Source of the DNA: Armatimonadota bacterium
Lineage (GTDB): Bacteria; Armatimonadota; Fimbriimonadia; Fimbriimonadales; Fimbriimonadaceae
Assembly: GCA_022563855.1 (NCBI GenBank)
Contig: JADFMN010000003.1
Location: 186,001 to 250,000, forward strand
Length of the DNA stretch: 64,000 nucleotides
Direction: 5' to 3'
Shown: piece by piece, positions 1 through 64,000 of the stretch
Numbering within the stretch: the first letter of the stretch is position 1
Layout: the number at the start of each line of letters is the position of its first letter
Notes under the pieces: model-generated
The model's input: the letters and a program-made list of their open reading frames with translations, nothing else
What the model was told of the DNA's origin: nothing
The model's database searches: none
Position numbers and translations under genes: made by a program

Positions 1-328
1 GAGACATCTCCATCGCCAGCGTCTCCAGCTCCTTCGCCACGACGGTTGAGTCCATAGCGTCATCTGTCTCAATGAGAATCGCTTGGTCGGCACCCATCGC
101 GAGCGCTTTGCGGAGCTGCTCTTCGCATTCGACCGAACCGATCGACACGACAACGATCTCGACCGAGGGGTCCGCTTGCTTCATGCGCACGGCCTCTTCG
201 ATCGCGATCTCGTCGAACGGGTTGATGTCGAACTTGACCCCTGCGGTATCGAGGCCCGAGCCGTCGGCCAAGGGGCCGACTTTGGCGAACGGATCTACGA
301 CACGTTTGACCGGACAGAGGATTCTCAC
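1..328 (-). CDS. etfB: Electron transfer flavoprotein beta subunit (3' part missing)
   Basis: EtfB with EtfA carries electrons from acyl-CoA dehydrogenases to the quinone pool. The reverse strand reads from a GTG at 326-328 as VRILCPVKRVVDPFAKV and later FDINPFDEIAIEEAVRMK, which are the typical EtfB N-terminus and its NPFDEIAIEEA core. About 109 residues are visible and the frame is open to base 1, so the C-terminal half and any etfA lie outside the window. The GTG is the only usable start because an in-frame TAA lies seven codons upstream. It lies 18 bases after the fadN-like gene on the same strand and is probably cotranscribed with it, which fits a shared role in beta-oxidation. Confidence 0.9.
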   Translation of the reverse strand, partial: MRILCPVKRVVDPFAKVGPLADGSGLDTAGVKFDINPFDEIAIEEAVRMKQADPSVEIVVVSIGSVECEEQLRKALAMGADQAILIETDDAMDSTVVAKELETLAMEMS

Positions 329-346
329 GCGATGCTGTCCATTCGA

Positions 347-2515
347 TTAATTGCGGAGCGGCTTTCCTGTTTCAATCATGTGTCGAATCCGCGTCTGGGA
401 CAGGCCTTCGGCGAGGAGCGAAATGAACCCAGTCCGTTCCTTTTCGAGTGCATCGTCAAACGACGTGGACTTTGCGAGCACGGCCTTGATCTTGTCGCTG
501 ATGAGCCGGTCGTGTGCGCTCAATTCTCCGGACTTCAAGAGCTGCGCCTGAGCGCTCTCGATCATTCCGCTCAGCGGCCCGAGTACTGCGCTCCACTCCT
601 GCTCTTTGCGCGGTTCCGCCTCAAGCGCCGCGATCTTGGCCTCGTGCAGCAGCCGATCGTCCAGGTAAACCGTTACGTCGTCCTCTCGCATAAACCCGAG
701 CTTGCGTGCGTTGTCAGCTGAAGTCGAGAGCGTTCCGAGCGCGAGCAGCTTGGCGATCTCCGCCAACCGTTTCGCCGACGATTGATGCCTGAGGCGGAGC
801 AGCGCCAACCCCCCGCCGGAAGGAAGCAGACCCACTCTCGACTCCGGAAATCCGAGTTTTGATTCTGCAGTCGCTACGACGCGAGAGCAGCTGATGGCCA
901 TTTCACAACCGCCGCCGAGGCAAAACCCGAACACCGCCGCAGCAGACGGAATTTGTCCCAGCAATCTGCCGAGCTGCTGCAGCGCCTGCAGCCCGGCTTC
1001 GACAGCGTCAAGTTTGTCTTCTTCGATGCACTGCAAGAGGAAACCCAGGTCGAAGCCGGCAGAGAATATGCGCTCGTGGCTTGCCAAGACGACTCTTTGG
1101 GCGTCGCCGCTCTCAAGATATGCGATCATGTCGCCTATCGTGCTCGGCGAGAGAACGCCCATCTTGGCGGTCAGGCCCATGGCGTGCACTCCGTCTCCGA
1201 GATCGCGGACGTCGAAACCGTCGAACCGCTTGACGACCGGGAAATCCGTCAGCACCGCGTGCTCCGGCCTCTTAGGGATGTTCTCGTAGGCGCCGTTGAA
1301 AGCGAGCGCCGTGCCATCGACGTAGTACCGCTTTTTCTGTTGCCCTAGTTTCTCAGGGCCGATCATGTCGATCATTTCGAACGGCCCTGCCTCCCAACCA
1401 AAGCCGAACTTCATGACTTGATCGAAATCGACGACGGTGTGGCAGACCTCTTCCTTCAGATAATCGGCGTACTTCAGAGTCGGAACGAGGTACTCGCGCA
1501 AGAACTCGCCCACTGGGTCCCGCAGCTCCAGCGCCTGTAGCAGCCTTTCCGCCAGCGGCAGCCGCCCAAGCTTCTTCAACGAGGGGAAGTCGACGTCAAG
1601 GCTCATGCGGTATGCGGTCGTCTGAAAGTCCAGCGCAAGGAACTCGCGCCCCTCGCGCCGGTAGTACCCCTGTCCGGCCTTCCCGCCGATCCAGCCCTTA
1701 GACAGAAGGTGCTCGAGCGACGATGGGTTGTTCAGCCACTTGGTGTACGGATCGTCTGGACATCTCGCTTGAAGGTTGTCCGCGATGTCGCGCATGATGT
1801 CGAGCCCGACCATGTCGTTCAGCCGGAAGCTGCCGCTCTTCGGCCTGCCGATGAACCGTCCGGTGATCGCATCCGTCTCCTCGATCGTCAGCCCCAGCTT
1901 TTCGGCGACGTGGATAGCGAAGAACATCGACCACATCCCAAATCTGTTCGCGATGAATCCGGGCGTGTCCTTGGCGACCACGACTCGGCGGGCGATCCGA
2001 TCTTCCAAGAACCGGCTCATGGCTTCGACCGCTTCCGGGTCGGTCTCTGGCGTTGGGATCAGCTCGACCAGCTTCAGGTACCGCGGTGGATTGAAGAAGT
2101 GCGTGCCCATGAACTTGCTGCGGAAGGCGGCGCTCCGACCCGCGGAGAGCAGCTCGATCTGTAGGCCGCTGGTGTTGGTCGTCAGCATGGTCTCCGGCGG
2201 AAGAATGTCGTCAAGCTGTTCGAACAGCGATCTCTTGGCGTCCATCTTCTCGATGATCGCCTCGCAGACCCAATCGGCCTCTTTCGCCCATTCTAGGTTG
2301 TCTCTTACGCTGCCCAGCCTGATCGAATCAGCCGTGGTCGCCAGGTAAAAGTGCGGGGGACGCGCCTGCTTGGCCTGGTCGAACGACTGCCGGGCGGAGT
2401 CCGCCGTGAGGTCTAGCAGCGTGACCTCAAGTCCGAGATTCGCCAAATGGGCAGCGATTCCGCTGCCCATTGTGCCAGCACCGATCACACATACTTTGTC
2501 GCACTTCTCCAGCAT
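347..2515 (-). CDS. fadN: 3-hydroxyacyl-CoA dehydrogenase / enoyl-CoA hydratase, FadN type
   Basis: Bifunctional beta-oxidation enzyme: hydrates enoyl-CoA and oxidises the 3-hydroxyacyl-CoA. The 722-residue protein opens with an NAD-binding Rossmann motif GAGTMGSG (residues 12-19), followed by the HAD catalytic region GTHFFNPPRYLKLVELIP and HAD C-terminal domains. An enoyl-CoA hydratase domain fills the last part, with both expected glutamates visible in GGGCE and FPES. The dehydrogenase-first, hydratase-last order is that of Bacillus FadN and the reverse of E. coli FadB. It is followed by etfB, and an acyl-CoA dehydrogenase lies at 3969, so this is a fatty-acid degradation locus. Confidence 0.92.
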   Translation of the reverse strand: MLEKCDKVCVIGAGTMGSGIAAHLANLGLEVTLLDLTADSARQSFDQAKQARPPHFYLATTADSIRLGSVRDNLEWAKEADWVCEAIIEKMDAKRSLFEQLDDILPPETMLTTNTSGLQIELLSAGRSAAFRSKFMGTHFFNPPRYLKLVELIPTPETDPEAVEAMSRFLEDRIARRVVVAKDTPGFIANRFGMWSMFFAIHVAEKLGLTIEETDAITGRFIGRPKSGSFRLNDMVGLDIMRDIADNLQARCPDDPYTKWLNNPSSLEHLLSKGWIGGKAGQGYYRREGREFLALDFQTTAYRMSLDVDFPSLKKLGRLPLAERLLQALELRDPVGEFLREYLVPTLKYADYLKEEVCHTVVDFDQVMKFGFGWEAGPFEMIDMIGPEKLGQQKKRYYVDGTALAFNGAYENIPKRPEHAVLTDFPVVKRFDGFDVRDLGDGVHAMGLTAKMGVLSPSTIGDMIAYLESGDAQRVVLASHERIFSAGFDLGFLLQCIEEDKLDAVEAGLQALQQLGRLLGQIPSAAAVFGFCLGGGCEMAISCSRVVATAESKLGFPESRVGLLPSGGGLALLRLRHQSSAKRLAEIAKLLALGTLSTSADNARKLGFMREDDVTVYLDDRLLHEAKIAALEAEPRKEQEWSAVLGPLSGMIESAQAQLLKSGELSAHDRLISDKIKAVLAKSTSFDDALEKERTGFISLLAEGLSQTRIRHMIETGKPLRN

Positions 2516-2596
2516 TATTCAGGTTCACCTCGCCGCTTAAAGCGGCGAATCAAGGGCATGATGCAGGATACCCACAGGCGGAGCGCTGGGCTGAGC

Positions 2597-2627
2597 TTGG
2601 CAGAGCCATTCGTCCGGCGGATATACT
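2597..2627 (+). promoter_or_regulatory. Candidate promoter of the infC operon
   Basis: TTGGCA (2597-2602) and TATACT (2622-2627) are separated by 19 bases, longer than the ideal 17. Transcription would start near 2634, leaving a leader of about 37 bases before the proposed ATA start of infC. Upstream, between the divergent fadN and infC genes, 2530-2548 forms a perfect 8-bp hairpin, TCGCCGCT with loop TAA. This is a pattern match only. Confidence 0.35.
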
Positions 2628-2670
2628 ATGGGATTGCGATGACTAGAATGAACGTGTCAGGAGTACCAGT

Positions 2671-3282
2671 ATAAGGCGCTTTAGGCGACCACCTCGCCGT
2701 GAGCCGCCACCGATGATCAATCGGCGGCTGTTGAGATTCAGCGAGGTCAGGCTTCTGGGGTCCGAAGGCGAGCAGCTGGGCGTCCTAGAGACGAAGAAAG
2801 CCCTCAGCCTGGCGATTGACGCGGACTTGGACTTAGTCTTGGTTGCGCCGCATGCGAAACCGCCCGTTTGCAAAATCGTCGACTACGGCAAGTACAAGTA
2901 CGAACAATCGAAGGCGAAAAAGGACCAAAAGAAGAAGCACCTCGAGGTCAAGGGAGTAAAATTCCGACCTGGCACCCAGGAGCACGACCTACAGGTGTTG
3001 GTGCGTAGCGCGACAAGGTTCCTCGGCGACGGACACAAGGTTCGGATGATCTGCGTTTTCCGGCCCAGGGAGTTGGCCCACCCGGAGATCGGTGAGCGCA
3101 AGCTTCTCAAGATGGCCGAGGATCTTGCCGAGGTCGGGAAGATCGAGCGGCCTCCAAGCCGGAACGGGCGCGAGATGACGGTGATTCTGTCGCCGATCAC
3201 GGGAAAGAAGAAAGATGGCGAAGCTAAAGAAACGGACGCTACCAAAGCTGAAGACAAGCAAAACGGCGCTGAAGAGGTTTAA
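2671..3282 (+). CDS. infC: Translation initiation factor IF-3, probable ATA start
   Basis: IF-3 binds the 30S subunit and checks the start codon and initiator tRNA. The core is clear: INRRLLRFSEVRLLGSEGEQ, then VCKIVDYGKYKYEQ, then a C-domain ending in MTVILSPITG. The first ATG (2713) gives a truncated N-terminus without a ribosome binding site. The frame continues upstream without stops to an ATA at 2671, placed 7 bases after AGGAG (2659-2663), which adds an Arg/Pro-rich lead like those of many IF-3 proteins. Non-standard starts are a known feature of infC autoregulation. The last 25 residues, a charged tail, overlap rpmI. Confidence 0.93.
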   Translation: MRRFRRPPRREPPPMINRRLLRFSEVRLLGSEGEQLGVLETKKALSLAIDADLDLVLVAPHAKPPVCKIVDYGKYKYEQSKAKKDQKKKHLEVKGVKFRPGTQEHDLQVLVRSATRFLGDGHKVRMICVFRPRELAHPEIGERKLLKMAEDLAEVGKIERPPSRNGREMTVILSPITGKKKDGEAKETDATKAEDKQNGAEEV

Positions 3283-3433
3283 GATCACCGGCACCGGAAA
3301 GCTGTTGCGCCGAAAGGCGTACAACAGCCATATGTTCGCGCACAAGAGCGCCAGTCAGAAGCGTCGGCTCGACATGGACACGGAAGTGGGGAAGGCCGAT
3401 CGGAAGCGAATGAGAAGGCTGCTGGGCATATAG
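3215..3433 (+). CDS. rpmI: 50S ribosomal protein L35
   Basis: Small basic ribosomal protein, 72 residues, recognisable from LKTSKTALKRFKITGTGK and LLRRKAYNSH. Most L35 proteins start directly at the residues before PKLKTSK; here that position is a leucine codon (CTA), so the start must be the ATG at 3215. That gives eight extra residues (MAKLKKRT) and a 68-base overlap with the end of infC. A purine-rich stretch, GGGAAAGAAGAAAG, precedes the ATG. Even the conserved core alone overlaps infC by about 44 bases, so the overlap does not depend on the start choice. It is the middle gene of the infC-rpmI-rplT operon. Confidence 0.93.
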   Translation: MAKLKKRTLPKLKTSKTALKRFKITGTGKLLRRKAYNSHMFAHKSASQKRRLDMDTEVGKADRKRMRRLLGI

Positions 3434-3524
3434 ATCTGCGAGCAGCACATCGGTCGGGAATCTACCGCCACCGCCTGCAAGGCTGGAAAGCGGTCCGACG
3501 AGAGAACCGTAAACGAGGAAAACA

Positions 3525-3872
3525 ATGGCAAGAGTAAAACGTGGCCTGATGCGCCACAAGCGACATAAGAAGGTCATCGGTCGAGCAAAGGGGTATTTCG
3601 GCCGCAAGAAAAACGTCTACAAGAACGCCAACGAACAGGTGATGAAGAGTGGGATGTACGCCTACCGGGATCGCCGCGTGCGCAAGCGCATGTTCCGACG
3701 GCTGTGGGTGACGCGGATCGGCGCCGCATGCCGCCTGTGCGATGTGAAATACAGCGAATTGATCCACGCAATGCGAGAGAAGGGCGTGCTGGTCAACCGG
3801 AAGTCGCTCAGCGAGCTCGCGGTGGCAGACATGGACGCGTTCAAGAGCTTCGTCAAGCAGGTGATGGCTTGA
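3525..3872 (+). CDS. rplT: 50S ribosomal protein L20
   Basis: L20 binds 23S rRNA early in 50S assembly and commonly represses its own operon. The 115-residue sequence has the family start MARVKRGLMRHKRHKKVIGRA, then GYFGRKKNVYKNANEQVMKS and the C-terminal RKSLSELAVADMDAFKSFV. GAGGAAAAC before the ATG acts as ribosome binding site. The 91-base spacer after rpmI (3434-3524) is longer than other gaps in the operon and could hold an L20-binding structure, though I could not define one. A weak hairpin, TGACA/TGTCA at 3893-3909 followed by GTCTTT, lies just after the stop. Confidence 0.97.
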   Translation: MARVKRGLMRHKRHKKVIGRAKGYFGRKKNVYKNANEQVMKSGMYAYRDRRVRKRMFRRLWVTRIGAACRLCDVKYSELIHAMREKGVLVNRKSLSELAVADMDAFKSFVKQVMA

Positions 3873-3968
3873 CAGGATGAGGTCACAGCTCTTGACACCC
3901 TCGCTGTCAGTCTTTCGTGCCGCCGATCCCGTGCATGGGCGTTCGGCGCAAAGTAGAATGTAGGGCGT

Positions 3969-5126
3969 ATGAACTCGGCAATGGTTGACCAAGGCGCAGG
4001 CATATCGGTCGTTCCACCTCTCAATGAGAAAGAGTCTGCGTTCTTGGACTCCGTTCGAAGCTTTGTCGCTACCGAGCTTCTGCCTAACACGCGAGAATGG
4101 GAGCGGAACACCGCGTTCCCGGACGACATTTGGACCAAGCTGGGTGACTGCGGACTGCTTTCGATGGTCGTCCCGCCAGAAATGGGAGGTCCAGGCCTGT
4201 CGTGCATGGCGTTTGTGGAAGCGTGCCGCGAGATAGCAAAGGGCGATCCAGCGCTCTGCATGAACGTCTCGGCGATCAACGCGCTGTGCCTTGGGCACTT
4301 TGTGCACTTTTGCGACGACGAGCAGCGGGAGCGGTATCTCGCCGACGCCATGAGCGGCAAGCTGAAACTGGCGTGGGGCTTGACAGAGCCGGATGCAGGG
4401 TCAGATGCCCGGAGGGTGAAGTCCTTCGCCGAGCCGATCCCGAATCGACCAGGCTACTTCCACATCAACGGCGAAAAGATGTTCGTCACGAACGGTGGGA
4501 AAGCGAACCTTATCATCCTCATTGCCAAGACGTCCGAGACGGAACTTTCAGCGTTTCTCATGGAGACGGACCAACCGGGGTTTGAATTGACCGAGCGTAT
4601 CCATACCGTAGGCGTGAGGGCTTCGAACACCGTTCGCTTCACGATGACGAACGCCGTGGGCTGGCACACGCCGTGTACATTCAAGGAGGCGATTTCGCTG
4701 CTGTACCGCGGTCGGCTGGCGATCGCCGGCATGGCGATAGGGATTTCTGAGAAGGCGCAAGAGCTGACCGTTGAGTACGCAAAACAGCGAGAGCAGTTCA
4801 ACCGTCGGCTGGCGGATATGCAATCGGTCCAGAACATGATCGCCGACAGCGCGATGGAGATCGAGGCGGCTCGCGGTCTTCTCCACAAGGGGGCGGCGAT
4901 GTTCGATCGTGGGGAGGATATAGTCAAGATCAGCTCGATGGCAAAGCTGTTTGCGAGTGAAACGGCCAACAGAACCACGAACCGCGCGATCCAGATTCAC
5001 GGTGGACGAGGCATGACGTTCGACTACCTGGTAGAGAAGCTGTGGCGGGACGCAAAACTGACAGAGATTGGGGAAGGGTGCAGCGAAATCCAGCGACTTG
5101 TCATTTCTAAGCAAGTTCTGCGATAA
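3969..5126 (+). CDS. Acyl-CoA dehydrogenase
   Basis: FAD enzyme that introduces the first double bond in beta-oxidation and passes electrons to ETF. The 385-residue protein has the usual three-part fold: a helical N-domain, the middle signature LAWGLTEPDAGSD with KMFVTNGG, and a C-domain with REQFNRRLADMQSVQ. The usual catalytic YEGT is read here as GEGC in EIGEGCSEIQRLVIS, so the glutamate is kept but the preceding aromatic residue and following threonine are changed. Chain-length specificity cannot be told. It lies close to fadN and etfB, on the opposite strand. Confidence 0.93.
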   Translation: MNSAMVDQGAGISVVPPLNEKESAFLDSVRSFVATELLPNTREWERNTAFPDDIWTKLGDCGLLSMVVPPEMGGPGLSCMAFVEACREIAKGDPALCMNVSAINALCLGHFVHFCDDEQRERYLADAMSGKLKLAWGLTEPDAGSDARRVKSFAEPIPNRPGYFHINGEKMFVTNGGKANLIILIAKTSETELSAFLMETDQPGFELTERIHTVGVRASNTVRFTMTNAVGWHTPCTFKEAISLLYRGRLAIAGMAIGISEKAQELTVEYAKQREQFNRRLADMQSVQNMIADSAMEIEAARGLLHKGAAMFDRGEDIVKISSMAKLFASETANRTTNRAIQIHGGRGMTFDYLVEKLWRDAKLTEIGEGCSEIQRLVISKQVLR

Positions 5127-5156
5127 AATACAGTTACCCTTGGGGGGAACAGGCAA

Positions 5157-6119
5157 ATGGTGTTAGCAGCAGTTGCATTCGCGTTGACGGCTTCCAGCGA
5201 GCCGGTTGATCTTTATCGCCAGTTCAAAGCAGGCGAAGAGCTTGAATACGAAGTGAAGTCGAATTTGATGGTGGAGCGCCGCCACTATTTGACGTCCACG
5301 TATATTCCCGACGAGATCGACCAGAACTACAAGTTCACGATGAAAGTGGTCGAAATTCTGGCGGATGGATTCGCCAAAATCGACTACAGGCGACCGGAGA
5401 TGACGATCATTCTCGGCGAAACCGCGTTTGAGCCGCCTGTCAAGGAGATCGAAGAACTCAACTGGCGGTTCACGATGACCTTGTCACCGGTCAACGCGCT
5501 GACGGACGTAATCGATCTGACGCCCAAGAAAGACGACGACGATGGCGACGGCGGAATGCTGCGGGCTCTGTCGCATCGCGCCAAAGGCCAAGCTCAGGAT
5601 TCGGTGATGAACTTCATGGTAGAGCTGTACCGGCTCGCGCTGTTCGTCGGCAGCCTGGACACGGCCATCGATCTCGCACCACGACTGCCGCTCTTCGAGG
5701 TCGAACCAGGGGAGACGTGGGAGGAGACGGTTGCGTACCAGCCGCAGAAGCTCAAGGGATCAGGCAAGGTTCGACCGCAACGCTTGGACTACACGTACAC
5801 CTTCATCGGCCTGATCGAAAAACCTGATGGCACAAAGGTGTACAGGGTGACCGCAGACCTGGAGCTTGACACCGATGCAGCGCCGTTCGTGAACGACATG
5901 TTGGGAATGAAGCCGTCCGAGAGCGGTCTGTCGAAGATTATTCTCAAGATCAAGTCGCACATCGACTTCGACCTCGATCCCGAGACGAAACGCACGCTCA
6001 GTGCGCGCGCGCGGTCAGACGGCGAGGCTGCCATCTGGCTCACCCAGCTACCTACCGTTGCGTACATCGAAGAGAAGATTCGCGGCAGAACCACGATGAA
6101 GCTGCTCCGTAGCCAGTAA
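5157..6119 (+). CDS. Secreted protein of unknown function
   Basis: The 320-residue protein begins with a short hydrophobic segment (MVLAAVAFALTASSE) that looks like a weak signal peptide. The rest is mainly soluble and beta-rich, with an acidic run KKDDDDGDGG near residue 125 and a segment LPLFEVEPGETWEETVAY about residue 180. Its look (an FKAGEELEYEV opening and alternating strands) recalls secreted lipocalin-like or DUF-type proteins, but I do not recognise a family. GGGGGGAA lies 7 bases before the ATG. It is followed after 6 bases by a membrane glycosyltransferase, so the two may be cotranscribed. Confidence 0.7.
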   Translation: MVLAAVAFALTASSEPVDLYRQFKAGEELEYEVKSNLMVERRHYLTSTYIPDEIDQNYKFTMKVVEILADGFAKIDYRRPEMTIILGETAFEPPVKEIEELNWRFTMTLSPVNALTDVIDLTPKKDDDDGDGGMLRALSHRAKGQAQDSVMNFMVELYRLALFVGSLDTAIDLAPRLPLFEVEPGETWEETVAYQPQKLKGSGKVRPQRLDYTYTFIGLIEKPDGTKVYRVTADLELDTDAAPFVNDMLGMKPSESGLSKIILKIKSHIDFDLDPETKRTLSARARSDGEAAIWLTQLPTVAYIEEKIRGRTTMKLLRSQ

Positions 6120-6125
6120 CGGAAG

Positions 6126-7907
6126 ATGCAGCTAGATTCCAAACGCACGACGCTGCTCATCGGGCTTGGGGTTTTCGCCGTTGCGCTAGCCTTGCGGCTC
6201 GTCGGCATCGGCTGGGGTGCGCCGAACGACATCCGAAACCACAGCCTGCACCCGGACGAGCAGGTCATCACGCTCTACTCTCAGCAGATCGATCCGACCA
6301 GGCTGGACTTTACGCCGGGGTTTTATAACTACGGAACGCTGTATTTGACGTCCGTGCGGATCGCGGGCGACCTCGCTCTGACCTACGGTGGCGAGATCGC
6401 AGGCGAAGGGCCTGCAGCCGTGAACGCAGCGTTTGCACGGATTCAAATGGCGGGTCGTGTCATATCGGCGATCGCGGGCGCTGCCACAGCCTGGTTCGTG
6501 TTCTTGATCCTAGCCGGGAGGGTGAATCTGCTGGGAGCGATCCTGGGGTCGTTGGCGATGGCGTTCGCCCCGGGCCACGTCATGCACTCGAGGTTCCAGA
6601 CGCCCGACGTGTTCGCGACGTTCCTGCTGGTCGTCAGCCTGTACTTTGCGCTGAGACTGCTTCCGGTCCAAGAAGAAGAGAGCATCCAGTCCCGACTGTT
6701 CGTTCGATACGGAGTTCTCGCTGGCGTGTTCGCGGGGCTCAGCGCGGGGGCGAAGTACACGGGGATTCTCGCGCTCATCGCGCTCGCTGTCGCGTGCGCG
6801 CTGTCGACGGACAAAGTGCGTTGGAAGACCCTTGCGCTTGGGGCTGGAGCGGCTTTGGTCACGTTCGTCGTCACGACGCCGGGGGTACTGCTCGAAAGCC
6901 AACGGTTCTTCGCAGACTTTCGGTACGAGATGCTTCACACGTCGACTGGGCACGGCCTTGTGTTCGCGGGGACGCCCAGCGGGTTCATCTTTCACTTGCA
7001 GAACCTCTCCGTCGCGTTCGGATTCGTTCTGCTGCTAGTGGGTGCGTTCGGTCTCGGTCGAGCCGTATTCAGGAGGCACGCGTGGGCGATTGCGCTAGTG
7101 GCGTTCGCGCTTGCTTATTACATCCTGATCGGCAGGGCAGAGGTCAAGTTCGTTCGCTATGTGTTCCCGTTGATTCCGGTTCTGTGCATCGGCGTTGGGT
7201 GGCTGGCGGGAAGGGCGCACATTAGTCCGAGCCAGCCAATCAAGCACGGGGTCGTTTTCCTTGCGATTCTAGGCGTTGGCGGAGTTGGAGGAGGCGGCCT
7301 AACGCTGGCCGTGAATACTACGATCTTGATGACGCAGGAGGACGTGCGGGATGCCTTCGCACGCGAGATCATGGAACTGCTGGAAGACGGTGAGTCGGTT
7401 GGATTCGTCTCCGATCCATGGTTCTATTCGATTCCGCTATTTCCGGATTCGGCGGCCATGCGACCGTTCGACCCGCGCGAGTCTTCGATGTTCTCCGACT
7501 CCAAGAATCCGCTGTTGCTGTACGTGCCAGACAATCCCGATGAAAGGTTCTCGTGGGACGTGAGGCTTCTGACCGAGCTTGAACCGACCTACGTCGTATA
7601 CAGCAGCTTTGAGTTCGCTGATCTTGCGAGGTTGATGAAGGAGCCTAGCCCGCCGACCGAATACAAGATTCAGATCGAGCGGGCCAAGGAGTTCATGGAC
7701 ATACTATCGACGCACTACGAGCCCCTAGAAGTTCGAGGCGACGACGCAGTTAGTTCATTTACGTTCCCGGATGGAACGACGCTCCATGACCTCATGTACG
7801 TTCGTCCAACCTTATGGCTGTGGAAAAGAAAGACCGACTTGCCGAGCGAATCGAGTGGTTCCTCGACCACCTCGGAGCCGAGCGAGGAGCCAGCGAGCAC
7901 ACCGTAG
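6126..7907 (+). CDS. GT-C family membrane glycosyltransferase (PMT/ArnT-like)
   Basis: Predicted polyprenyl-phosphate-sugar transferase. The 593-residue protein has many transmembrane helices over the first 400 residues. The first outward loop carries SLHPDEQVI, the acidic motif expected in GT39/GT83 enzymes, and YNYGTLYL follows. A soluble domain fills residues 400-555. The final 20 or so residues are a low-complexity Ser/Glu/Pro tail (SESSGSSTTSEPSEEPASTP) encoded where the next gene already reads in another frame. Substrate is unknown; neighbours give no envelope-glycan cluster. Confidence 0.82.
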   Translation: MQLDSKRTTLLIGLGVFAVALALRLVGIGWGAPNDIRNHSLHPDEQVITLYSQQIDPTRLDFTPGFYNYGTLYLTSVRIAGDLALTYGGEIAGEGPAAVNAAFARIQMAGRVISAIAGAATAWFVFLILAGRVNLLGAILGSLAMAFAPGHVMHSRFQTPDVFATFLLVVSLYFALRLLPVQEEESIQSRLFVRYGVLAGVFAGLSAGAKYTGILALIALAVACALSTDKVRWKTLALGAGAALVTFVVTTPGVLLESQRFFADFRYEMLHTSTGHGLVFAGTPSGFIFHLQNLSVAFGFVLLLVGAFGLGRAVFRRHAWAIALVAFALAYYILIGRAEVKFVRYVFPLIPVLCIGVGWLAGRAHISPSQPIKHGVVFLAILGVGGVGGGGLTLAVNTTILMTQEDVRDAFAREIMELLEDGESVGFVSDPWFYSIPLFPDSAAMRPFDPRESSMFSDSKNPLLLYVPDNPDERFSWDVRLLTELEPTYVVYSSFEFADLARLMKEPSPPTEYKIQIERAKEFMDILSTHYEPLEVRGDDAVSSFTFPDGTTLHDLMYVRPTLWLWKRKTDLPSESSGSSTTSEPSEEPASTP

Positions 7908-8719
7908 CGGCCTATGCGAACGACCTCGCTAAGGCGACGGCGTTCTTCGCTGCCCTCGGTCGCAGAGATTGGCGGGAGCTGACCGCCGAAGACGTGGTGC
8001 GGTATCAGGCCACGCTGGGGCCGCCGTTGAAGCCGTCAACGACGCTGCGACGGACTAGTAGCCTGCGGTCGCTGCTGAAGTTCCTAAAACGGAACGGAGT
8101 CGGCCCGGAGATGGAGCTGCCCAGCCTGAGCACGGTGAGAAAGCCGAAGCGGTTGCCAAAATCTCTTCCGGTCGACGAACTGGCCAGGTTGCTGAACGCG
8201 CCCGACGTGCAAAGCCCAAGGGGACTGCGAGACCGGGCGCTGATGGAGCTTGTGTACGGCGCTGGCCTGCGGATCAGCGAGGCCGTCGGGCTGCGCCTCG
8301 AAGAGCTTGATCTGGATTCGGCGGCGTTCCGGGTTACCGGCAAGCGCGGAAAGACCCGCTGGCTGCCTCTGCCGCGCTTCACGGTGCCATGGATCGAGCG
8401 GTACCTCGCCGAAGGAAGAGAGAAGCTGCTCAAGCGGCCGATTGCCGAAGTGTTCGTCAACAGCCACGGCAATCGGATGTCGCGCCAGTCCGCGTACGCG
8501 CTGCTACAGAAGTACGCTCGCCAGGCGGGCATCGAGCGAGCTGTGAGCCCGCACACGCTGCGCCACACGTACGCGGTTCATCTGCTGCAAGGCGGAGCGG
8601 ACCTGCGAACGGTGCAGGAGCTCCTCGGCCACGCGTCGATCAGCACAACGCAGGTCTATACGGAACTGGACGTCGGCGAAGTCAAAAGGAAGTATCGCGA
8701 AGCGCACCCGCGTCGATAG
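7814..8719 (+). CDS. xerD: Tyrosine recombinase XerC/XerD type
   Basis: Site-specific recombinase that resolves chromosome dimers at dif with FtsK. The 301-residue protein is full length: an N-terminal SAM-like core-binding domain (residues 13-95) and a catalytic domain with all expected residues, R153 in GAGLRISEA, K177 or K180, H247-x-x-R250 in SPHTLRHTYA, H273 in LLGHASISTTQVY and Y282. XerC and XerD cannot be told apart here. The start overlaps the glycosyltransferase by 94 bases, and the conserved N-domain itself lies within the overlap, so the start cannot be moved downstream. The 3' end overlaps convergent tsaD by 38 bases. Confidence 0.9.
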   Translation: MAVEKKDRLAERIEWFLDHLGAERGASEHTVAAYANDLAKATAFFAALGRRDWRELTAEDVVRYQATLGPPLKPSTTLRRTSSLRSLLKFLKRNGVGPEMELPSLSTVRKPKRLPKSLPVDELARLLNAPDVQSPRGLRDRALMELVYGAGLRISEAVGLRLEELDLDSAAFRVTGKRGKTRWLPLPRFTVPWIERYLAEGREKLLKRPIAEVFVNSHGNRMSRQSAYALLQKYARQAGIERAVSPHTLRHTYAVHLLQGGADLRTVQELLGHASISTTQVYTELDVGEVKRKYREAHPRR

Positions 8720-9719
8720 GGTCAGCGAACCGCTCGTTTGCGCTCACTTCCAGTTCAAAGCCGTCCCGCTCGCCCTGAGCCAGTCTGACAGAGCCCGCCA
8801 GCGCGATCATGGCGGCGTTGTCGGTGCAGAACTGTAGCGGCGGAGCGAAGAACCCGACGCCGATCCTCTCGGCTGCTGCCTTCATCTGCTTTCTCAACCG
8901 CTCGTTCGCCGCGACCCCTCCAACCAGCGCAATCGCCTTCGCCGACGTGTCCTCCGCTGCCCTTGTGGACTTCTCGACCAACACGTCGACGATAGCCTCC
9001 TGCAGGCTTGCGGCGAGGTCTGATACGTTGATCGCCTTGCCTTCGCGCTCGACGAGCCTGAGCACAGCGGTCTTGAGGCCGCTGAAGGAAAAGTCGTACG
9101 GCTTGGACTTGAGGGCTCGCGGCAGATCGTACCGATTTGGATCGCCCGAGCGCGCCATCTCTTGGACCGCCTGTCCGCCTGGGTACCCGAGGCCGAGCAG
9201 GCGCGCGCCTTTGTCGAACGCCTCGCCGGCAGCGTCGTCGATCGTCCCACCGATCTGCTTGTATTCACAAGACTTGCTCACGAGAATCAGCTCCGTGTGC
9301 CCTCCAGAGACGATTACACAAAGGTGGGGATAGGGCGGGGAGTGCCCTGCGAGCGACGTGCTCATGACGTGCCCCTCCAGGTGGTGCACGCCGATCAGTG
9401 GGATCTGCCAAGCCATTGAAAGAGCTTTTGCGGCAGTAACTCCGACGCTCAAAGCGCCTACTAGCCCCGGGCGGTTTGTCACGGCGATCGCGCCGGGTGT
9501 GCCGACGTTGGCGATCTTGATGGCTTCGTCAACGACCGGAAGAATCGACTCGACGTGGGCTCGGGCTGCCGCTTCGGGCACGACGCCGCCCCACTTTTCG
9601 TGCAGCGCGGCTTGCGACGAAACTACGTTCGAGAGCACGGTCGTTCCGTTCAGAACGGCGCAGCTTGTTTCGTCACAGCTCGTCTCGATCCCTAGAACGG
9701 GCGCATCGTAACAGTTCAC
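8682..9719 (-). CDS. tsaD: tRNA N6-adenosine threonylcarbamoyltransferase
   Basis: Catalytic subunit that adds the threonylcarbamoyl group to A37 of ANN-decoding tRNAs. Family marks are the opening VLGIETSCDETSCAV, the metal-binding HHLEGH and the ASKH-fold VSGGHTELILV. The open frame extends to 9809, but the start is a GTG at 9717-9719 that overlaps the rimI stop as GTGA, giving 345 residues, the normal length. RimI-TsaD adjacency is common in bacteria. The end overlaps convergent xerD. Confidence 0.95.
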   Translation of the reverse strand: MNCYDAPVLGIETSCDETSCAVLNGTTVLSNVVSSQAALHEKWGGVVPEAAARAHVESILPVVDEAIKIANVGTPGAIAVTNRPGLVGALSVGVTAAKALSMAWQIPLIGVHHLEGHVMSTSLAGHSPPYPHLCVIVSGGHTELILVSKSCEYKQIGGTIDDAAGEAFDKGARLLGLGYPGGQAVQEMARSGDPNRYDLPRALKSKPYDFSFSGLKTAVLRLVEREGKAINVSDLAASLQEAIVDVLVEKSTRAAEDTSAKAIALVGGVAANERLRKQMKAAAERIGVGFFAPPLQFCTDNAAMIALAGSVRLAQGERDGFELEVSANERFADPIDAGALRDTSF

Positions 9720-10183
9720 GCGGGCGCATCCCGCATGCTCAGGTCGTGGAGCCACATGATCACGGCGTCTTCGCCGTCGTTCGGGTAGTACCGCTTTCGC
9801 ATACCGCAATTGACGTAGCCCAGGGCTTCATACAGAGCTATCGCGGCTGTGTTAGATCGTCTCACTTCGAGCGTCGAGCAGAAGGCCCCCCTGTCTCGGC
9901 TCCTGACCAGGATTTCGATCATCAACTGCCGACCGAGCCCCTGCCGTCTGACGTCCTGATCCACGGCGATGGTGGTTATATGACACTCGTCTGCGTCGAT
10001 CCATGCACCGGCGTACCCAGCGACTTGGCCCTTTCGCGATGCGACGATGAACTCCCCTTGCGCGTGTCCAATCTCAAGCTCGAACGCCCGACGAGACCAC
10101 GGTATCTCGTTTGACGCCTTCTCGATGGACAGCACGGAGTCGAGGTGCCGCTCCTCGATCGGCGAGAATCGAACTCCGTTCAA
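9716..10183 (-). CDS. rimI: Ribosomal-protein-alanine N-acetyltransferase
   Basis: GNAT enzyme that acetylates the N-terminus of S18 in E. coli. The 155-residue protein has the RimI pattern PWSRRAFELEI, then ITTIAVDQDVRRQGLGRQLM (acetyl-CoA binding motif A) and LEVRRSNTAAIALYEALGY. It starts one base after the livF stop and its own stop overlaps the tsaD start by four bases, so livF-rimI-tsaD is one transcription unit. The actual substrate in this organism is not shown by sequence. Confidence 0.9.
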   Translation of the reverse strand: MNGVRFSPIEERHLDSVLSIEKASNEIPWSRRAFELEIGHAQGEFIVASRKGQVAGYAGAWIDADECHITTIAVDQDVRRQGLGRQLMIEILVRSRDRGAFCSTLEVRRSNTAAIALYEALGYVNCGMRKRYYPNDGEDAVIMWLHDLSMRDAPA

Positions 10184-10184
10184 G

Positions 10185-10886
10185 CTAGCCTCCCAAGTAG
10201 GCCTCTTTGACCTTCGGATTTGTCAGCAGATTGGCGCCCGTGTCCGAAAGGACGACGTGTCCCGTCTCCAGCACATACGCGCGATCGGCGACGTCGAGCG
10301 CTCTGTGGGCGTTCTGCTCGACGAGCAGAATCGTGACTCCGTCGTCGTTCAGTTCACGAATGATCGCGAATATCTCGGTGACGAGATTGGGGGCGAGTCC
10401 CATGCTCGGTTCGTCCAGCAGCATGAGCTTTGGCCGCGACATGAGCGCGCGGCAGATGGACAACATCTGTTGCTCGCCTCCGCTTAAAATCCCAGCGCTC
10501 TGTCGGAGTCGATCACGAACCTTCGGGAAGCGATCCAGTACCCGCTCCATATCGGCTGGAATCCCATCGTCGTTCCGGGTGAACGCGCCCAGCTGCAGGT
10601 TCTCGTACACGGACATATTGACGAAGATTCTGCGGCCCTCCGGTGCCTGGCTGATCCCGATCCTCACGATCTTATCTGGTGCGACGGTGTGAATCGGCTC
10701 GCCCTGAAAATGAATGGTTCCGGTTCTCGGCCGCTCCAACCCACTGATCGTTCGGAGCAGCGTGCTCTTGCCAGCGCCGTTCGATCCGATGATCGCGATG
10801 ACCTCCCCCTCCTTCACTTCAAGACTGACGTTGTTGAGCGCCTGGATGGCACCGTAAAAGACGTTGAGTCCGTCGATCTTCAGCAT
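10185..10886 (-). CDS. livF: LivF-type ABC transporter ATP-binding protein
   Basis: ATPase of a branched-chain amino acid type (HAAT) importer. The ATG at 10884-10886 is preceded by a GGGGGT ribosome binding site and gives 233 residues, the family's usual size; the longer open frame upstream is spurious. Walker A is GSNGAGKST, the signature LSGGEQQ, Walker B LMLLDEPS, with the LivF-typical SQAPEGRRIF and SMGLAP. No livG, livH, livM or binding-protein gene is in the window, so its partners must be elsewhere. It heads the livF-rimI-tsaD operon. Confidence 0.92.
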   Translation of the reverse strand: MLKIDGLNVFYGAIQALNNVSLEVKEGEVIAIIGSNGAGKSTLLRTISGLERPRTGTIHFQGEPIHTVAPDKIVRIGISQAPEGRRIFVNMSVYENLQLGAFTRNDDGIPADMERVLDRFPKVRDRLRQSAGILSGGEQQMLSICRALMSRPKLMLLDEPSMGLAPNLVTEIFAIIRELNDDGVTILLVEQNAHRALDVADRAYVLETGHVVLSDTGANLLTNPKVKEAYLGG

Positions 10887-11039
10887 GAACCCCCATTTTA
10901 ACTGATCGATCTGTCGGCCAGCGGTCCCAGGTCCGTCGTATGGCGCAACGTTAGAGCAAACGAACCGTAACAGTTTCCAGCGAATCTGGGTTCGCGCAGT
11001 TCTTTTCGTGTGTGAAACGTGTGCCGTGGGTAGGTTGAA

Positions 11040-12700
11040 ATGAAGAAGCTTGGAATTATCATCGTCGCCGTTCTGTTCGGTCTGATCGTGGTAGGGGCGC
11101 TCGGAGTCAAGGCTTTTGCCAACCGGCAGGCAAACGGGAACGGCGACGGAGACACCGTCAAGGTCGAGTTGGGCGACCTGGTGGTGAAAGTCATAGAGTC
11201 GGGGACGCTCGAAGCGACCAAGACGGTCGAAGTCAAAAGCCGCGTTTCTGGCAGAGTCCAAGATCTGTTCGTCGATGAAGGCGACATCGTCGAGGCCGGA
11301 CAGCTGATAGCGCGCATCGATCCTCAAGAGACCAACTTTCGAGTCGAGCAAGATCGGGCTCGTGTGAAGGCAGCGACGGCCCAACTCGTCCGATTGGGCG
11401 TTGAGATCGAACAGAGGGAGAGTACGGTCAAGACGCAGTTGTCTCGGGCGCGTTCCCGTGTCGACCAGCTCAAGGTCGAGTTGGAGGCCCAGCCGACGCT
11501 GACCCAAGCAGAGATCGATCGGTCGGAAACCAGCTTCAACAACGCAAAAACGGCGCTGCAACTGCTACAGACCGTATCGCACCCCAACCAGCGCGCAAGC
11601 TACGAGAGCCAAGTGAGCGAGGCTAAATCCAATTGGGAGAACGCCAGGAGCGAGCTGGACCGGCAGCAATGGCTGTTCGACCAGGGCTACGTCTCGGCCC
11701 GCGATTTGGAGCGGGCGAACAACCAGTTTGAGCTTGCTAAAGCGAGGCAAAGAACGGCCACAGAACAGCTGAGTCGGTTGGATAGCGAGCAGCAATTGGA
11801 AATCGATCGGGCGCGGGAGACCGTTCGGCAAGCGGAGTCCGATTTGTCGAGGGCTCGCACCAATGCATTCAGGGATTACAGCAAACAGCAGGAGTACGAA
11901 CGGTCAGAGGCGGATCTCAGCGATGCGTTGACGGCGCAGAGCGATATCGCGGTGCTAGAGGCGAGCCGCGAGCAGCAGCAGGCAAACTTGGAGCAGGTGC
12001 AGAACGTCTTGAGCGACAGCTTGCGAGAGCTCGGCGAGACGGACATCAGATCCCCGATCTCCGGGGTCGTTACGAAGCGTTTCGTGCAAGAAGGTGAGCT
12101 GGTCGCCAGCCTGTCGAGCTTCTCGTCCGGTACGACCATTATGATGGTCGAGGATCGGACTGCCATGATCGTCAAGCTGTTTATCAACGAAATCGACATC
12201 GCTAAGCTCCGGCTTGGCATGGAAGCGAAGATCGACGTAGAGGCGTATCCGGACAAATCGTACACGGGCAGGGTCATCAAGATCGCCCCAACGGACGTCG
12301 GGGCTGGCCAGCAGCAGTTCGGCGACCCGGTCGTGAAGTACGAAGTCGAAGTCGAGCTGGACGCCGCCAACGCTGCGTTCAAGAGCGGCATGTCGGCCAA
12401 GTGCACGATGATCGTGCTCGAAAAGAAGGACGTTCTGATCGTCCGCAGACAGTACGTTGGGAAGGACAAGGACGGCTACTTCGTTCTGCTCCCGAAAAAG
12501 GGCAAGAAGCGAAGTAAAGAGGATCCGACGCGGGTTTCGGTCGAGGTCGGAGATTCGTCAGCTAGCAAGTTTGAGATCACCAGCGGCGTCGAAGCAGGCA
12601 CCGAGGTCGTGAAGCCTGAGTTTGCTGGGCCGCCCAGGAAAGGCATGATGGATTTCGGCTCGGATGACGAAGAGTCGTCTGACGCTGAGGACGAAGAGTA

Positions 12701-12701
<1 letters not shown>
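11040..12701 (+). CDS. Periplasmic adaptor of a MacA/HlyD-type export system
   Basis: Membrane fusion protein that would link an inner-membrane transporter to an outer-membrane channel. One N-terminal membrane helix (residues 3-24), then a biotinyl-lipoyl half (VVKVIESGTLEATKTVEVKS, RVQDLFVDEGDIVEAGQLIARIDP), a long alpha-helical hairpin rich in Gln/Glu/Arg (about residues 95-330), the second lipoyl half (DIRSPISGVVTKRFVQEGELV) and beta-barrel domains. The tail is acidic (DDEESSDAEDEE). At 553 residues it is longer than MacA, mainly in the hairpin. It overlaps the permease gene by one base (TAGTG). Confidence 0.88.
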
Positions 12702-13933
<1,232 letters not shown>

Positions 13934-13969
13934 ACGACTACCCCGTTTAGTTTGCTGTCGAGGGATGAT

Positions 13970-14047
13970 TGGTAGCGGCGCGCGGACTCGAACCGCGGAC
14001 CTCACGGGTATGAACCGTGCGCTCTAAACCAGCTGAGCTACGCCGCC
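13970..14047 (-). tRNA. tRNA-Met (CAT), elongator type
   Basis: The reverse strand folds as a complete cloverleaf of 78 bases including an encoded CCA. Acceptor GGCGGCG pairs with CGCCGCT (one G-T at the end), D-arm GCTC/GAGC, anticodon stem CACGG/CCGTG with loop TTCATAC, variable AGGTC, T-arm CGCGG TTCGAGT CCGCG. The anticodon is CAT. The base-paired first position argues against an initiator; the body resembles elongator Met tRNAs. A lysidine-modified tRNA-Ile(CAT) cannot be fully excluded by eye. Confidence 0.95.
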
Positions 14048-14057
14048 ACTTGATACC

Positions 14058-14086
14058 ATTTTGGCGGAATCCCGCCTGTTATTCAA
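14058..14086 (-). promoter_or_regulatory. Candidate promoter of the tRNA-Met gene
   Basis: On the minus strand TTGAAT (14081-14086) and CAAAAT (14058-14063) stand 17 bases apart, and the tRNA begins 10 bases after the -10 element. Each hexamer matches four of six consensus bases. A short hairpin, GGCGG/CCGCC, lies in the spacer. Confidence 0.4.
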
Positions 14087-14131
14087 GCAGTCCCGGCGCA
14101 ATCTGGTCGCTGGCACCCGTAAAATCGAACC

Positions 14132-16327
14132 ATGATCGTCACATTGCTTGCGTACGTTTTGCTCGACGGGCCGGATATCGCTCTTCTTGATCGGCTGGCC
14201 CAAAGTCGAGACGCAACCGCAATCGAGGACCTGGCCGACCCAGCATTGCGCGGGGAGTTCGACTTCCTGAAGGGCGCCGGAGCGTTTGGCGTGGGCTCGT
14301 TGGGCTGGCACGCCGCTAGCTTGCGCGATCCGGGGGCACAGCAGCAGTACGTCGTTTTTTCAACCCCGCTGACGACGCAAGATTACGGAGAGTTTGTGTT
14401 CGCATGGAGGAACGGATGGCTCGCTGAGCTGATAGATGAGAGAGACGACCGCGGCTACCAGGTGCTGCACTACGACTTCGACCTGAGCTTCAGGCCGCAG
14501 GAAAAGAAGGCGATAATCCAGTGCGCCGTCACAGTAACGAAGGGAGCCGAAGCCGACCAACACGCGCACTTCCGGCTCTCGCCGCACTACGTCGTGAGTT
14601 CAATTCGCACGCGGGACGGATCGGACGTGCCGTTCGACCAAGCTGGAGGCGTCGTCTCGGTAAGAACGCCGCAGGAGAAGCAGTTTCAACTCGTGTTCTC
14701 GTACGAGGGCACGGTGAATTTGCCTCGCTTTGCCGGAGCGATCACGAAAGACGAAGTCATGCTGACCAACGACTACTGGTGGCCGATGATCGCAAGAGGC
14801 CCGGCGACGGCGACGATCTCGGCGCGTGGCCCGCCCGATTGGGCTTTCATTTCTCATGGCGAAAAAGTACGAGACGAGGTCTATGCTCGGGAGCGCCACG
14901 TCACGTTCGAGATGCACATACCGATCTCGTACTTCAGCTTTTCGGCGGGGAAGTTCTCGCACGTTTCCAAGAAGCAAGGTCGCATTACGTACTCAGTGTG
15001 GGCGCGCGAGATGGCTGAAGAGGAGATGCGTTGGCAGCTCGAACTCATGCCGCCGGTACTTGAGTTCTACGAGCGGTTCGCGCCGTACCCGTTCGATACG
15101 TTCGCGGCAGTCGTCACGCCGCTCTACGGCGGCGGGGCGCTGGAGGCGTACTCCTATGCGACGTACGGCACGGGCTGGCTGCCGGATGAAGACGCGCACG
15201 AGCCTGGCCACACGTACTGGGGCGGGCTGATTCCGAACACATACATGAACAGCTTCTGGAACGAGAGCTTCACGAGCTTTTCGCAAGGTTTATTCGACAG
15301 GGAGGTCGCGATCGGCAGCACGGTGGAGCGAAGGTTCGCGTTCATCCAAAACATTACGCCCGGGTCCGCCTTTCGCGCGGCTCCGCTGTCCGATTCGGGC
15401 GCGTTCATCGGCCGGAACGCGTCTTCACTTGGCTACGGCAAAGGAGCCAACGTCTTGCAGCAGCTCGAGTTTGAGATCGGCACGCGACCGCTTGTTTCAG
15501 CGTTGCGCGCTTGGCTGGCTAGCCATCCGGCAGGTCAGCCGGGCGAATGGGCAGGATTTGAGGCGGCGATCGCGGACAGCTATGACGAGCCGTTGACGTG
15601 GTTCTTCGATCAGTGGGTGCGGCAGCCGGGGTATCCCGATTTTGAAATCAGCGACATCCACTGGATGGACAAGGGAATCGAAGGAGAAGTCCAATTCTTC
15701 GGCGATCCTTACCGCATCCGTTGCGAAGTGTACGCGGAGCTGGTTGACGGCGAGAGGATCTTCACTTCGGTGGACTTGAACCCAGATCGCTCGGACAGTT
15801 CTGTGTTCCGAATCGAGCTTCCAGATAAACCTGTGTTCATATCGTTCGATCCTTATGACCGCTTGCCGATCAAGCGAGGATCGGAGACGCCGATGCGAAT
15901 CAGCAACGATTTTCGCCGATTGCATCCCGTCCAAGCAAAGGGCAGTGAGGATACGTTGCGGTCGCTGGGTTCGCTCGCCAACATGGGCCGTGCGGTCACG
16001 GAGATGCCGGGAAACCTGAACGGTCACTTGATCGCCGGCCATCCGGACGAGGTCGATGGGCTGCGAGAGCTTTGCGCCAGGGCGGGATTCGATGTCGAAG
16101 GGGACCGCCTCACCTACCGAGGAACGACCATCGATCTGAACAGCGGAATGGCGATTGCGCTGATCGAGCTGAAAGACGGAGGGCGCTGCGGGATCGCCGT
16201 TGGGCGCACCAAGATTCGACCGAACGTAGGCATCGCCAGGGTCGCGCTCGTCGATGAGTACGGTCGATTCCTGCGTGGCTTCACCGAGCCTCGTCGAACC
16301 GGCACGATGACCTTCCGACTGCCTTAG
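14132..16327 (+). CDS. M1-like (gluzincin) metallopeptidase
   Basis: Predicted zinc peptidase of 731 residues with a hydrophobic N-terminus that may be a signal peptide. After an N-terminal beta-sandwich come GGGALEAYSYATY, at the place of the M1 exopeptidase motif GAMEN, and the zinc site HEPGHTYWGG with the third ligand Glu in SFWNESF, 18 residues after the second His. The tyrosine-rich part and C-terminal region are divergent. The altered GAMEN motif (GALEA) means aminopeptidase activity is not assured. The stop overlaps the convergent parB stop by four bases. Confidence 0.82.
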   Translation: MIVTLLAYVLLDGPDIALLDRLAQSRDATAIEDLADPALRGEFDFLKGAGAFGVGSLGWHAASLRDPGAQQQYVVFSTPLTTQDYGEFVFAWRNGWLAELIDERDDRGYQVLHYDFDLSFRPQEKKAIIQCAVTVTKGAEADQHAHFRLSPHYVVSSIRTRDGSDVPFDQAGGVVSVRTPQEKQFQLVFSYEGTVNLPRFAGAITKDEVMLTNDYWWPMIARGPATATISARGPPDWAFISHGEKVRDEVYARERHVTFEMHIPISYFSFSAGKFSHVSKKQGRITYSVWAREMAEEEMRWQLELMPPVLEFYERFAPYPFDTFAAVVTPLYGGGALEAYSYATYGTGWLPDEDAHEPGHTYWGGLIPNTYMNSFWNESFTSFSQGLFDREVAIGSTVERRFAFIQNITPGSAFRAAPLSDSGAFIGRNASSLGYGKGANVLQQLEFEIGTRPLVSALRAWLASHPAGQPGEWAGFEAAIADSYDEPLTWFFDQWVRQPGYPDFEISDIHWMDKGIEGEVQFFGDPYRIRCEVYAELVDGERIFTSVDLNPDRSDSSVFRIELPDKPVFISFDPYDRLPIKRGSETPMRISNDFRRLHPVQAKGSEDTLRSLGSLANMGRAVTEMPGNLNGHLIAGHPDEVDGLRELCARAGFDVEGDRLTYRGTTIDLNSGMAIALIELKDGGRCGIAVGRTKIRPNVGIARVALVDEYGRFLRGFTEPRRTGTMTFRLP

Positions 16328-17175
16328 AGCTGGATCCCAAGCACGTCGAGGATCCGCTGAAGCTCTTCATCGTCGTAGAAGTCGACCTTGAGCTGGCCTC
16401 CAGAGCCTCTTTTGAGGAGGGTCACGGGGCTGCCGAGACGTTCGCTCAATGCCCGTTCCAGAGCTTGCCAATTCGGGTCCACGGTCGGCTGGACGGCGGC
16501 CTTTGGGCTGCTGGCGCCGTTGGCATCTCCAGGGCCGCGGGCGAGTCTCTCGGTTTCGCGGACGCTCAGGTCGTTTCGCACAACCCTCTCGAAGAGCGAC
16601 TGCCTGCGCGACGGGGCATCGATCATGAGGATCGCTCTCGCGTGCCCTTCGGTGATCACTCCGGCACCGATGGCGTTTTGCATTTCGCGCGGGAGTTGCA
16701 GCAGCCTCAGCGTGTTCGAGACTGCGGTGCGCGACTTGCTGACCTTCCGGCCTATCTCTTCGTGGCTCAGGCCGAACTCGTCGGCGAGCTGCCTATACGC
16801 GTTGGCGCACTCGATCGGCGAGATATCTTCGCGCTGCACGTTTTCGACAAGCGCCAATTCGAGCGACTCTTGCGCGCTTGCCGCGCGCACGATCACGGGA
16901 ACGTCGGTCAGCCCGGCGATCTTCGCCGCCCGCAATCGCCTCTCACCGGCGATCAACTCATACGTGCCTTCGGCCAACGGTCTAACGATCAGCGGAAGGA
17001 GTACGCCGACTTCCAGAATCGACGCAGCCAGCTCCTCCAGTCCACCGTCGTCGAAGGTTCTGCGCGGCTGCCGCGCGTTAGCCTGTATGGCGTTCACGTC
17101 AACGTGGCTTGGATGAGCAACGACTTCTTCCTCGCCCAGCAGCTGCGAAAGACCTTTTCCTAGTGCGCGACGCAT
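16324..17175 (-). CDS. parB: Chromosome partitioning protein ParB
   Basis: CTPase and DNA-binding protein that loads at parS and spreads to organise the origin region. The 283-residue protein has the N-terminal ALGKGLSQLLGE, the CTP-binding box with GERRLRAAKIAG, ENVQREDISPIECANAYRQL, and the helix-turn-helix LSHEEIGRKVSKSRTAVSNT. A C-terminal dimerisation domain ends in LQRILDVLGIQL. It overlaps parA by 16 bases. I found no parS-like palindrome in the window. Confidence 0.95.
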   Translation of the reverse strand: MRRALGKGLSQLLGEEEVVAHPSHVDVNAIQANARQPRRTFDDGGLEELAASILEVGVLLPLIVRPLAEGTYELIAGERRLRAAKIAGLTDVPVIVRAASAQESLELALVENVQREDISPIECANAYRQLADEFGLSHEEIGRKVSKSRTAVSNTLRLLQLPREMQNAIGAGVITEGHARAILMIDAPSRRQSLFERVVRNDLSVRETERLARGPGDANGASSPKAAVQPTVDPNWQALERALSERLGSPVTLLKRGSGGQLKVDFYDDEELQRILDVLGIQL

Positions 17176-17945
17176 TCTTTCAGCACCTCATCCACCAATT
17201 CGCGATACGCGGTCGCACCTTTCGAGTTTGGAAAGCAGCTCACGGCTGGCTGGCCGAAGCTGGGCGCCTCACTGAGCCGGACGTTGCGCGGAATCTTGAC
17301 TTGCGAGACCTTCGATCCAAAGTAATCATCGACCTCTTGTCGCACGTTCAGCGTCAGCTTGTTCCTCGGGTCGTACATCGTCAGCAGGATTTTGGCGATT
17401 TCGAGATCGGGGTTGATCCTGCGCTTGACGATGTCGATCGTCTTGAGTAGATGTACGAGGCCTTCGAGCGCATAGAACTCGCACTGCATCGGAACGATCA
17501 CCTTGTCGACGGCAGCCAAAACGTTTATGGTGATCAAGCCCAAGCTGGGCGGCGCGTCAACGATTATCCAACCATAGTCGTTACGCACCTGGGCGATCGC
17601 CTCGCGGAGAATCTGCTCCTTGCCAACGGCGGAGTGCAGTATCGGCTCTGCGCCGGCGAGGTCCAGGGTTGCCGGGACGATGTCCAGCATTGGCCCGTGC
17701 GTCAGGATTGCGCTGCGCATGATGCCCTCGGCGTCCGGGTTGTCAACAAGCTCGGCGAACACGTCGAACAGCGTCAGCTTCACGTCGCCCTTGTCGATGC
17801 CCAAACCGGTGGTGGCGTTACCCTGAGGGTCTGCGTCGATCAGTAGTACGCGCTGGCCCCGTTCGGCTAAGCCGGCTGCGAGGTTGACTGCGGTCGTTGT
17901 CTTTCCGACGCCGCCTTTCTGGTTGACGATGCCCCAAATTGGCAC
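17160..17945 (-). CDS. parA: Chromosome partitioning ATPase ParA/Soj
   Basis: Walker-type ATPase that moves ParB-parS complexes over the nucleoid. Deviant Walker A KGGVGKTT at residues 10-17, then LLIDADPQGNATTGLG and VDAPPSLGLIT. Length 261 is normal for the chromosomal Soj type. The start is GTG at 17943-17945; the nearest ATG (17953) is out of frame. Two perfect DnaA boxes lie 41-64 bases upstream, so DnaA may influence its transcription. Confidence 0.95.
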   Translation of the reverse strand: MPIWGIVNQKGGVGKTTTAVNLAAGLAERGQRVLLIDADPQGNATTGLGIDKGDVKLTLFDVFAELVDNPDAEGIMRSAILTHGPMLDIVPATLDLAGAEPILHSAVGKEQILREAIAQVRNDYGWIIVDAPPSLGLITINVLAAVDKVIVPMQCEFYALEGLVHLLKTIDIVKRRINPDLEIAKILLTMYDPRNKLTLNVRQEVDDYFGSKVSQVKIPRNVRLSEAPSFGQPAVSCFPNSKGATAYRELVDEVLKECVAH

Positions 17946-17985
17946 GCGCTCATTATGCCCCCAACAGCCGCCGAAAAAGCACAGG

Positions 17986-18009
17986 TGTGGATAACCTGCA
18001 TGTGGATAA
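17986..18009 (-). promoter_or_regulatory. Two perfect DnaA boxes upstream of parA
   Basis: TGTGGATAA occurs at 17986-17994 and again at 18001-18009, i.e. TTATCCACA twice on the minus strand, same orientation, 15 bases start to start. They fill the short space between the flagellin stop and the parA start. Both match the strong E. coli consensus exactly. There is no AT-rich unwinding region or dnaA gene here, so this looks more like a regulatory or titration site than a full origin. Confidence 0.6.
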
Positions 18010-18048
18010 AATGCGAGACCTGCCTTGCGGCCACGAGCGTCAGCCGGT

Positions 18049-19509
18049 CTACTGCCGACCGAGGAGTTGGAGCACCGACTGAGCAGACTGATTTGCCTGG
18101 GCGAGCACGGCCATGCCGCTTTGGCGCAGAATCTGGATCTTGGTGAACTCGGTCATTTCCTTGGCGATATCCGCGTCTCGGATTATGCTCTCGCTCGCGG
18201 TCATGTTCTCATGGGCCACTTGCAGCGACCTCGATGTAGACTCGAGGAAGTTCATTTGGAACGATCCCATTTCGCCTCGAAGGAACGCGATCTGCTGGAC
18301 GGCGGCATCGATGATCCTGATGGCATCCTCAGCGCCTTGAGCAGTGGTTACGTCCACGTCGGCCAAGGATTTGCCAGGGATCGCGCCTGTCCCGATGTCG
18401 ATCGTGTATGAGCTCGGTATCGAGAACGAAGTCGACTGATCTGCTAGCGCACCGATCTGGAACTTCATGGTGCCAACGCTGAGGGCGCCGATGATGGTGG
18501 CGGCGGTCTCGTTGTTGCCGGCAGCGCTGATGACCAGCTTGTTGCCGGATGTCGAAGTCAGCGTCAGACCATCGACGCCAGGGCCTTGACCGCCGGTAAA
18601 CCGCTCAGTGGTGGTCCCGTTCGGCTCGATCGGCACCTCGACGTCGTAAACAGCGTCGATCCCCACTGCAGGCGTTGCAGCAACGCCGCCGTTGAGGATG
18701 CCCGTCGTTTCCATGTAGTTGATCGGGAAGTTGGAACCGAACTTGATGGACGTCAGCTGCATGGAGACGTTGGCACCGTTCGGGATGATCGAAGCCAGTA
18801 CGCCGGTCTGCCCGGACTTCTGGTTGATCTTCGCCGCAACGTCTGCAAGGGTCTGGCCGCTCTCCACCAAGAACGTTACGCCATTCAGCACGAACGTTCC
18901 TGTCTGAACGATCGTCGCAGAGTTTGTGAACTGCGTCGTCATCGGGCCGGTCGTGGTCCGCGTTGCCTGCGTGACCTGGGTCATCGTAATCTCGCCGCTT
19001 CGAACGCGTTCGTCGTTGAACTCGCTGCCGATGTATAGGCTGTTGACCAGGTCGGTCCTCGTAATGCCAGCCGTTACACCTGCGCTTCCGTTGAGCAGCT
19101 TCTTGGTGCCCCAAGACGTGTGATCTGCGATACGGTCGATCGAGAGGAGGACAGAGCGAATCTGCGACTGGTTGGCCGTGAGCTGGGTGGCGTCGACGAC
19201 CGCAACGTTTGCAGAGTGTACGGCGATGCTCCGAATACCGCGCAGCAGCCGGGAGACCTCGTTGAGCGCCGATTCAGCGGTCTTCACCATGTTGACGGCG
19301 TCCTGCGTGTTGCGGACTGCCTGATCGAGCCCCTGGATGTGCGCTCTCAGCCCTTCGCTGATGATGAGTCCGGCGGGATCGTCCGCGGCGCTGTTGATCC
19401 GCAGCCCAGAAGCGAGCCGCGTCATCACAATCTGGCCCCTGATCTCATTCTGGTTCAGGTGCCGCATGGCGATCATGGCAGCGATATTGGTGTTGATCGT
19501 AAGGCCCAC
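18049..19509 (-). CDS. fliC: Flagellin
   Basis: Filament subunit, 486 residues, exported by the flagellar type III system. The N-terminal D0/D1 region (INTNIAAMIAMRHLNQNE, RLASGLRINSAADDPAGL) and the C-terminal region (MTASESIIRDADIAKEMTEF, SAQSVLQLLG) are both complete. The middle holds a Flagellin_IN-like segment (FLVESGQTLADVAAKINQKS) and threonine-rich variable sequence. Start is GTG, with GGAG six bases before it. No other flagellar gene is in the window, so it stands alone beside parA. Confidence 0.95.
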   Translation of the reverse strand: MGLTINTNIAAMIAMRHLNQNEIRGQIVMTRLASGLRINSAADDPAGLIISEGLRAHIQGLDQAVRNTQDAVNMVKTAESALNEVSRLLRGIRSIAVHSANVAVVDATQLTANQSQIRSVLLSIDRIADHTSWGTKKLLNGSAGVTAGITRTDLVNSLYIGSEFNDERVRSGEITMTQVTQATRTTTGPMTTQFTNSATIVQTGTFVLNGVTFLVESGQTLADVAAKINQKSGQTGVLASIIPNGANVSMQLTSIKFGSNFPINYMETTGILNGGVAATPAVGIDAVYDVEVPIEPNGTTTERFTGGQGPGVDGLTLTSTSGNKLVISAAGNNETAATIIGALSVGTMKFQIGALADQSTSFSIPSSYTIDIGTGAIPGKSLADVDVTTAQGAEDAIRIIDAAVQQIAFLRGEMGSFQMNFLESTSRSLQVAHENMTASESIIRDADIAKEMTEFTKIQILRQSGMAVLAQANQSAQSVLQLLGRQ

Positions 19510-19530
19510 TGTGTTCTCCGATAGCCGGAC

Positions 19531-19554
19531 TGGGTGAGAATTTCCTCAAACCCA
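19531..19554 (-). promoter_or_regulatory. Leader hairpin of the flagellin gene, CsrA-like layout
   Basis: On the transcript the stretch folds as GGGT-TTGAG / CTC-ACCC with loop GAAATT; a GGA sits at the loop edge. A second GGA is in the ribosome binding site (19516-19519). A GGA in a leader hairpin plus one over the Shine-Dalgarno site is how CsrA represses hag in Bacillus. csrA is not in the window, so the role is inferred. A weak sigma-28-like match (TAAT, 15 bases, GCCAAAGA) lies upstream near 19570-19600. Confidence 0.3.
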
Positions 19555-19621
19555 GCAATTCCTATGTGAAATCTTTGGCCGAATATGGAAGAACATTAGG
19601 CTTTCCGGGCAAATACAACAA

Positions 19622-19653
19622 CCGGGCCCGGAACGTTCAGGTTCCGGGCCCGG
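19622..19653 (-). terminator. Strong hairpin terminator after the repeat-rich exported protein
   Basis: A perfect 13-bp stem, CCGGGCCCGGAAC with loop GTTCAG, sits 20 bases after the stop at 19674. Minus-strand transcripts then read TTGTTGTATTTG. This separates that gene from the flagellin gene downstream. Confidence 0.8.
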
Positions 19654-19673
19654 CCGCATTTTGACTGAGGGGC

Positions 19674-20972
19674 CTACCAGCCGCGGTCCCGATCGACTCC
19701 GAAGTACTCGATGACGTAGCCGTTGCGGGTCTCCGCCAGGCCGAACGTGTGGTACTTGCGCTCGCGCCGTCCCCAGGGGTCGCGGTACTCGTGCTCGGCG
19801 TAGATGACGACCTGATCGCCGTCGTACTGCACGTCCTCGATGGTATAGCGCGTCGTGTCGGTGCTCTCGATCATGTCGGCCATCATGTCGTAGAAGTCCT
19901 GCGCCTGCATGCGGTACTGCGTGTAGTCCTCAAGCTCGATGTACACCTCTCCTCGCGTCGGCACCAGGTACTGCATCGTGCGCATCGATCCGCGCTCGAA
20001 GGCGGTCACGATGTCGTCGATCGCGTAGTCGAGCTCGGTGTACCGGGAGTCGCGGTAGTCGCGCTGGTTCCGGCCGTACCCTCTGTATCCCCCCCACGAC
20101 CAATAGTTCGTGTACCGCGGGCGATGCCAGTTGTAGTAATGGTCGTGAATCAGTATGAAGTCGAAGATGCCCACCCGAATCCGGGAGTACGAGATGTACC
20201 CGGGAAGATGGTGGTAGTAGTAGAACGGCGAGGGCAGACACAGGCCGGCATAGTAATCGAAGTAGTAGTACGGATAGTAGAAGTAGTCATCCAACCAGTA
20301 CCGGCTGTAGTGGTAGTAGCCGTGCCTGTGCGCACTGTTGCGTCGTGTTCGATCTTCGCGGAATATATCCCGGGAGAGATCTGCGCCAGTCAACAAGCGC
20401 GGCGCATCGGGAATTCTAATCCGTGAGCGCGAACTTGAAGCGATTCTGATGTTGCTCGAAGAACCGTAATCAACAACTCCGCTTCGGGAAGACGTCTTTC
20501 TTCGAAGCGGGCCGTTGGAACTCGACGACGATGAAGACGACCGGTTGTAAACTCTGGTCGGCGATGATCGAGTCGACCTGTCGCTGCCGGAGCTGCTAGA
20601 TCGCGATTTGCCCAGGCTGCCCGAGCTTTGCGAGCCGCCGCTCCTGGAGCCTCCGCTCCTGGTCGGCGGTTTGCTGCCACCGGACTTGTTCCCGCTGCTC
20701 TGCGAGCCTCCGCTCCTGGTCGGCGGTTTGCTGCCACCGGACTTTTTCCCGCCGCTCTGCGAGCCTCCGCTCTTGGTCGGCGGCTTGCTGCCACCGGACT
20801 TTTTCCCGCCGCTCTGCGAGCCTCCGCTCTTGGTTGGCGGCTTGCTGCCGCCCGACTTGCTGCCGCCACCTTTCTTGCCTCCACCCTTCTTGCCAAGCTG
20901 AGCGTCAACGTCAGCAGGGAGGAGGAGGGCGATGGAAAACATGGCCAAAACGGTTACGTACCAATTACGCAT
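19674..20972 (-). CDS. Exported protein with KSGGSKPPT repeats and a tyrosine-rich region
   Basis: Function not recognised. The 432-residue protein has a signal peptide ending at ...LLPADVDAQ, then about four copies of a 19-residue basic Gly/Ser/Pro repeat (KSGGSKPPTKSGGSQSGGK), a Ser/Arg-rich stretch with a run of eight serines, a region extremely rich in Tyr (YYHYSRYWLDDYFYYPYYYF, near residue 215), and a soluble C-terminal domain of about 120 residues that could be NTF2-like (EVYIELEDYTQYRMQAQDFY). The layout suggests a cationic, disordered, surface- or wall-binding linker carrying a folded domain. GAGGTG lies 12 bases before the ATG. Confidence 0.75.
   Translation of the reverse strand: MRNWYVTVLAMFSIALLLPADVDAQLGKKGGGKKGGGSKSGGSKPPTKSGGSQSGGKKSGGSKPPTKSGGSQSGGKKSGGSKPPTRSGGSQSSGNKSGGSKPPTRSGGSRSGGSQSSGSLGKSRSSSSGSDRSTRSSPTRVYNRSSSSSSSSNGPLRRKTSSRSGVVDYGSSSNIRIASSSRSRIRIPDAPRLLTGADLSRDIFREDRTRRNSAHRHGYYHYSRYWLDDYFYYPYYYFDYYAGLCLPSPFYYYHHLPGYISYSRIRVGIFDFILIHDHYYNWHRPRYTNYWSWGGYRGYGRNQRDYRDSRYTELDYAIDDIVTAFERGSMRTMQYLVPTRGEVYIELEDYTQYRMQAQDFYDMMADMIESTDTTRYTIEDVQYDGDQVVIYAEHEYRDPWGRRERKYHTFGLAETRNGYVIEYFGVDRDRGW
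20655..20860 (-). repeat. 57-bp tandem repeat inside the exported protein gene
   Basis: Copies begin at 20655, 20712, 20769 and 20826, exactly 57 bases apart, and encode the 19-residue KSGGSKPPT unit. The last copy in this order, nearest the signal peptide, is the most diverged. Sequence identity between the middle copies is very high, which marks recent expansion or homogenisation. Confidence 0.9.
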
Positions 20973-21008
20973 AGTTCAAATGCACCTCACGAACTGTCTT
21001 TCGTATTC

Positions 21009-21014
21009 ATTATA
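21009..21014 (-). promoter_or_regulatory. -10 element before the repeat-rich exported protein gene
   Basis: A perfect TATAAT on the minus strand would start transcription about 30 bases before the ATG at 20972. No good -35 hexamer is visible at 17 bases. The same 113-base divergent gap must also hold the promoter of the isocitrate dehydrogenase gene. Confidence 0.4.
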
Positions 21015-21085
21015 ACGCTCTAATCGCCGATTCGTTACTAAATTCAACGGTGGGCTTAGGTGGAGAAGTGCCAACATACCGGTAT

Positions 21086-22099
21086 ATGAGCAGGTTGAGA
21101 ATCGCGGTGATTCCGGGCGACGGCATAGGGCCGGAAATCATGCAGGCGACGATCGGCATTCTGGAGGCCAGCGGTTTGGACGCCGATTGGGTGTACCTCG
21201 ACGCTGGTCTTTCAGCCGTGGACAAGGGGCTGGACGCAATGCCGGATGCGACGATCCAGGCCGTCCGCGAGATCGGCGTAGCGCTGAAGGGACCGACCAC
21301 GACGCCAACGGGAGGCGGGCACGTGAGCGCCAACGTGCGCTTGAGAAAGAAACTGGACCTGTTCGCCAACGTCCGCCCGGCCAAGACGATGCCGGGAATA
21401 CCGGGACCGATCGCGGGCAAGGAAATCGACATCATCATCGTGCGCGAGAACACCGAGGACCTGTACGCGGGGCTCGAGTTTCAACTGCACCCAGACGTAG
21501 CGCAGACGATCAAGGTGATCACCCGCGGTGGCTCGCGCAGGCTGTTCGACTACACGTTCAAGATGGCGAGGGACCAGGGCCGCGAGCGAGTGACCGTGGT
21601 CCACAAGGCCAACATCATGAAGCTGACCGACGGGCTGTTCCTCGAGGAGTTCTATAACGCCGCGAAGGAGAACCCCGACATCGAGTCGGACGACATCATT
21701 GTTGATAACTGCTGCATGCAGTTGGTCTTACGGCCCGAGAAGTTCGATGTGATCGTCACCGAAAACCTGTACGGCGACATTATCAGCGACCTTTGTGCCG
21801 GGCTGATCGGTGGGCTGGGCTTGGCGCCGGGGGGGAACATCGGCGAGAATTGCGCCGTGTTCGAAGCGGTGCACGGATCTGCGCCCGACATCGCTGGCAA
21901 AGGTATCGCAAACCCGACCGGCCTTCTGCTCAGCGCCGTCATGATGCTGCGGTACCTCGATCGCGGGGAGCAGGCAGATCGCATCATGAACTCCATCCTG
22001 CGGATTTGCGAAGACGGGACTTGCCTGACTGCGGACCTCGGCGGAAAGGCAAGCACGAGAGAGTACATGGACGAGATCATCGAACATTCGACAGCATGA
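21086..22099 (+). CDS. Isocitrate dehydrogenase (NAD+ type)
   Basis: TCA-cycle enzyme converting isocitrate to 2-oxoglutarate. The protein of about 337 residues starts [30 protein letters not shown] and VHKANIMKLTDGLFLE are the marks that separate NAD-IDH from isopropylmalate dehydrogenase, and [19 protein letters not shown] is the shared family motif. A GTG at 21050 would add 12 residues, but the ATG at 21086 matches family starts better. Homoisocitrate dehydrogenase is a less likely alternative. The stop overlaps the next gene as ATGA. Confidence 0.88.
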   Translation: MSRLRIAVIPGDGIGPEIMQATIGILEASGLDADWVYLDAGLSAVDKGLDAMPDATIQAVREIGVALKGPTTTPTGGGHVSANVRLRKKLDLFANVRPAKTMPGIPGPIAGKEIDIIIVRENTEDLYAGLEFQLHPDVAQTIKVITRGGSRRLFDYTFKMARDQGRERVTVVHKANIMKLTDGLFLEEFYNAAKENPDIESDDIIVDNCCMQLVLRPEKFDVIVTENLYGDIISDLCAGLIGGLGLAPGGNIGENCAVFEAVHGSAPDIAGKGIANPTGLLLSAVMMLRYLDRGEQADRIMNSILRICEDGTCLTADLGGKASTREYMDEIIEHSTA

Positions 22100-22581
22100 C
22101 AGTAGATGGTTTCCTAAAGCCGTTCACGCTTCGCATCTGGGTGAAGGCACCTCGCGAAGCTCTCCACCGGGCTTGGTCGAACAGCTCAGAGCTAGAGCGG
22201 TGGTTCGTTCACAGGGCGCAGTACTTCGACGCAAACGGAGAGCCCGTGCCGGACGCTGTGAAGGGAGGAACGTACCGCTGGGAGTGGATCGACGGGACGA
22301 ACGACGAGGCGAGCGTGATCGACGTCGAGGAGAGCAAGATTCGGTACGGCTGGTACTCCAATCGTGGATGGATCGAGGTGCGGTTTAAAACACACGGAGA
22401 CGAGACGCTGGTCGAGCTCTCTCAAGGCATGGATCAAGGGACCGAGGATGAGCGATTGGCGGCCCAGGTTGATTGCCATCTCGGCTGGACGTTCTTTCTG
22501 GCAAATCTCAAGTCGGTATACGAAGGCGGCATCGACCTGCGCGAAACCGATCCAACGCGCGTACCCGTCTTGAACTACTGA
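22096..22581 (+). CDS. SRPBCC / AHSA1-like domain protein
   Basis: A 161-residue single-domain protein of the START-like (SRPBCC) superfamily, close to the Activator-of-Hsp90-homologue group. Visible marks are an opening IWVKAPREALHRAWSNSSELERWF, GGTYRWEWIDG, and the closing helix CHLGWTFFLANLKSVYEGG. These proteins bind hydrophobic ligands; the ligand here is unknown. The ATG overlaps the isocitrate dehydrogenase stop by four bases, so they are cotranslated. An upstream in-frame extension is a shadow. Confidence 0.82.
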   Translation: MTVDGFLKPFTLRIWVKAPREALHRAWSNSSELERWFVHRAQYFDANGEPVPDAVKGGTYRWEWIDGTNDEASVIDVEESKIRYGWYSNRGWIEVRFKTHGDETLVELSQGMDQGTEDERLAAQVDCHLGWTFFLANLKSVYEGGIDLRETDPTRVPVLNY

Positions 22582-22635
22582 TGAACGCATTTCGACGGGC
22601 CGATTCATCGCGCGTAGGCGATCGGAGGGGCGGAG

Positions 22636-23589
22636 TTGGCTAGGGAAGAGGGAGCCACCGCGCTCCTCGAGCAAGAGTTGCCGGAAGTTGTTGAGCCCGC
22701 GAAGCCAAAGCGCGTCATGGTGCTTGGCGCTGACGGCATGCTCGGGTCCGATGTCGTCGCGGAGTTTCGGCAGTTGGGATGGGACGTCGTCGCGCCGCTC
22801 CGAGACGAAGTTGATATCACGAAGGCTGAAGATCTGGAGCACGTTCGCGTGCGCGACTTCGGCAACCTCGACTGGATCGTGAACTGCGCTGCGTATACGA
22901 ACGTGGACAAGGCCGAGGACGAGTTCTACGAAGCCAGTGCCGCAAACGGGATCGCACCCGGCATCCTTGCCTACATCTGCGCCCGGAACGGCTGGAGATT
23001 TCTCCACATCAGCACTGACTTTGTCTTCGACGGAGAGTCGGACCAGCCGTATCAAGAGGGGTACTTTCCAAAGCCGCTCGGCAAGTACGGCATGACGAAG
23101 TTGATGGGAGAGAGGAACGCCGCGAAAGAGAATCCCGACGCCATCATCTGCCGAACAGCGTGGCTGTACGGACCGACCGGAAGCTCTTTTCCGCGAACGA
23201 TCATCAAAGCCTGGTTGGACGGCAAAGAGCTGAGAGTCGTAGACGATCAGATCGGTTCTCCGACCTACACCGGCGAGATGGCTAGAGTGATGGCCGACAT
23301 GATTCAGGCGGACCTTGCAGGTGGCCTGTATCACGCTGCCGGGCCGGACGCGATGACGTGGTATCACCTCGCATTGCTTGCGCTGGAGACGTATCGCGAC
23401 AGCGTGCTGGGGGAAAGCAGAGAGATCGCAGTCGAAGCGATCGGTACAGAGGAATGGCCGACGTCGGCTCCGCGCCCCAAGTACAGCGTTCTTTCATCCG
23501 GGAAACTGTTTGCACTCGGAGTTAGTCCTATGCGCTCAACGCAGGCTTGCCTCGTTGACTTTTGCAGGCGGCTGCCGAGAATCCTCTAG
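22636..23589 (+). CDS. rfbD: dTDP-4-dehydrorhamnose reductase
   Basis: Last enzyme of dTDP-L-rhamnose synthesis, for surface polysaccharide. NAD(P)-binding VLGADGMLGSDV near residue 30, VNCAAYTNVDKAED, STDFVFDG and the catalytic YGMTK pair of the short-chain dehydrogenase fold. The TTG start is preceded by GGAGGGGCGGAG. The N-terminus has about 25 extra residues before the Rossmann motif compared with E. coli RfbD. No rfbA, rfbB or rfbC is nearby, so the pathway is split in this genome. Confidence 0.9.
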   Translation: MAREEGATALLEQELPEVVEPAKPKRVMVLGADGMLGSDVVAEFRQLGWDVVAPLRDEVDITKAEDLEHVRVRDFGNLDWIVNCAAYTNVDKAEDEFYEASAANGIAPGILAYICARNGWRFLHISTDFVFDGESDQPYQEGYFPKPLGKYGMTKLMGERNAAKENPDAIICRTAWLYGPTGSSFPRTIIKAWLDGKELRVVDDQIGSPTYTGEMARVMADMIQADLAGGLYHAAGPDAMTWYHLALLALETYRDSVLGESREIAVEAIGTEEWPTSAPRPKYSVLSSGKLFALGVSPMRSTQACLVDFCRRLPRIL

Positions 23590-24203
23590 TACCGCATGCT
23601 GTACATGAACCCGAGGGATTTGCCGTTGACAAGGTACACGCTGGCTGATCCGGACTGGAGTTTGTACGTCGCGAACGGGTGGCTGTTGTGCCCGTCGAAC
23701 TGCAGCCCCACGGTGATCGGACCGGTGGGCGTGACCTTGACTCCGTACAGTTCGTGAAAGTGCCCTTCAAAACCCCTGACTGAAAGGCCGACGTACCCTT
23801 CCACATTTAGGTCAGCAAACCCGGTCGACTTTTCTAAGGTCGCGAACGTAACGGTTTTTCCGCTGCCGACGCCCTGGACGCCGTGCCCGATTCGGATGGC
23901 GGGAGAGACGAGCGTTTCGCCAATCAGCATCCAATTGGCGACGAGTCGTATCGTGCCCTGGCGCCAGAAATAGACGCCGCCAAGCTGCAATTTCGTAACC
24001 GGGTTGAACCAGACGCTCGTCCTGCCATCAGTGCCTGTTCCCGGGGTCCACAGATTCGTCACCAATACCGTCGGTTGTCTTTCTGAAGCCGCACCGGCTC
24101 CAAAGGCTCCACCGCCTCACAGAGGTCATCCACCTGAGGTCTGAGCGACGGCGACCGACCCTACGACGAGCATTCCAGAAACAGCGAGGAGTCGTCTAAA
24201 CAT
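23586..24203 (-). pseudogene. Secreted-protein gene interrupted by two in-frame TGA codons
   Basis: From an ATG at 24201-24203 the reverse strand encodes a clear signal peptide (MFRRLLAVSGMLVVGSVAVA, then QTSGG) and then TGA (24126-24128), Pro, Leu and a second TGA (24117-24119). The very same frame continues open for another 177 codons to 23586 (GGGAFGAGAASERQ, then VTNLWTPGTGTDGRTSVWF to the end). The signal peptide and body therefore belong together, about 206 codons. Nonsense decay, an assembly error or recoding of TGA are the options. If translated at all, the body alone could start at the GTG before TNLW. Family unknown; the body is beta-rich with no Cys. Confidence 0.6.
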
Positions 24204-24260
24204 ATTCGTTGCCCGTATGGCACTGCGCAGATGCGCGCAGTTGACCGTTTTTCAGACGAA

Positions 24261-24296
24261 GAAAACCTGGCAGACGGTTCTGTCTGCCAGGTTTTC
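24261..24296 (-). terminator. Terminator of the triple-YHS gene
   Basis: A 15-bp perfect stem, GAAAACCTGGCAGAC with loop GGTTCT, 21 bases after the stop at 24318. A and T tracts are part of the stem, so it can work in both directions; on the minus strand the arm ends in GGTTTTCTTCGTCT. Confidence 0.8.
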
Positions 24297-24317
24297 GTCT
24301 AACGTTCGGCGCTTCTG

Positions 24318-24890
24318 TTACTTAGCCGCTATGATGAGCGCTTTTGGAGCGACGCCGTTCTTGATGGCGTACTTGGCTGGATCTTTGACCATCGTCGGCG
24401 CGCACAGTACACAGCACATGTAGTACCGCGTGTCGCCGTGATCGACGTAGCCTCCTAAAGCCTTCGAGTAGCTTGCGATCTTCGTGCCCATGACCGCGCA
24501 CTTCATGCTTTCTTTAGCCGGCACCTTAGAGATCTTCTTCGGATCCTTCAGGAACGACTTGAGGTTGGCTTCTGATTCGAAGTAGTATCGCGTGCCCATG
24601 TAGTCGGTATGGGCCTTGGCCTTCTTCGCCTCGATTCGCTTTCTAGAGATCGGGTCGAAGAGGGAGTAGGCGATGAGCCTCTTTTTCTCAATGGCGTCCT
24701 TGATGTACTTCTTCGGATCGGCGGCGAACTTATCTTCGCATCCTGGGCAACAAGACCCGTATAACTTTCCGGCGTACTCCACCGACTTGTTGCCTTCTCT
24801 CACTGGACCGCCCATGACTGGACAAACGAATTCGTCTTTGATCGTAGCGGTGCCCATGACGACCGCCGCGGCTATTGTTGCAGTTAACAT
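24318..24890 (-). CDS. Secreted protein with three YHS-like metal-binding domains
   Basis: A 190-residue protein with a short signal-like start (MLTATIAAAVVMGTATI). Three repeats of a YHS/TRASH-like unit follow. Unit 1: CPVMGGPV...GKLYGSCCPGCEDKFAADPKKY. Unit 2 (residues 75-120) keeps the shape (DYMGTRYYFESEANLKSFLKDPKK) but has no cysteines. Unit 3: CAVMGTKI...YYMCCVLCAPTMVKDPAKYA. Single YHS domains bind heavy metals in copper or mercury handling proteins; a triple tandem with a dead middle copy suggests a metal sensor, scavenger or structural role. Exact metal unknown. Confidence 0.75.
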   Translation of the reverse strand: MLTATIAAAVVMGTATIKDEFVCPVMGGPVREGNKSVEYAGKLYGSCCPGCEDKFAADPKKYIKDAIEKKRLIAYSLFDPISRKRIEAKKAKAHTDYMGTRYYFESEANLKSFLKDPKKISKVPAKESMKCAVMGTKIASYSKALGGYVDHGDTRYYMCCVLCAPTMVKDPAKYAIKNGVAPKALIIAAK

Positions 24891-25125
24891 TGCTGATATT
24901 CCTTCTGGTTACTCAGAACCGTCCGCGCCGGACGTCAATCTGGCGCTGTGAGTGCAGTTTACCGCGCTATCTGACGCGGATTGGACTCGCTGGTCGGAAT
25001 GCCTCGGGCGGGCGTGGGTTCCCGCCGTGTGACCATTGTGCCAATCGGTTTTGCAGCGAAACTCGACCGGCAGACGGCCATCGCGCCGGCGCGTGTTCGC
25101 TGAGCAAGCATTGCCTAGGGATCGC

Positions 25126-25890
25126 CTACGAACTCAAAGCTCCGAACTTGCGGTCGCGTTCCTGGTACGCGAGCACTGCTTCGATCAGGTTGTCCACCCC
25201 GAAGTCCGGCCACGAAACGTCCGTAACGAACAGCTCGGCGTACGCGGCTTGCCAGATCAGAAAGTTGCTCCAGCGCATCTCGCCTGCTGTGCGGATCATC
25301 AGGTCGGGGTCCGGCAGGCTGGGGCAGTACATTCGCTTGGCTAACGCCTCTTCGTCGATCTCATCCGGCGCAACACCGTCCCGCAGAAGCGCACGCACCG
25401 CGTCCACGATCTCGGCTCGGCCGCCGTAGTTGATCGCAAGCGTGAAGGTAATGCCTGTGTTCTCGGCGGTGCTGGCGATCAGATCGTTCAAGGCGTTGCG
25501 CAGCGTAGGTGGAACGGTCTTGAGATCACCGGCGACGAGAACGCGCACGTTTTTCTCGATCAAGTCGTTGAGCTCGTTGCGCGCCGCCTCCTCGATCAGC
25601 CGCATCAGCCCGCTCACCTCTTCTTCCGGGCGGCGCCAGTTTTCGGCCGAAAATCCGTACACGGTGAGGTATTGAATTCCGAGGTCGCTGGCTTCCAACA
25701 AAACCCTTTTCAAGGTCTTGTACCCTTGGCGATGCCCGACCAGCCGCATCATCCCGTGGCCGGACGCCCATCGCCCGTTGCCGTCCATGATGATCGCGAC
25801 GTGCTTCGGCAAGGCCGCCAGGTTGACGCCCGCCGTCACGGCTCGGCTTTGGATTTCGTTGTGGGGCTGGGGCGCTGAGGACTCGACCAT
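25126..25890 (-). CDS. uppS: Undecaprenyl diphosphate synthase
   Basis: cis-prenyltransferase that makes the C55 lipid carrier for cell wall synthesis. HVAIIMDGNGRWA carries the catalytic Asp, followed by GHRQGYKTLKRV, YGFSAENWRRP, INYGGRAEIVDA and the substrate-binding PDPDLMIRTAGEMRWSNFL. Length 254 is usual. It closes the rpsB-tsf-pyrH-frr-uppS series; the usual followers cdsA and dxr are missing and a triple-YHS gene comes next after 235 bases in which I see no gene. Confidence 0.95.
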   Translation of the reverse strand: MVESSAPQPHNEIQSRAVTAGVNLAALPKHVAIIMDGNGRWASGHGMMRLVGHRQGYKTLKRVLLEASDLGIQYLTVYGFSAENWRRPEEEVSGLMRLIEEAARNELNDLIEKNVRVLVAGDLKTVPPTLRNALNDLIASTAENTGITFTLAINYGGRAEIVDAVRALLRDGVAPDEIDEEALAKRMYCPSLPDPDLMIRTAGEMRWSNFLIWQAAYAELFVTDVSWPDFGVDNLIEAVLAYQERDRKFGALSS

Positions 25891-25909
25891 GGGCGGTGTA
25901 GCTGCGACC

Positions 25910-26467
25910 TCAGATGGTCATCAACTCTTCGTCTTTCTTCTTTTGCAGCTCGTGCGTTTGCTCGATGAACTTGTCCGTGAGGGTCTGAATCTCCTTTTCC
26001 AGCCTCTTGCGATCGTCTTCGCTCAGATCCGTCTCCTCTTCCAGCGTCTTGAGAGAGTCCAGGCCGTCCCTGCGTGCGTGCCGCACTGATACACAGCCAT
26101 CTTCCGTCCTTGTGTGGACCTGCTTGACAAGCAGCTTGCGGCGGTCTTCAGTCATCTCAGGAAATATGAGGCGAATCACGTTGCCGTCGTTGTTCGGGTT
26201 GACGTCGAGGTCGCTGTTGATGATCGCCTTCTCGATCGCCGGAATCAGGCTCTTATCGTACGGCGAGATCATCAGTTGCCTTGGCTCCGGCACGCTGACG
26301 CTACCGACCTGCGGGATCGGGGTCTGAACGCCGTAGTAGTCGACCATGATCACCTCCAGCGCTAACGGATTGGCCCGCCCTGTTCTGATCCTGGCAAAAT
26401 CGTGCTGTGTCGCGTCGAGCGCCCTTTTCATTTGCGCGTCCACCGCTTTTACGATTTCATGTGTCAT
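25910..26467 (-). CDS. frr: Ribosome recycling factor
   Basis: Splits the post-termination ribosome together with EF-G. 185 residues, all helix and small domain as usual: RIRTGRANPLALEVIMVDYYG, TPIPQVGSVSVPEPRQLMI, NDGNVIRLIFPEMTEDRRK. AGGAG lies within the last codons of pyrH, and the ATG starts one base after the pyrH stop, so the two are translationally linked. Confidence 0.96.
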   Translation of the reverse strand: MTHEIVKAVDAQMKRALDATQHDFARIRTGRANPLALEVIMVDYYGVQTPIPQVGSVSVPEPRQLMISPYDKSLIPAIEKAIINSDLDVNPNNDGNVIRLIFPEMTEDRRKLLVKQVHTRTEDGCVSVRHARRDGLDSLKTLEEETDLSEDDRKRLEKEIQTLTDKFIEQTHELQKKKDEELMTI

Positions 26468-26468
26468 T

Positions 26469-27206
26469 TTAATCGACTCCTACGTAGGTCCCGACAGGCT
26501 CTCCGGTGACGGCCTTTTGAATGCCACCGGTCGACGACAAGTCTAACACGATGACCGGAAGTCTGTTCTCCCTGCACATCGTAAACGCCGTCTGATCCAT
26601 GACCGCGAGGCGCTTGCTGATCGCGTCCTCGTAGGTCAGCCTCTCGTACTTGACGGCCTTATCGTACTTCTTAGGGTCTTTGTCGTAGACGCCGTCTACT
26701 TTGGTGGCTTTGATCAAGCAGCCTGCGCCGATCTCCAGCGCTCGCAAGACCGCGGCGGTGTCGGTAGAAAAGTACGGGTTCCCGGTCCCGCCCGCAAACA
26801 CGACGACGCGGTCATGTTCCAAATGTCGGATCGCGCGCCTTCTGATGAACGGCTCGCAAACCTCGTCGATGCTGATCGCGCTCTGCACCCGCGTTTGGAT
26901 GCCGTGCCGCTCTATCGCTGCCTGCAGCGCGAGGGCGTTCATGATCGTGCCGAGCATTCCCATGTGATCTGCGACCGTGCGATCCAAGTCACCGGCTGCG
27001 CTGAATACGTCTCCTCGGATGAAGTTCCCACCTCCGACGACGACGGCGAGCTGCACCCCAAGATCCCGCACGGCAACGATCTCCGTCGCGACGTAATCGA
27101 GCGTGTCCGTGTCCAGACCAAACCCCTGATCGCCAGAGAGCGCCTCGCCGCTGATCTTCAGCAGTATTCGCGGGTATTGAACTGATTCGTGCATGCGGTT
27201 AATCAT
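26469..27206 (-). CDS. pyrH: UMP kinase
   Basis: Phosphorylates UMP to UDP; hexameric bacterial enzyme of the amino acid kinase fold. RILLKISGEALSG near the start, VVVGGGNFIRG, DRTVADHMGMLGTIMNALAL and VVFAGGTGNPYFSTDTAAVLRA are diagnostic. The start is uncertain: ATG at 27206 (MINRMHESV) overlaps tsf by 8 bases, ATG at 27194 (MHESV) would not overlap; the TTG at 27224 is unlikely. None has a good ribosome binding site, which fits coupling to tsf. Confidence 0.94.
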   Translation of the reverse strand: MINRMHESVQYPRILLKISGEALSGDQGFGLDTDTLDYVATEIVAVRDLGVQLAVVVGGGNFIRGDVFSAAGDLDRTVADHMGMLGTIMNALALQAAIERHGIQTRVQSAISIDEVCEPFIRRRAIRHLEHDRVVVFAGGTGNPYFSTDTAAVLRALEIGAGCLIKATKVDGVYDKDPKKYDKAVKYERLTYEDAISKRLAVMDQTAFTMCRENRLPVIVLDLSSTGGIQKAVTGEPVGTYVGVD

Positions 27207-28056
27207 CTGCTCGGGAGGCGCCAACAGCGAGGTGCCGATACGCCCGAACGGTGATGCCGGCCTCCTTCGCGTAATCGCCGACCTTCATCTTTGCGTTTGA
27301 GTAAAGCGGCTGATCGAGCAGGACCTTCGTTTGGTAGTACTCCTTGTTCACTCGGCCCAGCGCGATCTTCTCGGCGATGTCCACCGGCTTGCCGTCGTTG
27401 ACCGCTCTCTGCTTCTCGATCTCGATCTCCTTTGCAATAACGTCTTGCGGAACTTCCTCTCGCGTTAGGAAGTTCGGCGGGAACGCGACGACCTGGATCG
27501 CGACATGGAACGCGGCGTCTGCGCCATCCCCGGCGTATTCGATGAAGGATGCGGCCTTTCCCGTGTTCGTGTGGTTGTAGATCGAGAGCTTGTTTCCGTC
27601 GGACGCGCGGGCTACGACCGCCGTTGCGAGGCGGATGTTCTCGCGAATCTTTGCGACGGCGTCGGTGATGTGATCCCCGAGCGACTTGCCGTTGACGATC
27701 GTGTCAGCAGCGACCTCGACTGTCTCTCCAGGACTTGCATCGGCAGAGGCCATCAGGCCTCCGACCAGGTCCGACACCAGCTTCTTGAAGTCCTCGTTGC
27801 GCGCCACGAAGTCCGTCTCGCACTCTACGACGAGCCCCGCGACTTTAGTGCCGTCATCGCTGATTGCCGTTAGCGCGATACCCTCAGAGGTGCTGCGATC
27901 TGCGCGCTTCGCTGCTTGCGCCTGGCCTTTCTCGCGCAAGATGTCCTTCGCTCGGTCGAAGTCTCCGTCGGATTCGACAAGGGCCTTCTTGCACTCCATC
28001 ATCGGAGCGTCAGTTTCCTCTCGCAGTTTCTTTACGAGTTTGGCGTCAATGCTCAA
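27199..28056 (-). CDS. tsf: Elongation factor Ts
   Basis: Nucleotide exchange factor for EF-Tu. KLVKKLREETDAPMMECKKALVESDGDFDRA is the N-terminal UBA-like signature, and ECETDFVARNEDF is the core contact segment. 285 residues, standard. The start is a TTG at 28054-28056 with a perfect AAAGGAGG about ten bases before it; the rpsB stop codon TAA runs into this ribosome binding site. No ATG is available nearby. Confidence 0.96.
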   Translation of the reverse strand: MSIDAKLVKKLREETDAPMMECKKALVESDGDFDRAKDILREKGQAQAAKRADRSTSEGIALTAISDDGTKVAGLVVECETDFVARNEDFKKLVSDLVGGLMASADASPGETVEVAADTIVNGKSLGDHITDAVAKIRENIRLATAVVARASDGNKLSIYNHTNTGKAASFIEYAGDGADAAFHVAIQVVAFPPNFLTREEVPQDVIAKEIEIEKQRAVNDGKPVDIAEKIALGRVNKEYYQTKVLLDQPLYSNAKMKVGDYAKEAGITVRAYRHLAVGASRADD

Positions 28057-28071
28057 TGCTTATGACCTCCT

Positions 28072-29031
28072 TTAGGACTCCGATGTCTCGGCCGAAGCTA
28101 CCTCGGCAGGCTCAGGCTTAGCCTCGTCTGCCGGCGCTTCCGGGGCGTCCGGCGCCGTTGCTAGCTTTGGAGGTGCAGGCGGCTCTTCGGTGGCAGCAGG
28201 CGGCTCGGAAGGTTTCTCTGGGCTGTCTTCGGTAAAAGACTTCATGAACTCCTGTTCGACCTCGCCGAACTGCACAGGCGCGCCCTCGTCGACGGGCTCA
28301 TCTGTGCGCTCTTCGGTTGCAGGCTCCTCATCGCGCTCGCCAGCCTCGGAGTACGGCTTGACTTCTAGGATCGCGTCGCAGAACTTCTGCGTCACTAGCT
28401 TGATCGCGCGGATCGCGTCGTCGTTTCCGGGGATCACGTAGTCCGCCATGCCTGGATCGCAGTTTGTATCGACGATCGCGACCACGGGGATCTTGAGGCG
28501 GCGCGCTTCTTTAACTGCGATCGCCTCCTTTGTCACGTCGACTACGAACATCACGTTTGGCGGCTCGTGCATTTCGCGAATCCCCTCTAGATACCGATTC
28601 AGTTTCGCGCGCTCCTTCCGGCGCAGCAGAGCCTCTTTCTTTGGCAGTCGCTCAAAGTAGCCTTCGGTCTCCATTCGATCGAGCTCCTTCAGTCGGCCGA
28701 TGCGCTGCTGGATCGTATCCCAGTTGGTGAGCATGCCGCCAAGCCACCGCTCGGTAACGAAGAACTGGCCGGACCGCTCGGCGGCCTCGCGCACCGCCGC
28801 CTGGGCCTGTTTCTTGGTGCCGACGAACAGCACGGTTCCGCCGTCGGCGACTATCTGCTGAACGAACTTGAGAGCCTCTTCGAAGAGCTTGATCGTTTGA
28901 TGAAGATCGAGGATGTAGATGCCGTTGCGAGCGCCGTAGATGTACTTTTTCATCTTCGGATTCCAGCGCCTCGTCTGGTGCCCGAAATGTACGCCCGCCT
29001 CAAGCAGCTCTTTCATGCTGGGTGGAGTCAT
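28072..29031 (-). CDS. rpsB: 30S ribosomal protein S2 with long acidic tail
   Basis: Core S2 spans residues 1-225: [41 protein letters not shown] and [10 protein letters not shown]. After that come about 90 residues rich in Glu, Pro and Ala ([17 protein letters not shown]..., [18 protein letters not shown]), much longer than in E. coli and probably disordered. Tails of this kind occur in S2 of several phyla. It heads the rpsB-tsf-pyrH-frr-uppS operon. Confidence 0.96.
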
Positions 29032-29148
29032 TATGTTTTTTTGGGTTCTTCCTCCGACCGCGACTGATTCGCCGCCAACCCCATCGTTCTGGGGACCCAG
29101 TGGCGAGCCGCGACCGTGTGTATTTCACGCCTTTCGGCACGAACCGAG

Positions 29149-29154
29149 ATTATA
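29149..29154 (-). promoter_or_regulatory. -10 element of the rpsB operon, with leader hairpin
   Basis: A perfect TATAAT on the minus strand gives a leader of about 110 bases before rpsB. No TTGACA-like -35 is seen. The leader contains the hairpin CCCCA/TGGGG at 29079-29094. S2 is known to repress its own mRNA in E. coli, so the leader is a plausible control site, but nothing here proves it. Confidence 0.45.
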
Positions 29155-29190
29155 CCGCTGGCGTCGTTCGATCTGGGCCGGGCAGGGCTA

Positions 29191-29607
29191 TCAGTAAATC
29201 GAGTACGCGTCCCAAGTAGGCTCTTCCCGAACCCGGAGGGCGCACATCTGTCCGACGTGGTAGGCGTCGTGCAGCATCAGGTATTGCGTGGCGGCCTCTG
29301 GCGCCTTTTCTGGGTCGCCGCTGAGAATGGCCTCCACTGCCAGCTGCCTCTCCGTCCGCATCGCCTGCAACAGCTCGGAAGGGTCGCTCCCCTCCAGCTT
29401 GTACGAGCCCCACTCGTGGTCCTCTCCTGACATGTGCTTTCTGGCGGCCGCATACGCTTCTGCGAGATGGTGGATCGTCTCGCCGGGTGTCATACAGCCC
29501 TCGCTGGTCTTGCGATCCCACAGGCCGTCTGGCAGGGAATCAAAAGCGGCGTCCACCTGCTTCGCGCAGGTCTCCATTTGGTACTTGAGTACCTCTCTCA
29601 CGTCCAT
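29191..29607 (-). CDS. DinB-like four-helix protein
   Basis: 138-residue protein of the DinB/YfiT superfamily. The ATG at 29605-29607 gives MDVREVLKYQMETCAKQVDA; the longer open frame upstream is a shadow. Histidines that bind metal in this fold are visible in ETIHHLAEAY (middle helix) and MLHDAYHVGQMCALR (last helix), with the spacing expected of thiol S-transferase or related metal sites. Substrate unknown. It is divergent from the next methyltransferase gene. Confidence 0.82.
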   Translation of the reverse strand: MDVREVLKYQMETCAKQVDAAFDSLPDGLWDRKTSEGCMTPGETIHHLAEAYAAARKHMSGEDHEWGSYKLEGSDPSELLQAMRTERQLAVEAILSGDPEKAPEAATQYLMLHDAYHVGQMCALRVREEPTWDAYSIY

Positions 29608-29675
29608 ACTGGAATCATACTCGGCGGGAGCTCGGCGGCTAGTATCACAATCCTGCTTAAATAGTGCGGACGACG

Positions 29676-30398
29676 ATGGTGAACGGTTGGGAATCTTCGG
29701 CAAAGGCCTGGACCGACTTCGTTGACTGCGGCGACGCCAACAGGGAGCACGTGCTCGACCCGGCGATGTTGTCTCTCGCCGGGGACGTGAGCGGTGCCAG
29801 AGTCCTCGACGTTGGTTGCGGCGAAGGTCGCTTTTGTCGCCTGCTGTCTGACCGGGGGGCGCGGACGGTCGGGCTGGACCCAACGGTTGAGTTGCTGGAC
29901 GAGGCAGCCAGCCGGCATCCATCTGGCGATTACGCGATAGGGAGCGGGGAGTCTCTGCCTTTCCGAGACTCGAGTTTCGATCTCGTCGTTTCGTACGTCT
30001 CGCTGTGCGACATCGAGGATTATCGGGCAGCGATTGCCGAAATGGCGCGCGTACTATCGACCGATGGTCGGCTGCTCGTCGCCGCGCACAACCCGTTTGT
30101 GTCTTCCTGCATGTGCGCTTGGCACAAGGACGAGCGGGGCAACAAGCTCCACATGCCGGTCGACAACTACGTGGAGGAGTCGAGCGCGCGAGCCAAGTGG
30201 CGTGGCATCGACATCGTCAACTACCATCGGTCGATGGAGGCGTACATGCAGGCCTTTCTCGATGCAAACCTGACGCTCGAAAGTTTCGCCGAGCCGCTGC
30301 CGAGCGCAGAGTCGATCGAAGAAATTCCGTGGCTCGTCGAGTACCTGCGAGTGCCGACGTTCATGACGATGGCGTGGAGGGCGCGTGGACGGCGCTGA
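29676..30398 (+). CDS. Class I SAM-dependent methyltransferase
   Basis: About 240 residues. Motif I VLDVGCGEGRFCRLL, an acidic residue at the end of strand 2 in GLDPTVELLDEA, and motif IV SFDLVVSYVSLCDIEDY fit the UbiE/Methyltransf_11 group. The methylated substrate is not evident. The start could also be GTG at 29664. Its stop overlaps the aat start by 14 bases, so the two are coupled, which is not a conserved pairing known to me. Confidence 0.85.
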   Translation: MVNGWESSAKAWTDFVDCGDANREHVLDPAMLSLAGDVSGARVLDVGCGEGRFCRLLSDRGARTVGLDPTVELLDEAASRHPSGDYAIGSGESLPFRDSSFDLVVSYVSLCDIEDYRAAIAEMARVLSTDGRLLVAAHNPFVSSCMCAWHKDERGNKLHMPVDNYVEESSARAKWRGIDIVNYHRSMEAYMQAFLDANLTLESFAEPLPSAESIEEIPWLVEYLRVPTFMTMAWRARGRR

Positions 30399-30993
30399 TC
30401 TCGATACCGAGATGATCAGGACCGGCTACGAGCAGGGGCTGTTTCCGATGACCGTCGACGAGGAGAGCGACGTCGTCGAGTGGTTCTATCCGCAAGAGCG
30501 CGCGCTGTTGCCGATAACGGGAATCCGTGTTTCGAAATCTCTCAAACGTGTGATCAAGAGCGAGAGATTCGAGGTCCGGTTTGACACCGATTTTGCCGAA
30601 GTGATGCGCTCGTGCATGAGGCCGGGCGACAACTGGATCAGCGAGGAGTTCGTTCGCGTGTACACCGAGATCTTTGAGGAGGGGTGGGCTCACTGCAGCG
30701 AGTGCTGGGTGGGCGATGAACTGGTCGGCGGGGTCTACGGTCTGGCGATCGGCTCTTGCTTTTGCGCGGAGTCGATGTTCTTTGAGCGGACTGATGCGAG
30801 CAAAGTAGCGCTGTGGGCGCTGGTCAATAGGTGCCGGGAGCTAGGCTTCACGCAGTTTGACGCCCAGATCATGAACCCGCATCTCGCGTCGCTCGGCGCA
30901 TACGAAGTCCCTCACGAGGAGTACATGGCTCTTCTGCAGGACGCACTGACGCGGTCGACTAAGTGGTCTCTTCCGGCTCGCTCAAGTATTTAG
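30385..30993 (+). CDS. aat: Leucyl/phenylalanyl-tRNA-protein transferase
   Basis: N-end rule enzyme that adds Leu or Phe to proteins starting with Lys or Arg. The 202-residue protein keeps GYEQGLFPM, WFYPQERALLP, NWISEEFVRVYTEI, VGGVYGLAIG and SMFFERTDASKVAL. GTG start, inside the end of the methyltransferase gene. Its last 35 bases overlap the convergent TrmH-family gene. Length and motifs indicate an intact enzyme. Confidence 0.93.
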   Translation: MDGADLDTEMIRTGYEQGLFPMTVDEESDVVEWFYPQERALLPITGIRVSKSLKRVIKSERFEVRFDTDFAEVMRSCMRPGDNWISEEFVRVYTEIFEEGWAHCSECWVGDELVGGVYGLAIGSCFCAESMFFERTDASKVALWALVNRCRELGFTQFDAQIMNPHLASLGAYEVPHEEYMALLQDALTRSTKWSLPARSSI

Positions 30994-31624
30994 CGGTATC
31001 CAGTCCGAGCAGATGGCGACTGGCGTTGCGAACGGGCTCAAACTCCGGGTTCTGTTCAGCGTACGCGCCCACTGCATGGTAGACGGCGATCGCTGCCGCC
31101 TGGCCGACGTTGAGCGACGTGACCAGCCCGTAAAGCGGCATGGCCACTGTCACGTCGCACAGCTCATGAACTTCGTCAGGGACTCCGGTTAGTTCTTCGC
31201 CGAGAACGATTGCCGCAGGGAACTTCCACTCTGCTTTTTGCAGAGGTAACGCGTCCTCGTCCAGAGACATGCAGTACACGCGATGCCCGCTGGCCTTCAC
31301 TCGCCGAATCGCGTCGACAGCAGGCTCCAATCTGTACGGCTGCCAGAAGTGCGCTCCGGTCGTTCCTGCCAAATCGTAACGGTTGTCGCTCTCTGTCTCG
31401 AAGTAAACGTGCTCTAGACGGAACGCCTCGGCCAATCGCAAGAGCCCGCCGTGGTTGATCGCCTTTCCCATCGGGCAGCAGATCAGGACAAGCGGAGTGC
31501 GAGGAATTGACCCGTACGCGGCTCGCAGTCCCGGCTCGTGCGGCTCCCGGCCCGACTGTGCCATCGCGTCGCTTAGATTCTGCATCATACGTTCTTCGCG
31601 CTGCCTGCGCCGCAAGTACCTCAT
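30959..31624 (-). CDS. TrmH/SpoU-family RNA methyltransferase
   Basis: SPOUT-fold 2'-O-methyltransferase of about 221 residues. Motif 1 NHGGLLRLAEAF, motif 2 IVLGEELTGVPDEV and motif 3 MPLYGLVTSLNVGQAAAIAV are all recognisable and form the trefoil-knot SAM site, although the motif 1 Arg lies in LLRLAE and the usual serine-rich motif 3 is altered (GLVTSLNVGQ). It probably starts at the ATG 31622-31624; the open frame runs farther up. The RNA target (tRNA G18 or rRNA) is unknown. Confidence 0.82.
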   Translation of the reverse strand: MRYLRRRQREERMMQNLSDAMAQSGREPHEPGLRAAYGSIPRTPLVLICCPMGKAINHGGLLRLAEAFRLEHVYFETESDNRYDLAGTTGAHFWQPYRLEPAVDAIRRVKASGHRVYCMSLDEDALPLQKAEWKFPAAIVLGEELTGVPDEVHELCDVTVAMPLYGLVTSLNVGQAAAIAVYHAVGAYAEQNPEFEPVRNASRHLLGLDTAKYLSEPEETT

Positions 31625-31713
31625 CAGAAACCTGGCAAATGTCCTCGGACGACCCCTCCAACCTACCCCGACAATACAGTCTGAGCCCAAGCAACGGGCC
31701 AACGGACGTAAGG

Positions 31714-31917
31714 ATGGCAGAAAGAAACCTCAAAGTTGTCAGGTTGCTCGAGCCCGACCTCTGTTTGGAGTGTCGGTTTGCCGACATGGCAGAGGTAGAA
31801 ATGGAGGACGGCACCGTGCAGCGCATGGTGCACTGCCGACGGCTCGACTGCGACAACTGGGACTACAGCAGCGCCGAGCCCGCCAAGAGCGTCCGCACGG
31901 AAGACGAAGCCGCCTAG
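31714..31917 (+). CDS. Small Cys-rich protein, possible zinc binding
   Basis: 67 residues: MAERNLKVVRLLEPDLCLEC, then RFADMAEVEMEDGTVQRMVH and CRRLDCDNWDY. Two cysteine pairs (CLEC and CRRLDC) about 25 residues apart make a plausible zinc ribbon. AAGG lies directly before the ATG; an ATG at 31639 would add 25 residues without obvious character. Function not known. It precedes a phosphoesterase gene on the same strand by 53 bases. Confidence 0.6.
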   Translation: MAERNLKVVRLLEPDLCLECRFADMAEVEMEDGTVQRMVHCRRLDCDNWDYSSAEPAKSVRTEDEAA

Positions 31918-31970
31918 GGGCTTTTTGGCGCTCCTGAAACGAACTCTCCGCTGCCAGCGTTGAAACCCAT

Positions 31971-32816
31971 GTGAGGAAGCTGACGAGGCGACAGGTAATA
32001 CGGGGGGGAATCGGCCTAGCCGGCAGTCTACTGATAGGAGACGCGTTCTTCGTCGAGCCGAGGTGGATCGCTGTCCGGCGCTTGACGTACCGGGTGAAAG
32101 GGCTTCCTGAGGCGTTCAGAGGGTATCGGATCGGACTTTTTTCAGACGTGCACTTCCCGAGAGACATCTCAAAGTCGCACATCCAACGGGCGTGCACGAT
32201 GCTGATGGAGCAGAAGCCAGACCTCGTGGTCGTGACCGGCGATTTCGTCGATGGAAAGACCGTTTCGAGCGTGCCTTCGCTGCGCGGGCTTTACGACGCG
32301 CTCGACTCGGCGCCGGACGGGGTGTACGGGGTGCTGGGGAATCACGACTACTGGCTCGATGCCGAGGGTACGCGAAAGGAGCTTGCGAACTCGACTCCGA
32401 TCGTTCTCATCGATGACACCCATGTTCTGATCGAGAGGGATGGCGAGGTCTTCGCCCTCGGGGGCATTGATGATCTTTGGAACGGCGTGATCGACGTCGT
32501 CACGACGTTTGAGGGCGTCGCACCGGACGTGCCGCGCATTTTGCTTTCTCACAACCCCGACTTTGCCGAAGACTGTCGCGATAAAGTGCGTATCGATCTT
32601 CAGCTCTCCGGCCATACGCACGGTGGGCAATTGTCAGCGCCGTGGGGATGGAATCCGCTGGTGCCGAGCAAGTACGGGGATAAGTTCCGTTACGGATTCA
32701 ACAGGGGGCGGTCGCATATGTGCTTCACAACGGCAGGGATTTGCAGCCTGCGGCACGTGCGCCTGTTCTGCCGGCCCGAGGTCGTCGTGCTTGAGTTGGT
32801 TCCGTCAGAGAGTTGA
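31971..32816 (+). CDS. Tat-exported calcineurin-type metallophosphoesterase
   Basis: 281 residues with a twin-arginine signal (TRRQVIRGG followed by GLAGSLLIGD). All five metal motifs are present: FSDVHFPRD, TGDFVDG, GNHDYW, LLSHNPD and SGHTHGGQ. The layout resembles YkuE/YaeI enzymes, some of which cleave UDP-2,3-diacylglucosamine or dephosphorylate lipids. Export by Tat fits loading of metals in the cytoplasm. GTG start. The last 12 bases overlap trmFO. Confidence 0.9.
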   Translation: MRKLTRRQVIRGGIGLAGSLLIGDAFFVEPRWIAVRRLTYRVKGLPEAFRGYRIGLFSDVHFPRDISKSHIQRACTMLMEQKPDLVVVTGDFVDGKTVSSVPSLRGLYDALDSAPDGVYGVLGNHDYWLDAEGTRKELANSTPIVLIDDTHVLIERDGEVFALGGIDDLWNGVIDVVTTFEGVAPDVPRILLSHNPDFAEDCRDKVRIDLQLSGHTHGGQLSAPWGWNPLVPSKYGDKFRYGFNRGRSHMCFTTAGICSLRHVRLFCRPEVVVLELVPSES

Positions 32817-34235
32817 CGACCATTCGCTGAACGCCTTTCGTGCAGCTTCCAGTTTTTTCTTTCTGCGTTCATCTTTCTTTCTCGGCGCGTCGGGCGGGTC
32901 TGGGAGCAGACCCCAGTTGATGTTCATCGGCGCGAACTCCCTTGGTGTGTCGTCCTGCAAATGCGCGATGAGCGATCCGTAGGCGCAGTTTCTCGGCGGC
33001 GCGATCGGGTCTTGTCCTATTTCTCGGCGTGCGACTGTGATGCCAACGTAGATTCCCATTGCGGCGGATTCGACGTACCCTTCGACACCAGTCAACTGTC
33101 CGGCGACATAGAGGCCGGGGGTGTCGCGAAACTCCAGCCACGGCGTAAGAACTTTGGGCGCCTCGATGTAGGTGTTGCGGTGGATGACGCCGAGCCTCAC
33201 GAACTCCGCCTTCTCCAGGCCCGGGATCATGTGAAGCACGTCTTTCTGCACGCCCCACTTGAGCCGGTTCTGGCAGCCGACGAGCGAGTAGAGCGTTTTT
33301 TCTCTGTTCTCCGGCCTGAGTTGAACGACCGCGTAGGCCCGACCGCCCGTGCGCGGGTCTGTCAGGCCGACCGGCTTGAAGTTTCCAAACCTTAAGGAGT
33401 CGTGGCCCTTGCTCGCGATCTCCTCGATCGGCTTGCAGCTCTCGAAGTACTTCGCCTTCTCGAACTCCTTGAGCGGGACTCGATCAGCTTTGATCAGGGC
33501 TTCGACGAACTTGTCGTAGCCGTCTTTGTCGAACGGGCAGTTGAGATAGTCGGCGCCGCCTTTGTCGTAGCGGCTCTGCGCGAAGACGGTGTCAAAGTCG
33601 ATGGTGCTCGCGTCAACGGTTGGGCTCACCGCATCGTAAAAGTAGAGGTGGTCGCGCCCCGTCTTCTCGGCGAGCCAACCGCCGAGCCCCTCGCTTGTCA
33701 GCGGTCCTGTCGCGATGATGAGTGTCCCCCTGTCCCCTCCCCGCTGGGGGAGGGTTAGGGAGGGGGTACGGACAGACGAAGTCCTTTCCGCTTCTCCCAC
33801 GAGAATCGCGTCGCCAGATCCCTCCCCCTTGGGGGAGGCCAGGAGGGGGCCAAGCGCAGCCTCCGCCATCTCCGGCGTGAACTCCTCGCGCACGACCTCG
33901 ATGTTCTCGTGCCCTTCGATGGCTTGCGTTATCGCCTCGGCGTACTTCCCGCGATCGACACAAAGCGCCGAGCCGCCCGGCACCGAGTGTTCTTCTCCGG
34001 TCGGGATGACGAGTGATCCCAGCTCCTTCATCTCGGCTTTGAGTTGACCGGCAGGGGTTTCGGGATCCTGCGACTTGAAACTGTTCGAGCAGACGAGTTC
34101 GGACAGCAGGGAAGTCTCGTGCGCAGGCGTCATCTTGACCGGCCGCATCTCGTAGAGGCGGACCCTGCACCCGCGCTGCGCCGCGGCCCAAGCCGCCTCG
34201 ACACCCGCAAACCCACCACCGACGACTGTAATCAT
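32805..34235 (-). CDS. trmFO: Folate-dependent tRNA m5U54 methyltransferase TrmFO with inserted repeat
   Basis: FAD enzyme making ribothymidine at position 54 with methylenetetrahydrofolate. [21 protein letters not shown] binds [50 protein letters not shown] and [13 protein letters not shown] are family marks. At 476 residues it is about 40 longer than usual. The surplus is one block between [11 protein letters not shown] and [10 protein letters not shown], encoded by two copies of a GC-rich repeat (33726-33851). The frame is preserved, so the protein may still work, the block sitting on a surface loop. The start overlaps leuB as ATGA. Confidence 0.94.
33726..33851. repeat. GC-rich repeat element inserted in frame in trmFO
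   Basis: Two related units in the same orientation, 33734-33766 and 33821-33849, each a palindromic core (CCTCCCC...GGGGAGG) followed by GGGTTAGGGAGGGGG or GGCCAGGAGGGGG. Together with the linker they total about 126 bases, 42 codons. Copies of the same unit lie outside genes at 35398-35418 and 49071-49109, with partial copies at 35998-36031 and 37287-37309. Confidence 0.75.
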
Positions 34236-35302
34236 GCGAGCCGTGCCGCAACAGCGTCGCCCATCTCGGACGTGTTGACTAGTTCAGTTCCTTCTTCCTG
34301 TATGTCGCTTGTCCTCAGCCCGTCCTCCAAGGTTTTCTCGACGGCGTTCTCGATCCGGTCGGCGTTGGCGCTGTCATCGAGCGAGTACCGGAGCATCATG
34401 GCGGCGCTGAGGATCGCGGCTAGGGGGTTTGCCTTGCCCTGGCCTGCGATGTCGGGAGCGCTGCCGTGGATCGGTTCGTAGATGCCGAACTTCCTGTCGC
34501 CTTCTGCCGCGCCGAGGGAGGCGGAAGGGAGAAGACCGAGCGAGCCGGTGATCATCGAAGCTTCGTCGCTGAGGATGTCGCCGAACATGTTCTCAGTGAG
34601 GATCACGTCGAATTGGCCGGGGTCGCGCACGAGCTGCATCGCGCAGTTGTCGACCAGCATGTGGCTGAACTCGATGTCTCTGTTCTGCGCAGCGTGCTCG
34701 TCGACGACCTCGCGCCAGAGGCGGCTGGTCTCGAGCACGTTCGCCTTGTCTACGCTGACGATCCGACGGTCGCGAGCGCGGGCGATGTCGATTGCGACGC
34801 GTGTGATGCGCTCGATCTCGTGGCGCGAGTAGACGAGCGTGTCGATCGCCGTGTTGCCGTCGTCGCGCCGTTCGCGGGGTTTGCCGAAGTAGATGCCGCC
34901 GGTCAGCTCTCTGACAACGACGAGGTCCATTTCGCCCCGGTCTTCCTTTAGTGGGGATGCGTGGAGCAGCGGCTTAAGCGTCTTGGCGGGTCTTATGTTT
35001 GCGAACAACTGTAACTCACCGCGCAGCCGCAACAGCCCGCCGATCTCAGGTCTCTTGTCAAGAGGCTGGACCTTGTCCCACTTCGGCCCTCCGACCGCGC
35101 CCATCAGCGCGGCGTCGGCCTCTTTGCAGAGTGCGAGCGTCTCGTCGGGAAGTGGGTCGCCGGTAGCGTCGTATGCGGCTCCGCCGATCAGCACCTCCTG
35201 GAATTCGAGGTCCGCGCCAACGGCCTTCAGCGCCTTCACAGCTTCGTTCGTTACTTCAGGTCCGATCCCGTCCCCGGGCAGCACTGCGATCATCTTCGGC
35301 AT
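34232..35302 (-). CDS. leuB: 3-isopropylmalate dehydrogenase
   Basis: Third enzyme of leucine synthesis. 356 residues with [20 protein letters not shown], the LeuB-specific [53 protein letters not shown] and [18 protein letters not shown]. This separates it from the isocitrate dehydrogenase at 21086. No leuACD nearby. The stop codon overlaps the trmFO start by four bases, an unusual pairing. Confidence 0.96.
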
Positions 35303-35397
35303 CGGGAGTGATTATGGCAGGGGGCGACGGGCAGGCTGGGGCAGATCAATCCCTGTCACGGCTCTCAGGCATTCGCTTGACAGCGGCCGTCGTAGCC

Positions 35398-35418
35398 GGG
35401 GGAGGCAAGGAGGGGGCC
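35398..35418. repeat. Copy of the trmFO-type GC-rich repeat
   Basis: Matches the unit at 33831-33851 at 20 of 21 positions. It lies in the leuB upstream gap, before a small membrane-anchored gene. Confidence 0.65.
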
Positions 35419-35462
35419 AGGGCAGATGCTCAGTATGTCGATCACCGTTTGTCCCGTATAAT

Positions 35463-35948
35463 GTGATCAGATTGGGAGTAGCAAGTATAGCTAGGAAGCT
35501 GTCCATTCAGGACGTCGATTTGAAGACGCGACGGAGGATTCTCTGGTCCTCGATCGTGCTGTTTTGCCTGCTGAGTGCATTGGTCAATCCGATCCGCCCT
35601 TATCTTTGGGGAGTCAATCAATCCATCGATCCGAACCGTCTTGGTGCTGTCCTCAGAGAGGGGATGACAGTCGAGGAGATAGAAGATGTGCTCGGTCTTT
35701 CCCCGGGCAGCATTGAGGTCACAACGAGGGGGCGCCATGGCTGGCGGTATGGCGAACTCTCTGCGGTCGGCTTGATCAGCTATGTGAAAGCACAGCATGT
35801 GATCGAACTGAGTTTCAATCAGTCCGGACAGCTCGGCGGCTGTTATGTCCGCTGGATAAAGGGAAAGAACGGAGACCCTTGGCGGGTTCGTTCGGAGAAA
35901 ATCGAGTTGCTTCCTTCGACATCGGGACCGATCATGTACATTGTTTGA
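35463..35948 (+). CDS. Membrane-anchored SmpA/OmlA (BamE)-like protein
   Basis: About 161 residues from a GTG at 35463-35465; earlier codons of the frame are shadow of leuB. An N-terminal helix (ILWSSIVLFCLLSALVNPI) anchors it. VLREGMTVEEIEDVLGLSPG has the pattern of the SmpA/OmlA fold, where GMT..EV..LLG forms the first helices. The C-terminal part is beta-rich (AQHVIELSFNQSGQL...). There is no lipobox, so a role like BamE is not assured. Start codon uncertain. Confidence 0.6.
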   Translation: MIRLGVASIARKLSIQDVDLKTRRRILWSSIVLFCLLSALVNPIRPYLWGVNQSIDPNRLGAVLREGMTVEEIEDVLGLSPGSIEVTTRGRHGWRYGELSAVGLISYVKAQHVIELSFNQSGQLGGCYVRWIKGKNGDPWRVRSEKIELLPSTSGPIMYIV

Positions 35949-35997
35949 TCAGCTGAGGGAAGCTTGCGCGGTCGAGCCCTCAGGTCTCGACTTACAT

Positions 35998-36031
35998 CCC
36001 CCCTGGCGAACCCTCTCCAAGGGATAGGGGG
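35998..36031. repeat. Degenerate GC-rich palindromic repeat
   Basis: CCCCCCTGGCGAACCCTC and then TCCAAGGGATAGGGGG form an imperfect hairpin resembling the units in trmFO in reversed orientation. It lies between two small genes. Confidence 0.4.
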
Positions 36032-36100
36032 ACTGACCCGGCAATCTTGCTTGCCTGGTAATCACGCCAGCACGGAATAAGCCCTCTTACGGGTGCTGCT

Positions 36101-36724
36101 TTGAAACCTCTTGTCTTACTAATGGTGATCTCAGCTGTTTCGGTCGGCGTTTGCTCGGGTCCAACCGGGCTGATCATCATGCCGATCGCCGATATCCTCG
36201 GCGACAGCGAGTACAACTTCACCGCTTCATTTTCTGATTACAAGACGCCGTACGACAGTAGGGTGTACGACGGCGCGAGGTTCGACTTCGGGGTGCTCGA
36301 CAGATTCGAATTCGGAGTCGGGCGCAGGCGCGACGGCACGACCGCTCTTGATGCCAAGATGCTCGTTTGGGAGGAGCGGACCGAAGGTCGGTTTGCAATC
36401 GCTGCCGGGATGATGGGCTGGGACGGCGGCGAGGGGACAGAGTTCCTGGTCATGCGGTACGACCACGACGATTACCGGCTGCACTTCGGCGGGCAGCACG
36501 ACCAGGACGATCGGTTTCTTTTCGGAATTGACGGGCGGCTCGGCGCTGGTGGAACTTGGATGCTCGAACATGCGACCGGACCCGACGGAATCACTTGGGC
36601 AGGGTTTGCTTGGCAGGTTCAGGACGTGCCAGGGCTAGCGATTTCTGCTGGGATCGGGATGCCGACGAACGACCCTGGGAGCACCCAGTACATCTTCGGT
36701 ATTTCGTTCGGCGGCAGGATGTAG
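36101..36724 (+). CDS. Exported protein, possibly an outer-membrane beta-barrel
   Basis: 207 residues from a TTG start (ATG at 36122 is the alternative) with signal peptide LKPLVLLMVISAVSVGVCSG. The mature part alternates in amphipathic strands (YNFTASFSDYKT, FDFGVLDRFEFGVGRR, EFLVMRYDHDDYRLHFGG) and ends in IFGISFGGRM, with the aromatic-flanked last strand typical of outer-membrane barrels, although the final residue is Met. A cysteine (VCSG) could make it a lipoprotein. Function unknown. It overlaps a convergent gene by 106 bases. Confidence 0.6.
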   Translation: MKPLVLLMVISAVSVGVCSGPTGLIIMPIADILGDSEYNFTASFSDYKTPYDSRVYDGARFDFGVLDRFEFGVGRRRDGTTALDAKMLVWEERTEGRFAIAAGMMGWDGGEGTEFLVMRYDHDDYRLHFGGQHDQDDRFLFGIDGRLGAGGTWMLEHATGPDGITWAGFAWQVQDVPGLAISAGIGMPTNDPGSTQYIFGISFGGRM

Positions 36725-37032
36725 CCGGTCACTTCGACCTGGTCCGGCCTCAGCACTATCTCGCTTCGGGTTCCGACTTCAGGGATTCGCACTTGATGCC
36801 CTTTTAGCCACGGCGAATCTGCTTTCTGAAATCGGCCGTGGCGCACGTCTTGGATGTGGACGGTTACTCTTCGGCCTCCCGCTTCCAGCACGAGTTCCGT
36901 CCTGATGCGCGTGCCGTACTGGCCAGCGAACCGCTCTTCGACTTTCACTTCTGTGACTGTGAACGTTTCGTAGTTCGGCGTGGTTTGTATGGCTGACGCG
37001 ATAACGAATAGCGGAAGAGCAATGAAGGACAT
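36619..37032 (-). CDS. Small exported protein of unknown function
   Basis: 137 residues from the ATG at 37030-37032 with a signal peptide MSFIALPLFVIASA; the open frame extends upstream to 37071 without support. The mature part, QTTPNYETFTVTEVKVEERF and TRIRTELVLEAGGRRVTVHI, looks like a small beta-sandwich. The last 35 codons overlap the opposite gene ending at 36724; both reading frames look protein-like, so one of the two ends may be wrong. Confidence 0.5.
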   Translation of the reverse strand: MSFIALPLFVIASAIQTTPNYETFTVTEVKVEERFAGQYGTRIRTELVLEAGGRRVTVHIQDVRHGRFQKADSPWLKGHQVRIPEVGTRSEIVLRPDQVEVTGYILPPNEIPKMYWVLPGSFVGIPIPAEIASPGTS

Positions 37033-37197
37033 GGGTGGACTTAGAGGGGGTAAGCGCAATGCCCGTGCCACGCCGCCTGCTCGTGGGGTCGGCGGGCTGG
37101 AAATCTGTTAGAAATGAGGGGGGAGTTGGCAGTTGTAAGTTGGCGGTTGGCAGATTGCAGAAAGATGAGGGATGAAGGATGACTTTCGGCGATCAAC

Positions 37198-37219
37198 AGG
37201 CGACGACTAGGCGACGGCG
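37198..37219. repeat. 11-bp direct repeats (two copies), inverse of the set at 37732
   Basis: AGGCGACGACT followed by AGGCGACGGCG. The shared heptamer AGGCGAC is the reverse complement of the GTCGCCT in the tandem array on the other side of yjbQ. Confidence 0.5.
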
Positions 37220-37286
37220 AAGCGAACGACGCATCCAAAGAGGTGCGCGGGTCTAGGGTCTAGGGTCAAATCCGAACCATTTCGAT

Positions 37287-37309
37287 CCCCCTCCCCCAAG
37301 GGAGAGGGG
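37287..37309. repeat. Partial GC-rich palindromic repeat
   Basis: CCCCCTCCCCCAAGG followed by GAGAGGGG, the palindromic core of the element seen in trmFO, lies just after the yjbQ stop. Confidence 0.5.
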
Positions 37310-37313
37310 ATTG

Positions 37314-37724
37314 TTACTCCCCCATCACCTTGACCACCACGCGCTTCTTTCTCCGCCCGTCGAATTCCGCGTAGAAGATCTGCTGCCAGGGGCCGAAGTC
37401 GAGCTGGCCTTCGGTGATCGGGACGATGACCTGGTGGTGCATGATGAGGTTCTTGAGGTGCGCCTCGCCGTTGTCCTCGCCGGTCTGGTGGTGCTTGTAG
37501 TCGGCGCGTGGGGCAAGGCCGTCGAGCCACTCCTTGATGTCCTCGATCAGCCCGCTCTCCCAGTCGTTTACGTAGACGGCGGCCGTGATGTGCATCGCGC
37601 TGACCAGCACCATGCCCTCCTGCACGCCGGACTTCTCGACGATCTCGGCGACCTCGTCGGTGATGCGCACGAACTCCTCGCGCTTGCGTGTCTGGAACCA
37701 GAGGTACTCGGTGTGGGTCAACAT
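37314..37724 (-). CDS. yjbQ: YjbQ / UPF0047 family protein
   Basis: 136 residues, the full length of this family. [24 protein letters not shown] and [26 protein letters not shown] hold the conserved His and Glu residues; [22 protein letters not shown] and [13 protein letters not shown] close the domain. The family has been linked to a secondary thiamine-phosphate synthase activity, but its physiological role is not settled. It is bracketed by inverted sets of an 11-bp repeat. Confidence 0.93.
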
Positions 37725-37731
37725 GCAAACA

Positions 37732-37775
37732 TTGTCGCCTAATTGTCGCCTGGTTGTCGCCTCGTCGTCGCCTTA
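37732..37775. repeat. 11-bp tandem repeat, four copies, upstream of yjbQ
   Basis: TTGTCGCCTAA, TTGTCGCCTGG, TTGTCGCCTCG and TCGTCGCCTTA follow one another without gap, beginning seven bases before the yjbQ start. Two inverted copies occur beyond the gene at 37198-37219. Confidence 0.8.
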
Positions 37776-37818
37776 TCGCGTACTTCGTTGAAACCCGCTT
37801 TGCTGAAATGCAGAGCCG

Positions 37819-39075
37819 CTATGTGCTTGCAGCCCGCGCCGGAATAAGTACCGCCGCCACTAATCCAGAAACGAGGCACACGCCTGCGACCGAATAGACC
37901 GCCGCTTGCATGCCGAACTGGTCTGCGATCAGCCCGCTGCTCAGTGCGCCCGCCGCGTAGCCCATGTCGCGCCAGAAACGGTAGACGCCCAGCCCGGACG
38001 CTCGCCAGATCGGCGCCATCCGGTCGCTCAGCCCCGCGATCACAGTCGGGTACATGAGCGATCCGCCGACGCCGAGCGCGAGCACGCCGACGACCCAGGC
38101 GGCGAAGCCCTCTGTCGAGGCGATCATCGCCAGCGCGGCCGACATCACCAGCATGCCGACGACCACGAACCCCTTTCTGCCGTAACGGTCGCTCGCTGCG
38201 CCGAAGACTAGTTGTCCGACAGCGAAGGCACCGATCATGATCCACTGCAACGTGCCAGCGTTGCGGCTGCCGAGAGTCGCGCCGAACATGATCATCAACA
38301 GGCCCCAGGCCATGCCGTCGGCGAGGTTCCGCGCGAAGCCCGCCTGCAGGTAAGCGAACAGCCCTTTATCCTTGAAGCTGACTGTGGCGAAGACGCTCTT
38401 CCAAGTCGGTTTCGGTTCGCCGTCCGTCTCCTCGATGTGCTCGTGGTCGACGTGGAGCTGGGTGTCCTTGACTAGGAAAAACGTGACAGCCAGTCCTAGT
38501 ACGGCGACGATCAACATGAACACGAACGGGGCGATCCTGAGATCGTAGTTGGCGGCGAGCTGCGTGCCGACGAAGGCCGCAAGGGCGACTGCGCCATAGC
38601 CGACCGTTTCGTTGATGCCTGCCGAGAACCCGCGACGCTTTCGCCCTCCGAGGTCGATCTTCATGAGCAGTGTCAGCGTCCAGCACAGCCCTTGGTTGAC
38701 GCCAAGGAAGACGTTCGCCGCGATGACCCATCCCCAACTTGGAGCAAACATGATGAGCAGTGGGACGGGAATCGCGAACAGCCATCCGATCAGCAGCACC
38801 CGCCTCCGGCCGAGAGTGTCTGCGAGACGTCCGGCGAAGAGATTCGTGCAGGCTTTGGTTATGCCGAACGCGACGATGAAAGCTGTTATGACCGTCGCTT
38901 TGGTGAGAAAGAACTCCTCTTGTCCGAGCGTCGTGACCGTCGTGCGCTCTACTCCGAACGTCGCCCCGACGAACGCGTTGACCACGAGGAGCAGCAGGAA
39001 CTGCGGCAAGTTGTTGGCGACGCCGTGGCGCGGAGCCTCGTTCGGCTCGATCGATGCCTCCTGCTGCTTCGACAT
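37819..39075 (-). CDS. Major facilitator superfamily transporter
   Basis: 418 residues with about 12 membrane helices in two halves joined by a charged loop near residue 205 (VDHEHIEETDGEPKPTWKS). The MFS loop 2-3 motif is present as GRLADTLGRRRVLLIG, and its repeat as GAASDRYGRKGFVVVG. The region ERTTVTTLGQEEFFL after helix 1 is atypical. The substrate cannot be told; neighbours (yjbQ, doxX) give no hint. Confidence 0.88.
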   Translation of the reverse strand: MSKQQEASIEPNEAPRHGVANNLPQFLLLLVVNAFVGATFGVERTTVTTLGQEEFFLTKATVITAFIVAFGITKACTNLFAGRLADTLGRRRVLLIGWLFAIPVPLLIMFAPSWGWVIAANVFLGVNQGLCWTLTLLMKIDLGGRKRRGFSAGINETVGYGAVALAAFVGTQLAANYDLRIAPFVFMLIVAVLGLAVTFFLVKDTQLHVDHEHIEETDGEPKPTWKSVFATVSFKDKGLFAYLQAGFARNLADGMAWGLLMIMFGATLGSRNAGTLQWIMIGAFAVGQLVFGAASDRYGRKGFVVVGMLVMSAALAMIASTEGFAAWVVGVLALGVGGSLMYPTVIAGLSDRMAPIWRASGLGVYRFWRDMGYAAGALSSGLIADQFGMQAAVYSVAGVCLVSGLVAAVLIPARAAST

Positions 39076-39190
39076 GTCAATACTCTATAAGGCCCGCAAT
39101 TGCCGTCGTTCGCATTCATTCACCAAAATGGAGAGTTTAGGCCATACGGCGCAGGGGTGACTGCCTCCCACCCGTCATCACACTAGAGAG

Positions 39191-39691
39191 TCAACTGACG
39201 GTGGCCTGACGACTGGCTCCTTGTACGTCTATCTTTCCGCCTCGGACGGTCGCGCCGACGACGATGCCTGCGCTGACCAGCACGAGGTTCTTGATGATGT
39301 ACTGTCCTTCGATCGTCGGCACGAAGGGAGGGTGTGTAAAGCATAGCTCCGGGTACATGAAGAGCGGAGCAATGGTGCCAGGCATCTGCACAAAGAGCAG
39401 GAACAGAGTCAGGCGGAGCAGCCGACCGGTGACCAGTCCGATCCCGATCATGCACTCCCACCCGGCGAGTACAGGGAGGCTGACGTCCGGTGTCACAGCG
39501 CCGAAGAATAGGTCGCTGATCGTGGCTCCTACCAGCTCTTGCGCAGGGCTCAGTCCTGGGAAGAACTTGAGTACGCCAAACCAGACGAACACGACCCCGA
39601 GGCTGATCCTCAGAAGCGAGATTCCGTTCTTGCCCATCCACCGGACGATCGCAGGATCCACGCGCTCGAAGAGTTCATATTGCTTTCCCAT
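39191..39691 (-). CDS. DoxX-like membrane protein
   Basis: 166 residues with four hydrophobic segments. FVWFGVLKFFPGLSPA and the later ECMIGIGLVTGRLLRLTLFL fit the DoxX/SURF4-like family, which is associated with quinone- or thiol-linked redox complexes in some bacteria. Function in this setting is unknown. It stands alone, 115 bases before the end of the MFS gene's start. Confidence 0.75.
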   Translation of the reverse strand: MGKQYELFERVDPAIVRWMGKNGISLLRISLGVVFVWFGVLKFFPGLSPAQELVGATISDLFFGAVTPDVSLPVLAGWECMIGIGLVTGRLLRLTLFLLFVQMPGTIAPLFMYPELCFTHPPFVPTIEGQYIIKNLVLVSAGIVVGATVRGGKIDVQGASRQATVS

Positions 39692-40012
39692 AAATCGATG
39701 CTACTACAGGTTTGCGTGCTGTTTTCGGTCTGGCGTGGGCTTGAGCGTTTCTCGCTCCCCATGATCAGTACGACGTACACCTTGTAGCCCATCGTCGCGC
39801 AGTGCGCGCTCGTCCTCCCGCGGGCATCGTTTAAAGCAGAGGCATAGTCGAACGGTTGGCTGCTCGACGCCCTCTTGAACCGCATGTCGTTGGTCGCGCC
39901 TTTGCGGACTAAGAGTCCGCGCTCCGATTGCTTTCTTGTCCTTCAAGTCAACCCGGCGACCCTCGACCCTGGCCCCTAGCCTCTGACCGGCCCCCTGGTA
40001 TCCTGATCGCCT
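39692..40012. other. Intergenic region before accD
   Basis: No convincing gene in 321 bases; frames crossing it are continuations of shadows. It holds one perfect hairpin, GCGGACT/AGTCCGC with loop AAG (39904-39920). No clear promoter hexamers were found, although accD must be transcribed from here. Confidence 0.6.
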
Positions 40013-40837
40013 ATGCCCGCCGGTCGCGGAAAAACCGCTATAGGGAACTTCGCGCAGTGCAAGAAGTGCAAGAAGACGCTGTTTGCCGCCGAGTTTTTGG
40101 AGGCGATGTGGGTCTGCAATCACTGCGGCCACCATCATCGTCTCTCCAGCGAGCAGCGAATCGCGTGCACTTTCGACGAGGGGTCGTTCGTCGAGTTGGA
40201 CAGCGAACTGGTCAGCCAGGACCCGCTTCAGTTTCCGGAGTATGCCGACAAGGTCCAAATCGCGACTGAAAAAACCGGCTTGAATGATGGTGTGATCAGC
40301 GGCAGGGCGAAGATCGACGGCATGCCGGTCGCTGCGGCGATCGCGGACTTCAGCTTCATGGGCGGGTCGATGGGCAGCGTCGGCGGAGAGAAGATCACCC
40401 GCACTTTGGAGCGCGCAGTGGATGACCGATGTCCGGTTGTCATCTTTTGCTCAAGCGGCGGCGCACGGATGCAAGAGGGGTTGCTCAGCCTGATGCAAAT
40501 GCCGAAGACGACGGCGGCCGTTCAGCGGTGCAAGGAGAACGGCATCCCGTACATCTCGGTGTTCACGGATCCGACGATGGCGGGCGTGCTGGCGAGTTAT
40601 GCAAGCGTCGCCGACGTGATTCTCGCCGAGCCGAAGGCGCTCGTCGGTTTCGCGGGCGCGCGCGTCAGCAAGCAGGCACAGGTCGTCAAGCCGCCGAAAG
40701 ATTTTCAAACCGCGGAGTTCGTCGCGCGAGCCGGCATGCTCGATAAGATCGTGGATCGGCGCGAGATGCGCGGCACACTGATCGCGCTAATCAAGATTCT
40801 TGGTGCGCACCTCCGCAAGGGGGCCAAGCGTGGCTAA
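40013..40837 (+). CDS. accD: Acetyl-CoA carboxylase carboxyltransferase subunit beta
   Basis: With AccA transfers the carboxyl group from biotin to acetyl-CoA, making malonyl-CoA. Four-cysteine zinc ribbon CKKC ... CNHC at residues 16-38, then the crotonase core ADFSFMGGSMGSVGGEKITR, FCSSGGARMQEG and FTDPTMAGVLASYAS, which forms the oxyanion hole. 274 residues is normal. The next gene accA overlaps by 8 bases; the adjacency fixes equal synthesis of the two subunits. Confidence 0.97.
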   Translation: MPAGRGKTAIGNFAQCKKCKKTLFAAEFLEAMWVCNHCGHHHRLSSEQRIACTFDEGSFVELDSELVSQDPLQFPEYADKVQIATEKTGLNDGVISGRAKIDGMPVAAAIADFSFMGGSMGSVGGEKITRTLERAVDDRCPVVIFCSSGGARMQEGLLSLMQMPKTTAAVQRCKENGIPYISVFTDPTMAGVLASYASVADVILAEPKALVGFAGARVSKQAQVVKPPKDFQTAEFVARAGMLDKIVDRREMRGTLIALIKILGAHLRKGAKRG

Positions 40838-41801
40838 GACTTGGAAGGAGTGGGAGAAGCCGGTTCTCGAACTCGAAGAGCTGATCGAGAAGCTGCGCGT
40901 GCTGATCGACGCCGAGGCGGACGCGGCAAAGAAGAAAGAGCTTCATGTGCGGCTGCAGGAGTTTGAAAAGCGGCGCGACAACTTCATCAAGGTCCGCTAC
41001 AGTCGGCTCGGCGCATGGGAGAAGGTGCTGCTCGCGCGTGCGGAGCCGCGCCCCTACACGCTCGACTACATCGCCAACATTTTCACGGACTTCACGGAGA
41101 TCGACGGCGACCGGCGGATGGGCGTAGACCACGCGCTAGTGGTCGGGCCGGCGATGTTGGACGGGCGCTCGGTGATGATCGTTGGGCACCAGAAGGGAAG
41201 GGACATCCAGCAGCGCGCCTACCGCAACTTCGCGATGTGCAAACCGGAGGGGTACCGCAAGGCGATGCGGATGTTCGACATGGCGGACAGGTTCGGGATG
41301 GCGATCATAACCTTCATCGACACGCCCGCTGCAGACCCCGGAGTCGAGAGCGAGATGCGCGGCATCAGCGAGGCGATCGCCGCGAGCATGCTCAAGATGT
41401 TCGAGCTGACCGTGCCGGTCGTGAGCGTCGTCATCGGCGAGGGCGGCTCGGGCGGCGCGATCGGAATCGGCGTCGCCAACAAGGTGTACATGCAGGAGCA
41501 CGCGATCTACAGCGTCATCCCGCCGGAAGGGTGCGCGGCGATTCTCTGGCGCGACCCAGCAAAAGGCGCGGAGGCCGCGGCTGCTCTTCAGCTAACTGCG
41601 CAATCAGCGATGGAGCTCGAGCTGATCGACGAAATTCTGGAAGAGCCGTTCGGCGGCGCGCACCGCGATCCGATCGAGGCGGCGGCGACCGTAAAGGAGA
41701 CGCTTGTCGCGGCACTCTCTGATCTGGACAAGGTGCCTGCAAAGAAGTTAAAGGAGCAACGGTACAACCGGTACCGCAAAATGGGCCGATTCCAGGCGTA
41801 G
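40830..41801 (+). CDS. accA: Acetyl-CoA carboxylase carboxyltransferase subunit alpha
   Basis: Partner of AccD. The GTG at 40830 (VAKTWKEWEKPVLELEELIE) with AAGGGGG upstream fits the family start better than the longer frame from 40800. Marks are YIANIFTDFTEIDGDRRMGVD, GHQKGRD, KPEGYRKAMRMF, DTPAADPGVESE and IGEGGSGGAIGIG. About 323 residues, standard. It is the last gene before a 261-base gap in which I see only GC-rich remnants. Confidence 0.97.
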   Translation: MAKTWKEWEKPVLELEELIEKLRVLIDAEADAAKKKELHVRLQEFEKRRDNFIKVRYSRLGAWEKVLLARAEPRPYTLDYIANIFTDFTEIDGDRRMGVDHALVVGPAMLDGRSVMIVGHQKGRDIQQRAYRNFAMCKPEGYRKAMRMFDMADRFGMAIITFIDTPAADPGVESEMRGISEAIAASMLKMFELTVPVVSVVIGEGGSGGAIGIGVANKVYMQEHAIYSVIPPEGCAAILWRDPAKGAEAAAALQLTAQSAMELELIDEILEEPFGGAHRDPIEAAATVKETLVAALSDLDKVPAKKLKEQRYNRYRKMGRFQA

Positions 41802-42062
41802 CACAGCCCCCTTCCAATTGCCGCGATGCAACGTGCGCCGGAAGAGGAAACGGGGTTGGGGGAAGGAGGATCCGACCGCGCTGCGCCCGTCCCCGCGTCA
41901 CGAAAACACGCCCGCACGTCACAAAAACACGCCCGCAAGCCCCCCGCGCACCCCTCCCGCAGGTTCATTTGAACCTAAACCAGCCTGGCAACGCGATCAT
42001 GGCTGCCCCACACAGACATTAGGACAACCATGCCACCCGTCGCACCTACCGGCAGTCCTCTT

Positions 42063-42638
42063 TTAGTCTTCAGAAGATTCAGGCGCGCGGAACACAGTTT
42101 CGCCCTCCTCAGACAGTACAAGAGATATACCATCGGCGTTTGTAAATAGCTCACCAAACGTTCCTGGATCATCAACTTCCTCTTCTGTACCATCTGATCT
42201 TCCAAACATCAGACCCGCTCGACCTTCCGTTGCTCCAAGCATGAAATACAAACCGTCGCGTGCGTTTTGCATGCTCAGTTGTAAGCCTCTTGCGTTGGAT
42301 ACTAGGGCCAGAGTCGGACCGTCGTCCTCCTTCGACATAATAGTAATCACTCCACCACCTTGTGGGAACGGAGCAACAGAGATGGCCACTTCGCCGTCCC
42401 GGTCCATCAATGAAAGTTGCCCTCCTCCCATGCCGGGCTTAAGCTCAGCCTCCACTTTGCCGTCTACTACGAGTTCAAAACCCTCCGCTCGTACAACTTC
42501 GGGAATATCATCAGTAGGATCCTGAAAAGCGGTAACAGCTGCTAGAACCGGCAGCGCAACGAGAATCGAGCAAGCAATCACGAGCAGTCTGTTAGTCTTC
42601 TCAAGGCGAGCGAGTCTTTCGTTTATCGTCCGTTCCAT
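42063..42638 (-). CDS. Single-pass membrane protein of unknown function
   Basis: 191 residues from the ATG at 42636-42638 (MERTINERLARLEKTNRLL), a short cytoplasmic coiled-coil-like part, one helix (VIACSILVALPVLAAVTAF), and an external domain with repeating strand-turn units (GKVEAELKPGMGGGQLSLMD, GEVAISVAP, GPTLALVSNARGLQLSMQN). The repeats look like a beta-solenoid. A and T rich codons are more frequent than in neighbours, which could mean acquisition. No family recognised. Confidence 0.65.
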   Translation of the reverse strand: MERTINERLARLEKTNRLLVIACSILVALPVLAAVTAFQDPTDDIPEVVRAEGFELVVDGKVEAELKPGMGGGQLSLMDRDGEVAISVAPFPQGGGVITIMSKEDDGPTLALVSNARGLQLSMQNARDGLYFMLGATEGRAGLMFGRSDGTEEEVDDPGTFGELFTNADGISLVLSEEGETVFRAPESSED

Positions 42639-42677
42639 ACATGCGAGGATACACGCTTTCGCCACCTTCCAAAAGTT

Positions 42678-42845
42678 CTAGCGAAATACCATCCCCGTCT
42701 GCGCGTCGGATTTCTCGATCAGCTCGTTCGCCTCTGCGCTGAGTGCGACCGTGCCGAACAGCTCGTCGCCGTCCGCCTCGACCGACGTCAGGTAGCCGAG
42801 CTCGAGCGGGGAAGTCGCGTGTTCGATCAGGTGCGAGCGATCCAG
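42678..42845 (-). pseudogene. Open reading-frame remnant in phase with the PAP2 gene
   Basis: Directly after the PAP2 stop TAG the same frame stays open for 55 codons, without a start: LDRSHLIEHATSPLELGYLT, then SVEADGDELFGTVALSAEAN and ELIEKSDAQTG, ending at TAG 42678-42680. The composition is protein-like, and EADGDELFGTVALSAEANELI resembles phage Mu-type protease segments. It may be the tail of a lost gene or of a longer PAP2 protein ended early. Confidence 0.3.
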
Positions 42846-43433
42846 CTAGGGAGCAGAAGCTAGGGCCGGAATCCAGCCCCGCTTCTGCCAAAGCAGATAG
42901 AAGCACGTTCCGAAAAGCGCGCCGAGCGCGGCTCCGGCGAGAACGTCGCTCATGAAGTGGACGCCGACGTAGACGCGGCTGTATGCGACGAGAGACGCCC
43001 AGCCGACCACCGTCCACCCGAGCCACGCGTGCTCGGTCTTCCGCGACACCCAGGCGATGGCCACGGCGATCGCGAACGACGACGTTGCGTGGCCGCTCGG
43101 GAAGCTGCTGCTGGCCATCGGCGCGGCTTGGCCCATCAGCGCCTCGATGTACGACGTGATCGGTTGCGCAAATTCAAAGTTGCCTGGCCTGTCCCGTGTC
43201 ACAACCAGCTTGAGAAGCTGGGCGCAGATACCGGAGAGGACGCCTGCGGACAAGGCCATCAGCGCATAGTTGCGAAAGCGGTAGATGAAGCAGAAAACGA
43301 GGAGGATCGTGAACTTCACCTCTCCGCGGCCAGAGTCGGTGATCGCGACCAGGATCGGATCCAGCCAATCGCGTTGCAGCTCGACGTGTATGAGGCGGAA
43401 CAGCTCTTGATCCCACTCGTACAGTTGGCTCAC
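42846..43433 (-). CDS. PAP2-family membrane phosphatase
   Basis: 195 residues, five or six helices. All three acid phosphatase motifs are visible: KLVVTRDRPG, SFPSGHA and SRVYVGVHFMSD. Members remove phosphate from undecaprenyl diphosphate or phosphatidic acid. GTG start at 43433. It lies 9 bases after the lipoprotein gene on the same strand and is probably cotranscribed with rqcH and that gene. Confidence 0.9.
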   Translation of the reverse strand: MSQLYEWDQELFRLIHVELQRDWLDPILVAITDSGRGEVKFTILLVFCFIYRFRNYALMALSAGVLSGICAQLLKLVVTRDRPGNFEFAQPITSYIEALMGQAAPMASSSFPSGHATSSFAIAVAIAWVSRKTEHAWLGWTVVGWASLVAYSRVYVGVHFMSDVLAGAALGALFGTCFYLLWQKRGWIPALASAP

Positions 43434-43442
43434 GCGGCTGTC

Positions 43443-43907
43443 CTAATTACCGTTGACACGTCGAAAGTCAACGACGCCAAAGTCGCTCTTCCCGGTGAAG
43501 TGATCGTCGCCATCCCAGGTCACCGTCAACTCGAAATCGCTTTCAAACCGAGCAAACACGTCCTTCTTTTCACCGCTGAAGATGTCGGTGAATACGACGA
43601 CGTCATCGAATGAAATGATCGTCGAAAACGCTTTCGGCACCAGTTTTAGAGTGGACCCTTTCAGCTCCCAGTTGCCGCTGAACTTCGTGCCCATGCTGGT
43701 TTCCGGGGCGCTATCCTTAGCGTGCGGCACCAGGTTCGCCGGACCGGTGAAGATCATTTCGAACCTCTGGTCGTCGTACATGTTGATTTGTACGGTGGTC
43801 CCCGAGTCGATCGATGAACTGGTCACGTCCCACAGGCCGCCGGGCGAACGGCTGTTGCAGCCCACGAGCACTGCGATTGCCAAGACGCTGACAAGAAGCT
43901 GTCTCAT
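43443..43907 (-). CDS. Lipoprotein of unknown function
   Basis: 154 residues. MRQLLVSVLAIAVLVGCNS has a clean lipobox (LVGC), so the Cys at residue 17 would be lipidated. The body is a small beta-rich domain (TVQINMYDDQRFEMIFTGPA, ENWELKGSTLKLV-type strands, FELTVTWDGDDHFTG) resembling lipocalin-like repeats. The ATG at 43905-43907 is preferred over the one at 43949, which would overlap rqcH. Confidence 0.7.
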   Translation of the reverse strand: MRQLLVSVLAIAVLVGCNSRSPGGLWDVTSSSIDSGTTVQINMYDDQRFEMIFTGPANLVPHAKDSAPETSMGTKFSGNWELKGSTLKLVPKAFSTIISFDDVVVFTDIFSGEKKDVFARFESDFELTVTWDGDDHFTGKSDFGVVDFRRVNGN

Positions 43908-43938
43908 GTCGCCAGTATACTGACTCTCTCGTCGGTCG

Positions 43939-45537
43939 TTACGTCTCAACGTGAAGCGTCTTTTCGTTCGTGTACGTGACGAGGCCTGGCCCCGCCTTCC
44001 TTGGCTTGCGAACGTACTTCTTCAACACGTAATCGACCGCTACATAAGACGAGTGCTTGCTGTCGCTGTTGGAGACGGCGAGCCGCGCCGCAAACCGCAG
44101 GTCTTCCATCTGAACCTTTTCCGGCTTGTTCTGCGAGAGTAGAACGACGTGCGAAGACGCGCCGCCCCGCACGTGGAACCAGATGTCGTTCGGGCGGGCA
44201 ACCTTAGTTGTCAAATAGTCGTTTGACGTCGCGTTGCTACCGAAAAGTACCCGCCAGCCGCCCGGCGACAGCTGCTCGCGAATCCTGTGGCCTTCGTATG
44301 GACGATCCTCTTTCTTCCTCGCGACGACTTGGCGGTGTAGCCACCGTTTCTTGTCGGCAGCTTCCTTGATCTTGTTGAACTCTGGGAGGTCGTCGGCCTG
44401 GTCGATCTTGTCGAGGGCCGCCTCGATGTCTTCGAGGTCTCTTGAGAGGCGATTGCGTTGGGCGGCGACGCCGTCGGCGCTCTGCTTGGCACGTTTGGCC
44501 TTCTTGAAGATCATGTTCGCGTTCTCTACGGGAGTCTTCTTTGGGTCGAGCTTGATCGTGACCGGGTTGCCTTCGTAGTCGGTGGTCTCAAGGATTGTGT
44601 CGCCCTCTTTGATCGTGTGCTGATAGGCGAGGATCAGCTCCGCCTCCAACTGTCTCTCGTTCGCTGTTGCGGCTGTTTGTAAAGCCTCCGCGATTCCCTT
44701 TAGCGCGGTCTGCCTTGCGCGCAGCACGCGCTTGAGCTGTGACTTCAGCGATGTCTTTCGCTGTGCCAGCCTGTCGTCGCCGACGATGTTATTGAAGTGC
44801 TGTTCGAGCGCTTGGCTGATCGAGGATCGCTTGACGCAATCAAGATCGAGCGTCGTCAGCGGCAGCGGGTAGGCGCCGATCCCTTCGCAGTAAACGGGGG
44901 TGTACTCGCTGTTTTCTATCGCGGTTTGCACTTCGCCAATCGGGACGCCCGACTCGATCAGTTTCCGCACGAACGGCGACGCGCCCTCGAACTGTTTTAA
45001 GTCGTCGCCCTCCTTCGCCTCCAGGATCGATGGCTTGGGGTCGAACGGCGGCGGCTCGTACGTCTTGCCAGGGAGGATCGGGCGTTTGCTCTTGCTTTTG
45101 TGGACGACCTTGATCGCGGCGAGGATCTTCTTGTCGGCGTCGAGCAGCACGACGTTCGAGTGCTTGCCCATCATCTCCGCCACGATCTGGAAACCACCTT
45201 CTTTGGTCTTGAAACCTATGTCGACGACTCGGTCGAGGCCGCGCTGCCTTATGTATTCGACCCGCGAATCCATCAGGTGTTTGCGCAGCGTCATGCAAAA
45301 AGTCGGTGGCTCCTTCGGGCCAGGGCTCCTGCGGGTCACGAGGTGCATCCGCGCATACTCCGCCTCGGCAGAGATATACAGGTACCGCTCCTTGCCCGCA
45401 TAGATGCTCAGCTCGATCTCCAGCGTTCCACGTTGCATGACGCGCTGGACCCTGCCGCCGACGAGAGGCTGTAGCTCTGCGACGACGGCTGCTAGGGAGA
45501 TCGAGTCGAACGGAACGCGCACTTTCTTACTGCGCAA
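43939..45537 (-). CDS. rqcH: RqcH-type NFACT protein
   Basis: Bacterial NEMF/Rqc2 homologue that binds stalled 50S-peptidyl-tRNA and adds C-terminal alanine tails. 532 residues: NFACT-N (DSISLAAVVAELQPLVGGRV, FCMTLRKHLMDSRVEYIRQ, GKHSNVVLLD), a long coiled coil (about 250-400) and NFACT-R with GASSHVVLL and VDYVLKKYVRKPRKAGPGLV. In older annotation this family is named fibronectin-binding protein. rqcP and mutS2 are not nearby. Confidence 0.9.
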   Translation of the reverse strand: MRSKKVRVPFDSISLAAVVAELQPLVGGRVQRVMQRGTLEIELSIYAGKERYLYISAEAEYARMHLVTRRSPGPKEPPTFCMTLRKHLMDSRVEYIRQRGLDRVVDIGFKTKEGGFQIVAEMMGKHSNVVLLDADKKILAAIKVVHKSKSKRPILPGKTYEPPPFDPKPSILEAKEGDDLKQFEGASPFVRKLIESGVPIGEVQTAIENSEYTPVYCEGIGAYPLPLTTLDLDCVKRSSISQALEQHFNNIVGDDRLAQRKTSLKSQLKRVLRARQTALKGIAEALQTAATANERQLEAELILAYQHTIKEGDTILETTDYEGNPVTIKLDPKKTPVENANMIFKKAKRAKQSADGVAAQRNRLSRDLEDIEAALDKIDQADDLPEFNKIKEAADKKRWLHRQVVARKKEDRPYEGHRIREQLSPGGWRVLFGSNATSNDYLTTKVARPNDIWFHVRGGASSHVVLLSQNKPEKVQMEDLRFAARLAVSNSDSKHSSYVAVDYVLKKYVRKPRKAGPGLVTYTNEKTLHVET

Positions 45538-45546
45538 GTATGTCAG

Positions 45547-47778
45547 TTAGCCGCCAGATACGATCGACACAAGTCCGACGTCGATGAACTGACCGCCGCT
45601 GGTCTGCTTGCAGTGGACGGCGATGGTGTTTCTCCCGGCCTGGAAGACACTGCGCTTGCTGTCGTTGAGCGGGACGATGATGTACTCGTCGACCCACCGC
45701 TCAAACTTCGCGATGAGAACCCCGTTGACGTACACTTCCGCGTCCTCGTCGTGCCAGATTCTGAGCGCGAGGTTTTCAGGGACGAAGGAAAGCTCGAACT
45801 CACGCCTGATCCAGATGTCGGGTGTCGTCCACGCAAAGCCGACGTTCGGCGCGGGCGTCGTCTTCTGCCCGAACCCGCCTTCTGCGACGGTCCACCGGGC
45901 GTCGTCGTAATCGCGTGCGAACCAGTCGCCTGTCGGTTCCTTTGTCGTGACTCTCCAGGACTGCTTTTCCCGTTCGCTTGTCGGCAGCACGGTCCGCAGA
46001 ATGGGCATCGGGCCGTAAAGCGCTTCGTGCAAGGGCCGTGCCCACTCCGGCTTGACCTTGAGCACTGCGCGGTCGTACGTCATCAGCCCGTTGACCTCGC
46101 CCTCGACGTCGGTCGTCTGTGTGTAGATCGCCGCGCAGAGGCCAGAGCTGCGCAGAAAGTTGAGCTGGAAGAAGATGCGTTCGTAGTGGTCTCGGAGCTC
46201 CTCTTCGCTGTTGTAAGTGCGGTATCCCCAGTTGCGCTTGTCCCACCAAAGATGGCCCTCGACCGGCCAGCCGAGGCCGCCGAACTCACCGAGGACGGAA
46301 GCTCGCCTACCATCTGGCTCCGGTGCAGCAGGGCCGGGATAGCTGTGAATGTCATAGACGTCCCCTACGCCGCGATCCGACCATCCGCTGGCGCCGTTGA
46401 CCAGTCTTGTCGGGTCGAGCTTCTTCGTAAGGTCGACGATGCGCGACGTGTCGTACTGCCCCCACCCCTCGTTGAACGGCACCCACATGATGATGCTCGG
46501 ATGGTGCTTGAACTGCTTGATGATCTGCGAGTATTCTTCTTCAAATTGTGCCGCCGACTCTTCCGTGCGGACGAGGTCGGGGTCGTTCCCGCCGATGTAC
46601 TTATCGCCGCTCGGCATATCCTGCCAAACGAGCAATCCCATGACGTCGCACCACCAGTACCATCGCTCAGGCTCGACTTTCACGTGCTTGCGAACGGTAT
46701 TGAAACCGAGGCTCTTCAGCACTTCGAGGTCGTACTTCAGCGCGTCGTCGGTTGGGGCGGTGTACAGCCCGTCGGGCCACCAGCCTTGGTCAAGAGGGCC
46801 GATCTGAAAGATCGGTTTTCCGTTGAGGTAGATGCGCCGCCCGTAGTCGTCCTCTTTAACCTCGACTGATCGAAAAGTGAAGTAGGAACGAACTACGTCG
46901 ATTATTGTGCCGTTATCTTCCAGTACGAGTTGTAGCCAATACAGCGTCGGCTCGTCCGGAGTCCAAAAAACTGGATGCGGAATTCGGAATACAACTTCGC
47001 TCTGTTCTACGTGCTTGCCGCTAAAGAAGGTGCGATTCCTCCAAGTGGCATACGAATCAATGGAGTGCTTCTCTGTCAGTCCTGGAATTTCGACAATGAT
47101 CGTGACAACACCCGTGAGCGGATCCGCCTGTATTTCAATACTCTTGAAATAACTTTCTGATACAGGTTCGATCCACACGCTCTGCCAGATACCGGTGACC
47201 GCCGAGTACCATATCCCTTGTGGGTTCAAGACCTGTTTCCCGCGCGGCTGCGTGCCCTGGTCCGTCGGGTCCCAGACTATGACTTCTATTTCGTTCTTGC
47301 CGTTGCGCAGTTGATCGGTTATGTCGAAAGAAAACCTATCGTAACCTCCGCGGTGCCTGCCGATTTCGCTTCCGTTCAGGAAGACTGTCGCCTCCCAATC
47401 GACTGCGTCGAAGTGCAGGATTGTTCTCCTGCCGTCCCAATCCGATGGCACGACGAAGTCGCGGCGGTAGATGAGATTTTGCTCTGGCGTGACCGGCTTC
47501 TTGACGCCGCTTAATGCGGACTCGACGGGGAACGGGACGAGAATCTGTCCCGCTGCGCCCGGCCAGCTTGCGTCCTTGTCGACGATCGCGTACTCCCACA
47601 GCCCGTTCAGGCTCATCCAGTCGTCGCGCACGAGGGTCGGGCGCGGATATTCTGGGTGGGCGTTGGTCGGCGAGACCTCAGCGGCCCAACGGGTCATGAT
47701 GTTGCCCTGCACAGGGCTCCACTGTTGCGTAGTCGTCATCGCGGTGATTACCAATGCCAAGCTGAGCATCGGCTTCAT
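45547..47778 (-). CDS. Secreted glycoside hydrolase family 2 enzyme
   Basis: 743 residues with a signal peptide (MKPMLSLALVITAMTT). GH2 layout: sugar-binding jelly roll (RRDFVVPSDWDGRRTILHFD, GIWQSVWIEPV), an Ig-like domain, the TIM barrel and an added C-terminal beta-sandwich (ALRIWHDEDAEVYVNGV) that probably binds carbohydrate. The acid/base Glu lies in WVPFNEGWGQ and the nucleophile in VLGEFGG. Beta-galactosidase, glucuronidase or mannosidase specificity cannot be fixed. Confidence 0.9.
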   Translation of the reverse strand: MKPMLSLALVITAMTTTQQWSPVQGNIMTRWAAEVSPTNAHPEYPRPTLVRDDWMSLNGLWEYAIVDKDASWPGAAGQILVPFPVESALSGVKKPVTPEQNLIYRRDFVVPSDWDGRRTILHFDAVDWEATVFLNGSEIGRHRGGYDRFSFDITDQLRNGKNEIEVIVWDPTDQGTQPRGKQVLNPQGIWYSAVTGIWQSVWIEPVSESYFKSIEIQADPLTGVVTIIVEIPGLTEKHSIDSYATWRNRTFFSGKHVEQSEVVFRIPHPVFWTPDEPTLYWLQLVLEDNGTIIDVVRSYFTFRSVEVKEDDYGRRIYLNGKPIFQIGPLDQGWWPDGLYTAPTDDALKYDLEVLKSLGFNTVRKHVKVEPERWYWWCDVMGLLVWQDMPSGDKYIGGNDPDLVRTEESAAQFEEEYSQIIKQFKHHPSIIMWVPFNEGWGQYDTSRIVDLTKKLDPTRLVNGASGWSDRGVGDVYDIHSYPGPAAPEPDGRRASVLGEFGGLGWPVEGHLWWDKRNWGYRTYNSEEELRDHYERIFFQLNFLRSSGLCAAIYTQTTDVEGEVNGLMTYDRAVLKVKPEWARPLHEALYGPMPILRTVLPTSEREKQSWRVTTKEPTGDWFARDYDDARWTVAEGGFGQKTTPAPNVGFAWTTPDIWIRREFELSFVPENLALRIWHDEDAEVYVNGVLIAKFERWVDEYIIVPLNDSKRSVFQAGRNTIAVHCKQTSGGQFIDVGLVSIVSGG

Positions 47779-47872
47779 TGTGGCGCAAGGGGGAGTTGGC
47801 AGTTGGCTGTTTGCAGTCGTCAGTTCCCCGAACTAACCCGAACCTCCGAGCTCCTCAGCCATAATACAAGCC

Positions 47873-49066
47873 ATGTACGTTGCACTGATCGCACTCTTGG
47901 CGATGATGCCGGGTATTCAGAAGGCTGATCCGTACCTGGTTCAGGCCAAGCTCCTCCACGCGCAGTACCCGCTGATCGACGGCCACAACGACCTCCCCTG
48001 GGGCATGCGCAATCGCGAAGGCGGGTTCGACGAGTTCGACATCAGGCTGCGCCAAGACACGGGCCAGACCGACATCCCGCGCCTGCGCGAGGGAGGATTG
48101 GGCGGTCAGTTCTGGTCTGTGTACGTCCCGACCAGCCTGCCGGGCGGGGAAGCGGTCGAGGCGACGATGCAGCAGATCGAGATCGTGTACGACATGGCCG
48201 ACCGGTACAGCGACGTGTTCGAGATGGCGTACACGGCTGACGACGTGATGCGAATCTTCAACGATGGGAAGATCGCGTCGATGATCGGTGTGGAAGGCGG
48301 CCACTGCATCAACTCTTCTCTGCAAGCGTTGCGAGCGTTCTACCGCCAGGGCGCGCGGTACATGACCGTCACGCACAGCAGCAATACTCCGTGGGCCGAC
48401 AGCGCGACCGACGAGCCGCAGAACGACGGCCTCAACGCCTTCGGCGAGCAGGTGATCCGTGAGATGAACCGACTCGGGATGCTCGTCGACCTCAGCCACG
48501 TCTCTGCCGACACGATGCGTGATGTGTTCCGGGTAACACGCGCTCCGGTGATCTACTCACATTCAGGAGCGGGCGGCGTCACTCCGCACCCGCGCAACGT
48601 GCCGGACGATATCCTGCCGCTCGTAAAAGTGAATGGCGGAGTGATCATGGTGATCATCCTTGCGTCTTACACTTCGCCTGCGATTTATGCGCACTCGCAG
48701 GCGCGGGACAAAGTTGAAGAGACCGCAATCGCTCGGTATGGCGAGGGCGACGAGCGCGTCGCGCAGACTGTTGAGAGGTGGCTGTCAATCAACGAGCGCC
48801 CGATCGCGACTCTCAGCCAGGTCGCCGACCACATCGACCACATCAAGAACATGATCGGCGTCGACCACATCGGCATCGGCGGCGATTACGACGGCGGTGG
48901 CGGAGTTGAAGGGCTCGAGGACGTTTCAACGTATCCGAAGCTTACGGCCGAGCTCCTGCGGCGGGGCTATACCGACGAAGAGATCGGCAAGATCCTCGGG
49001 CTGAACGTCATCCGAGTCATGCGTGAAGCCGAGCGCGTCTCACGCGTGATGAAGCGCGAAGGATAA
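47873..49066 (+). CDS. Membrane dipeptidase (peptidase family M19)
   Basis: 397 residues with a short hydrophobic start (MYVALIALLAMMPG). The amidohydrolase metal ligands of renal dipeptidase are visible: LIDGHNDLPWGM, the bridging Glu in IGVEGGHCIN, VDLSHVS, and the C-terminal DHIGIGGDYDGGG. YSHSGAGGVT replaces the usual SHSS loop. It would cleave dipeptides outside the membrane. It is divergent from the GH2 gene, with 94 bases between them. Confidence 0.92.
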   Translation: MYVALIALLAMMPGIQKADPYLVQAKLLHAQYPLIDGHNDLPWGMRNREGGFDEFDIRLRQDTGQTDIPRLREGGLGGQFWSVYVPTSLPGGEAVEATMQQIEIVYDMADRYSDVFEMAYTADDVMRIFNDGKIASMIGVEGGHCINSSLQALRAFYRQGARYMTVTHSSNTPWADSATDEPQNDGLNAFGEQVIREMNRLGMLVDLSHVSADTMRDVFRVTRAPVIYSHSGAGGVTPHPRNVPDDILPLVKVNGGVIMVIILASYTSPAIYAHSQARDKVEETAIARYGEGDERVAQTVERWLSINERPIATLSQVADHIDHIKNMIGVDHIGIGGDYDGGGGVEGLEDVSTYPKLTAELLRRGYTDEEIGKILGLNVIRVMREAERVSRVMKREG

Positions 49067-49070
49067 TAGT

Positions 49071-49109
49071 CCCCTCTCCCCGAGCCTGGGGGGAGGGTTA
49101 GGGAGGGGG
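49071..49109. repeat. Copy of the trmFO-type GC-rich repeat after the dipeptidase gene
   Basis: CCCCTCTCCCCGAGCC followed by a run equal, apart from one extra G, to the unit at 33745-33767 (TGGGGGAGGGTTAGGGAGGG). It begins four bases after the dipeptidase stop and forms a GC hairpin. Confidence 0.7.
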
Positions 49110-49211
49110 TTCGGGGTGTGCCCGGTTCACAATTCAGGTGCGCGGAGTTGTTGCCAGTAAACTGATCGAGGCAGCAGAAGCCGCTAATCCAAACCCGCTC
49201 AAAAAAGATCA

Positions 49212-49523
49212 ATGAATGCGCACGGAGAGATTGAGGAGCAAGGCGAAGACCAAGAGTGGGAACGACCGCCCGACCCGCTGCCGCAAAGAAAGCGGAAGAG
49301 TTACTTTCCTGGCTGCTTTCTCATGGCCATAGCTCCGTTCCTTATCTGCGCTGGAGCGCTAAGTCTAATGCCAGAAGGTCCTCATGGACCGAACGGAGAG
49401 ATTACAAGTGATCCAGGATTAGAAGTTGTATCCTCTGTACTTAGGTTTTTGGCGGTTAGTCTGTTCATTACCGGCATTATCTTGATAGTGAAAGTGTATT
49501 TCGACAATCGACGATCAGAGTGA
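49212..49523 (+). CDS. Small two-helix membrane protein
   Basis: 103 residues: a charged start rich in Glu (MNAHGEIEEQGEDQEWERPP), a helix FLMAIAPFLICAGALSLM, a short loop, and a second helix FLAVSLFITGIILIVKVYF. No family recognised. It is less GC-rich than its neighbours. Its last 9 bases overlap the convergent esterase gene. Confidence 0.55.
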   Translation: MNAHGEIEEQGEDQEWERPPDPLPQRKRKSYFPGCFLMAIAPFLICAGALSLMPEGPHGPNGEITSDPGLEVVSSVLRFLAVSLFITGIILIVKVYFDNRRSE

Positions 49524-50264
49524 AGAAGCCCTAAAAAACGCGACGATTCTTGTTGCGGCGTCTGCGGGCACACGGTGGCCGCCGTCGTACTCCCAAATCC
49601 AAAGCGGTGCATCTTGGCCCTCGTAGATAACAGTCTCGACGCCGCTCGACTTGGCATTGCTGTATCCGTACCATCGCACCATGAGGTTGGAGAACCGGCG
49701 CATTACATCGATGCTGACCAGCTGATCCTTTGTGCCGGCGATGATGAACGCTGGCTTCTTCGGACCATCGCGCATCCAGAGACCGCCGGGCGCGCAGCTG
49801 CCAGCGACGGCGGTGATCTTGTCGCCGCGCTCGGCCTGCAAAAGCCACGAGAACTGCGAACCGTTCGAGTGTCCGGTCACGAAAGTGCGCTTCGGATCGG
49901 CGTCGAACTCCTTCTTTGCCCACTCGAGAATAACGTCGAACAGTATCAGATCGCGATCGTCGTAAGTGTCCGGCCCCTTCTGCCACCCCGTGCGCTTGCC
50001 CTCGGGGTCGGTGATCCCCTTGACTCCAGTCAGACCGTTCGGATAGATCACCGCGGCCTCTGGCCAAAGCTCATGGATGGGTCTGCTGCGCGCGATCTGC
50101 GCTCCCCGCCCGCCGTGGCCGTGGAACACGAGCACCACCGGCGTCTTAGTGGACTTCTTGCTCGGTCGATACACGACCGCGGCCCGCTCCAGACCTCCGG
50201 CTTTGAACTCGACGATCTCAGGCCTTTGCGCCAGAAGAATCAGTGCGAAACTAACGATCATCAT
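49515..50264 (-). CDS. Secreted alpha/beta hydrolase, polyhydroxybutyrate depolymerase-like
   Basis: 249 residues with a signal-like start (MMIVSFALILLAQ). VVLVFHGHGGRG forms the oxyanion strand-loop, FVTGHSNGSQFSW the nucleophile elbow with Ser, AGTKDQLVSID the acid and EYDGGHRVP the His. It resembles LpqC/feruloyl-esterase type secreted esterases. The substrate could be polyhydroxyalkanoate or a plant or cell wall ester. Confidence 0.88.
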   Translation of the reverse strand: MMIVSFALILLAQRPEIVEFKAGGLERAAVVYRPSKKSTKTPVVLVFHGHGGRGAQIARSRPIHELWPEAAVIYPNGLTGVKGITDPEGKRTGWQKGPDTYDDRDLILFDVILEWAKKEFDADPKRTFVTGHSNGSQFSWLLQAERGDKITAVAGSCAPGGLWMRDGPKKPAFIIAGTKDQLVSIDVMRRFSNLMVRWYGYSNAKSSGVETVIYEGQDAPLWIWEYDGGHRVPADAATRIVAFFRASSL

Positions 50265-50293
50265 TTGTGTGGACGCCCGGGCTGTTTTGTAGT

Positions 50294-50836
50294 TCAGCTC
50301 TCGTTTGAGGTTTCTTCTTCAGGAGAATCAGAGTATTCATCTAGATCTATAAAGGCATTGGAATTCAGGTGAAAATCGTGTAGTTGCCATTCGTCTCCGA
50401 CTTTCAGCAAGATCATCCGGACAGACGCATGGCCCTTCTCGCATGTAATCAAGCCGTGAAAAGTAGTAGTGGTGCCTACTCCCGTGTACGAACTTACTTG
50501 CTCAAAGTCCAGTGAATCTATTCGTTTAAGACTCCCTAGCTTATCGCTGAAGAACGCTGTGAGTTTGTTGACGTCCTCGCGTGGCGAACTCTCTTTCGCA
50601 GCTGTTGAGAAGTGATTCCAAAACACGTCTGGATCCCAGTCTTCGCCGAGCTCTGCCAGTATCTGTCTGGCCTCCTTAGTCGAATCTTTCTGAGTAGATG
50701 AATAAGCTTTGTAGGCAAAGAACCCTAACGCCAGAACAACGAGAAAGAGAGCGGCGCATCCCAAGCCAATATAGAGCCAAATTGGTTGTTTGGGTTTCTC
50801 GATCTGCCGTGACGGCGGTGCTTCGATCGACTCCAT
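50294..50836 (-). CDS. Single-pass membrane protein of unknown function
   Basis: 180 residues. A short cytoplasmic start, then the helix LYIGLGCAALFLVVLALGFFAYKAY, then an external domain with helices (VFWNHFSTAAKESS, KLTAFFSDKLGSL) and strands (TTTTFHGLITCEKGHASVRM, WQLHDFHLNSN) as in small NTF2-like or DUF4864-like domains. Acidic Ser/Glu tail. It lies 29 bases after the serine hydrolase... esterase order on the minus strand. GC is lower than in neighbours. Confidence 0.6.
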   Translation of the reverse strand: MESIEAPPSRQIEKPKQPIWLYIGLGCAALFLVVLALGFFAYKAYSSTQKDSTKEARQILAELGEDWDPDVFWNHFSTAAKESSPREDVNKLTAFFSDKLGSLKRIDSLDFEQVSSYTGVGTTTTFHGLITCEKGHASVRMILLKVGDEWQLHDFHLNSNAFIDLDEYSDSPEEETSNES

Positions 50837-50883
50837 ATCAGGGTGATCATACCGCTTTCCCTGTTGGGCCTAGTTTGTATAAT

Positions 50884-52362
50884 CTAATTCGGAAAAGCCG
50901 TCAGCACTTGCCTTGCGATGTCCCAGTGTCGATAGGACCTATCACCGCGCGCGGACCTGTCTAGCCCGCGACGGACGATGACGAGCTCCTTCGAAGGGAT
51001 CACGATCACGTAGTTGCCGCGGTTGCCGGCCGCGACGAATGCATCGCGCGGCACGCCTGTCGTGTTAGTCGGCACGAGCCACCACTGGCCGCCGTACTGA
51101 TCGCCGATCGCGCTGCTTGCCGGCGCAGGAGTGCGGCAGAACTCGATCCACTGGCTGGAGATCAGCCGCTCACCGTTCCACACCCCGTCGTTCATATAAA
51201 GCAGTCCGAAGCGCGCGAGGTCGCGAGCGGTCGTGTACACCTGGCTGCTGAAAACGAAGTCGCCGAAACGGTCGACGCCCGGCACCGTGTTGCGCATTCC
51301 GATCTTGTCGAACAGGTTTTTGCGCGGGAACTCGAGGTACTCCTGATCGTCGCCGATCACGCGTTTCATCGCGAGCACGGCGAGCAGCGTGTCGTAGTTC
51401 TCATAGTCCCAGTGTGCGTCCGGGTCGTGCTGCAGCCTTCTCGATCTTGCGCCGTCGGCTGAACTTCTTCCCGCCCAGTAGGAGAGCCCCGAACCGGTGA
51501 CGTCGACGTTGCCCGCGTTGTCGACCGTGTCGAGCCCGCTCGACATGTTCAGCACGTTCCTCAGCGTGATGTTCCGCCTTGCATCGTGCTCAGAATCGCG
51601 AGTGCGCGGCAGCCAGTCGACGTCCAGCGGCTCGTCCAGGCTCAGTTCGCCCCGGTCGACGAGCATTCCGATCAGCGTGACCGCGATGCTCTTGGCCGCG
51701 GACCAGGTGCGCGTCTTGGTGCCGACGTTCGCGCCGTTCTCGTACCGCTCATGCACTATCTGCCCCTTGTAGAGCACCAGCAGGCTGAGCGTGACCTGGC
51801 TCGGATTGCCGTGGAGTTCGGGATCGAAAAGCCAGTCGCTCGCCTCTTGCAGGGCCTCTTTGTCGAAGTCTGTCGGGCGCTTGTACGGGTCGGTCCGGTC
51901 GCCGTCTGGCCAGTCGATACGTGCAGCGTTACCGGATAAAGGTGGCATTTTCAGGATCGGAAGGTCGTCGATGTCGGCCAGCGTCTGGTCGGGCGACATG
52001 ACGATGCAGCCTAGCCCTTCGCGGTAGACGGCGCGCATCACCGGGATCGGGTCGTTGCCGTCGCGCCCGACCGTGACGGTCTTGTTGTTCCGGTCGATCT
52101 GGACGTCCCCGTTCTGCGGGTGGAGCAGCGGGATGCGCTGGATCTGCAGCTCGTGCCGGTAGACGTCCTCCAGGCTCCGCCCGCTGGTGAACAGTCCGTT
52201 GCAGAGGATCAGTGCCTGCATCCCCCGCGCGACCAACTGCCGGTTCGGGCCGAAGTAGTCATAGCTCTCCCTGTTCTGCTGCTGCGCGGCGATGAACGGC
52301 GCAGTTCCGACGGCGAGTGCAAACGCGATGGTCAGGAACGCCGTGGCCTTAGCGAGTTTCAT
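50884..52362 (-). CDS. Secreted serine hydrolase of the beta-lactamase class C fold
   Basis: 492 residues with a signal peptide (MKLAKATAFLTIAFALAVGTAPFIAA). The penicillin-binding type catalytic motif SxxK is in RTWSAAKSIAVTLIG, YxN in DYENYDTLLAVL and the third strand in GNRGNYVIVIPS. Members include esterases, DD-peptidases and 6-aminohexanoate hydrolases. A segment of about 100 residues before the fold (DVYRHELQIQRIPLLHPQNG) is shared with the last group. Real beta-lactamase activity is unlikely. Confidence 0.88.
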   Translation of the reverse strand: MKLAKATAFLTIAFALAVGTAPFIAAQQQNRESYDYFGPNRQLVARGMQALILCNGLFTSGRSLEDVYRHELQIQRIPLLHPQNGDVQIDRNNKTVTVGRDGNDPIPVMRAVYREGLGCIVMSPDQTLADIDDLPILKMPPLSGNAARIDWPDGDRTDPYKRPTDFDKEALQEASDWLFDPELHGNPSQVTLSLLVLYKGQIVHERYENGANVGTKTRTWSAAKSIAVTLIGMLVDRGELSLDEPLDVDWLPRTRDSEHDARRNITLRNVLNMSSGLDTVDNAGNVDVTGSGLSYWAGRSSADGARSRRLQHDPDAHWDYENYDTLLAVLAMKRVIGDDQEYLEFPRKNLFDKIGMRNTVPGVDRFGDFVFSSQVYTTARDLARFGLLYMNDGVWNGERLISSQWIEFCRTPAPASSAIGDQYGGQWWLVPTNTTGVPRDAFVAAGNRGNYVIVIPSKELVIVRRGLDRSARGDRSYRHWDIARQVLTAFPN

Positions 52363-52721
52363 GTTTGGAGTTTAGCGGATTAGTTTCATTGCAAGGCGAA
52401 ATCACTTAGTCGTGTGGGAAAGCGGTGGGAAACTCCGCGGAAAACGCGATGATACGCGAGCATCGAAAGAGGAATCAACTTCGTCGGAAGATATGAGAAC
52501 AGATTGTGTATTGCGGCTGACTTGTGTAATGCCGCGCTAATGGACTAGCACAAATCACACGGATCGAAATTTAGTGCCCGCAGCAATTTGACGTTACATA
52601 CGGGCACTCAGGTTTAAGCGGCATATGCCGCCTGCGACAAGGACGAGCCCCGTCGTCTGAGTCGTTACTATACGCTCGGGGCGATGATGATGGCAACAAC
52701 TTGCCAAGGAGATAACTCACA
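52363..52721. other. Intergenic region at the left edge of the 52-55 kb island
   Basis: No gene seen in 359 bases. It contains AGTGCCCG/CGGGCACT inverted over a 20-base loop (52573-52608), a perfect 14-bp palindrome GCGGCATATGCCGC (52618-52631), and a small hairpin GGCAA/TTGCC (52692-52705) directly before the AAGGAG ribosome binding site of the next gene. Lower GC than the flanks near 52440-52560. These sites could be operators. Confidence 0.55.
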
Positions 52722-53024
52722 ATGTTATCAACACAAGAGCAGACGATAGCTCAGGAGATCGTCAAGTATGTCGAGGCTCGCGATTCAAGGTACGCACGGT
52801 GGTATGTCGGAATCGCGAGAGATTCAGCAGATCGGCTGTTTAACCAGCACGACGTCAGCGAGAACAATGGCTGGTGGATCCGCAGACAGGCGGGGAGTGC
52901 TGCTGCGGCCCGGGATATCGAGCAATACCTGCTACGCCTGGGGTTCGATGGTGGCACCGGGGGCGGAGATCACTCCACGACGAACGTATATGCGTACTAT
53001 AAAACGGGCTCTACGGTAGAGTAG
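52722..53024 (+). CDS. Small GIY-YIG-like protein
   Basis: 100 residues. RYARWYVGIARDSADRLFNQ resembles the GIY-YIG start (the second half as YVG, followed by the conserved Arg and His), ARDIEQYLLRLG offers the catalytic Glu, and STTNVYAYYK the late Asn. The order and spacing fit a minimal GIY-YIG endonuclease fold, though the first GIY is replaced (ARW). It has a good ribosome binding site, AAGGAG, ten bases before ATG. A long hairpin follows. Possibly a defence or DNA-repair nuclease; unproven. Confidence 0.55.
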   Translation: MLSTQEQTIAQEIVKYVEARDSRYARWYVGIARDSADRLFNQHDVSENNGWWIRRQAGSAAAARDIEQYLLRLGFDGGTGGGDHSTTNVYAYYKTGSTVE

Positions 53025-53044
53025 TCCGGTGTCGCAAGTTGGCT

Positions 53045-53079
53045 GACCTGGCCCGTTGCCGTGTGTGGCAGGCCAGGTC
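53045..53079 (+). terminator. Long hairpin after the GIY-YIG-like gene
   Basis: GACCTGGCC pairs with GGCCAGGTC, and inside it TGCC with GGCA, giving a 9 plus 4 bp stem. It starts 20 bases after the stop codon. There is no T tract behind it, so it may be a factor-dependent terminator or an RNA-stability element. Confidence 0.45.
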
Positions 53080-53227
53080 GACAACTAGTCCTGCTGTTAC
53101 TTCCAGAATCGACGAAGCATCGAAGGACGAGGGTTTGTCCCCCAGTCCCTTCCGGCTCAAGGTGTGGGGATGTCGATGGCCGCCACTCATCAGCCCTGCC
53201 ACCCGTGGTCGTAACCGGCGTGCCAAA

Positions 53228-53815
53228 TCAACTTGATATGTTGTGCTGGCGCATAAACGTCTCCCATCCCTCGATTGCATCATTGATCAGACTAGACCAT
53301 TTGCAAATTGGTTCCCCGGCTTTGTCTACCACGTCTGCCGTAATTTCAATCCTACATTTCTCCGAGCCAATGACTTGTCCCGACTTCAGGTTTATGCCAA
53401 ATGTCTCACCAGGAGGAACGACACAAGAGCAGCCGATATTCTCCAACCTCGGACTGCGACCCGATCTCTCGGTCCTCGTGAGGGGATACCCGTGCTTGTT
53501 CGCATTGGCAAGATCGATCAGAAGTTGCAAGGCTACGTTCGTGTCGATGAACTCTTCAACCAACTCGCGACGTGCGCCCAGCCGATTCTTGAGGTTATCC
53601 TTCAGGTTTGCCAAGTTTTCATTAATGGAAATAATCACTCGGCTCTTACCTGCCCTGTCTTCGACGCCGTCAAAGGAGATTTTAGCTTCAAATGGCTCTT
53701 TCCCGGGCGTGCCCACTAACTTGACGCGAACGTGTTTTTGCAAGTCGACGTCCGCTCTTTCGTCGATCGCTGAATACAAGCGCTCTAACCTCTCTTCGAT
53801 GCTATTGAAGTCCAC
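53228..53815 (-). CDS. Unrecognised protein beside the Mrr-like nuclease
   Basis: 195 residues, soluble. The helical first half (FNSIEERLERLYSAIDERAD, ENLANLKDNLKNRLGARREL) leads to LQLLIDLANANKHGYPLTRT, where NANKHG recalls helical nuclease-associated domains, followed by a beta-rich end with two Cys (IGCSCVVPPG). It starts 59 bases after the nuclease stop and would share its transcript. Plausible roles are immunity or partner protein to the nuclease. No family can be named. Confidence 0.5.
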   Translation of the reverse strand: MDFNSIEERLERLYSAIDERADVDLQKHVRVKLVGTPGKEPFEAKISFDGVEDRAGKSRVIISINENLANLKDNLKNRLGARRELVEEFIDTNVALQLLIDLANANKHGYPLTRTERSGRSPRLENIGCSCVVPPGETFGINLKSGQVIGSEKCRIEITADVVDKAGEPICKWSSLINDAIEGWETFMRQHNISS

Positions 53816-53874
53816 AACCGAATCCTAGCGCCCTCCCGCAGACAGCCCGACCGGTGCAGTGATTCTACCGTTGA

Positions 53875-54849
53875 TTAATTCCAGCGGAACTGCTTGCGCT
53901 TTGCGACGTGGTCCAATTTTTGCAAGACGGCATCGAGAATTTCGCCCTCCAACCAGCGCTCTATATCTGTCGGCCCAAAAAGCAACATGATCGCCTGACC
54001 CATGCTCTCCCTGGCTCCAACCTCGACCGTTCCAGCGAAACCGGACATGGAAGCAATAATCCCGTATGAGTGCGGCCGGATGGACACGCGATAGAATAAA
54101 TCGGTTACTGCGGGCATACCCACCGGTTTCTTCTCCCACTTGCACGAAACGATGAAGTGGTGCGTGTCGTATTGGATGATGAGGTCATTCTCCTCATTGT
54201 CGGCTTTCACATTCCGTTCGACATCGACGCCGTGCAGATTGCAGGCCCTTTCCATGAGGACTTCGAGCGCGTGGCCCCTCGCTTGTGGCGTGAGCGCTCC
54301 GCCTTTCAGCGTCTCAAATTCGCTCTTTATCGACCGCTCCTCTCGCACCCTCGTGATGTAGCTTAGCCCGTGTCTTGTTAGCTGTACGGTCTGCATTGAG
54401 ACGAAATCGATAACGTCAGCACCGCTCATCAGCAACAGATTTCGGTCCAGCGCGGCCCTGTTGGTCGTTCCACGATTGGCTACTGTCTCCCAGTGGTAGA
54501 AGGCCTCGGGCCCGTCCTCGGCACACATGTCTGCAAGGTTGCCCAGGAATTCGATTCGTGCCTCTCTGTTCTCCGCGATAAGCGCTGAGTCCGCAAGGCC
54601 GTGCTGCTCAACGAACAGCGCCCCTTTTGCTGTCAGTTGCACCGCACGACCAAGCGCCGAGGCTTCTACTAGACCTTCGTACTTGAGGTCGCTGAATACT
54701 CTGTCAAGACCTTCCTTCTTCAACCCCAGCTTTTCAGCGAACTCTCCGTAGTCGAAGAAGCTGGGCTGATAGCCGTGTGAGTTGTACAATTCAGTCAGGA
54801 GTTTCTCGTGCAGTTCCCTTTCTGCGTCAGCCATGCTTAAAGCATACAC
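53875..54849 (-). CDS. Mrr-like restriction endonuclease (PD-(D/E)XK fold)
   Basis: 324 residues. The N-terminal half is winged-helix-like (YGEFAEKLGLKKEGLDRVFS, GRAVQLTAKGALFVEQHG). The C-terminal part holds the nuclease core: ALEVLMERACNLHGVDVERN, DNEENDLIIQYDTHHFIVSC and KWEKKPV, giving Asp, then Cys-Lys in place of E-x-K, as in many Mrr-type enzymes. No methyltransferase is adjacent, which suits a type IV (modification-dependent) enzyme. An ATG at 54834 is an alternative start. It follows pepF by 19 bases. Confidence 0.75.
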   Translation of the reverse strand: MYALSMADAERELHEKLLTELYNSHGYQPSFFDYGEFAEKLGLKKEGLDRVFSDLKYEGLVEASALGRAVQLTAKGALFVEQHGLADSALIAENREARIEFLGNLADMCAEDGPEAFYHWETVANRGTTNRAALDRNLLLMSGADVIDFVSMQTVQLTRHGLSYITRVREERSIKSEFETLKGGALTPQARGHALEVLMERACNLHGVDVERNVKADNEENDLIIQYDTHHFIVSCKWEKKPVGMPAVTDLFYRVSIRPHSYGIIASMSGFAGTVEVGARESMGQAIMLLFGPTDIERWLEGEILDAVLQKLDHVAKRKQFRWN

Positions 54850-54868
54850 GACCTGCGGGCGACTGGCT

Positions 54869-56659
54869 CTACGAGCCGGCCAGCGATTCGAATTCTAGGA
54901 CATCCTCTGCAATCACCCGCAGCGACCCGGCCCAGAATTCCTTTGTCCGGACGTCGATCCCGAATCGGTCGCCTAATTCCGCGGCCGTCGCCATGCCGGT
55001 TGAGGACAGGAGGTCGTCGTAGCGGGCGTGGAAGCCGGAGGGCTCCGCCTGGTACACCGCGTACAGGCCCAGGGAGAACAATTGGCCGAACATGTAGGGG
55101 TAGTTGTAGAACGGGCGCCACGCGTAGTAGTGCGGCTTGACCGCCCACATGTAGGGGTGCAGGAACGCCGGGTCGAGCCCGTCGCCGTACGTCTCGATCT
55201 GCGCGCCGGTCATGATCTCGCAGAACTCCCGCGCCGACAGCTCGCGCTCAGCGCGCTTCTCGAACACCGTCTGCTCGAAGATGAACCGCGAGGTGATGTC
55301 CACCACGACCTGGTTCGCGCCCTGCAAAGACGCCTCCAGAATCGCCATCTTCTCCGCGCCTTCGGTACCCGCAAGAGCGCGCCGCTTGATCACCGTTTCG
55401 CAGAAGATCGACGCCGTCTCGGCCAGCGTCATCGGCGTGCCGGAAGACTGCATCGCAGTGCGGTCTGCGAGGCAAACGTTGTGATAAGCATGCCCCAGCT
55501 CGTGCGCCAGAGTAGACACCGCACTGAACGACGACTTGTAGTTCATCAGAATCCGTGACTCGTCATCGCGCGTGCCCATGCAGAACGCGCCGTCGCGCTT
55601 GCCGGGCCGCGGCTCGACGTCGATCCAGTTCTCACCATAAGACCGCACAGCCAGGTCGCCCATCTTGTCGCTGTACGCCCGGAACCCCTCTTCGACGAAC
55701 GACTGCGCCCGCTCGTAAGTCCACGAACCGCCTTCGCCGACCGGGGCGAACAGATCAAACCAGGGAAGAGCTCCGGAGTTGCCAAGCAAACGAGACTTGG
55801 CCTTCAAATACCGTCGCATCACCGGGAACGAGTCCCGCGCAGCCTCCATCATCGCATCGAGCGTCTCGCGGTCGATGTTGGTGGCGAAAACCGCCTCATC
55901 GAGCACAGTCGACCAGCCGCGCTTGCGGGTGATGAAGTCGCTCTCGTACTTGATCGCGTTCATCGCCGAAGCGATCACTAGCTCGTTCTCCTTCCACGCC
56001 TCGAGCTCTTTCTCGTAGGCAGCCCTCCGCACTGATTGGTCCGCGTCATGGGCAAAGTTGCGCACTGCGCTCACCGGAATACCCTCGCCCTGAAACTCGA
56101 CCTTGATCTGCGAGGCGAAGTTGCCGTACAGCCGCGCCCACGCCGATCCGCCAGCCTCAGAAAGATCCGCAGACAAAGCCTCCTCGTCGGGCGACATCAT
56201 CTTCTCGCTGAGCGTCTTCATGCGGCGCAGCGCGAACTCGTGCGACTCAAGAACATCCGAAGACGGCACAAGCGCATCAAGAGGAAGTCGCCCGACCCAC
56301 GCCGTCAAGCGCGTCGAGAGCTTGTTCATCAGGATGATCGTCGCTTGCAGTTCGCTCTGCTTTGCGAGCGCTACGTCGTCCGAGGAATCGGTTGTGACGA
56401 AGCTGTGGATGTACGATTCAAGGAGCTTGAGCCGGTCGGAAACAGCGTTGACAGCCTCGATCACGCCCTCGACTTCCGCCGCAAGCGACTCGCTCATAGC
56501 GACGTCGTCACCGGCCAGCACGCCGACCCGGTCATACAGCCGCTCCAAGTCGAGCGCCTGCTCGCGCAGGTCGGTCAGCGCCTGACGAAAGTCGGGCGAA
56601 TCGATGCCGGGAAAGTAGGGAGTAACGTCCCAGCGCGGAAGTTTCGTAATCGTGCTCAT
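54869..56659 (-). CDS. pepF: Oligoendopeptidase F-type M3 peptidase
   Basis: 596 residues from the ATG at 56657-56659 (MSTITKLPRWDVTPYFPGID); the frame extends 31 codons farther but without family similarity. Zinc motif LAHELGHAYHN with the third Glu in MTLAETASIFCETV. Helical N-domain (LDRLYDRVGVLAGDDVAMSE). It cleaves short peptides in the cytoplasm. Its minus-strand transcript would run into the nuclease gene. It is divergent from the Lrp gene. Confidence 0.93.
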   Translation of the reverse strand: MSTITKLPRWDVTPYFPGIDSPDFRQALTDLREQALDLERLYDRVGVLAGDDVAMSESLAAEVEGVIEAVNAVSDRLKLLESYIHSFVTTDSSDDVALAKQSELQATIILMNKLSTRLTAWVGRLPLDALVPSSDVLESHEFALRRMKTLSEKMMSPDEEALSADLSEAGGSAWARLYGNFASQIKVEFQGEGIPVSAVRNFAHDADQSVRRAAYEKELEAWKENELVIASAMNAIKYESDFITRKRGWSTVLDEAVFATNIDRETLDAMMEAARDSFPVMRRYLKAKSRLLGNSGALPWFDLFAPVGEGGSWTYERAQSFVEEGFRAYSDKMGDLAVRSYGENWIDVEPRPGKRDGAFCMGTRDDESRILMNYKSSFSAVSTLAHELGHAYHNVCLADRTAMQSSGTPMTLAETASIFCETVIKRRALAGTEGAEKMAILEASLQGANQVVVDITSRFIFEQTVFEKRAERELSAREFCEIMTGAQIETYGDGLDPAFLHPYMWAVKPHYYAWRPFYNYPYMFGQLFSLGLYAVYQAEPSGFHARYDDLLSSTGMATAAELGDRFGIDVRTKEFWAGSLRVIAEDVLEFESLAGS

Positions 56660-56763
56660 TGTATCAAAGCCTAATAAATATCTGTTCGTACAGTATTTCT
56701 TGCTGAGCAATTCGCCAAAAGGCTGGTTGTTGCCCATCGCACCGAATATCATGAGGAAATCCC

Positions 56764-57228
56764 ATGAGAGATTCGTTCGACGAAGTAGACCTCAGCATCC
56801 TGCGCCTGCTGCAAGAGAACGGCCGCATCACAAATGCCGAGCTAGCCCGCCGCGTTGGCCTATCGCCGCCGTCTGTGCTCCAGCGAGTCAGAAAGCTCGA
56901 AGACCAAAAGCTGATCACAGGATACACCGCTTTGCTCAACAGGGAGGCCATGGGGTTCGGATTGGTCGTGATCGCGATGGTCAGTTTGGCGCTGCACCAG
57001 GAGCAGGCGATCGATCGATTCAGAAAAGCGGTCAGGTCGATTCCAGAGGTTTTGGAGTGCCTGCACGTCAGCGGAGACTTCGACTTTTTGCTGAAGATCG
57101 TCGTGAAGGACATGAAGGCGTACGAAAAGTTCATCCGCGAGAAGCTGAGCGCGATCAAGGGCGTCGGCAAGATACAGAGCTGCTTCGTCTTGGCTGAGAA
57201 CAAACAGACCACGGAGCTGCCGATTTAG
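56764..57228 (+). CDS. Lrp/AsnC-family transcription regulator
   Basis: 154 residues. N-terminal helix-turn-helix (DEVDLSILRLLQENGRITNA, ELARRVGLSPPSVLQRVRKL) and the RAM ligand-binding domain (CLHVSGDFDFLLKIVVKD, GVGKIQSCFVL). GAGGAAAT precedes the ATG. It is divergent from pepF, with 104 bases between them, and upstream of an acetyltransferase and a Cys/Met PLP enzyme, so these may be its targets. The ligand, typically an amino acid, is unknown. Confidence 0.92.
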   Translation: MRDSFDEVDLSILRLLQENGRITNAELARRVGLSPPSVLQRVRKLEDQKLITGYTALLNREAMGFGLVVIAMVSLALHQEQAIDRFRKAVRSIPEVLECLHVSGDFDFLLKIVVKDMKAYEKFIREKLSAIKGVGKIQSCFVLAENKQTTELPI

Positions 57229-57235
57229 ATCTTCG

Positions 57236-58387
57236 ATGTCTTTTATCAGCAAGAGAGTAGAGACAGCGGCGGAAACCGCGGAGCTGCACAGAATATGGTC
57301 GTGGGTCTGGAGCTCTGAGGCGCCGTCGTCTGACGATCCGCTGTCGGAGCCTGATCCTGGAGAGATCAGGATGCTTGGCGAGCTGGATGGCGTCGCGGTC
57401 TGCGGGCTGAAGGTGCACGATTATCTCGTCGCTCGCGGCAGTGCGGATTTGCGCTGTGGCGGGGTCGGTGCGGTGGCGACGATGCCGGAAGCGAGGGGCA
57501 AAGGTTGCGCGAACCAGATCATGGTCGATGCGCTGCGCGAAATGCGCGAGGCGGGGCACGTGATCTCAAATCTGTACGCGTTTCGCGAACCGTTCTATCG
57601 AAACGCCGGATACGCGACGTGCGGTTGGCGATGGCGGATCAAGGCGCCGCAAAGCCGCTTAGCGAAGACCGAACAGCGTTTAGACGCGCGGCAGTTGATG
57701 CCCGACGAGATCCAGCAAGTCGACGAATGCTACACGAAGTTCGTGCGGACGTTCTCCGGCTCTGTGTTGAGAACGGACCATCAATGGAAGAGTCGTTTGC
57801 CGAAGAAGTTGCCGATGATCTACGCCGTCGGCGATCCGATCGAGGCGTACGCTTGGGTGAAGCTCAAGGACTTCTGGGGCGACGTCGAGGTCGGAGAGCT
57901 GGCGTGGAGCTCAGTTGCCGGCTACGACAGCATCATGGCCGTCTTGCGCAACCTGGCGGTCAATCAGAGCCACGTCGTCTGGCGCGAGCCGCCGAGCAGT
58001 TCTCTGCTGACCAGCAATCTTGATCAAGGCGTCGAGATGAAGTTGGACGAGCCGACCATGTACCGCGTGCTCGATGTTCCGGGTGCGCTTGCGGGGCTGG
58101 CGCCCGAAAGCACCGGCGCGTTCTCCATCGAGGTTTCAGACGAGCTGCTGCCGGAGAATCGGGGGCCGTGGCGGGTTGCGTTTTCTCCCGACGGCGTATG
58201 CGTTGAGGCGTGCGACAGCGCAGACCTCGCGATGGATATTCGCCAGTTTTCGCAAGCCCTGATGGGCCAGCCGAGCGTAATAGAAATCGCGAGGGCGGGG
58301 CTTCTGGAGGCGAAGAGCGAGGCGGTCGTCGATGAAGCTGCGAAGCTTCTCACCGCGATGCCGGTCTGCTGCATGGAGTTCTTTTAG
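57236..58387 (+). CDS. Eis-like GNAT acetyltransferase
   Basis: 383 residues in three parts: an N-terminal GNAT domain with GGVGAVATMPEARGKGCANQ IMVDAL as acetyl-CoA site, a second degenerate GNAT domain (AYAWVKLKDFWGDVEVGELA) and a C-terminal sterol-carrier-like domain (ALAGLAPESTGAFSIEVSD). This is the Eis/GCN5-hexamer layout, known for acetylating aminoglycosides and other amines. It follows the Lrp gene by 7 bases and precedes the PLP enzyme by 2, so all three form one operon. Confidence 0.85.
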   Translation: MSFISKRVETAAETAELHRIWSWVWSSEAPSSDDPLSEPDPGEIRMLGELDGVAVCGLKVHDYLVARGSADLRCGGVGAVATMPEARGKGCANQIMVDALREMREAGHVISNLYAFREPFYRNAGYATCGWRWRIKAPQSRLAKTEQRLDARQLMPDEIQQVDECYTKFVRTFSGSVLRTDHQWKSRLPKKLPMIYAVGDPIEAYAWVKLKDFWGDVEVGELAWSSVAGYDSIMAVLRNLAVNQSHVVWREPPSSSLLTSNLDQGVEMKLDEPTMYRVLDVPGALAGLAPESTGAFSIEVSDELLPENRGPWRVAFSPDGVCVEACDSADLAMDIRQFSQALMGQPSVIEIARAGLLEAKSEAVVDEAAKLLTAMPVCCMEFF

Positions 58388-58389
58388 AG

Positions 58390-59544
58390 ATGAGCAAAAC
58401 CGATCTAGATCTCGACACGTTGATGGTGTTTCTCGGGTCGCGGCCGGAGCCGTTGCACGGTGCAGTCATTCCGCCGATCTATCAGTCGAGCACGTTTGCG
58501 CAGCAGGCGCCCGGCGAATACGGCGAGTACGACTACACGCGCACCGACAACCCGACGCGCACCGTCTTGCAACAGACGCTTGCCGCGCTTGAGGGTGCGC
58601 AGTACGGTCTGGCGTTCAGCTCTGGGATGGCCGCTGTCGATGCGATCATGAGCCTGTTGAAATCGGGCGACCACATGCTTGCGGTCGACGACATCTACGG
58701 CGGTACGTACCGGTTTATCGTCGATGTGCTGATCCCGCGCGGGATCGAAGTTGACTTCGTCGATATGAAAGACGAGGGGAACGTGCGCCGGACGATCAAG
58801 CCTAATACGCGCATGATCTGGTTCGAGTCGCCGACAAACCCGCTGCTCAACCTGATCGACATCGAGATGATCGTGGCGGTTGCTCGCGAGCACGAGTTGA
58901 TCTCGGCTATCGACAACACGTTCTTGCCGTACTACCAGCAGCCGCTCGCGCTCGGGGTCGACCTTGTCATGCACTCGTTGACGAAGTACATCAACGGCCA
59001 CTCCGACGTGATCATGGGCTGCTTGATGACGAACGACGACGGGCTTTATGAGAAACTCAAGAACCTTCAGAACGCGATGGGCGGTACGCCGTCTCCGTTC
59101 GACTGCTTTCTGGTGCAGCGCGGCATGAAGACGCTTCCGATCAGGATGCAGCGGCACGAACAGAACGCTCGCGCGGTTGCTGAGTTCCTCGCACAACACA
59201 ACCGGGTTGAAGAGGTGCTGTACCCCGGTTTGAAAACCCATCCGCAGCACGAACTCGCGTGCAAACAAGCGACAGGGTTCGGGGGCGTTCTTTCGTTTCG
59301 TTTGGCGGCAGATATGGCCGGGACAGCGAAGTTCCTACAGGCAACAAACCTGTTCGTCCTCGCGGTCTCCCTCGGCGGCGTCGAGAGCCTGATTGAGCAG
59401 CCGTCGACGATGACCCACTACGAAATGCCTGCCGAAGTCAGGGAGTCCGTCGGGATCACGGACAGCCTGATTCGCGTCTCCGTCGGGATCGAGTCGGCCG
59501 ACGACCTGATCGCGGATTTGGACCAGGCGTTGGACTGTATTTGA
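58390..59544 (+). CDS. Cystathionine gamma-synthase/lyase family PLP enzyme
   Basis: 384 residues of the Cys/Met metabolism fold I group. PLP Lys in MHSLTKYINGHSDVIMG, substrate region YDYTRTDNPTRTVLQQTLAA, SSGMAAVDAIMSLL, and the closing GGVESLIEQPSTMTHYEMP. It could be MetB, MetC or MegL/CGL; sequence by eye does not decide. In an operon with an Lrp regulator and an acetyltransferase. Confidence 0.92.
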   Translation: MSKTDLDLDTLMVFLGSRPEPLHGAVIPPIYQSSTFAQQAPGEYGEYDYTRTDNPTRTVLQQTLAALEGAQYGLAFSSGMAAVDAIMSLLKSGDHMLAVDDIYGGTYRFIVDVLIPRGIEVDFVDMKDEGNVRRTIKPNTRMIWFESPTNPLLNLIDIEMIVAVAREHELISAIDNTFLPYYQQPLALGVDLVMHSLTKYINGHSDVIMGCLMTNDDGLYEKLKNLQNAMGGTPSPFDCFLVQRGMKTLPIRMQRHEQNARAVAEFLAQHNRVEEVLYPGLKTHPQHELACKQATGFGGVLSFRLAADMAGTAKFLQATNLFVLAVSLGGVESLIEQPSTMTHYEMPAEVRESVGITDSLIRVSVGIESADDLIADLDQALDCI

Positions 59545-59626
59545 TCCGTTGCCGTGACTTTCAGCACCGTGCGGTGTGATTGCTGAACTTCAAGCGTCAG
59601 AATGGTGGAGAACAGGTGTCAAAACG

Positions 59627-60577
59627 ATGTCCGAATTGCGACTGCCGGCTTTAGCGCTGTTACTTTCTTGCTTGACGACCGCGTTTGCACAGGTAGATGC
59701 TGAGCGGGTCGTTGCCACCGTGAACGGAGAGCCGATAACCGGCCGCATCTATTACGCGCGAATGGAGGTGCTGCCTGGTGTCGGGCAGATCGGCCCCGGC
59801 AACAGCTTCGTCCCGATCGTCCCAGGGTATTTGACGCTCCAAAGAATCATCGACGAGATGCTCCTGGTCCAACTTGCTGAGGAGCGCGGCGTCGCCCCAA
59901 CCGAGGCCGAGATCGATGCAGAGATAGAGTTGCGCATGGAGGAGGACCCGGATGTGATCGCGCAGTTGCTGGCGCTCGGATTCACCGAGGCCGACTACCG
60001 GTACAACGTGATTCTGCAATTATCGCAGTTCAAGATCGAATCGCAGGGCATCACGATCACCGACTTTCAGGTGGAGAAGCAGTACGAGGGCAACCGCCTA
60101 AACTACACGCTGCCAAAGCGCTACCATCTCCGGCTGCTCCGAGTCGACAGCGAGGACGCGAAGCCGGCAGCCGATGCAGCATTGGCCGAGGGGAAGTCGT
60201 TCGAAGACGTCGCCACAGAGTTCAGCAGCGACATTTCCCGGTTCCAGGGCGGCGACATCGGTCAAATAGCAGAACGGGATATGCAGCCAGTCGTTCGAGA
60301 CGCGCTCTTGGAAACGCTCGAAGGCGGGGTTACCAAGTGGCTGAATCAAGGCGGCGTCTGGCTGAGGTTTAAGATCGAAGAGATCCTGCCAGCCGAAACG
60401 CTAGAGTTGGACGAGAGGCTGAGGCGGCGAATCAGGGAACAGATGATGCTCGAGAGCGGGCGTGCGAAGAACAACATCCTCTTGCTCATGCGTGAGATTA
60501 GGAAGAAGGCCGTTCTCGATTTCAAAGGCCATCCTTTCGCCGACGAACTGACGGAACACTTTAAGATCGGTGGTTGA
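59627..60577 (+). CDS. Exported parvulin-type peptidyl-prolyl isomerase
   Basis: 316 residues from ATG 59627 (MSELRLPALALLLSCLTTAF); the open frame begins 17 codons earlier. SurA/PrsA-like layout: chaperone helices (VDAERVVATVNGEPITGRIY, RIIDEMLLVQLAEERGVAPT) and a parvulin domain (YHLRLLRVDSEDAKPAADAA, FEDVATEFSSDISRFQGGDI). It would assist folding of exported proteins. The stop overlaps the mazG start by 8 bases. Confidence 0.85.
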   Translation: MSELRLPALALLLSCLTTAFAQVDAERVVATVNGEPITGRIYYARMEVLPGVGQIGPGNSFVPIVPGYLTLQRIIDEMLLVQLAEERGVAPTEAEIDAEIELRMEEDPDVIAQLLALGFTEADYRYNVILQLSQFKIESQGITITDFQVEKQYEGNRLNYTLPKRYHLRLLRVDSEDAKPAADAALAEGKSFEDVATEFSSDISRFQGGDIGQIAERDMQPVVRDALLETLEGGVTKWLNQGGVWLRFKIEEILPAETLELDERLRRRIREQMMLESGRAKNNILLLMREIRKKAVLDFKGHPFADELTEHFKIGG

Positions 60578-61622
60578 TGCCGCACAGGCCCTGCGGTCGC
60601 TCGACTTGGAGGGCAGCTACCAAGTCCATACCGCGCCACAGCTGCTGTCCATCGATCAGAGAGCGCATCAGGTTTTCTGCGGATTTGGCGGACACGAGTC
60701 GGAGTTGCATGCAGCGCTTAGACGTCGGTTTCCTGGCACGCACTCCATTTGGCTGTGCGCGGCGGACGGCGTTCGCTCGCAGATCACCGTCGCGGACCTA
60801 GAGACGACTCTCATTTTGGATCGGCAAGTCGTAGTGTCGGCGGTTGAAAGCGATCATGCCGGGGGGCTGTACGGGTTGGTCTGGGTCGTGGACCGCCTGC
60901 TCGGCCCCGGCGGGTGTCCGTGGGATCAAGAGCAAACGCACGAGTCGTTGAAAAAGCACTTGGTGGAAGAGGTGTACGAACTGATCGACGCGATTGACAG
61001 ACAGGACGAGCACGGAATGAAAGAGGAGCTCGGCGACGTTCTGCTACAGCCGATCATGCACGCGCAGATGCAGTCTCTCGCTGGCAACTGGCACATCGAC
61101 GACGTGGCTGCGGACATCACGGAGAAGTTGATCAGACGGCATCCACACGTGTTCGGCGAGGGCGACGCCAAGACTTCGGATGACGTGCTTCAGCACTGGG
61201 ATCGGATCAAGAGCGAAGAGAAGGGGGGCGAAAGCCGCTCTGTGCTCGGGGGAGTGCCGCAGGCGATGCCGGCGCTCCTGCGGGCGCACGAACTCAGCGT
61301 GCGCGCTGCAAGGGCAGGGTTCGAGTGGCCGGATATTGATTCTGTTTGGAAGAAGTTTGACGAAGAGCGAAACGAGTTGCGCGGTGCCATCCAGTCGGGT
61401 GAAGACGAATCGATCACCGACGAGGTCGGCGACCTTCTGTTTACGGTCGTCAACCTCGCGCGGTGGCTTGGAGTCGAGCCGGAAGACGCGCTGCGCAGGA
61501 TGCTCGATCGGTTTGCCGCGCGGTTTGCATGGATGGAGAGATCAGCCCAACGGCAGCTGGCCGATCTGTCGGCAGAGGAATGGGATAAGCTCTGGGAGAG
61601 CGCGAAGAAGGAAGCTTTATGA
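60570..61622 (+). CDS. mazG: MazG nucleotide pyrophosphohydrolase with half a YabN-type methylase domain
   Basis: 350 residues. Two tandem MazG domains: CPWDQEQTHESLKKHLVEEV, ELIDAIDRQD, KEELGDVLLQ and a second one with RNELRGAIQSGEDESITDEV GDLLFTVVNL. They hydrolyse NTPs, guarding against aberrant nucleotides and controlling ppGpp in E. coli. Residues 1-95 (TAPQLLSIDQRAHQVFCGFG, RRRFPGTHSIWLCAADGVRS, ITVADLETTLILDR) match the C-terminal half of the tetrapyrrole-methylase domain of Bacillus YabN, without its SAM-binding half. GTG start inside the parvulin gene. Confidence 0.88.
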   Translation: MVDAAQALRSLDLEGSYQVHTAPQLLSIDQRAHQVFCGFGGHESELHAALRRRFPGTHSIWLCAADGVRSQITVADLETTLILDRQVVVSAVESDHAGGLYGLVWVVDRLLGPGGCPWDQEQTHESLKKHLVEEVYELIDAIDRQDEHGMKEELGDVLLQPIMHAQMQSLAGNWHIDDVAADITEKLIRRHPHVFGEGDAKTSDDVLQHWDRIKSEEKGGESRSVLGGVPQAMPALLRAHELSVRAARAGFEWPDIDSVWKKFDEERNELRGAIQSGEDESITDEVGDLLFTVVNLARWLGVEPEDALRRMLDRFAARFAWMERSAQRQLADLSAEEWDKLWESAKKEAL

Positions 61623-62476
61623 AGATGACCTCAAGATGCACGATCGTTGCAGCCCTGACAGTTGTTGCAGCAACGGCGAGCGCATGGAGCGACGCTGGGC
61701 ACGGGGCGATCGTATTTCTTGCGTACAGGCACCTAACGCCCGAGGTGCGAGCCAAGGTCGATGTACTTCTAAAGGTCGGCGTCGATAAGAAGTACGCGCC
61801 GTTGGAGATGGCCGCGATCTGGGCCGACGCGACGCGTACAGACGAGAACGGCCCGTGGCACTACATCAACGTGCACTTTCGCACCGACGGCAAACCGGTC
61901 ACGAATCAGGCCTTAGAGGAGAACGTCGTTTGGGCGATCGATCGATTTACGAAACAGTTGGCCGATGCCACGTTGACAGAAGAGCAACGCGCTGATGCTC
62001 TTCGCTACGTCCTCCATTTTGTCGGCGACGCGCACCAGCCGCTGCACAACGTGGCCAGGGACACAGAGAGATATCCGAACGGCGACCGAGGTGGCAACGA
62101 ATTTGCGATCAAGCCTGGGAACGGGCTACCGAGCTGGACGACTAACCTTCATCGGGTTTGGGATTCGGGATGCGGAGCGTTCGCGCTGCCGATGAGGGCG
62201 GGGGAAGAAGGCTTCGTCGAACGAGCGGAAGAGTTGGCGGACGTCCTCGCCGGATTTCATGCTCGCGAGGACCTCGATGCGGACGTACGAAACCTCGATC
62301 CGAAGGCTTGGATTCGCGTAGGCTCGGCGATTGCGATTACGTCGGCGTACGTCACGGAGGAGGGCGGTACGCCAAGCACTCTGTATCTCAGGAGCGGACA
62401 GAGAATCTGTATGCGCCGAGCGGCGTTGGCGGCGTATCGCCTAGCGGAAATCTTAAATATCGCGCTTGCGGATTAA
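61619..62476 (+). CDS. Secreted S1/P1-type nuclease
   Basis: 285 residues with a signal peptide (MTSRCTIVAALTVVAATASA) cleaved before Trp, which is the first zinc ligand of this family (WSDAGHGAIVFLAYRHLTP). Other ligands lie in IWADATRTDENGPWHYINVH, LHFVGDAHQPLHNV, GDRGGNEF and NLHRVWDSG. Three-zinc nuclease for single-stranded DNA and RNA outside the cytoplasm. ATGA overlap with mazG, and four-base convergent overlap with murQ. Probably nutrient scavenging. Confidence 0.93.
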   Translation: MKMTSRCTIVAALTVVAATASAWSDAGHGAIVFLAYRHLTPEVRAKVDVLLKVGVDKKYAPLEMAAIWADATRTDENGPWHYINVHFRTDGKPVTNQALEENVVWAIDRFTKQLADATLTEEQRADALRYVLHFVGDAHQPLHNVARDTERYPNGDRGGNEFAIKPGNGLPSWTTNLHRVWDSGCGAFALPMRAGEEGFVERAEELADVLAGFHAREDLDADVRNLDPKAWIRVGSAIAITSAYVTEEGGTPSTLYLRSGQRICMRRAALAAYRLAEILNIALAD

Positions 62477-63294
62477 ACCGGCGCTTGAATTTTTCGGACG
62501 GCGGCGAGAACATCTCTGACGTTCCAGTTGTGTCGCTCCAACAGTCGCCGCGCTTCCTGATCCGAGAGCGTCGAGAGATCTCTCACAATTCGAACACAGC
62601 GCTCTTTCAGCTTGGCGTTCGTCGGTGCGACGTCGACCATCAGGTTTTCGATCACTTTGCCGCTCAGAACCATGGCGATCGTGCTGATCCGGTTGAGGGC
62701 GAGTTTTTGGGCGGTGCCCGCCATCAGCCGCGTCGAGCCGGTCAGAATCTCCGGTCCCGTGTCGAGAAAGACGCCGAGATCGACGATCTCGAATATCGGC
62801 GTCCCGGAGTTGTTCGCAATCCCGCAGGTGCGGACGCCTTTCTGTTTTGCGTGCCTTAGGGCAGCGAGCACAAAGGGGGTTCGGCCACTCGCGGCGATGC
62901 CGATGACGAGGTCCTTCGGGCTAAGGTCGAGCGCGTTGAGCGCTTGAATCGCAGTGTGCTCGATGTCTTCAGACGATTCAGCAGGCATTTTGCCCGCTTC
63001 CGGTCCTCCTGCAACGATTGCGATAAACCGGTCGTCAGGGACGCCGAAAGTCGGGGGCATCTCTGCTGCGTCGGTTGCGGCGATTCTTCCGCTAGTACCC
63101 GCACCCACGTAGATCACGCGACCGCCAGACTGATACGCTTTCGCCGCCCACTCGGCCGCCTTGGCAATCGCGTCTTCGGCCTTGTTGAGAGCACGGATGA
63201 CTGTGCGCTCCTCTTCGTTCATTAGCCGCACCACTTCTAGAGCAGTCATTTTGTCCAGGCCGATCGATCGTGGGTGTCTTGATTCAGTACTCAT
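62473..63294 (-). CDS. murQ: N-acetylmuramic acid 6-phosphate etherase
   Basis: Cleaves the D-lactyl ether of MurNAc-6P to GlcNAc-6P in peptidoglycan recycling. 273 residues with a SIS domain: GGRVIYVGAGTSGRIAATDA, AEMPPTFGV, GIAASGRTPFVLAAL, LDTGPEILTGSTRLMAGTAQ, VMVDVAPTNAKL-type end. Catalytic Glu in DAAEM. Slightly shorter than E. coli MurQ. It overlaps the upstream kinase gene as ATGA, so kinase and etherase work in one pathway. Confidence 0.95.
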   Translation of the reverse strand: MSTESRHPRSIGLDKMTALEVVRLMNEEERTVIRALNKAEDAIAKAAEWAAKAYQSGGRVIYVGAGTSGRIAATDAAEMPPTFGVPDDRFIAIVAGGPEAGKMPAESSEDIEHTAIQALNALDLSPKDLVIGIAASGRTPFVLAALRHAKQKGVRTCGIANNSGTPIFEIVDLGVFLDTGPEILTGSTRLMAGTAQKLALNRISTIAMVLSGKVIENLMVDVAPTNAKLKERCVRIVRDLSTLSDQEARRLLERHNWNVRDVLAAVRKIQAPV

Positions 63295-64000
63295 TGCGTC
63301 ATCTTCATGGCTATTTTGACCGCGCCCGTGACGGGCTCATTTGTCACAACGCCTAACTCGTATTCTCGGTTCCTTGAGGCCAGTTTGTCCCGGAATATTT
63401 GCTGGAGCAAACGATCCGTTTTCCACACTCCGCCAGCTAGTGCAACCACAACTTTCGTTCGGTCTGCGAGATGCTCGTCGCAATGCTCGTCGAGGTTTGC
63501 GGCGAGGCCTCCGAGCGACTCGTTGATGCTCGAGAGCGCGTACTCCCAGCCTTCGGCTGCGTCAGCTGCGATCGTGCCCGCGAGCCCTGAGAGCGCTGAT
63601 CCTGGCAATGGCACTGCGTAGAGCACCGCTATTACTTCAGACGCCTCGCGATGCCCAAACTGTTCCTCGACGCTTCGCCAAAAGGCCTCTGACGCAGGCA
63701 TCTTTTTCGCAGTGATCATGGTTAGCCTCAACGCCGCGCGGCCGATCGCAGCGGCAGATCCTGCGTCACAAAGCAAGTAGCCGCCGGCGCTGGACTTCAC
63801 TAGATTCCCATCGACTTCGGAGCAGATCACCACTCCCGTCCCTGCGATCACGAGAACGTCGGTTCCTTCTGGCGCAGCCTCCCAGCCCGCATGGTAGTCC
63901 GGCCTGACTTCGTAACGCTTCGCGTTGACGAACTGTTTGAGGTTTTGGAGTGCGCGCTCCTTGGACGCCTGCGACAGAAGGCCGGCGAAGCAACCGCAGG
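63291..64000 (-). CDS. BadF/BadG-type sugar kinase, probably GlcNAc/MurNAc kinase (5' part missing)
   Basis: The frame is open to the window edge, beginning CGCFAGLLSQASKERAL, so the N-terminal phosphate-binding part lies outside. Visible: YEVRPDYHAGWEAAPEGTDV, LVIAGTGVVICSEVDG, AGGYLLCDAGSAAAIGRAAL, and ALAGGVWKTDRLLQQIF near the end. This is the BadF/BadG/BcrA ATPase fold of N-acetylglucosamine kinases such as MurK. With murQ directly behind it, phosphorylation of amino sugars from wall recycling is the likely job. About 236 codons seen. Confidence 0.85.
   Translation of the reverse strand, partial: CGCFAGLLSQASKERALQNLKQFVNAKRYEVRPDYHAGWEAAPEGTDVLVIAGTGVVICSEVDGNLVKSSAGGYLLCDAGSAAAIGRAALRLTMITAKKMPASEAFWRSVEEQFGHREASEVIAVLYAVPLPGSALSGLAGTIAADAAEGWEYALSSINESLGGLAANLDEHCDEHLADRTKVVVALAGGVWKTDRLLQQIFRDKLASRNREYELGVVTNEPVTGAVKIAMKMTQ

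Follow-up and report, generated by a model that had tools for sequence, protein, structure and literature searches.

Our analysis of a 64,000-nucleotide stretch of Armatimonadota DNA (the window) identifies a gene whose two in-frame UGA codons are, judging from comparison with its relatives, very probably both selenocysteine (Sec) codons, with the gene itself intact, a reading to which we assign a probability of about 0.95. Read from the sequence, its frame runs MFRRLLAVSGMLVVGSVAVAQTSGG-TGA-Pro-Leu-TGA-GGGAFGAG..., and 176 sense codons separate the second TGA from the terminal TAG. The original prediction, made without naming a strand, had described a signal peptide and a body that share one frame and are split by TGA-Pro-Leu-TGA at 24117-24128, and this exact span is confirmed here on the minus strand (Table 1). 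Where that prediction had ranked simple gene decay first and had kept Sec as an outside possibility, the Cys-containing homologues and sel genes described below favour Sec and reverse the ranking, placing it ahead of decay. In the mechanism we propose, SelB together with tRNA-Sec (UCA) would decode both in-frame UGA codons as Sec, directed by a SECIS element with a GUG loop 22 nt downstream of the second and 31 nt downstream of the first UGA. The exported product would then form a 12-stranded beta-barrel inserted in the outer membrane, leaving the Sec-x-x-Sec pair on a short N-terminal tail ahead of strand 1.

Table 1. Coordinates of the predicted selenoprotein gene, its parts and its upstream neighbour (positions in the window)
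Feature	Position	Strand	Remarks
Predicted selenoprotein gene	23586..24203	minus	ATG 24203-24201, stop TAG 23588-23586; 205 residues with both UGA read as Sec; same layout in homologues
Predicted signal peptide MFRRLLAVSGMLVVGSVAVA	24144..24203	minus	cleavage near AVA/QTSGG, judged by eye; N-termini of homologues comparable (starts set by a simple script)
First in-frame UGA	24126..24128	minus	probable Sec; Cys in CPLU and CPLC relatives, among others
Second in-frame UGA	24117..24119	minus	probable Sec; Cys in CPLC, CPIC, CPVC, CAGC and UAGC relatives
Putative SECIS hairpin	24082..24104	minus	10-bp stem (RNAfold), apical loop GUG 24094-24092; evidence family-wide
Predicted 12-stranded outer-membrane beta-barrel body	23592..24068	minus	model residues 26-184; AlphaFold2 and fold matches; Pfam OMP_b-brl in 2/26 relatives
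YHS/TRASH-domain gene	24318..24890	minus	upstream, 114 bp off; Pfam; possible functional neighbour

Two codon positions shared by UGA and Cys

Searching with the body minus its N-terminus against 61 genomes (the gene's own and 60 of the same order) at E 0.001 returned matches in 30 of them, which read in frame as CPL-stop, stop-PL-stop, stop-PV-stop or stop-PM-stop and, in a second branch, as T-stop-TG-stop-PGEG (the UTGU branch). A profile built from 26 members and run on 291 Armatimonadota genomes matched 96, with UGA-bearing copies in 62 of the 291; the family is spread across the phylum Armatimonadota. From 155 profile hits whose loci were fetched, 151 carried the motif and gave 98 distinct members; the four hits without the motif were excluded from the count, among them a divergent relative (L128) with Gly-Pro-Leu-Ser at the motif site. 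From the earlier comparison of homologues, a false member (L059, GPRU) was removed by eye. Scanning named genomes with a single pattern, taken from a CPLU-type body, gave 21 loci, all titled Armatimonadota or a subgroup thereof except for one 'bacterium' and one archaeon. The member in the latter (L062, titled 'Methanoregulaceae archaeon') is identical to the one in an Armatimonadota genome (L019), and the record is probably mislabelled or a mixed MAG. Neither the window body nor one UTGU-type member had a plasmid match.

Across the 98 distinct members the codon pair is Sec-Sec in 53, Cys-Sec in 30, Sec-Cys in three and Cys-Cys in 12, with no other codon at either place. The original prediction had pointed out that the two TGA codons are spaced as in a CxxC motif and had proposed a search for Cys-containing homologues; these exist, with Cys at exactly both TGA positions, and the spacing is meaningful. 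In a single sequence, two in-frame stops look like decay, and a pseudogene in which both TGA arose as chance nonsense mutations is one rival reading. That 86 of the 98 relatives share at least one of the two TGA codons, in the same place and frame, and that none has TAA or TAG at these internal positions, speaks against it. The same holds for the sequence past the second UGA, which is under purifying selection: dN/dS is 0.02-0.24 in 18 unsaturated UGA-bearing pairs of equal length and more than 60% identity, a further 17 such pairs being saturated at synonymous sites. Assembly or sequencing error, which would turn the TGA codons into artefacts, seems to us negligible, given that many other assemblies, and two further loci of the same genome, have TGA at both positions, and that CP021423.1, a single-contig genome sequence of 2,985,550 bases, has it at the second.

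An open reading frame starting at TTG 24065 does exist, and one might picture two products, a signal-peptide-bearing peptide that ends at the first UGA and a separately started body. We consider this most improbable: a barrel lacking its signal peptide would stay unexported, sense-coded relatives have Cys at both positions within one continuous protein, and both motif positions are among just five invariant columns of the 26-row alignment. Another alternative keeps the protein whole and has UGA read as a residue other than Sec, be it Cys via a suppressor tRNA, Gly or Trp. Cys is indeed what aligns elsewhere, and Cys-inserting read-through would yield the same alignment; Sec is, however, usually replaced by Cys and not by Gly or Trp. 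Moreover, the terminal stops of the 98 members are mixed (TGA in 40, TAG in 35, TAA in 23), which means that UGA also serves as an ordinary stop in these genomes and is difficult to reconcile with its general reassignment to another amino acid.

If the Sec reading is right, the family adds to the known selenoproteins one whose members would be truncated or called pseudogenes by gene calling that treats UGA as a stop. It would also offer one small protein in four naturally occurring versions, Sec-Sec, Cys-Sec, Sec-Cys and Cys-Cys, so that any advantage of Sec over Cys becomes directly testable.

A hairpin downstream of the codon pair

The original prediction had also noted a stem, GGAGCCG/CGGCTTC with a GTG loop, 15 bases past the second TGA, and it is present as described. 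The loop starts 22 nt past the second UGA and 31 nt past the first, and both distances agree with the 16-37 nt that the bacterial SECIS model allows according to a 2026 review (PMC13188914). On its own, the hairpin of the window is not significant, with a z of -1.26 for the 91-nt stretch and 29 of 200 shuffles folding equally well, and a proponent of gene decay may cite this. That it stands above chance follows from comparison with the relatives, in which TGA recurs together with a stem in the same register.

General bSECIS criteria are passed by 52/53 Sec-Sec, 30/30 Cys-Sec and 3/3 Sec-Cys members but also by 8/12 Cys-Cys members. This loose rule separated UGA from Cys-Cys copies poorly, and we therefore turned to the stem at a fixed register and to synonymous-codon controls, in which all 98 members, and 200 sets with randomly drawn synonymous codons, were scored for the stem at the register common to the family. 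Mean stem length was 6.57 bp in Sec-Sec members (1.98 randomised), 6.23 bp in Cys-Sec members (2.03) and 6.67 bp in the three Sec-Cys members (1.87), values which none of the 200 sets reached in any of these classes. In the 12 Cys-Cys members it was 1.33 bp versus 1.23, and 83 of the 200 random sets reached it. Put differently, the stem at that register reaches 5 bp or more in 70/86 UGA-bearing members versus 1/12 Cys-Cys members. The fixed-register hairpin goes with the UGA copies, which again argues against UGA being read as something other than Sec.

Covariation points in the same direction. In an alignment of 28 UGA-bearing members, hand-chosen and mostly with the common register, the eight-pair stem is paired in 92.0% of cells, two-sided cells number 64 versus 25.6 after shuffling, and the covariation score is 0.749 versus 0.222, a value that 0 of 500 shuffles reached. 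The score falls to 0.15-0.30 once the partner is slid by 1-3 columns, and RNAalifold recovers seven of the eight stem pairs unaided. The apical loop of the family hairpin reads GUN. Such covariation is not what the decay of a gene would leave behind; together with the distances in the window and the synonymous-codon control it supports a bacterial SECIS element.

In 16 of the 86 UGA-bearing members the hairpin at the common register is shorter than 5 bp (three of the 16 have 4 bp), and most of these have a hairpin elsewhere that meets the general bSECIS rule. In L045, a paralogue from the gene's own genome, the hairpin is no more than weak (-3.5 kcal/mol). The position of the hairpin is unchanged in the three Sec-Cys members, at 31 nt from their sole UGA, which supports the idea that in Sec-Sec members one SECIS may serve both codons. 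To our minds, the distance at which a SECIS can still lie from its codon could also be gauged from these three natural cases.

Sec machinery and the distribution of UGA copies

Since the original prediction had proposed a look for selA, selB and selC, it is relevant that selA (513.5 bits), selB (345 bits, cut-off 242), selD and a tRNA-Sec bearing the anticodon TCA (UCA), the last a 74-bit hit confirmed by ARAGORN, all occur in the gene's own genome. Its selD (L163 1501-2403, contig C4) has an in-frame UGA of its own (...KCAG-Sec-ASK..., GUASK) and is a known selenoprotein type. All four parts of the Sec machinery sought, selA, selB, selD and tRNA-Sec (UCA), are therefore found in one genome with the UGA-bearing gene.

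Beyond that genome, selA is present in 59 of the 62 genomes with a UGA copy as opposed to 3 of the 11 with Cys copies only (Fisher p 1.8e-6, relatedness ignored). These 73 come from the 96 genomes matched by the profile, 23 having been left out for a truncated or weak match that does not show the motif. Two of the 62 (G161, G173) were judged by the TGA column of the profile search and the other 60 from fetched loci; likewise, two of the 11 (G002, G172) were judged from the profile search instead of from fetched loci. The selA test itself took in 142 of 149 matching genomes, the seven left out being weak and none of them among the 73, and 138 genomes lay above the curated selA cut-off. A tRNA-Sec search at E 0.001 was positive in every one of the 61 genomes and 14 controls, and was not used for co-occurrence because ordinary tRNAs evidently match it.

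Three UGA genomes lack selA (G054, G073, G074). In two of them (G073, G074) selB is above the cut-off, with a selB match on the family gene's own contig and, by eye, a TlpA/TRASH-type gene between the two; the third (G054), at 73% completeness, shows a partial selB match. In none of the eight Cys-only genomes that lack selA does selB exceed the cut-off. Exceptions to the pattern are three genomes that possess selA but have Cys copies only (G002, G169 and G172; that of G169 was observed in L112), and two others (G167, G168) that hold a Cys-Cys paralogue alongside a UGA copy. As side observations, two related genomes (L165, L166) have a UTGU barrel, a TlpA/TRASH-type protein and selB on the same strand within a few kilobases, and two genomes without selA contain a divergent, near full-length SelB-like match (G137:C8:22893-24554, 89 bits; G139:C1:1847626-1849287, 86 bits), which is perhaps a remnant or another elongation factor.

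Genome counts are blind to relatedness, and so a tree was built from the body minus the motif columns. On it the Cys-Cys state calls for at least three changes, counted against the Cys-Sec and Sec-Cys rows with the 53 Sec-Sec rows left out, where three changes could also be one gain plus two losses. The CPLC pair (G004, G033) is nested next to a CPLU relative.

Taken with the evidence above, that Cys takes the place of UGA in genomes without selA is hard to square with chance nonsense mutations, and we regard the pseudogene reading as extremely unlikely. Insertion of a residue other than Sec appears very unlikely too, given the selA, selB, selD and tRNA-Sec genes in the genome and the co-occurrence of selA with UGA copies.

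A predicted outer-membrane barrel, its neighbours and known systems

AlphaFold2, run with 23 sequences (the window protein plus related loci), returned a model with 12 strands, a mean pLDDT of 85.2 and a pTM of 0.80, in which residues 1-8, holding most of the motif, are poorly defined. Foldseek placed FapF (E 3.3e-5), KdgM and NanC in its top ranks, and VIA-align gave KdgM a Z of 17.3 (rmsd 2.5 over 155 residues), followed by FapF (16.8), COG4313 (16.7) and PcoB (10.7). The C-terminal residue is Phe in 73/98 members and Phe, Trp or Tyr in 81/98; outer-membrane barrels often end in Phe. With a signal peptide (judged by eye), an antiparallel barrel in the model and an aromatic end, we confidently predict that the body is a 12-stranded outer-membrane beta-barrel.

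Pfam and NCBIfam assign no family to the window protein, and a sequence search of it against solved structures had no match at E 1. When 26 relatives were run against Pfam at E 0.1, two matched OMP_b-brl (best E 9.7e-6), one DUF2490 and one, weakly, a LytR family, with nothing else found. The LytR_cpsA_psr match (E 0.034, 0.027) is below the cut-off and was rejected as chance. As for a thioredoxin fold around the motif, there is no Pfam match, and the model is a barrel with the motif on its tail; the Sec pair would hence sit on a predicted outer-membrane barrel rather than on a thioredoxin fold.

Clues to function come from the neighbourhood, for which one of the 98 members was lost, two members of the same locus sharing one name. 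The window gene is preceded by a YHS/TRASH gene, and YHS/TRASH-type proteins lie near some other members; in L111, L112 and L116, YHS/TRASH-like segments are in frame directly ahead of the motif (CAGC or UPGU). The YHS gene and the putative selenoprotein gene of the window are separated by a very strong inverted repeat (24252-24302, -33 kcal/mol, z -7.8), possibly a terminator or attenuator, for which a terminator scan has no entry; with so strong a hairpin between them, co-transcription of the two genes is unproven. Among members flanked by 500 nt or more, a TlpA-type protein follows on the same strand within 600 nt in 23/47 of the UTGU branch versus 3/46 of the others. In the one such partner run against Pfam, a thioredoxin domain is accompanied by a YHS match of 27.9 bits, under the cut-off of 30.3. 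An ArsR-family gene is upstream in 6/49 UTGU-branch members and a MerR-family gene in 4/48 members outside that branch. Two paralogues in the gene's own genome fit in here: one on contig C1 is preceded by a MerR-type gene, and one on contig C19, a UPLU barrel with an unusually weak SECIS, is the last of a gene run (L167 8611-10406) that also comprises a regulator judged by eye to be ArsR-like and a MerT-MerP fusion.

With neighbours that include YHS/TRASH, TlpA-type, ArsR, MerR and MerT-MerP proteins, we lean, tentatively, towards the idea that the protein helps to defend the outer membrane against soft metals or redox stress, the UxxU being on a periplasmic tail, although we put this clearly below even odds. 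At the periplasmic mouth of the barrel, the pair might bind soft metals or metalloids, or take part in dithiol-like redox chemistry, with YHS/TRASH and TlpA-type proteins as partners and control of the ArsR/MerR type. The fullest version of this idea, which we regard as speculative and, as a whole, rather unlikely, sees the Sec-x-x-Sec tail as a selenol trap or gate for soft metals (e.g. mercury, copper, arsenic) at the periplasmic mouth of a porin-like channel, working together with metalloregulators and with partners of the YHS/TRASH and TlpA types, and a single SECIS serving both Sec codons 9 nt apart. Alternatively, the pair may not bind metal at all but perform thiol/selenol redox work, such as peroxide or disulfide reduction at the outer membrane, and be recharged by the TlpA-like neighbour. 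CxxU and UxxU are redox-related motifs in known families (PMC13188914), and the frequency of a TlpA-type thioredoxin behind UTGU-branch members fits well with it. The same TlpA-type partner, however, also has the weak YHS match, the ArsR, MerR and MerT-MerP genes near some members point to metals, and 86/98 bodies have no further Cys. A purely redox role is a serious contender, though we would put it at somewhat short of even odds.

The family apparently has not been described until now. It is absent from the 119 prokaryotic selenoprotein families and subfamilies in Table 1 of the 2026 review (PMC13188914), and a literature search on Sec or selenoproteins in this phylum or order turned up no title on Armatimonadota selenoproteins; subscription papers are mostly beyond its coverage, and the family may have been reported elsewhere. 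The review's table does name two other outer-membrane barrels with Sec, an MtrB/PioB-type protein and a TonB receptor (PMC13188914). The former, the GSU2204 family CXXCH-containing selenoprotein (NF041027), likewise combines Sec with an outer-membrane barrel according to its entry there (PMC13188914). It differs from the family here, which has 12 predicted strands, carries UxxU right after the signal peptide and has no CXXCH, and none of 26 relatives (0/26) matches any NCBIfam model, NF041027 included, at E 0.1. TonB receptors have 22 strands and a plug domain. The FCYXU type (NF049945), also an outer-membrane barrel, contains CxxU (PMC13188914; PMC12013277). Our family differs from it in having 12 predicted strands and no NCBIfam match.

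Proteins of the NF041115, MerT and MbdU types, for their part, are soluble or inner-membrane, and the family here has no NCBIfam match to them. What it shares with these, namely the metal-binding UxxU selenoprotein (putative mercuric reductase, NF041115), the MerT-type C/SxxU selenoprotein and MbdU, is that in the review's table they are Sec proteins tied by name to soft metals (PMC13188914), and that one member here has an ArsR-like gene and a MerT-MerP fusion upstream. In fold, the best matches of our model are the 12-stranded porins of the KdgM/NanC type, the COG4313 channels and FapF. Sequence identity to them is about 10%, membership in the KdgM type is seen in the fold but not by sequence profile, and none of the three is known to have a Sec/Cys pair. 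Finally, PcoB/CopB, the copper-resistance outer-membrane protein, is a small barrel encoded in metal-resistance operons with a His/Met-rich soluble part. PcoB is among the fold matches of our model, at a Z well under that of KdgM, PcoB/CopB is not among the three Pfam families matched by the 26 relatives, and the N-terminus of the present family carries UxxU.
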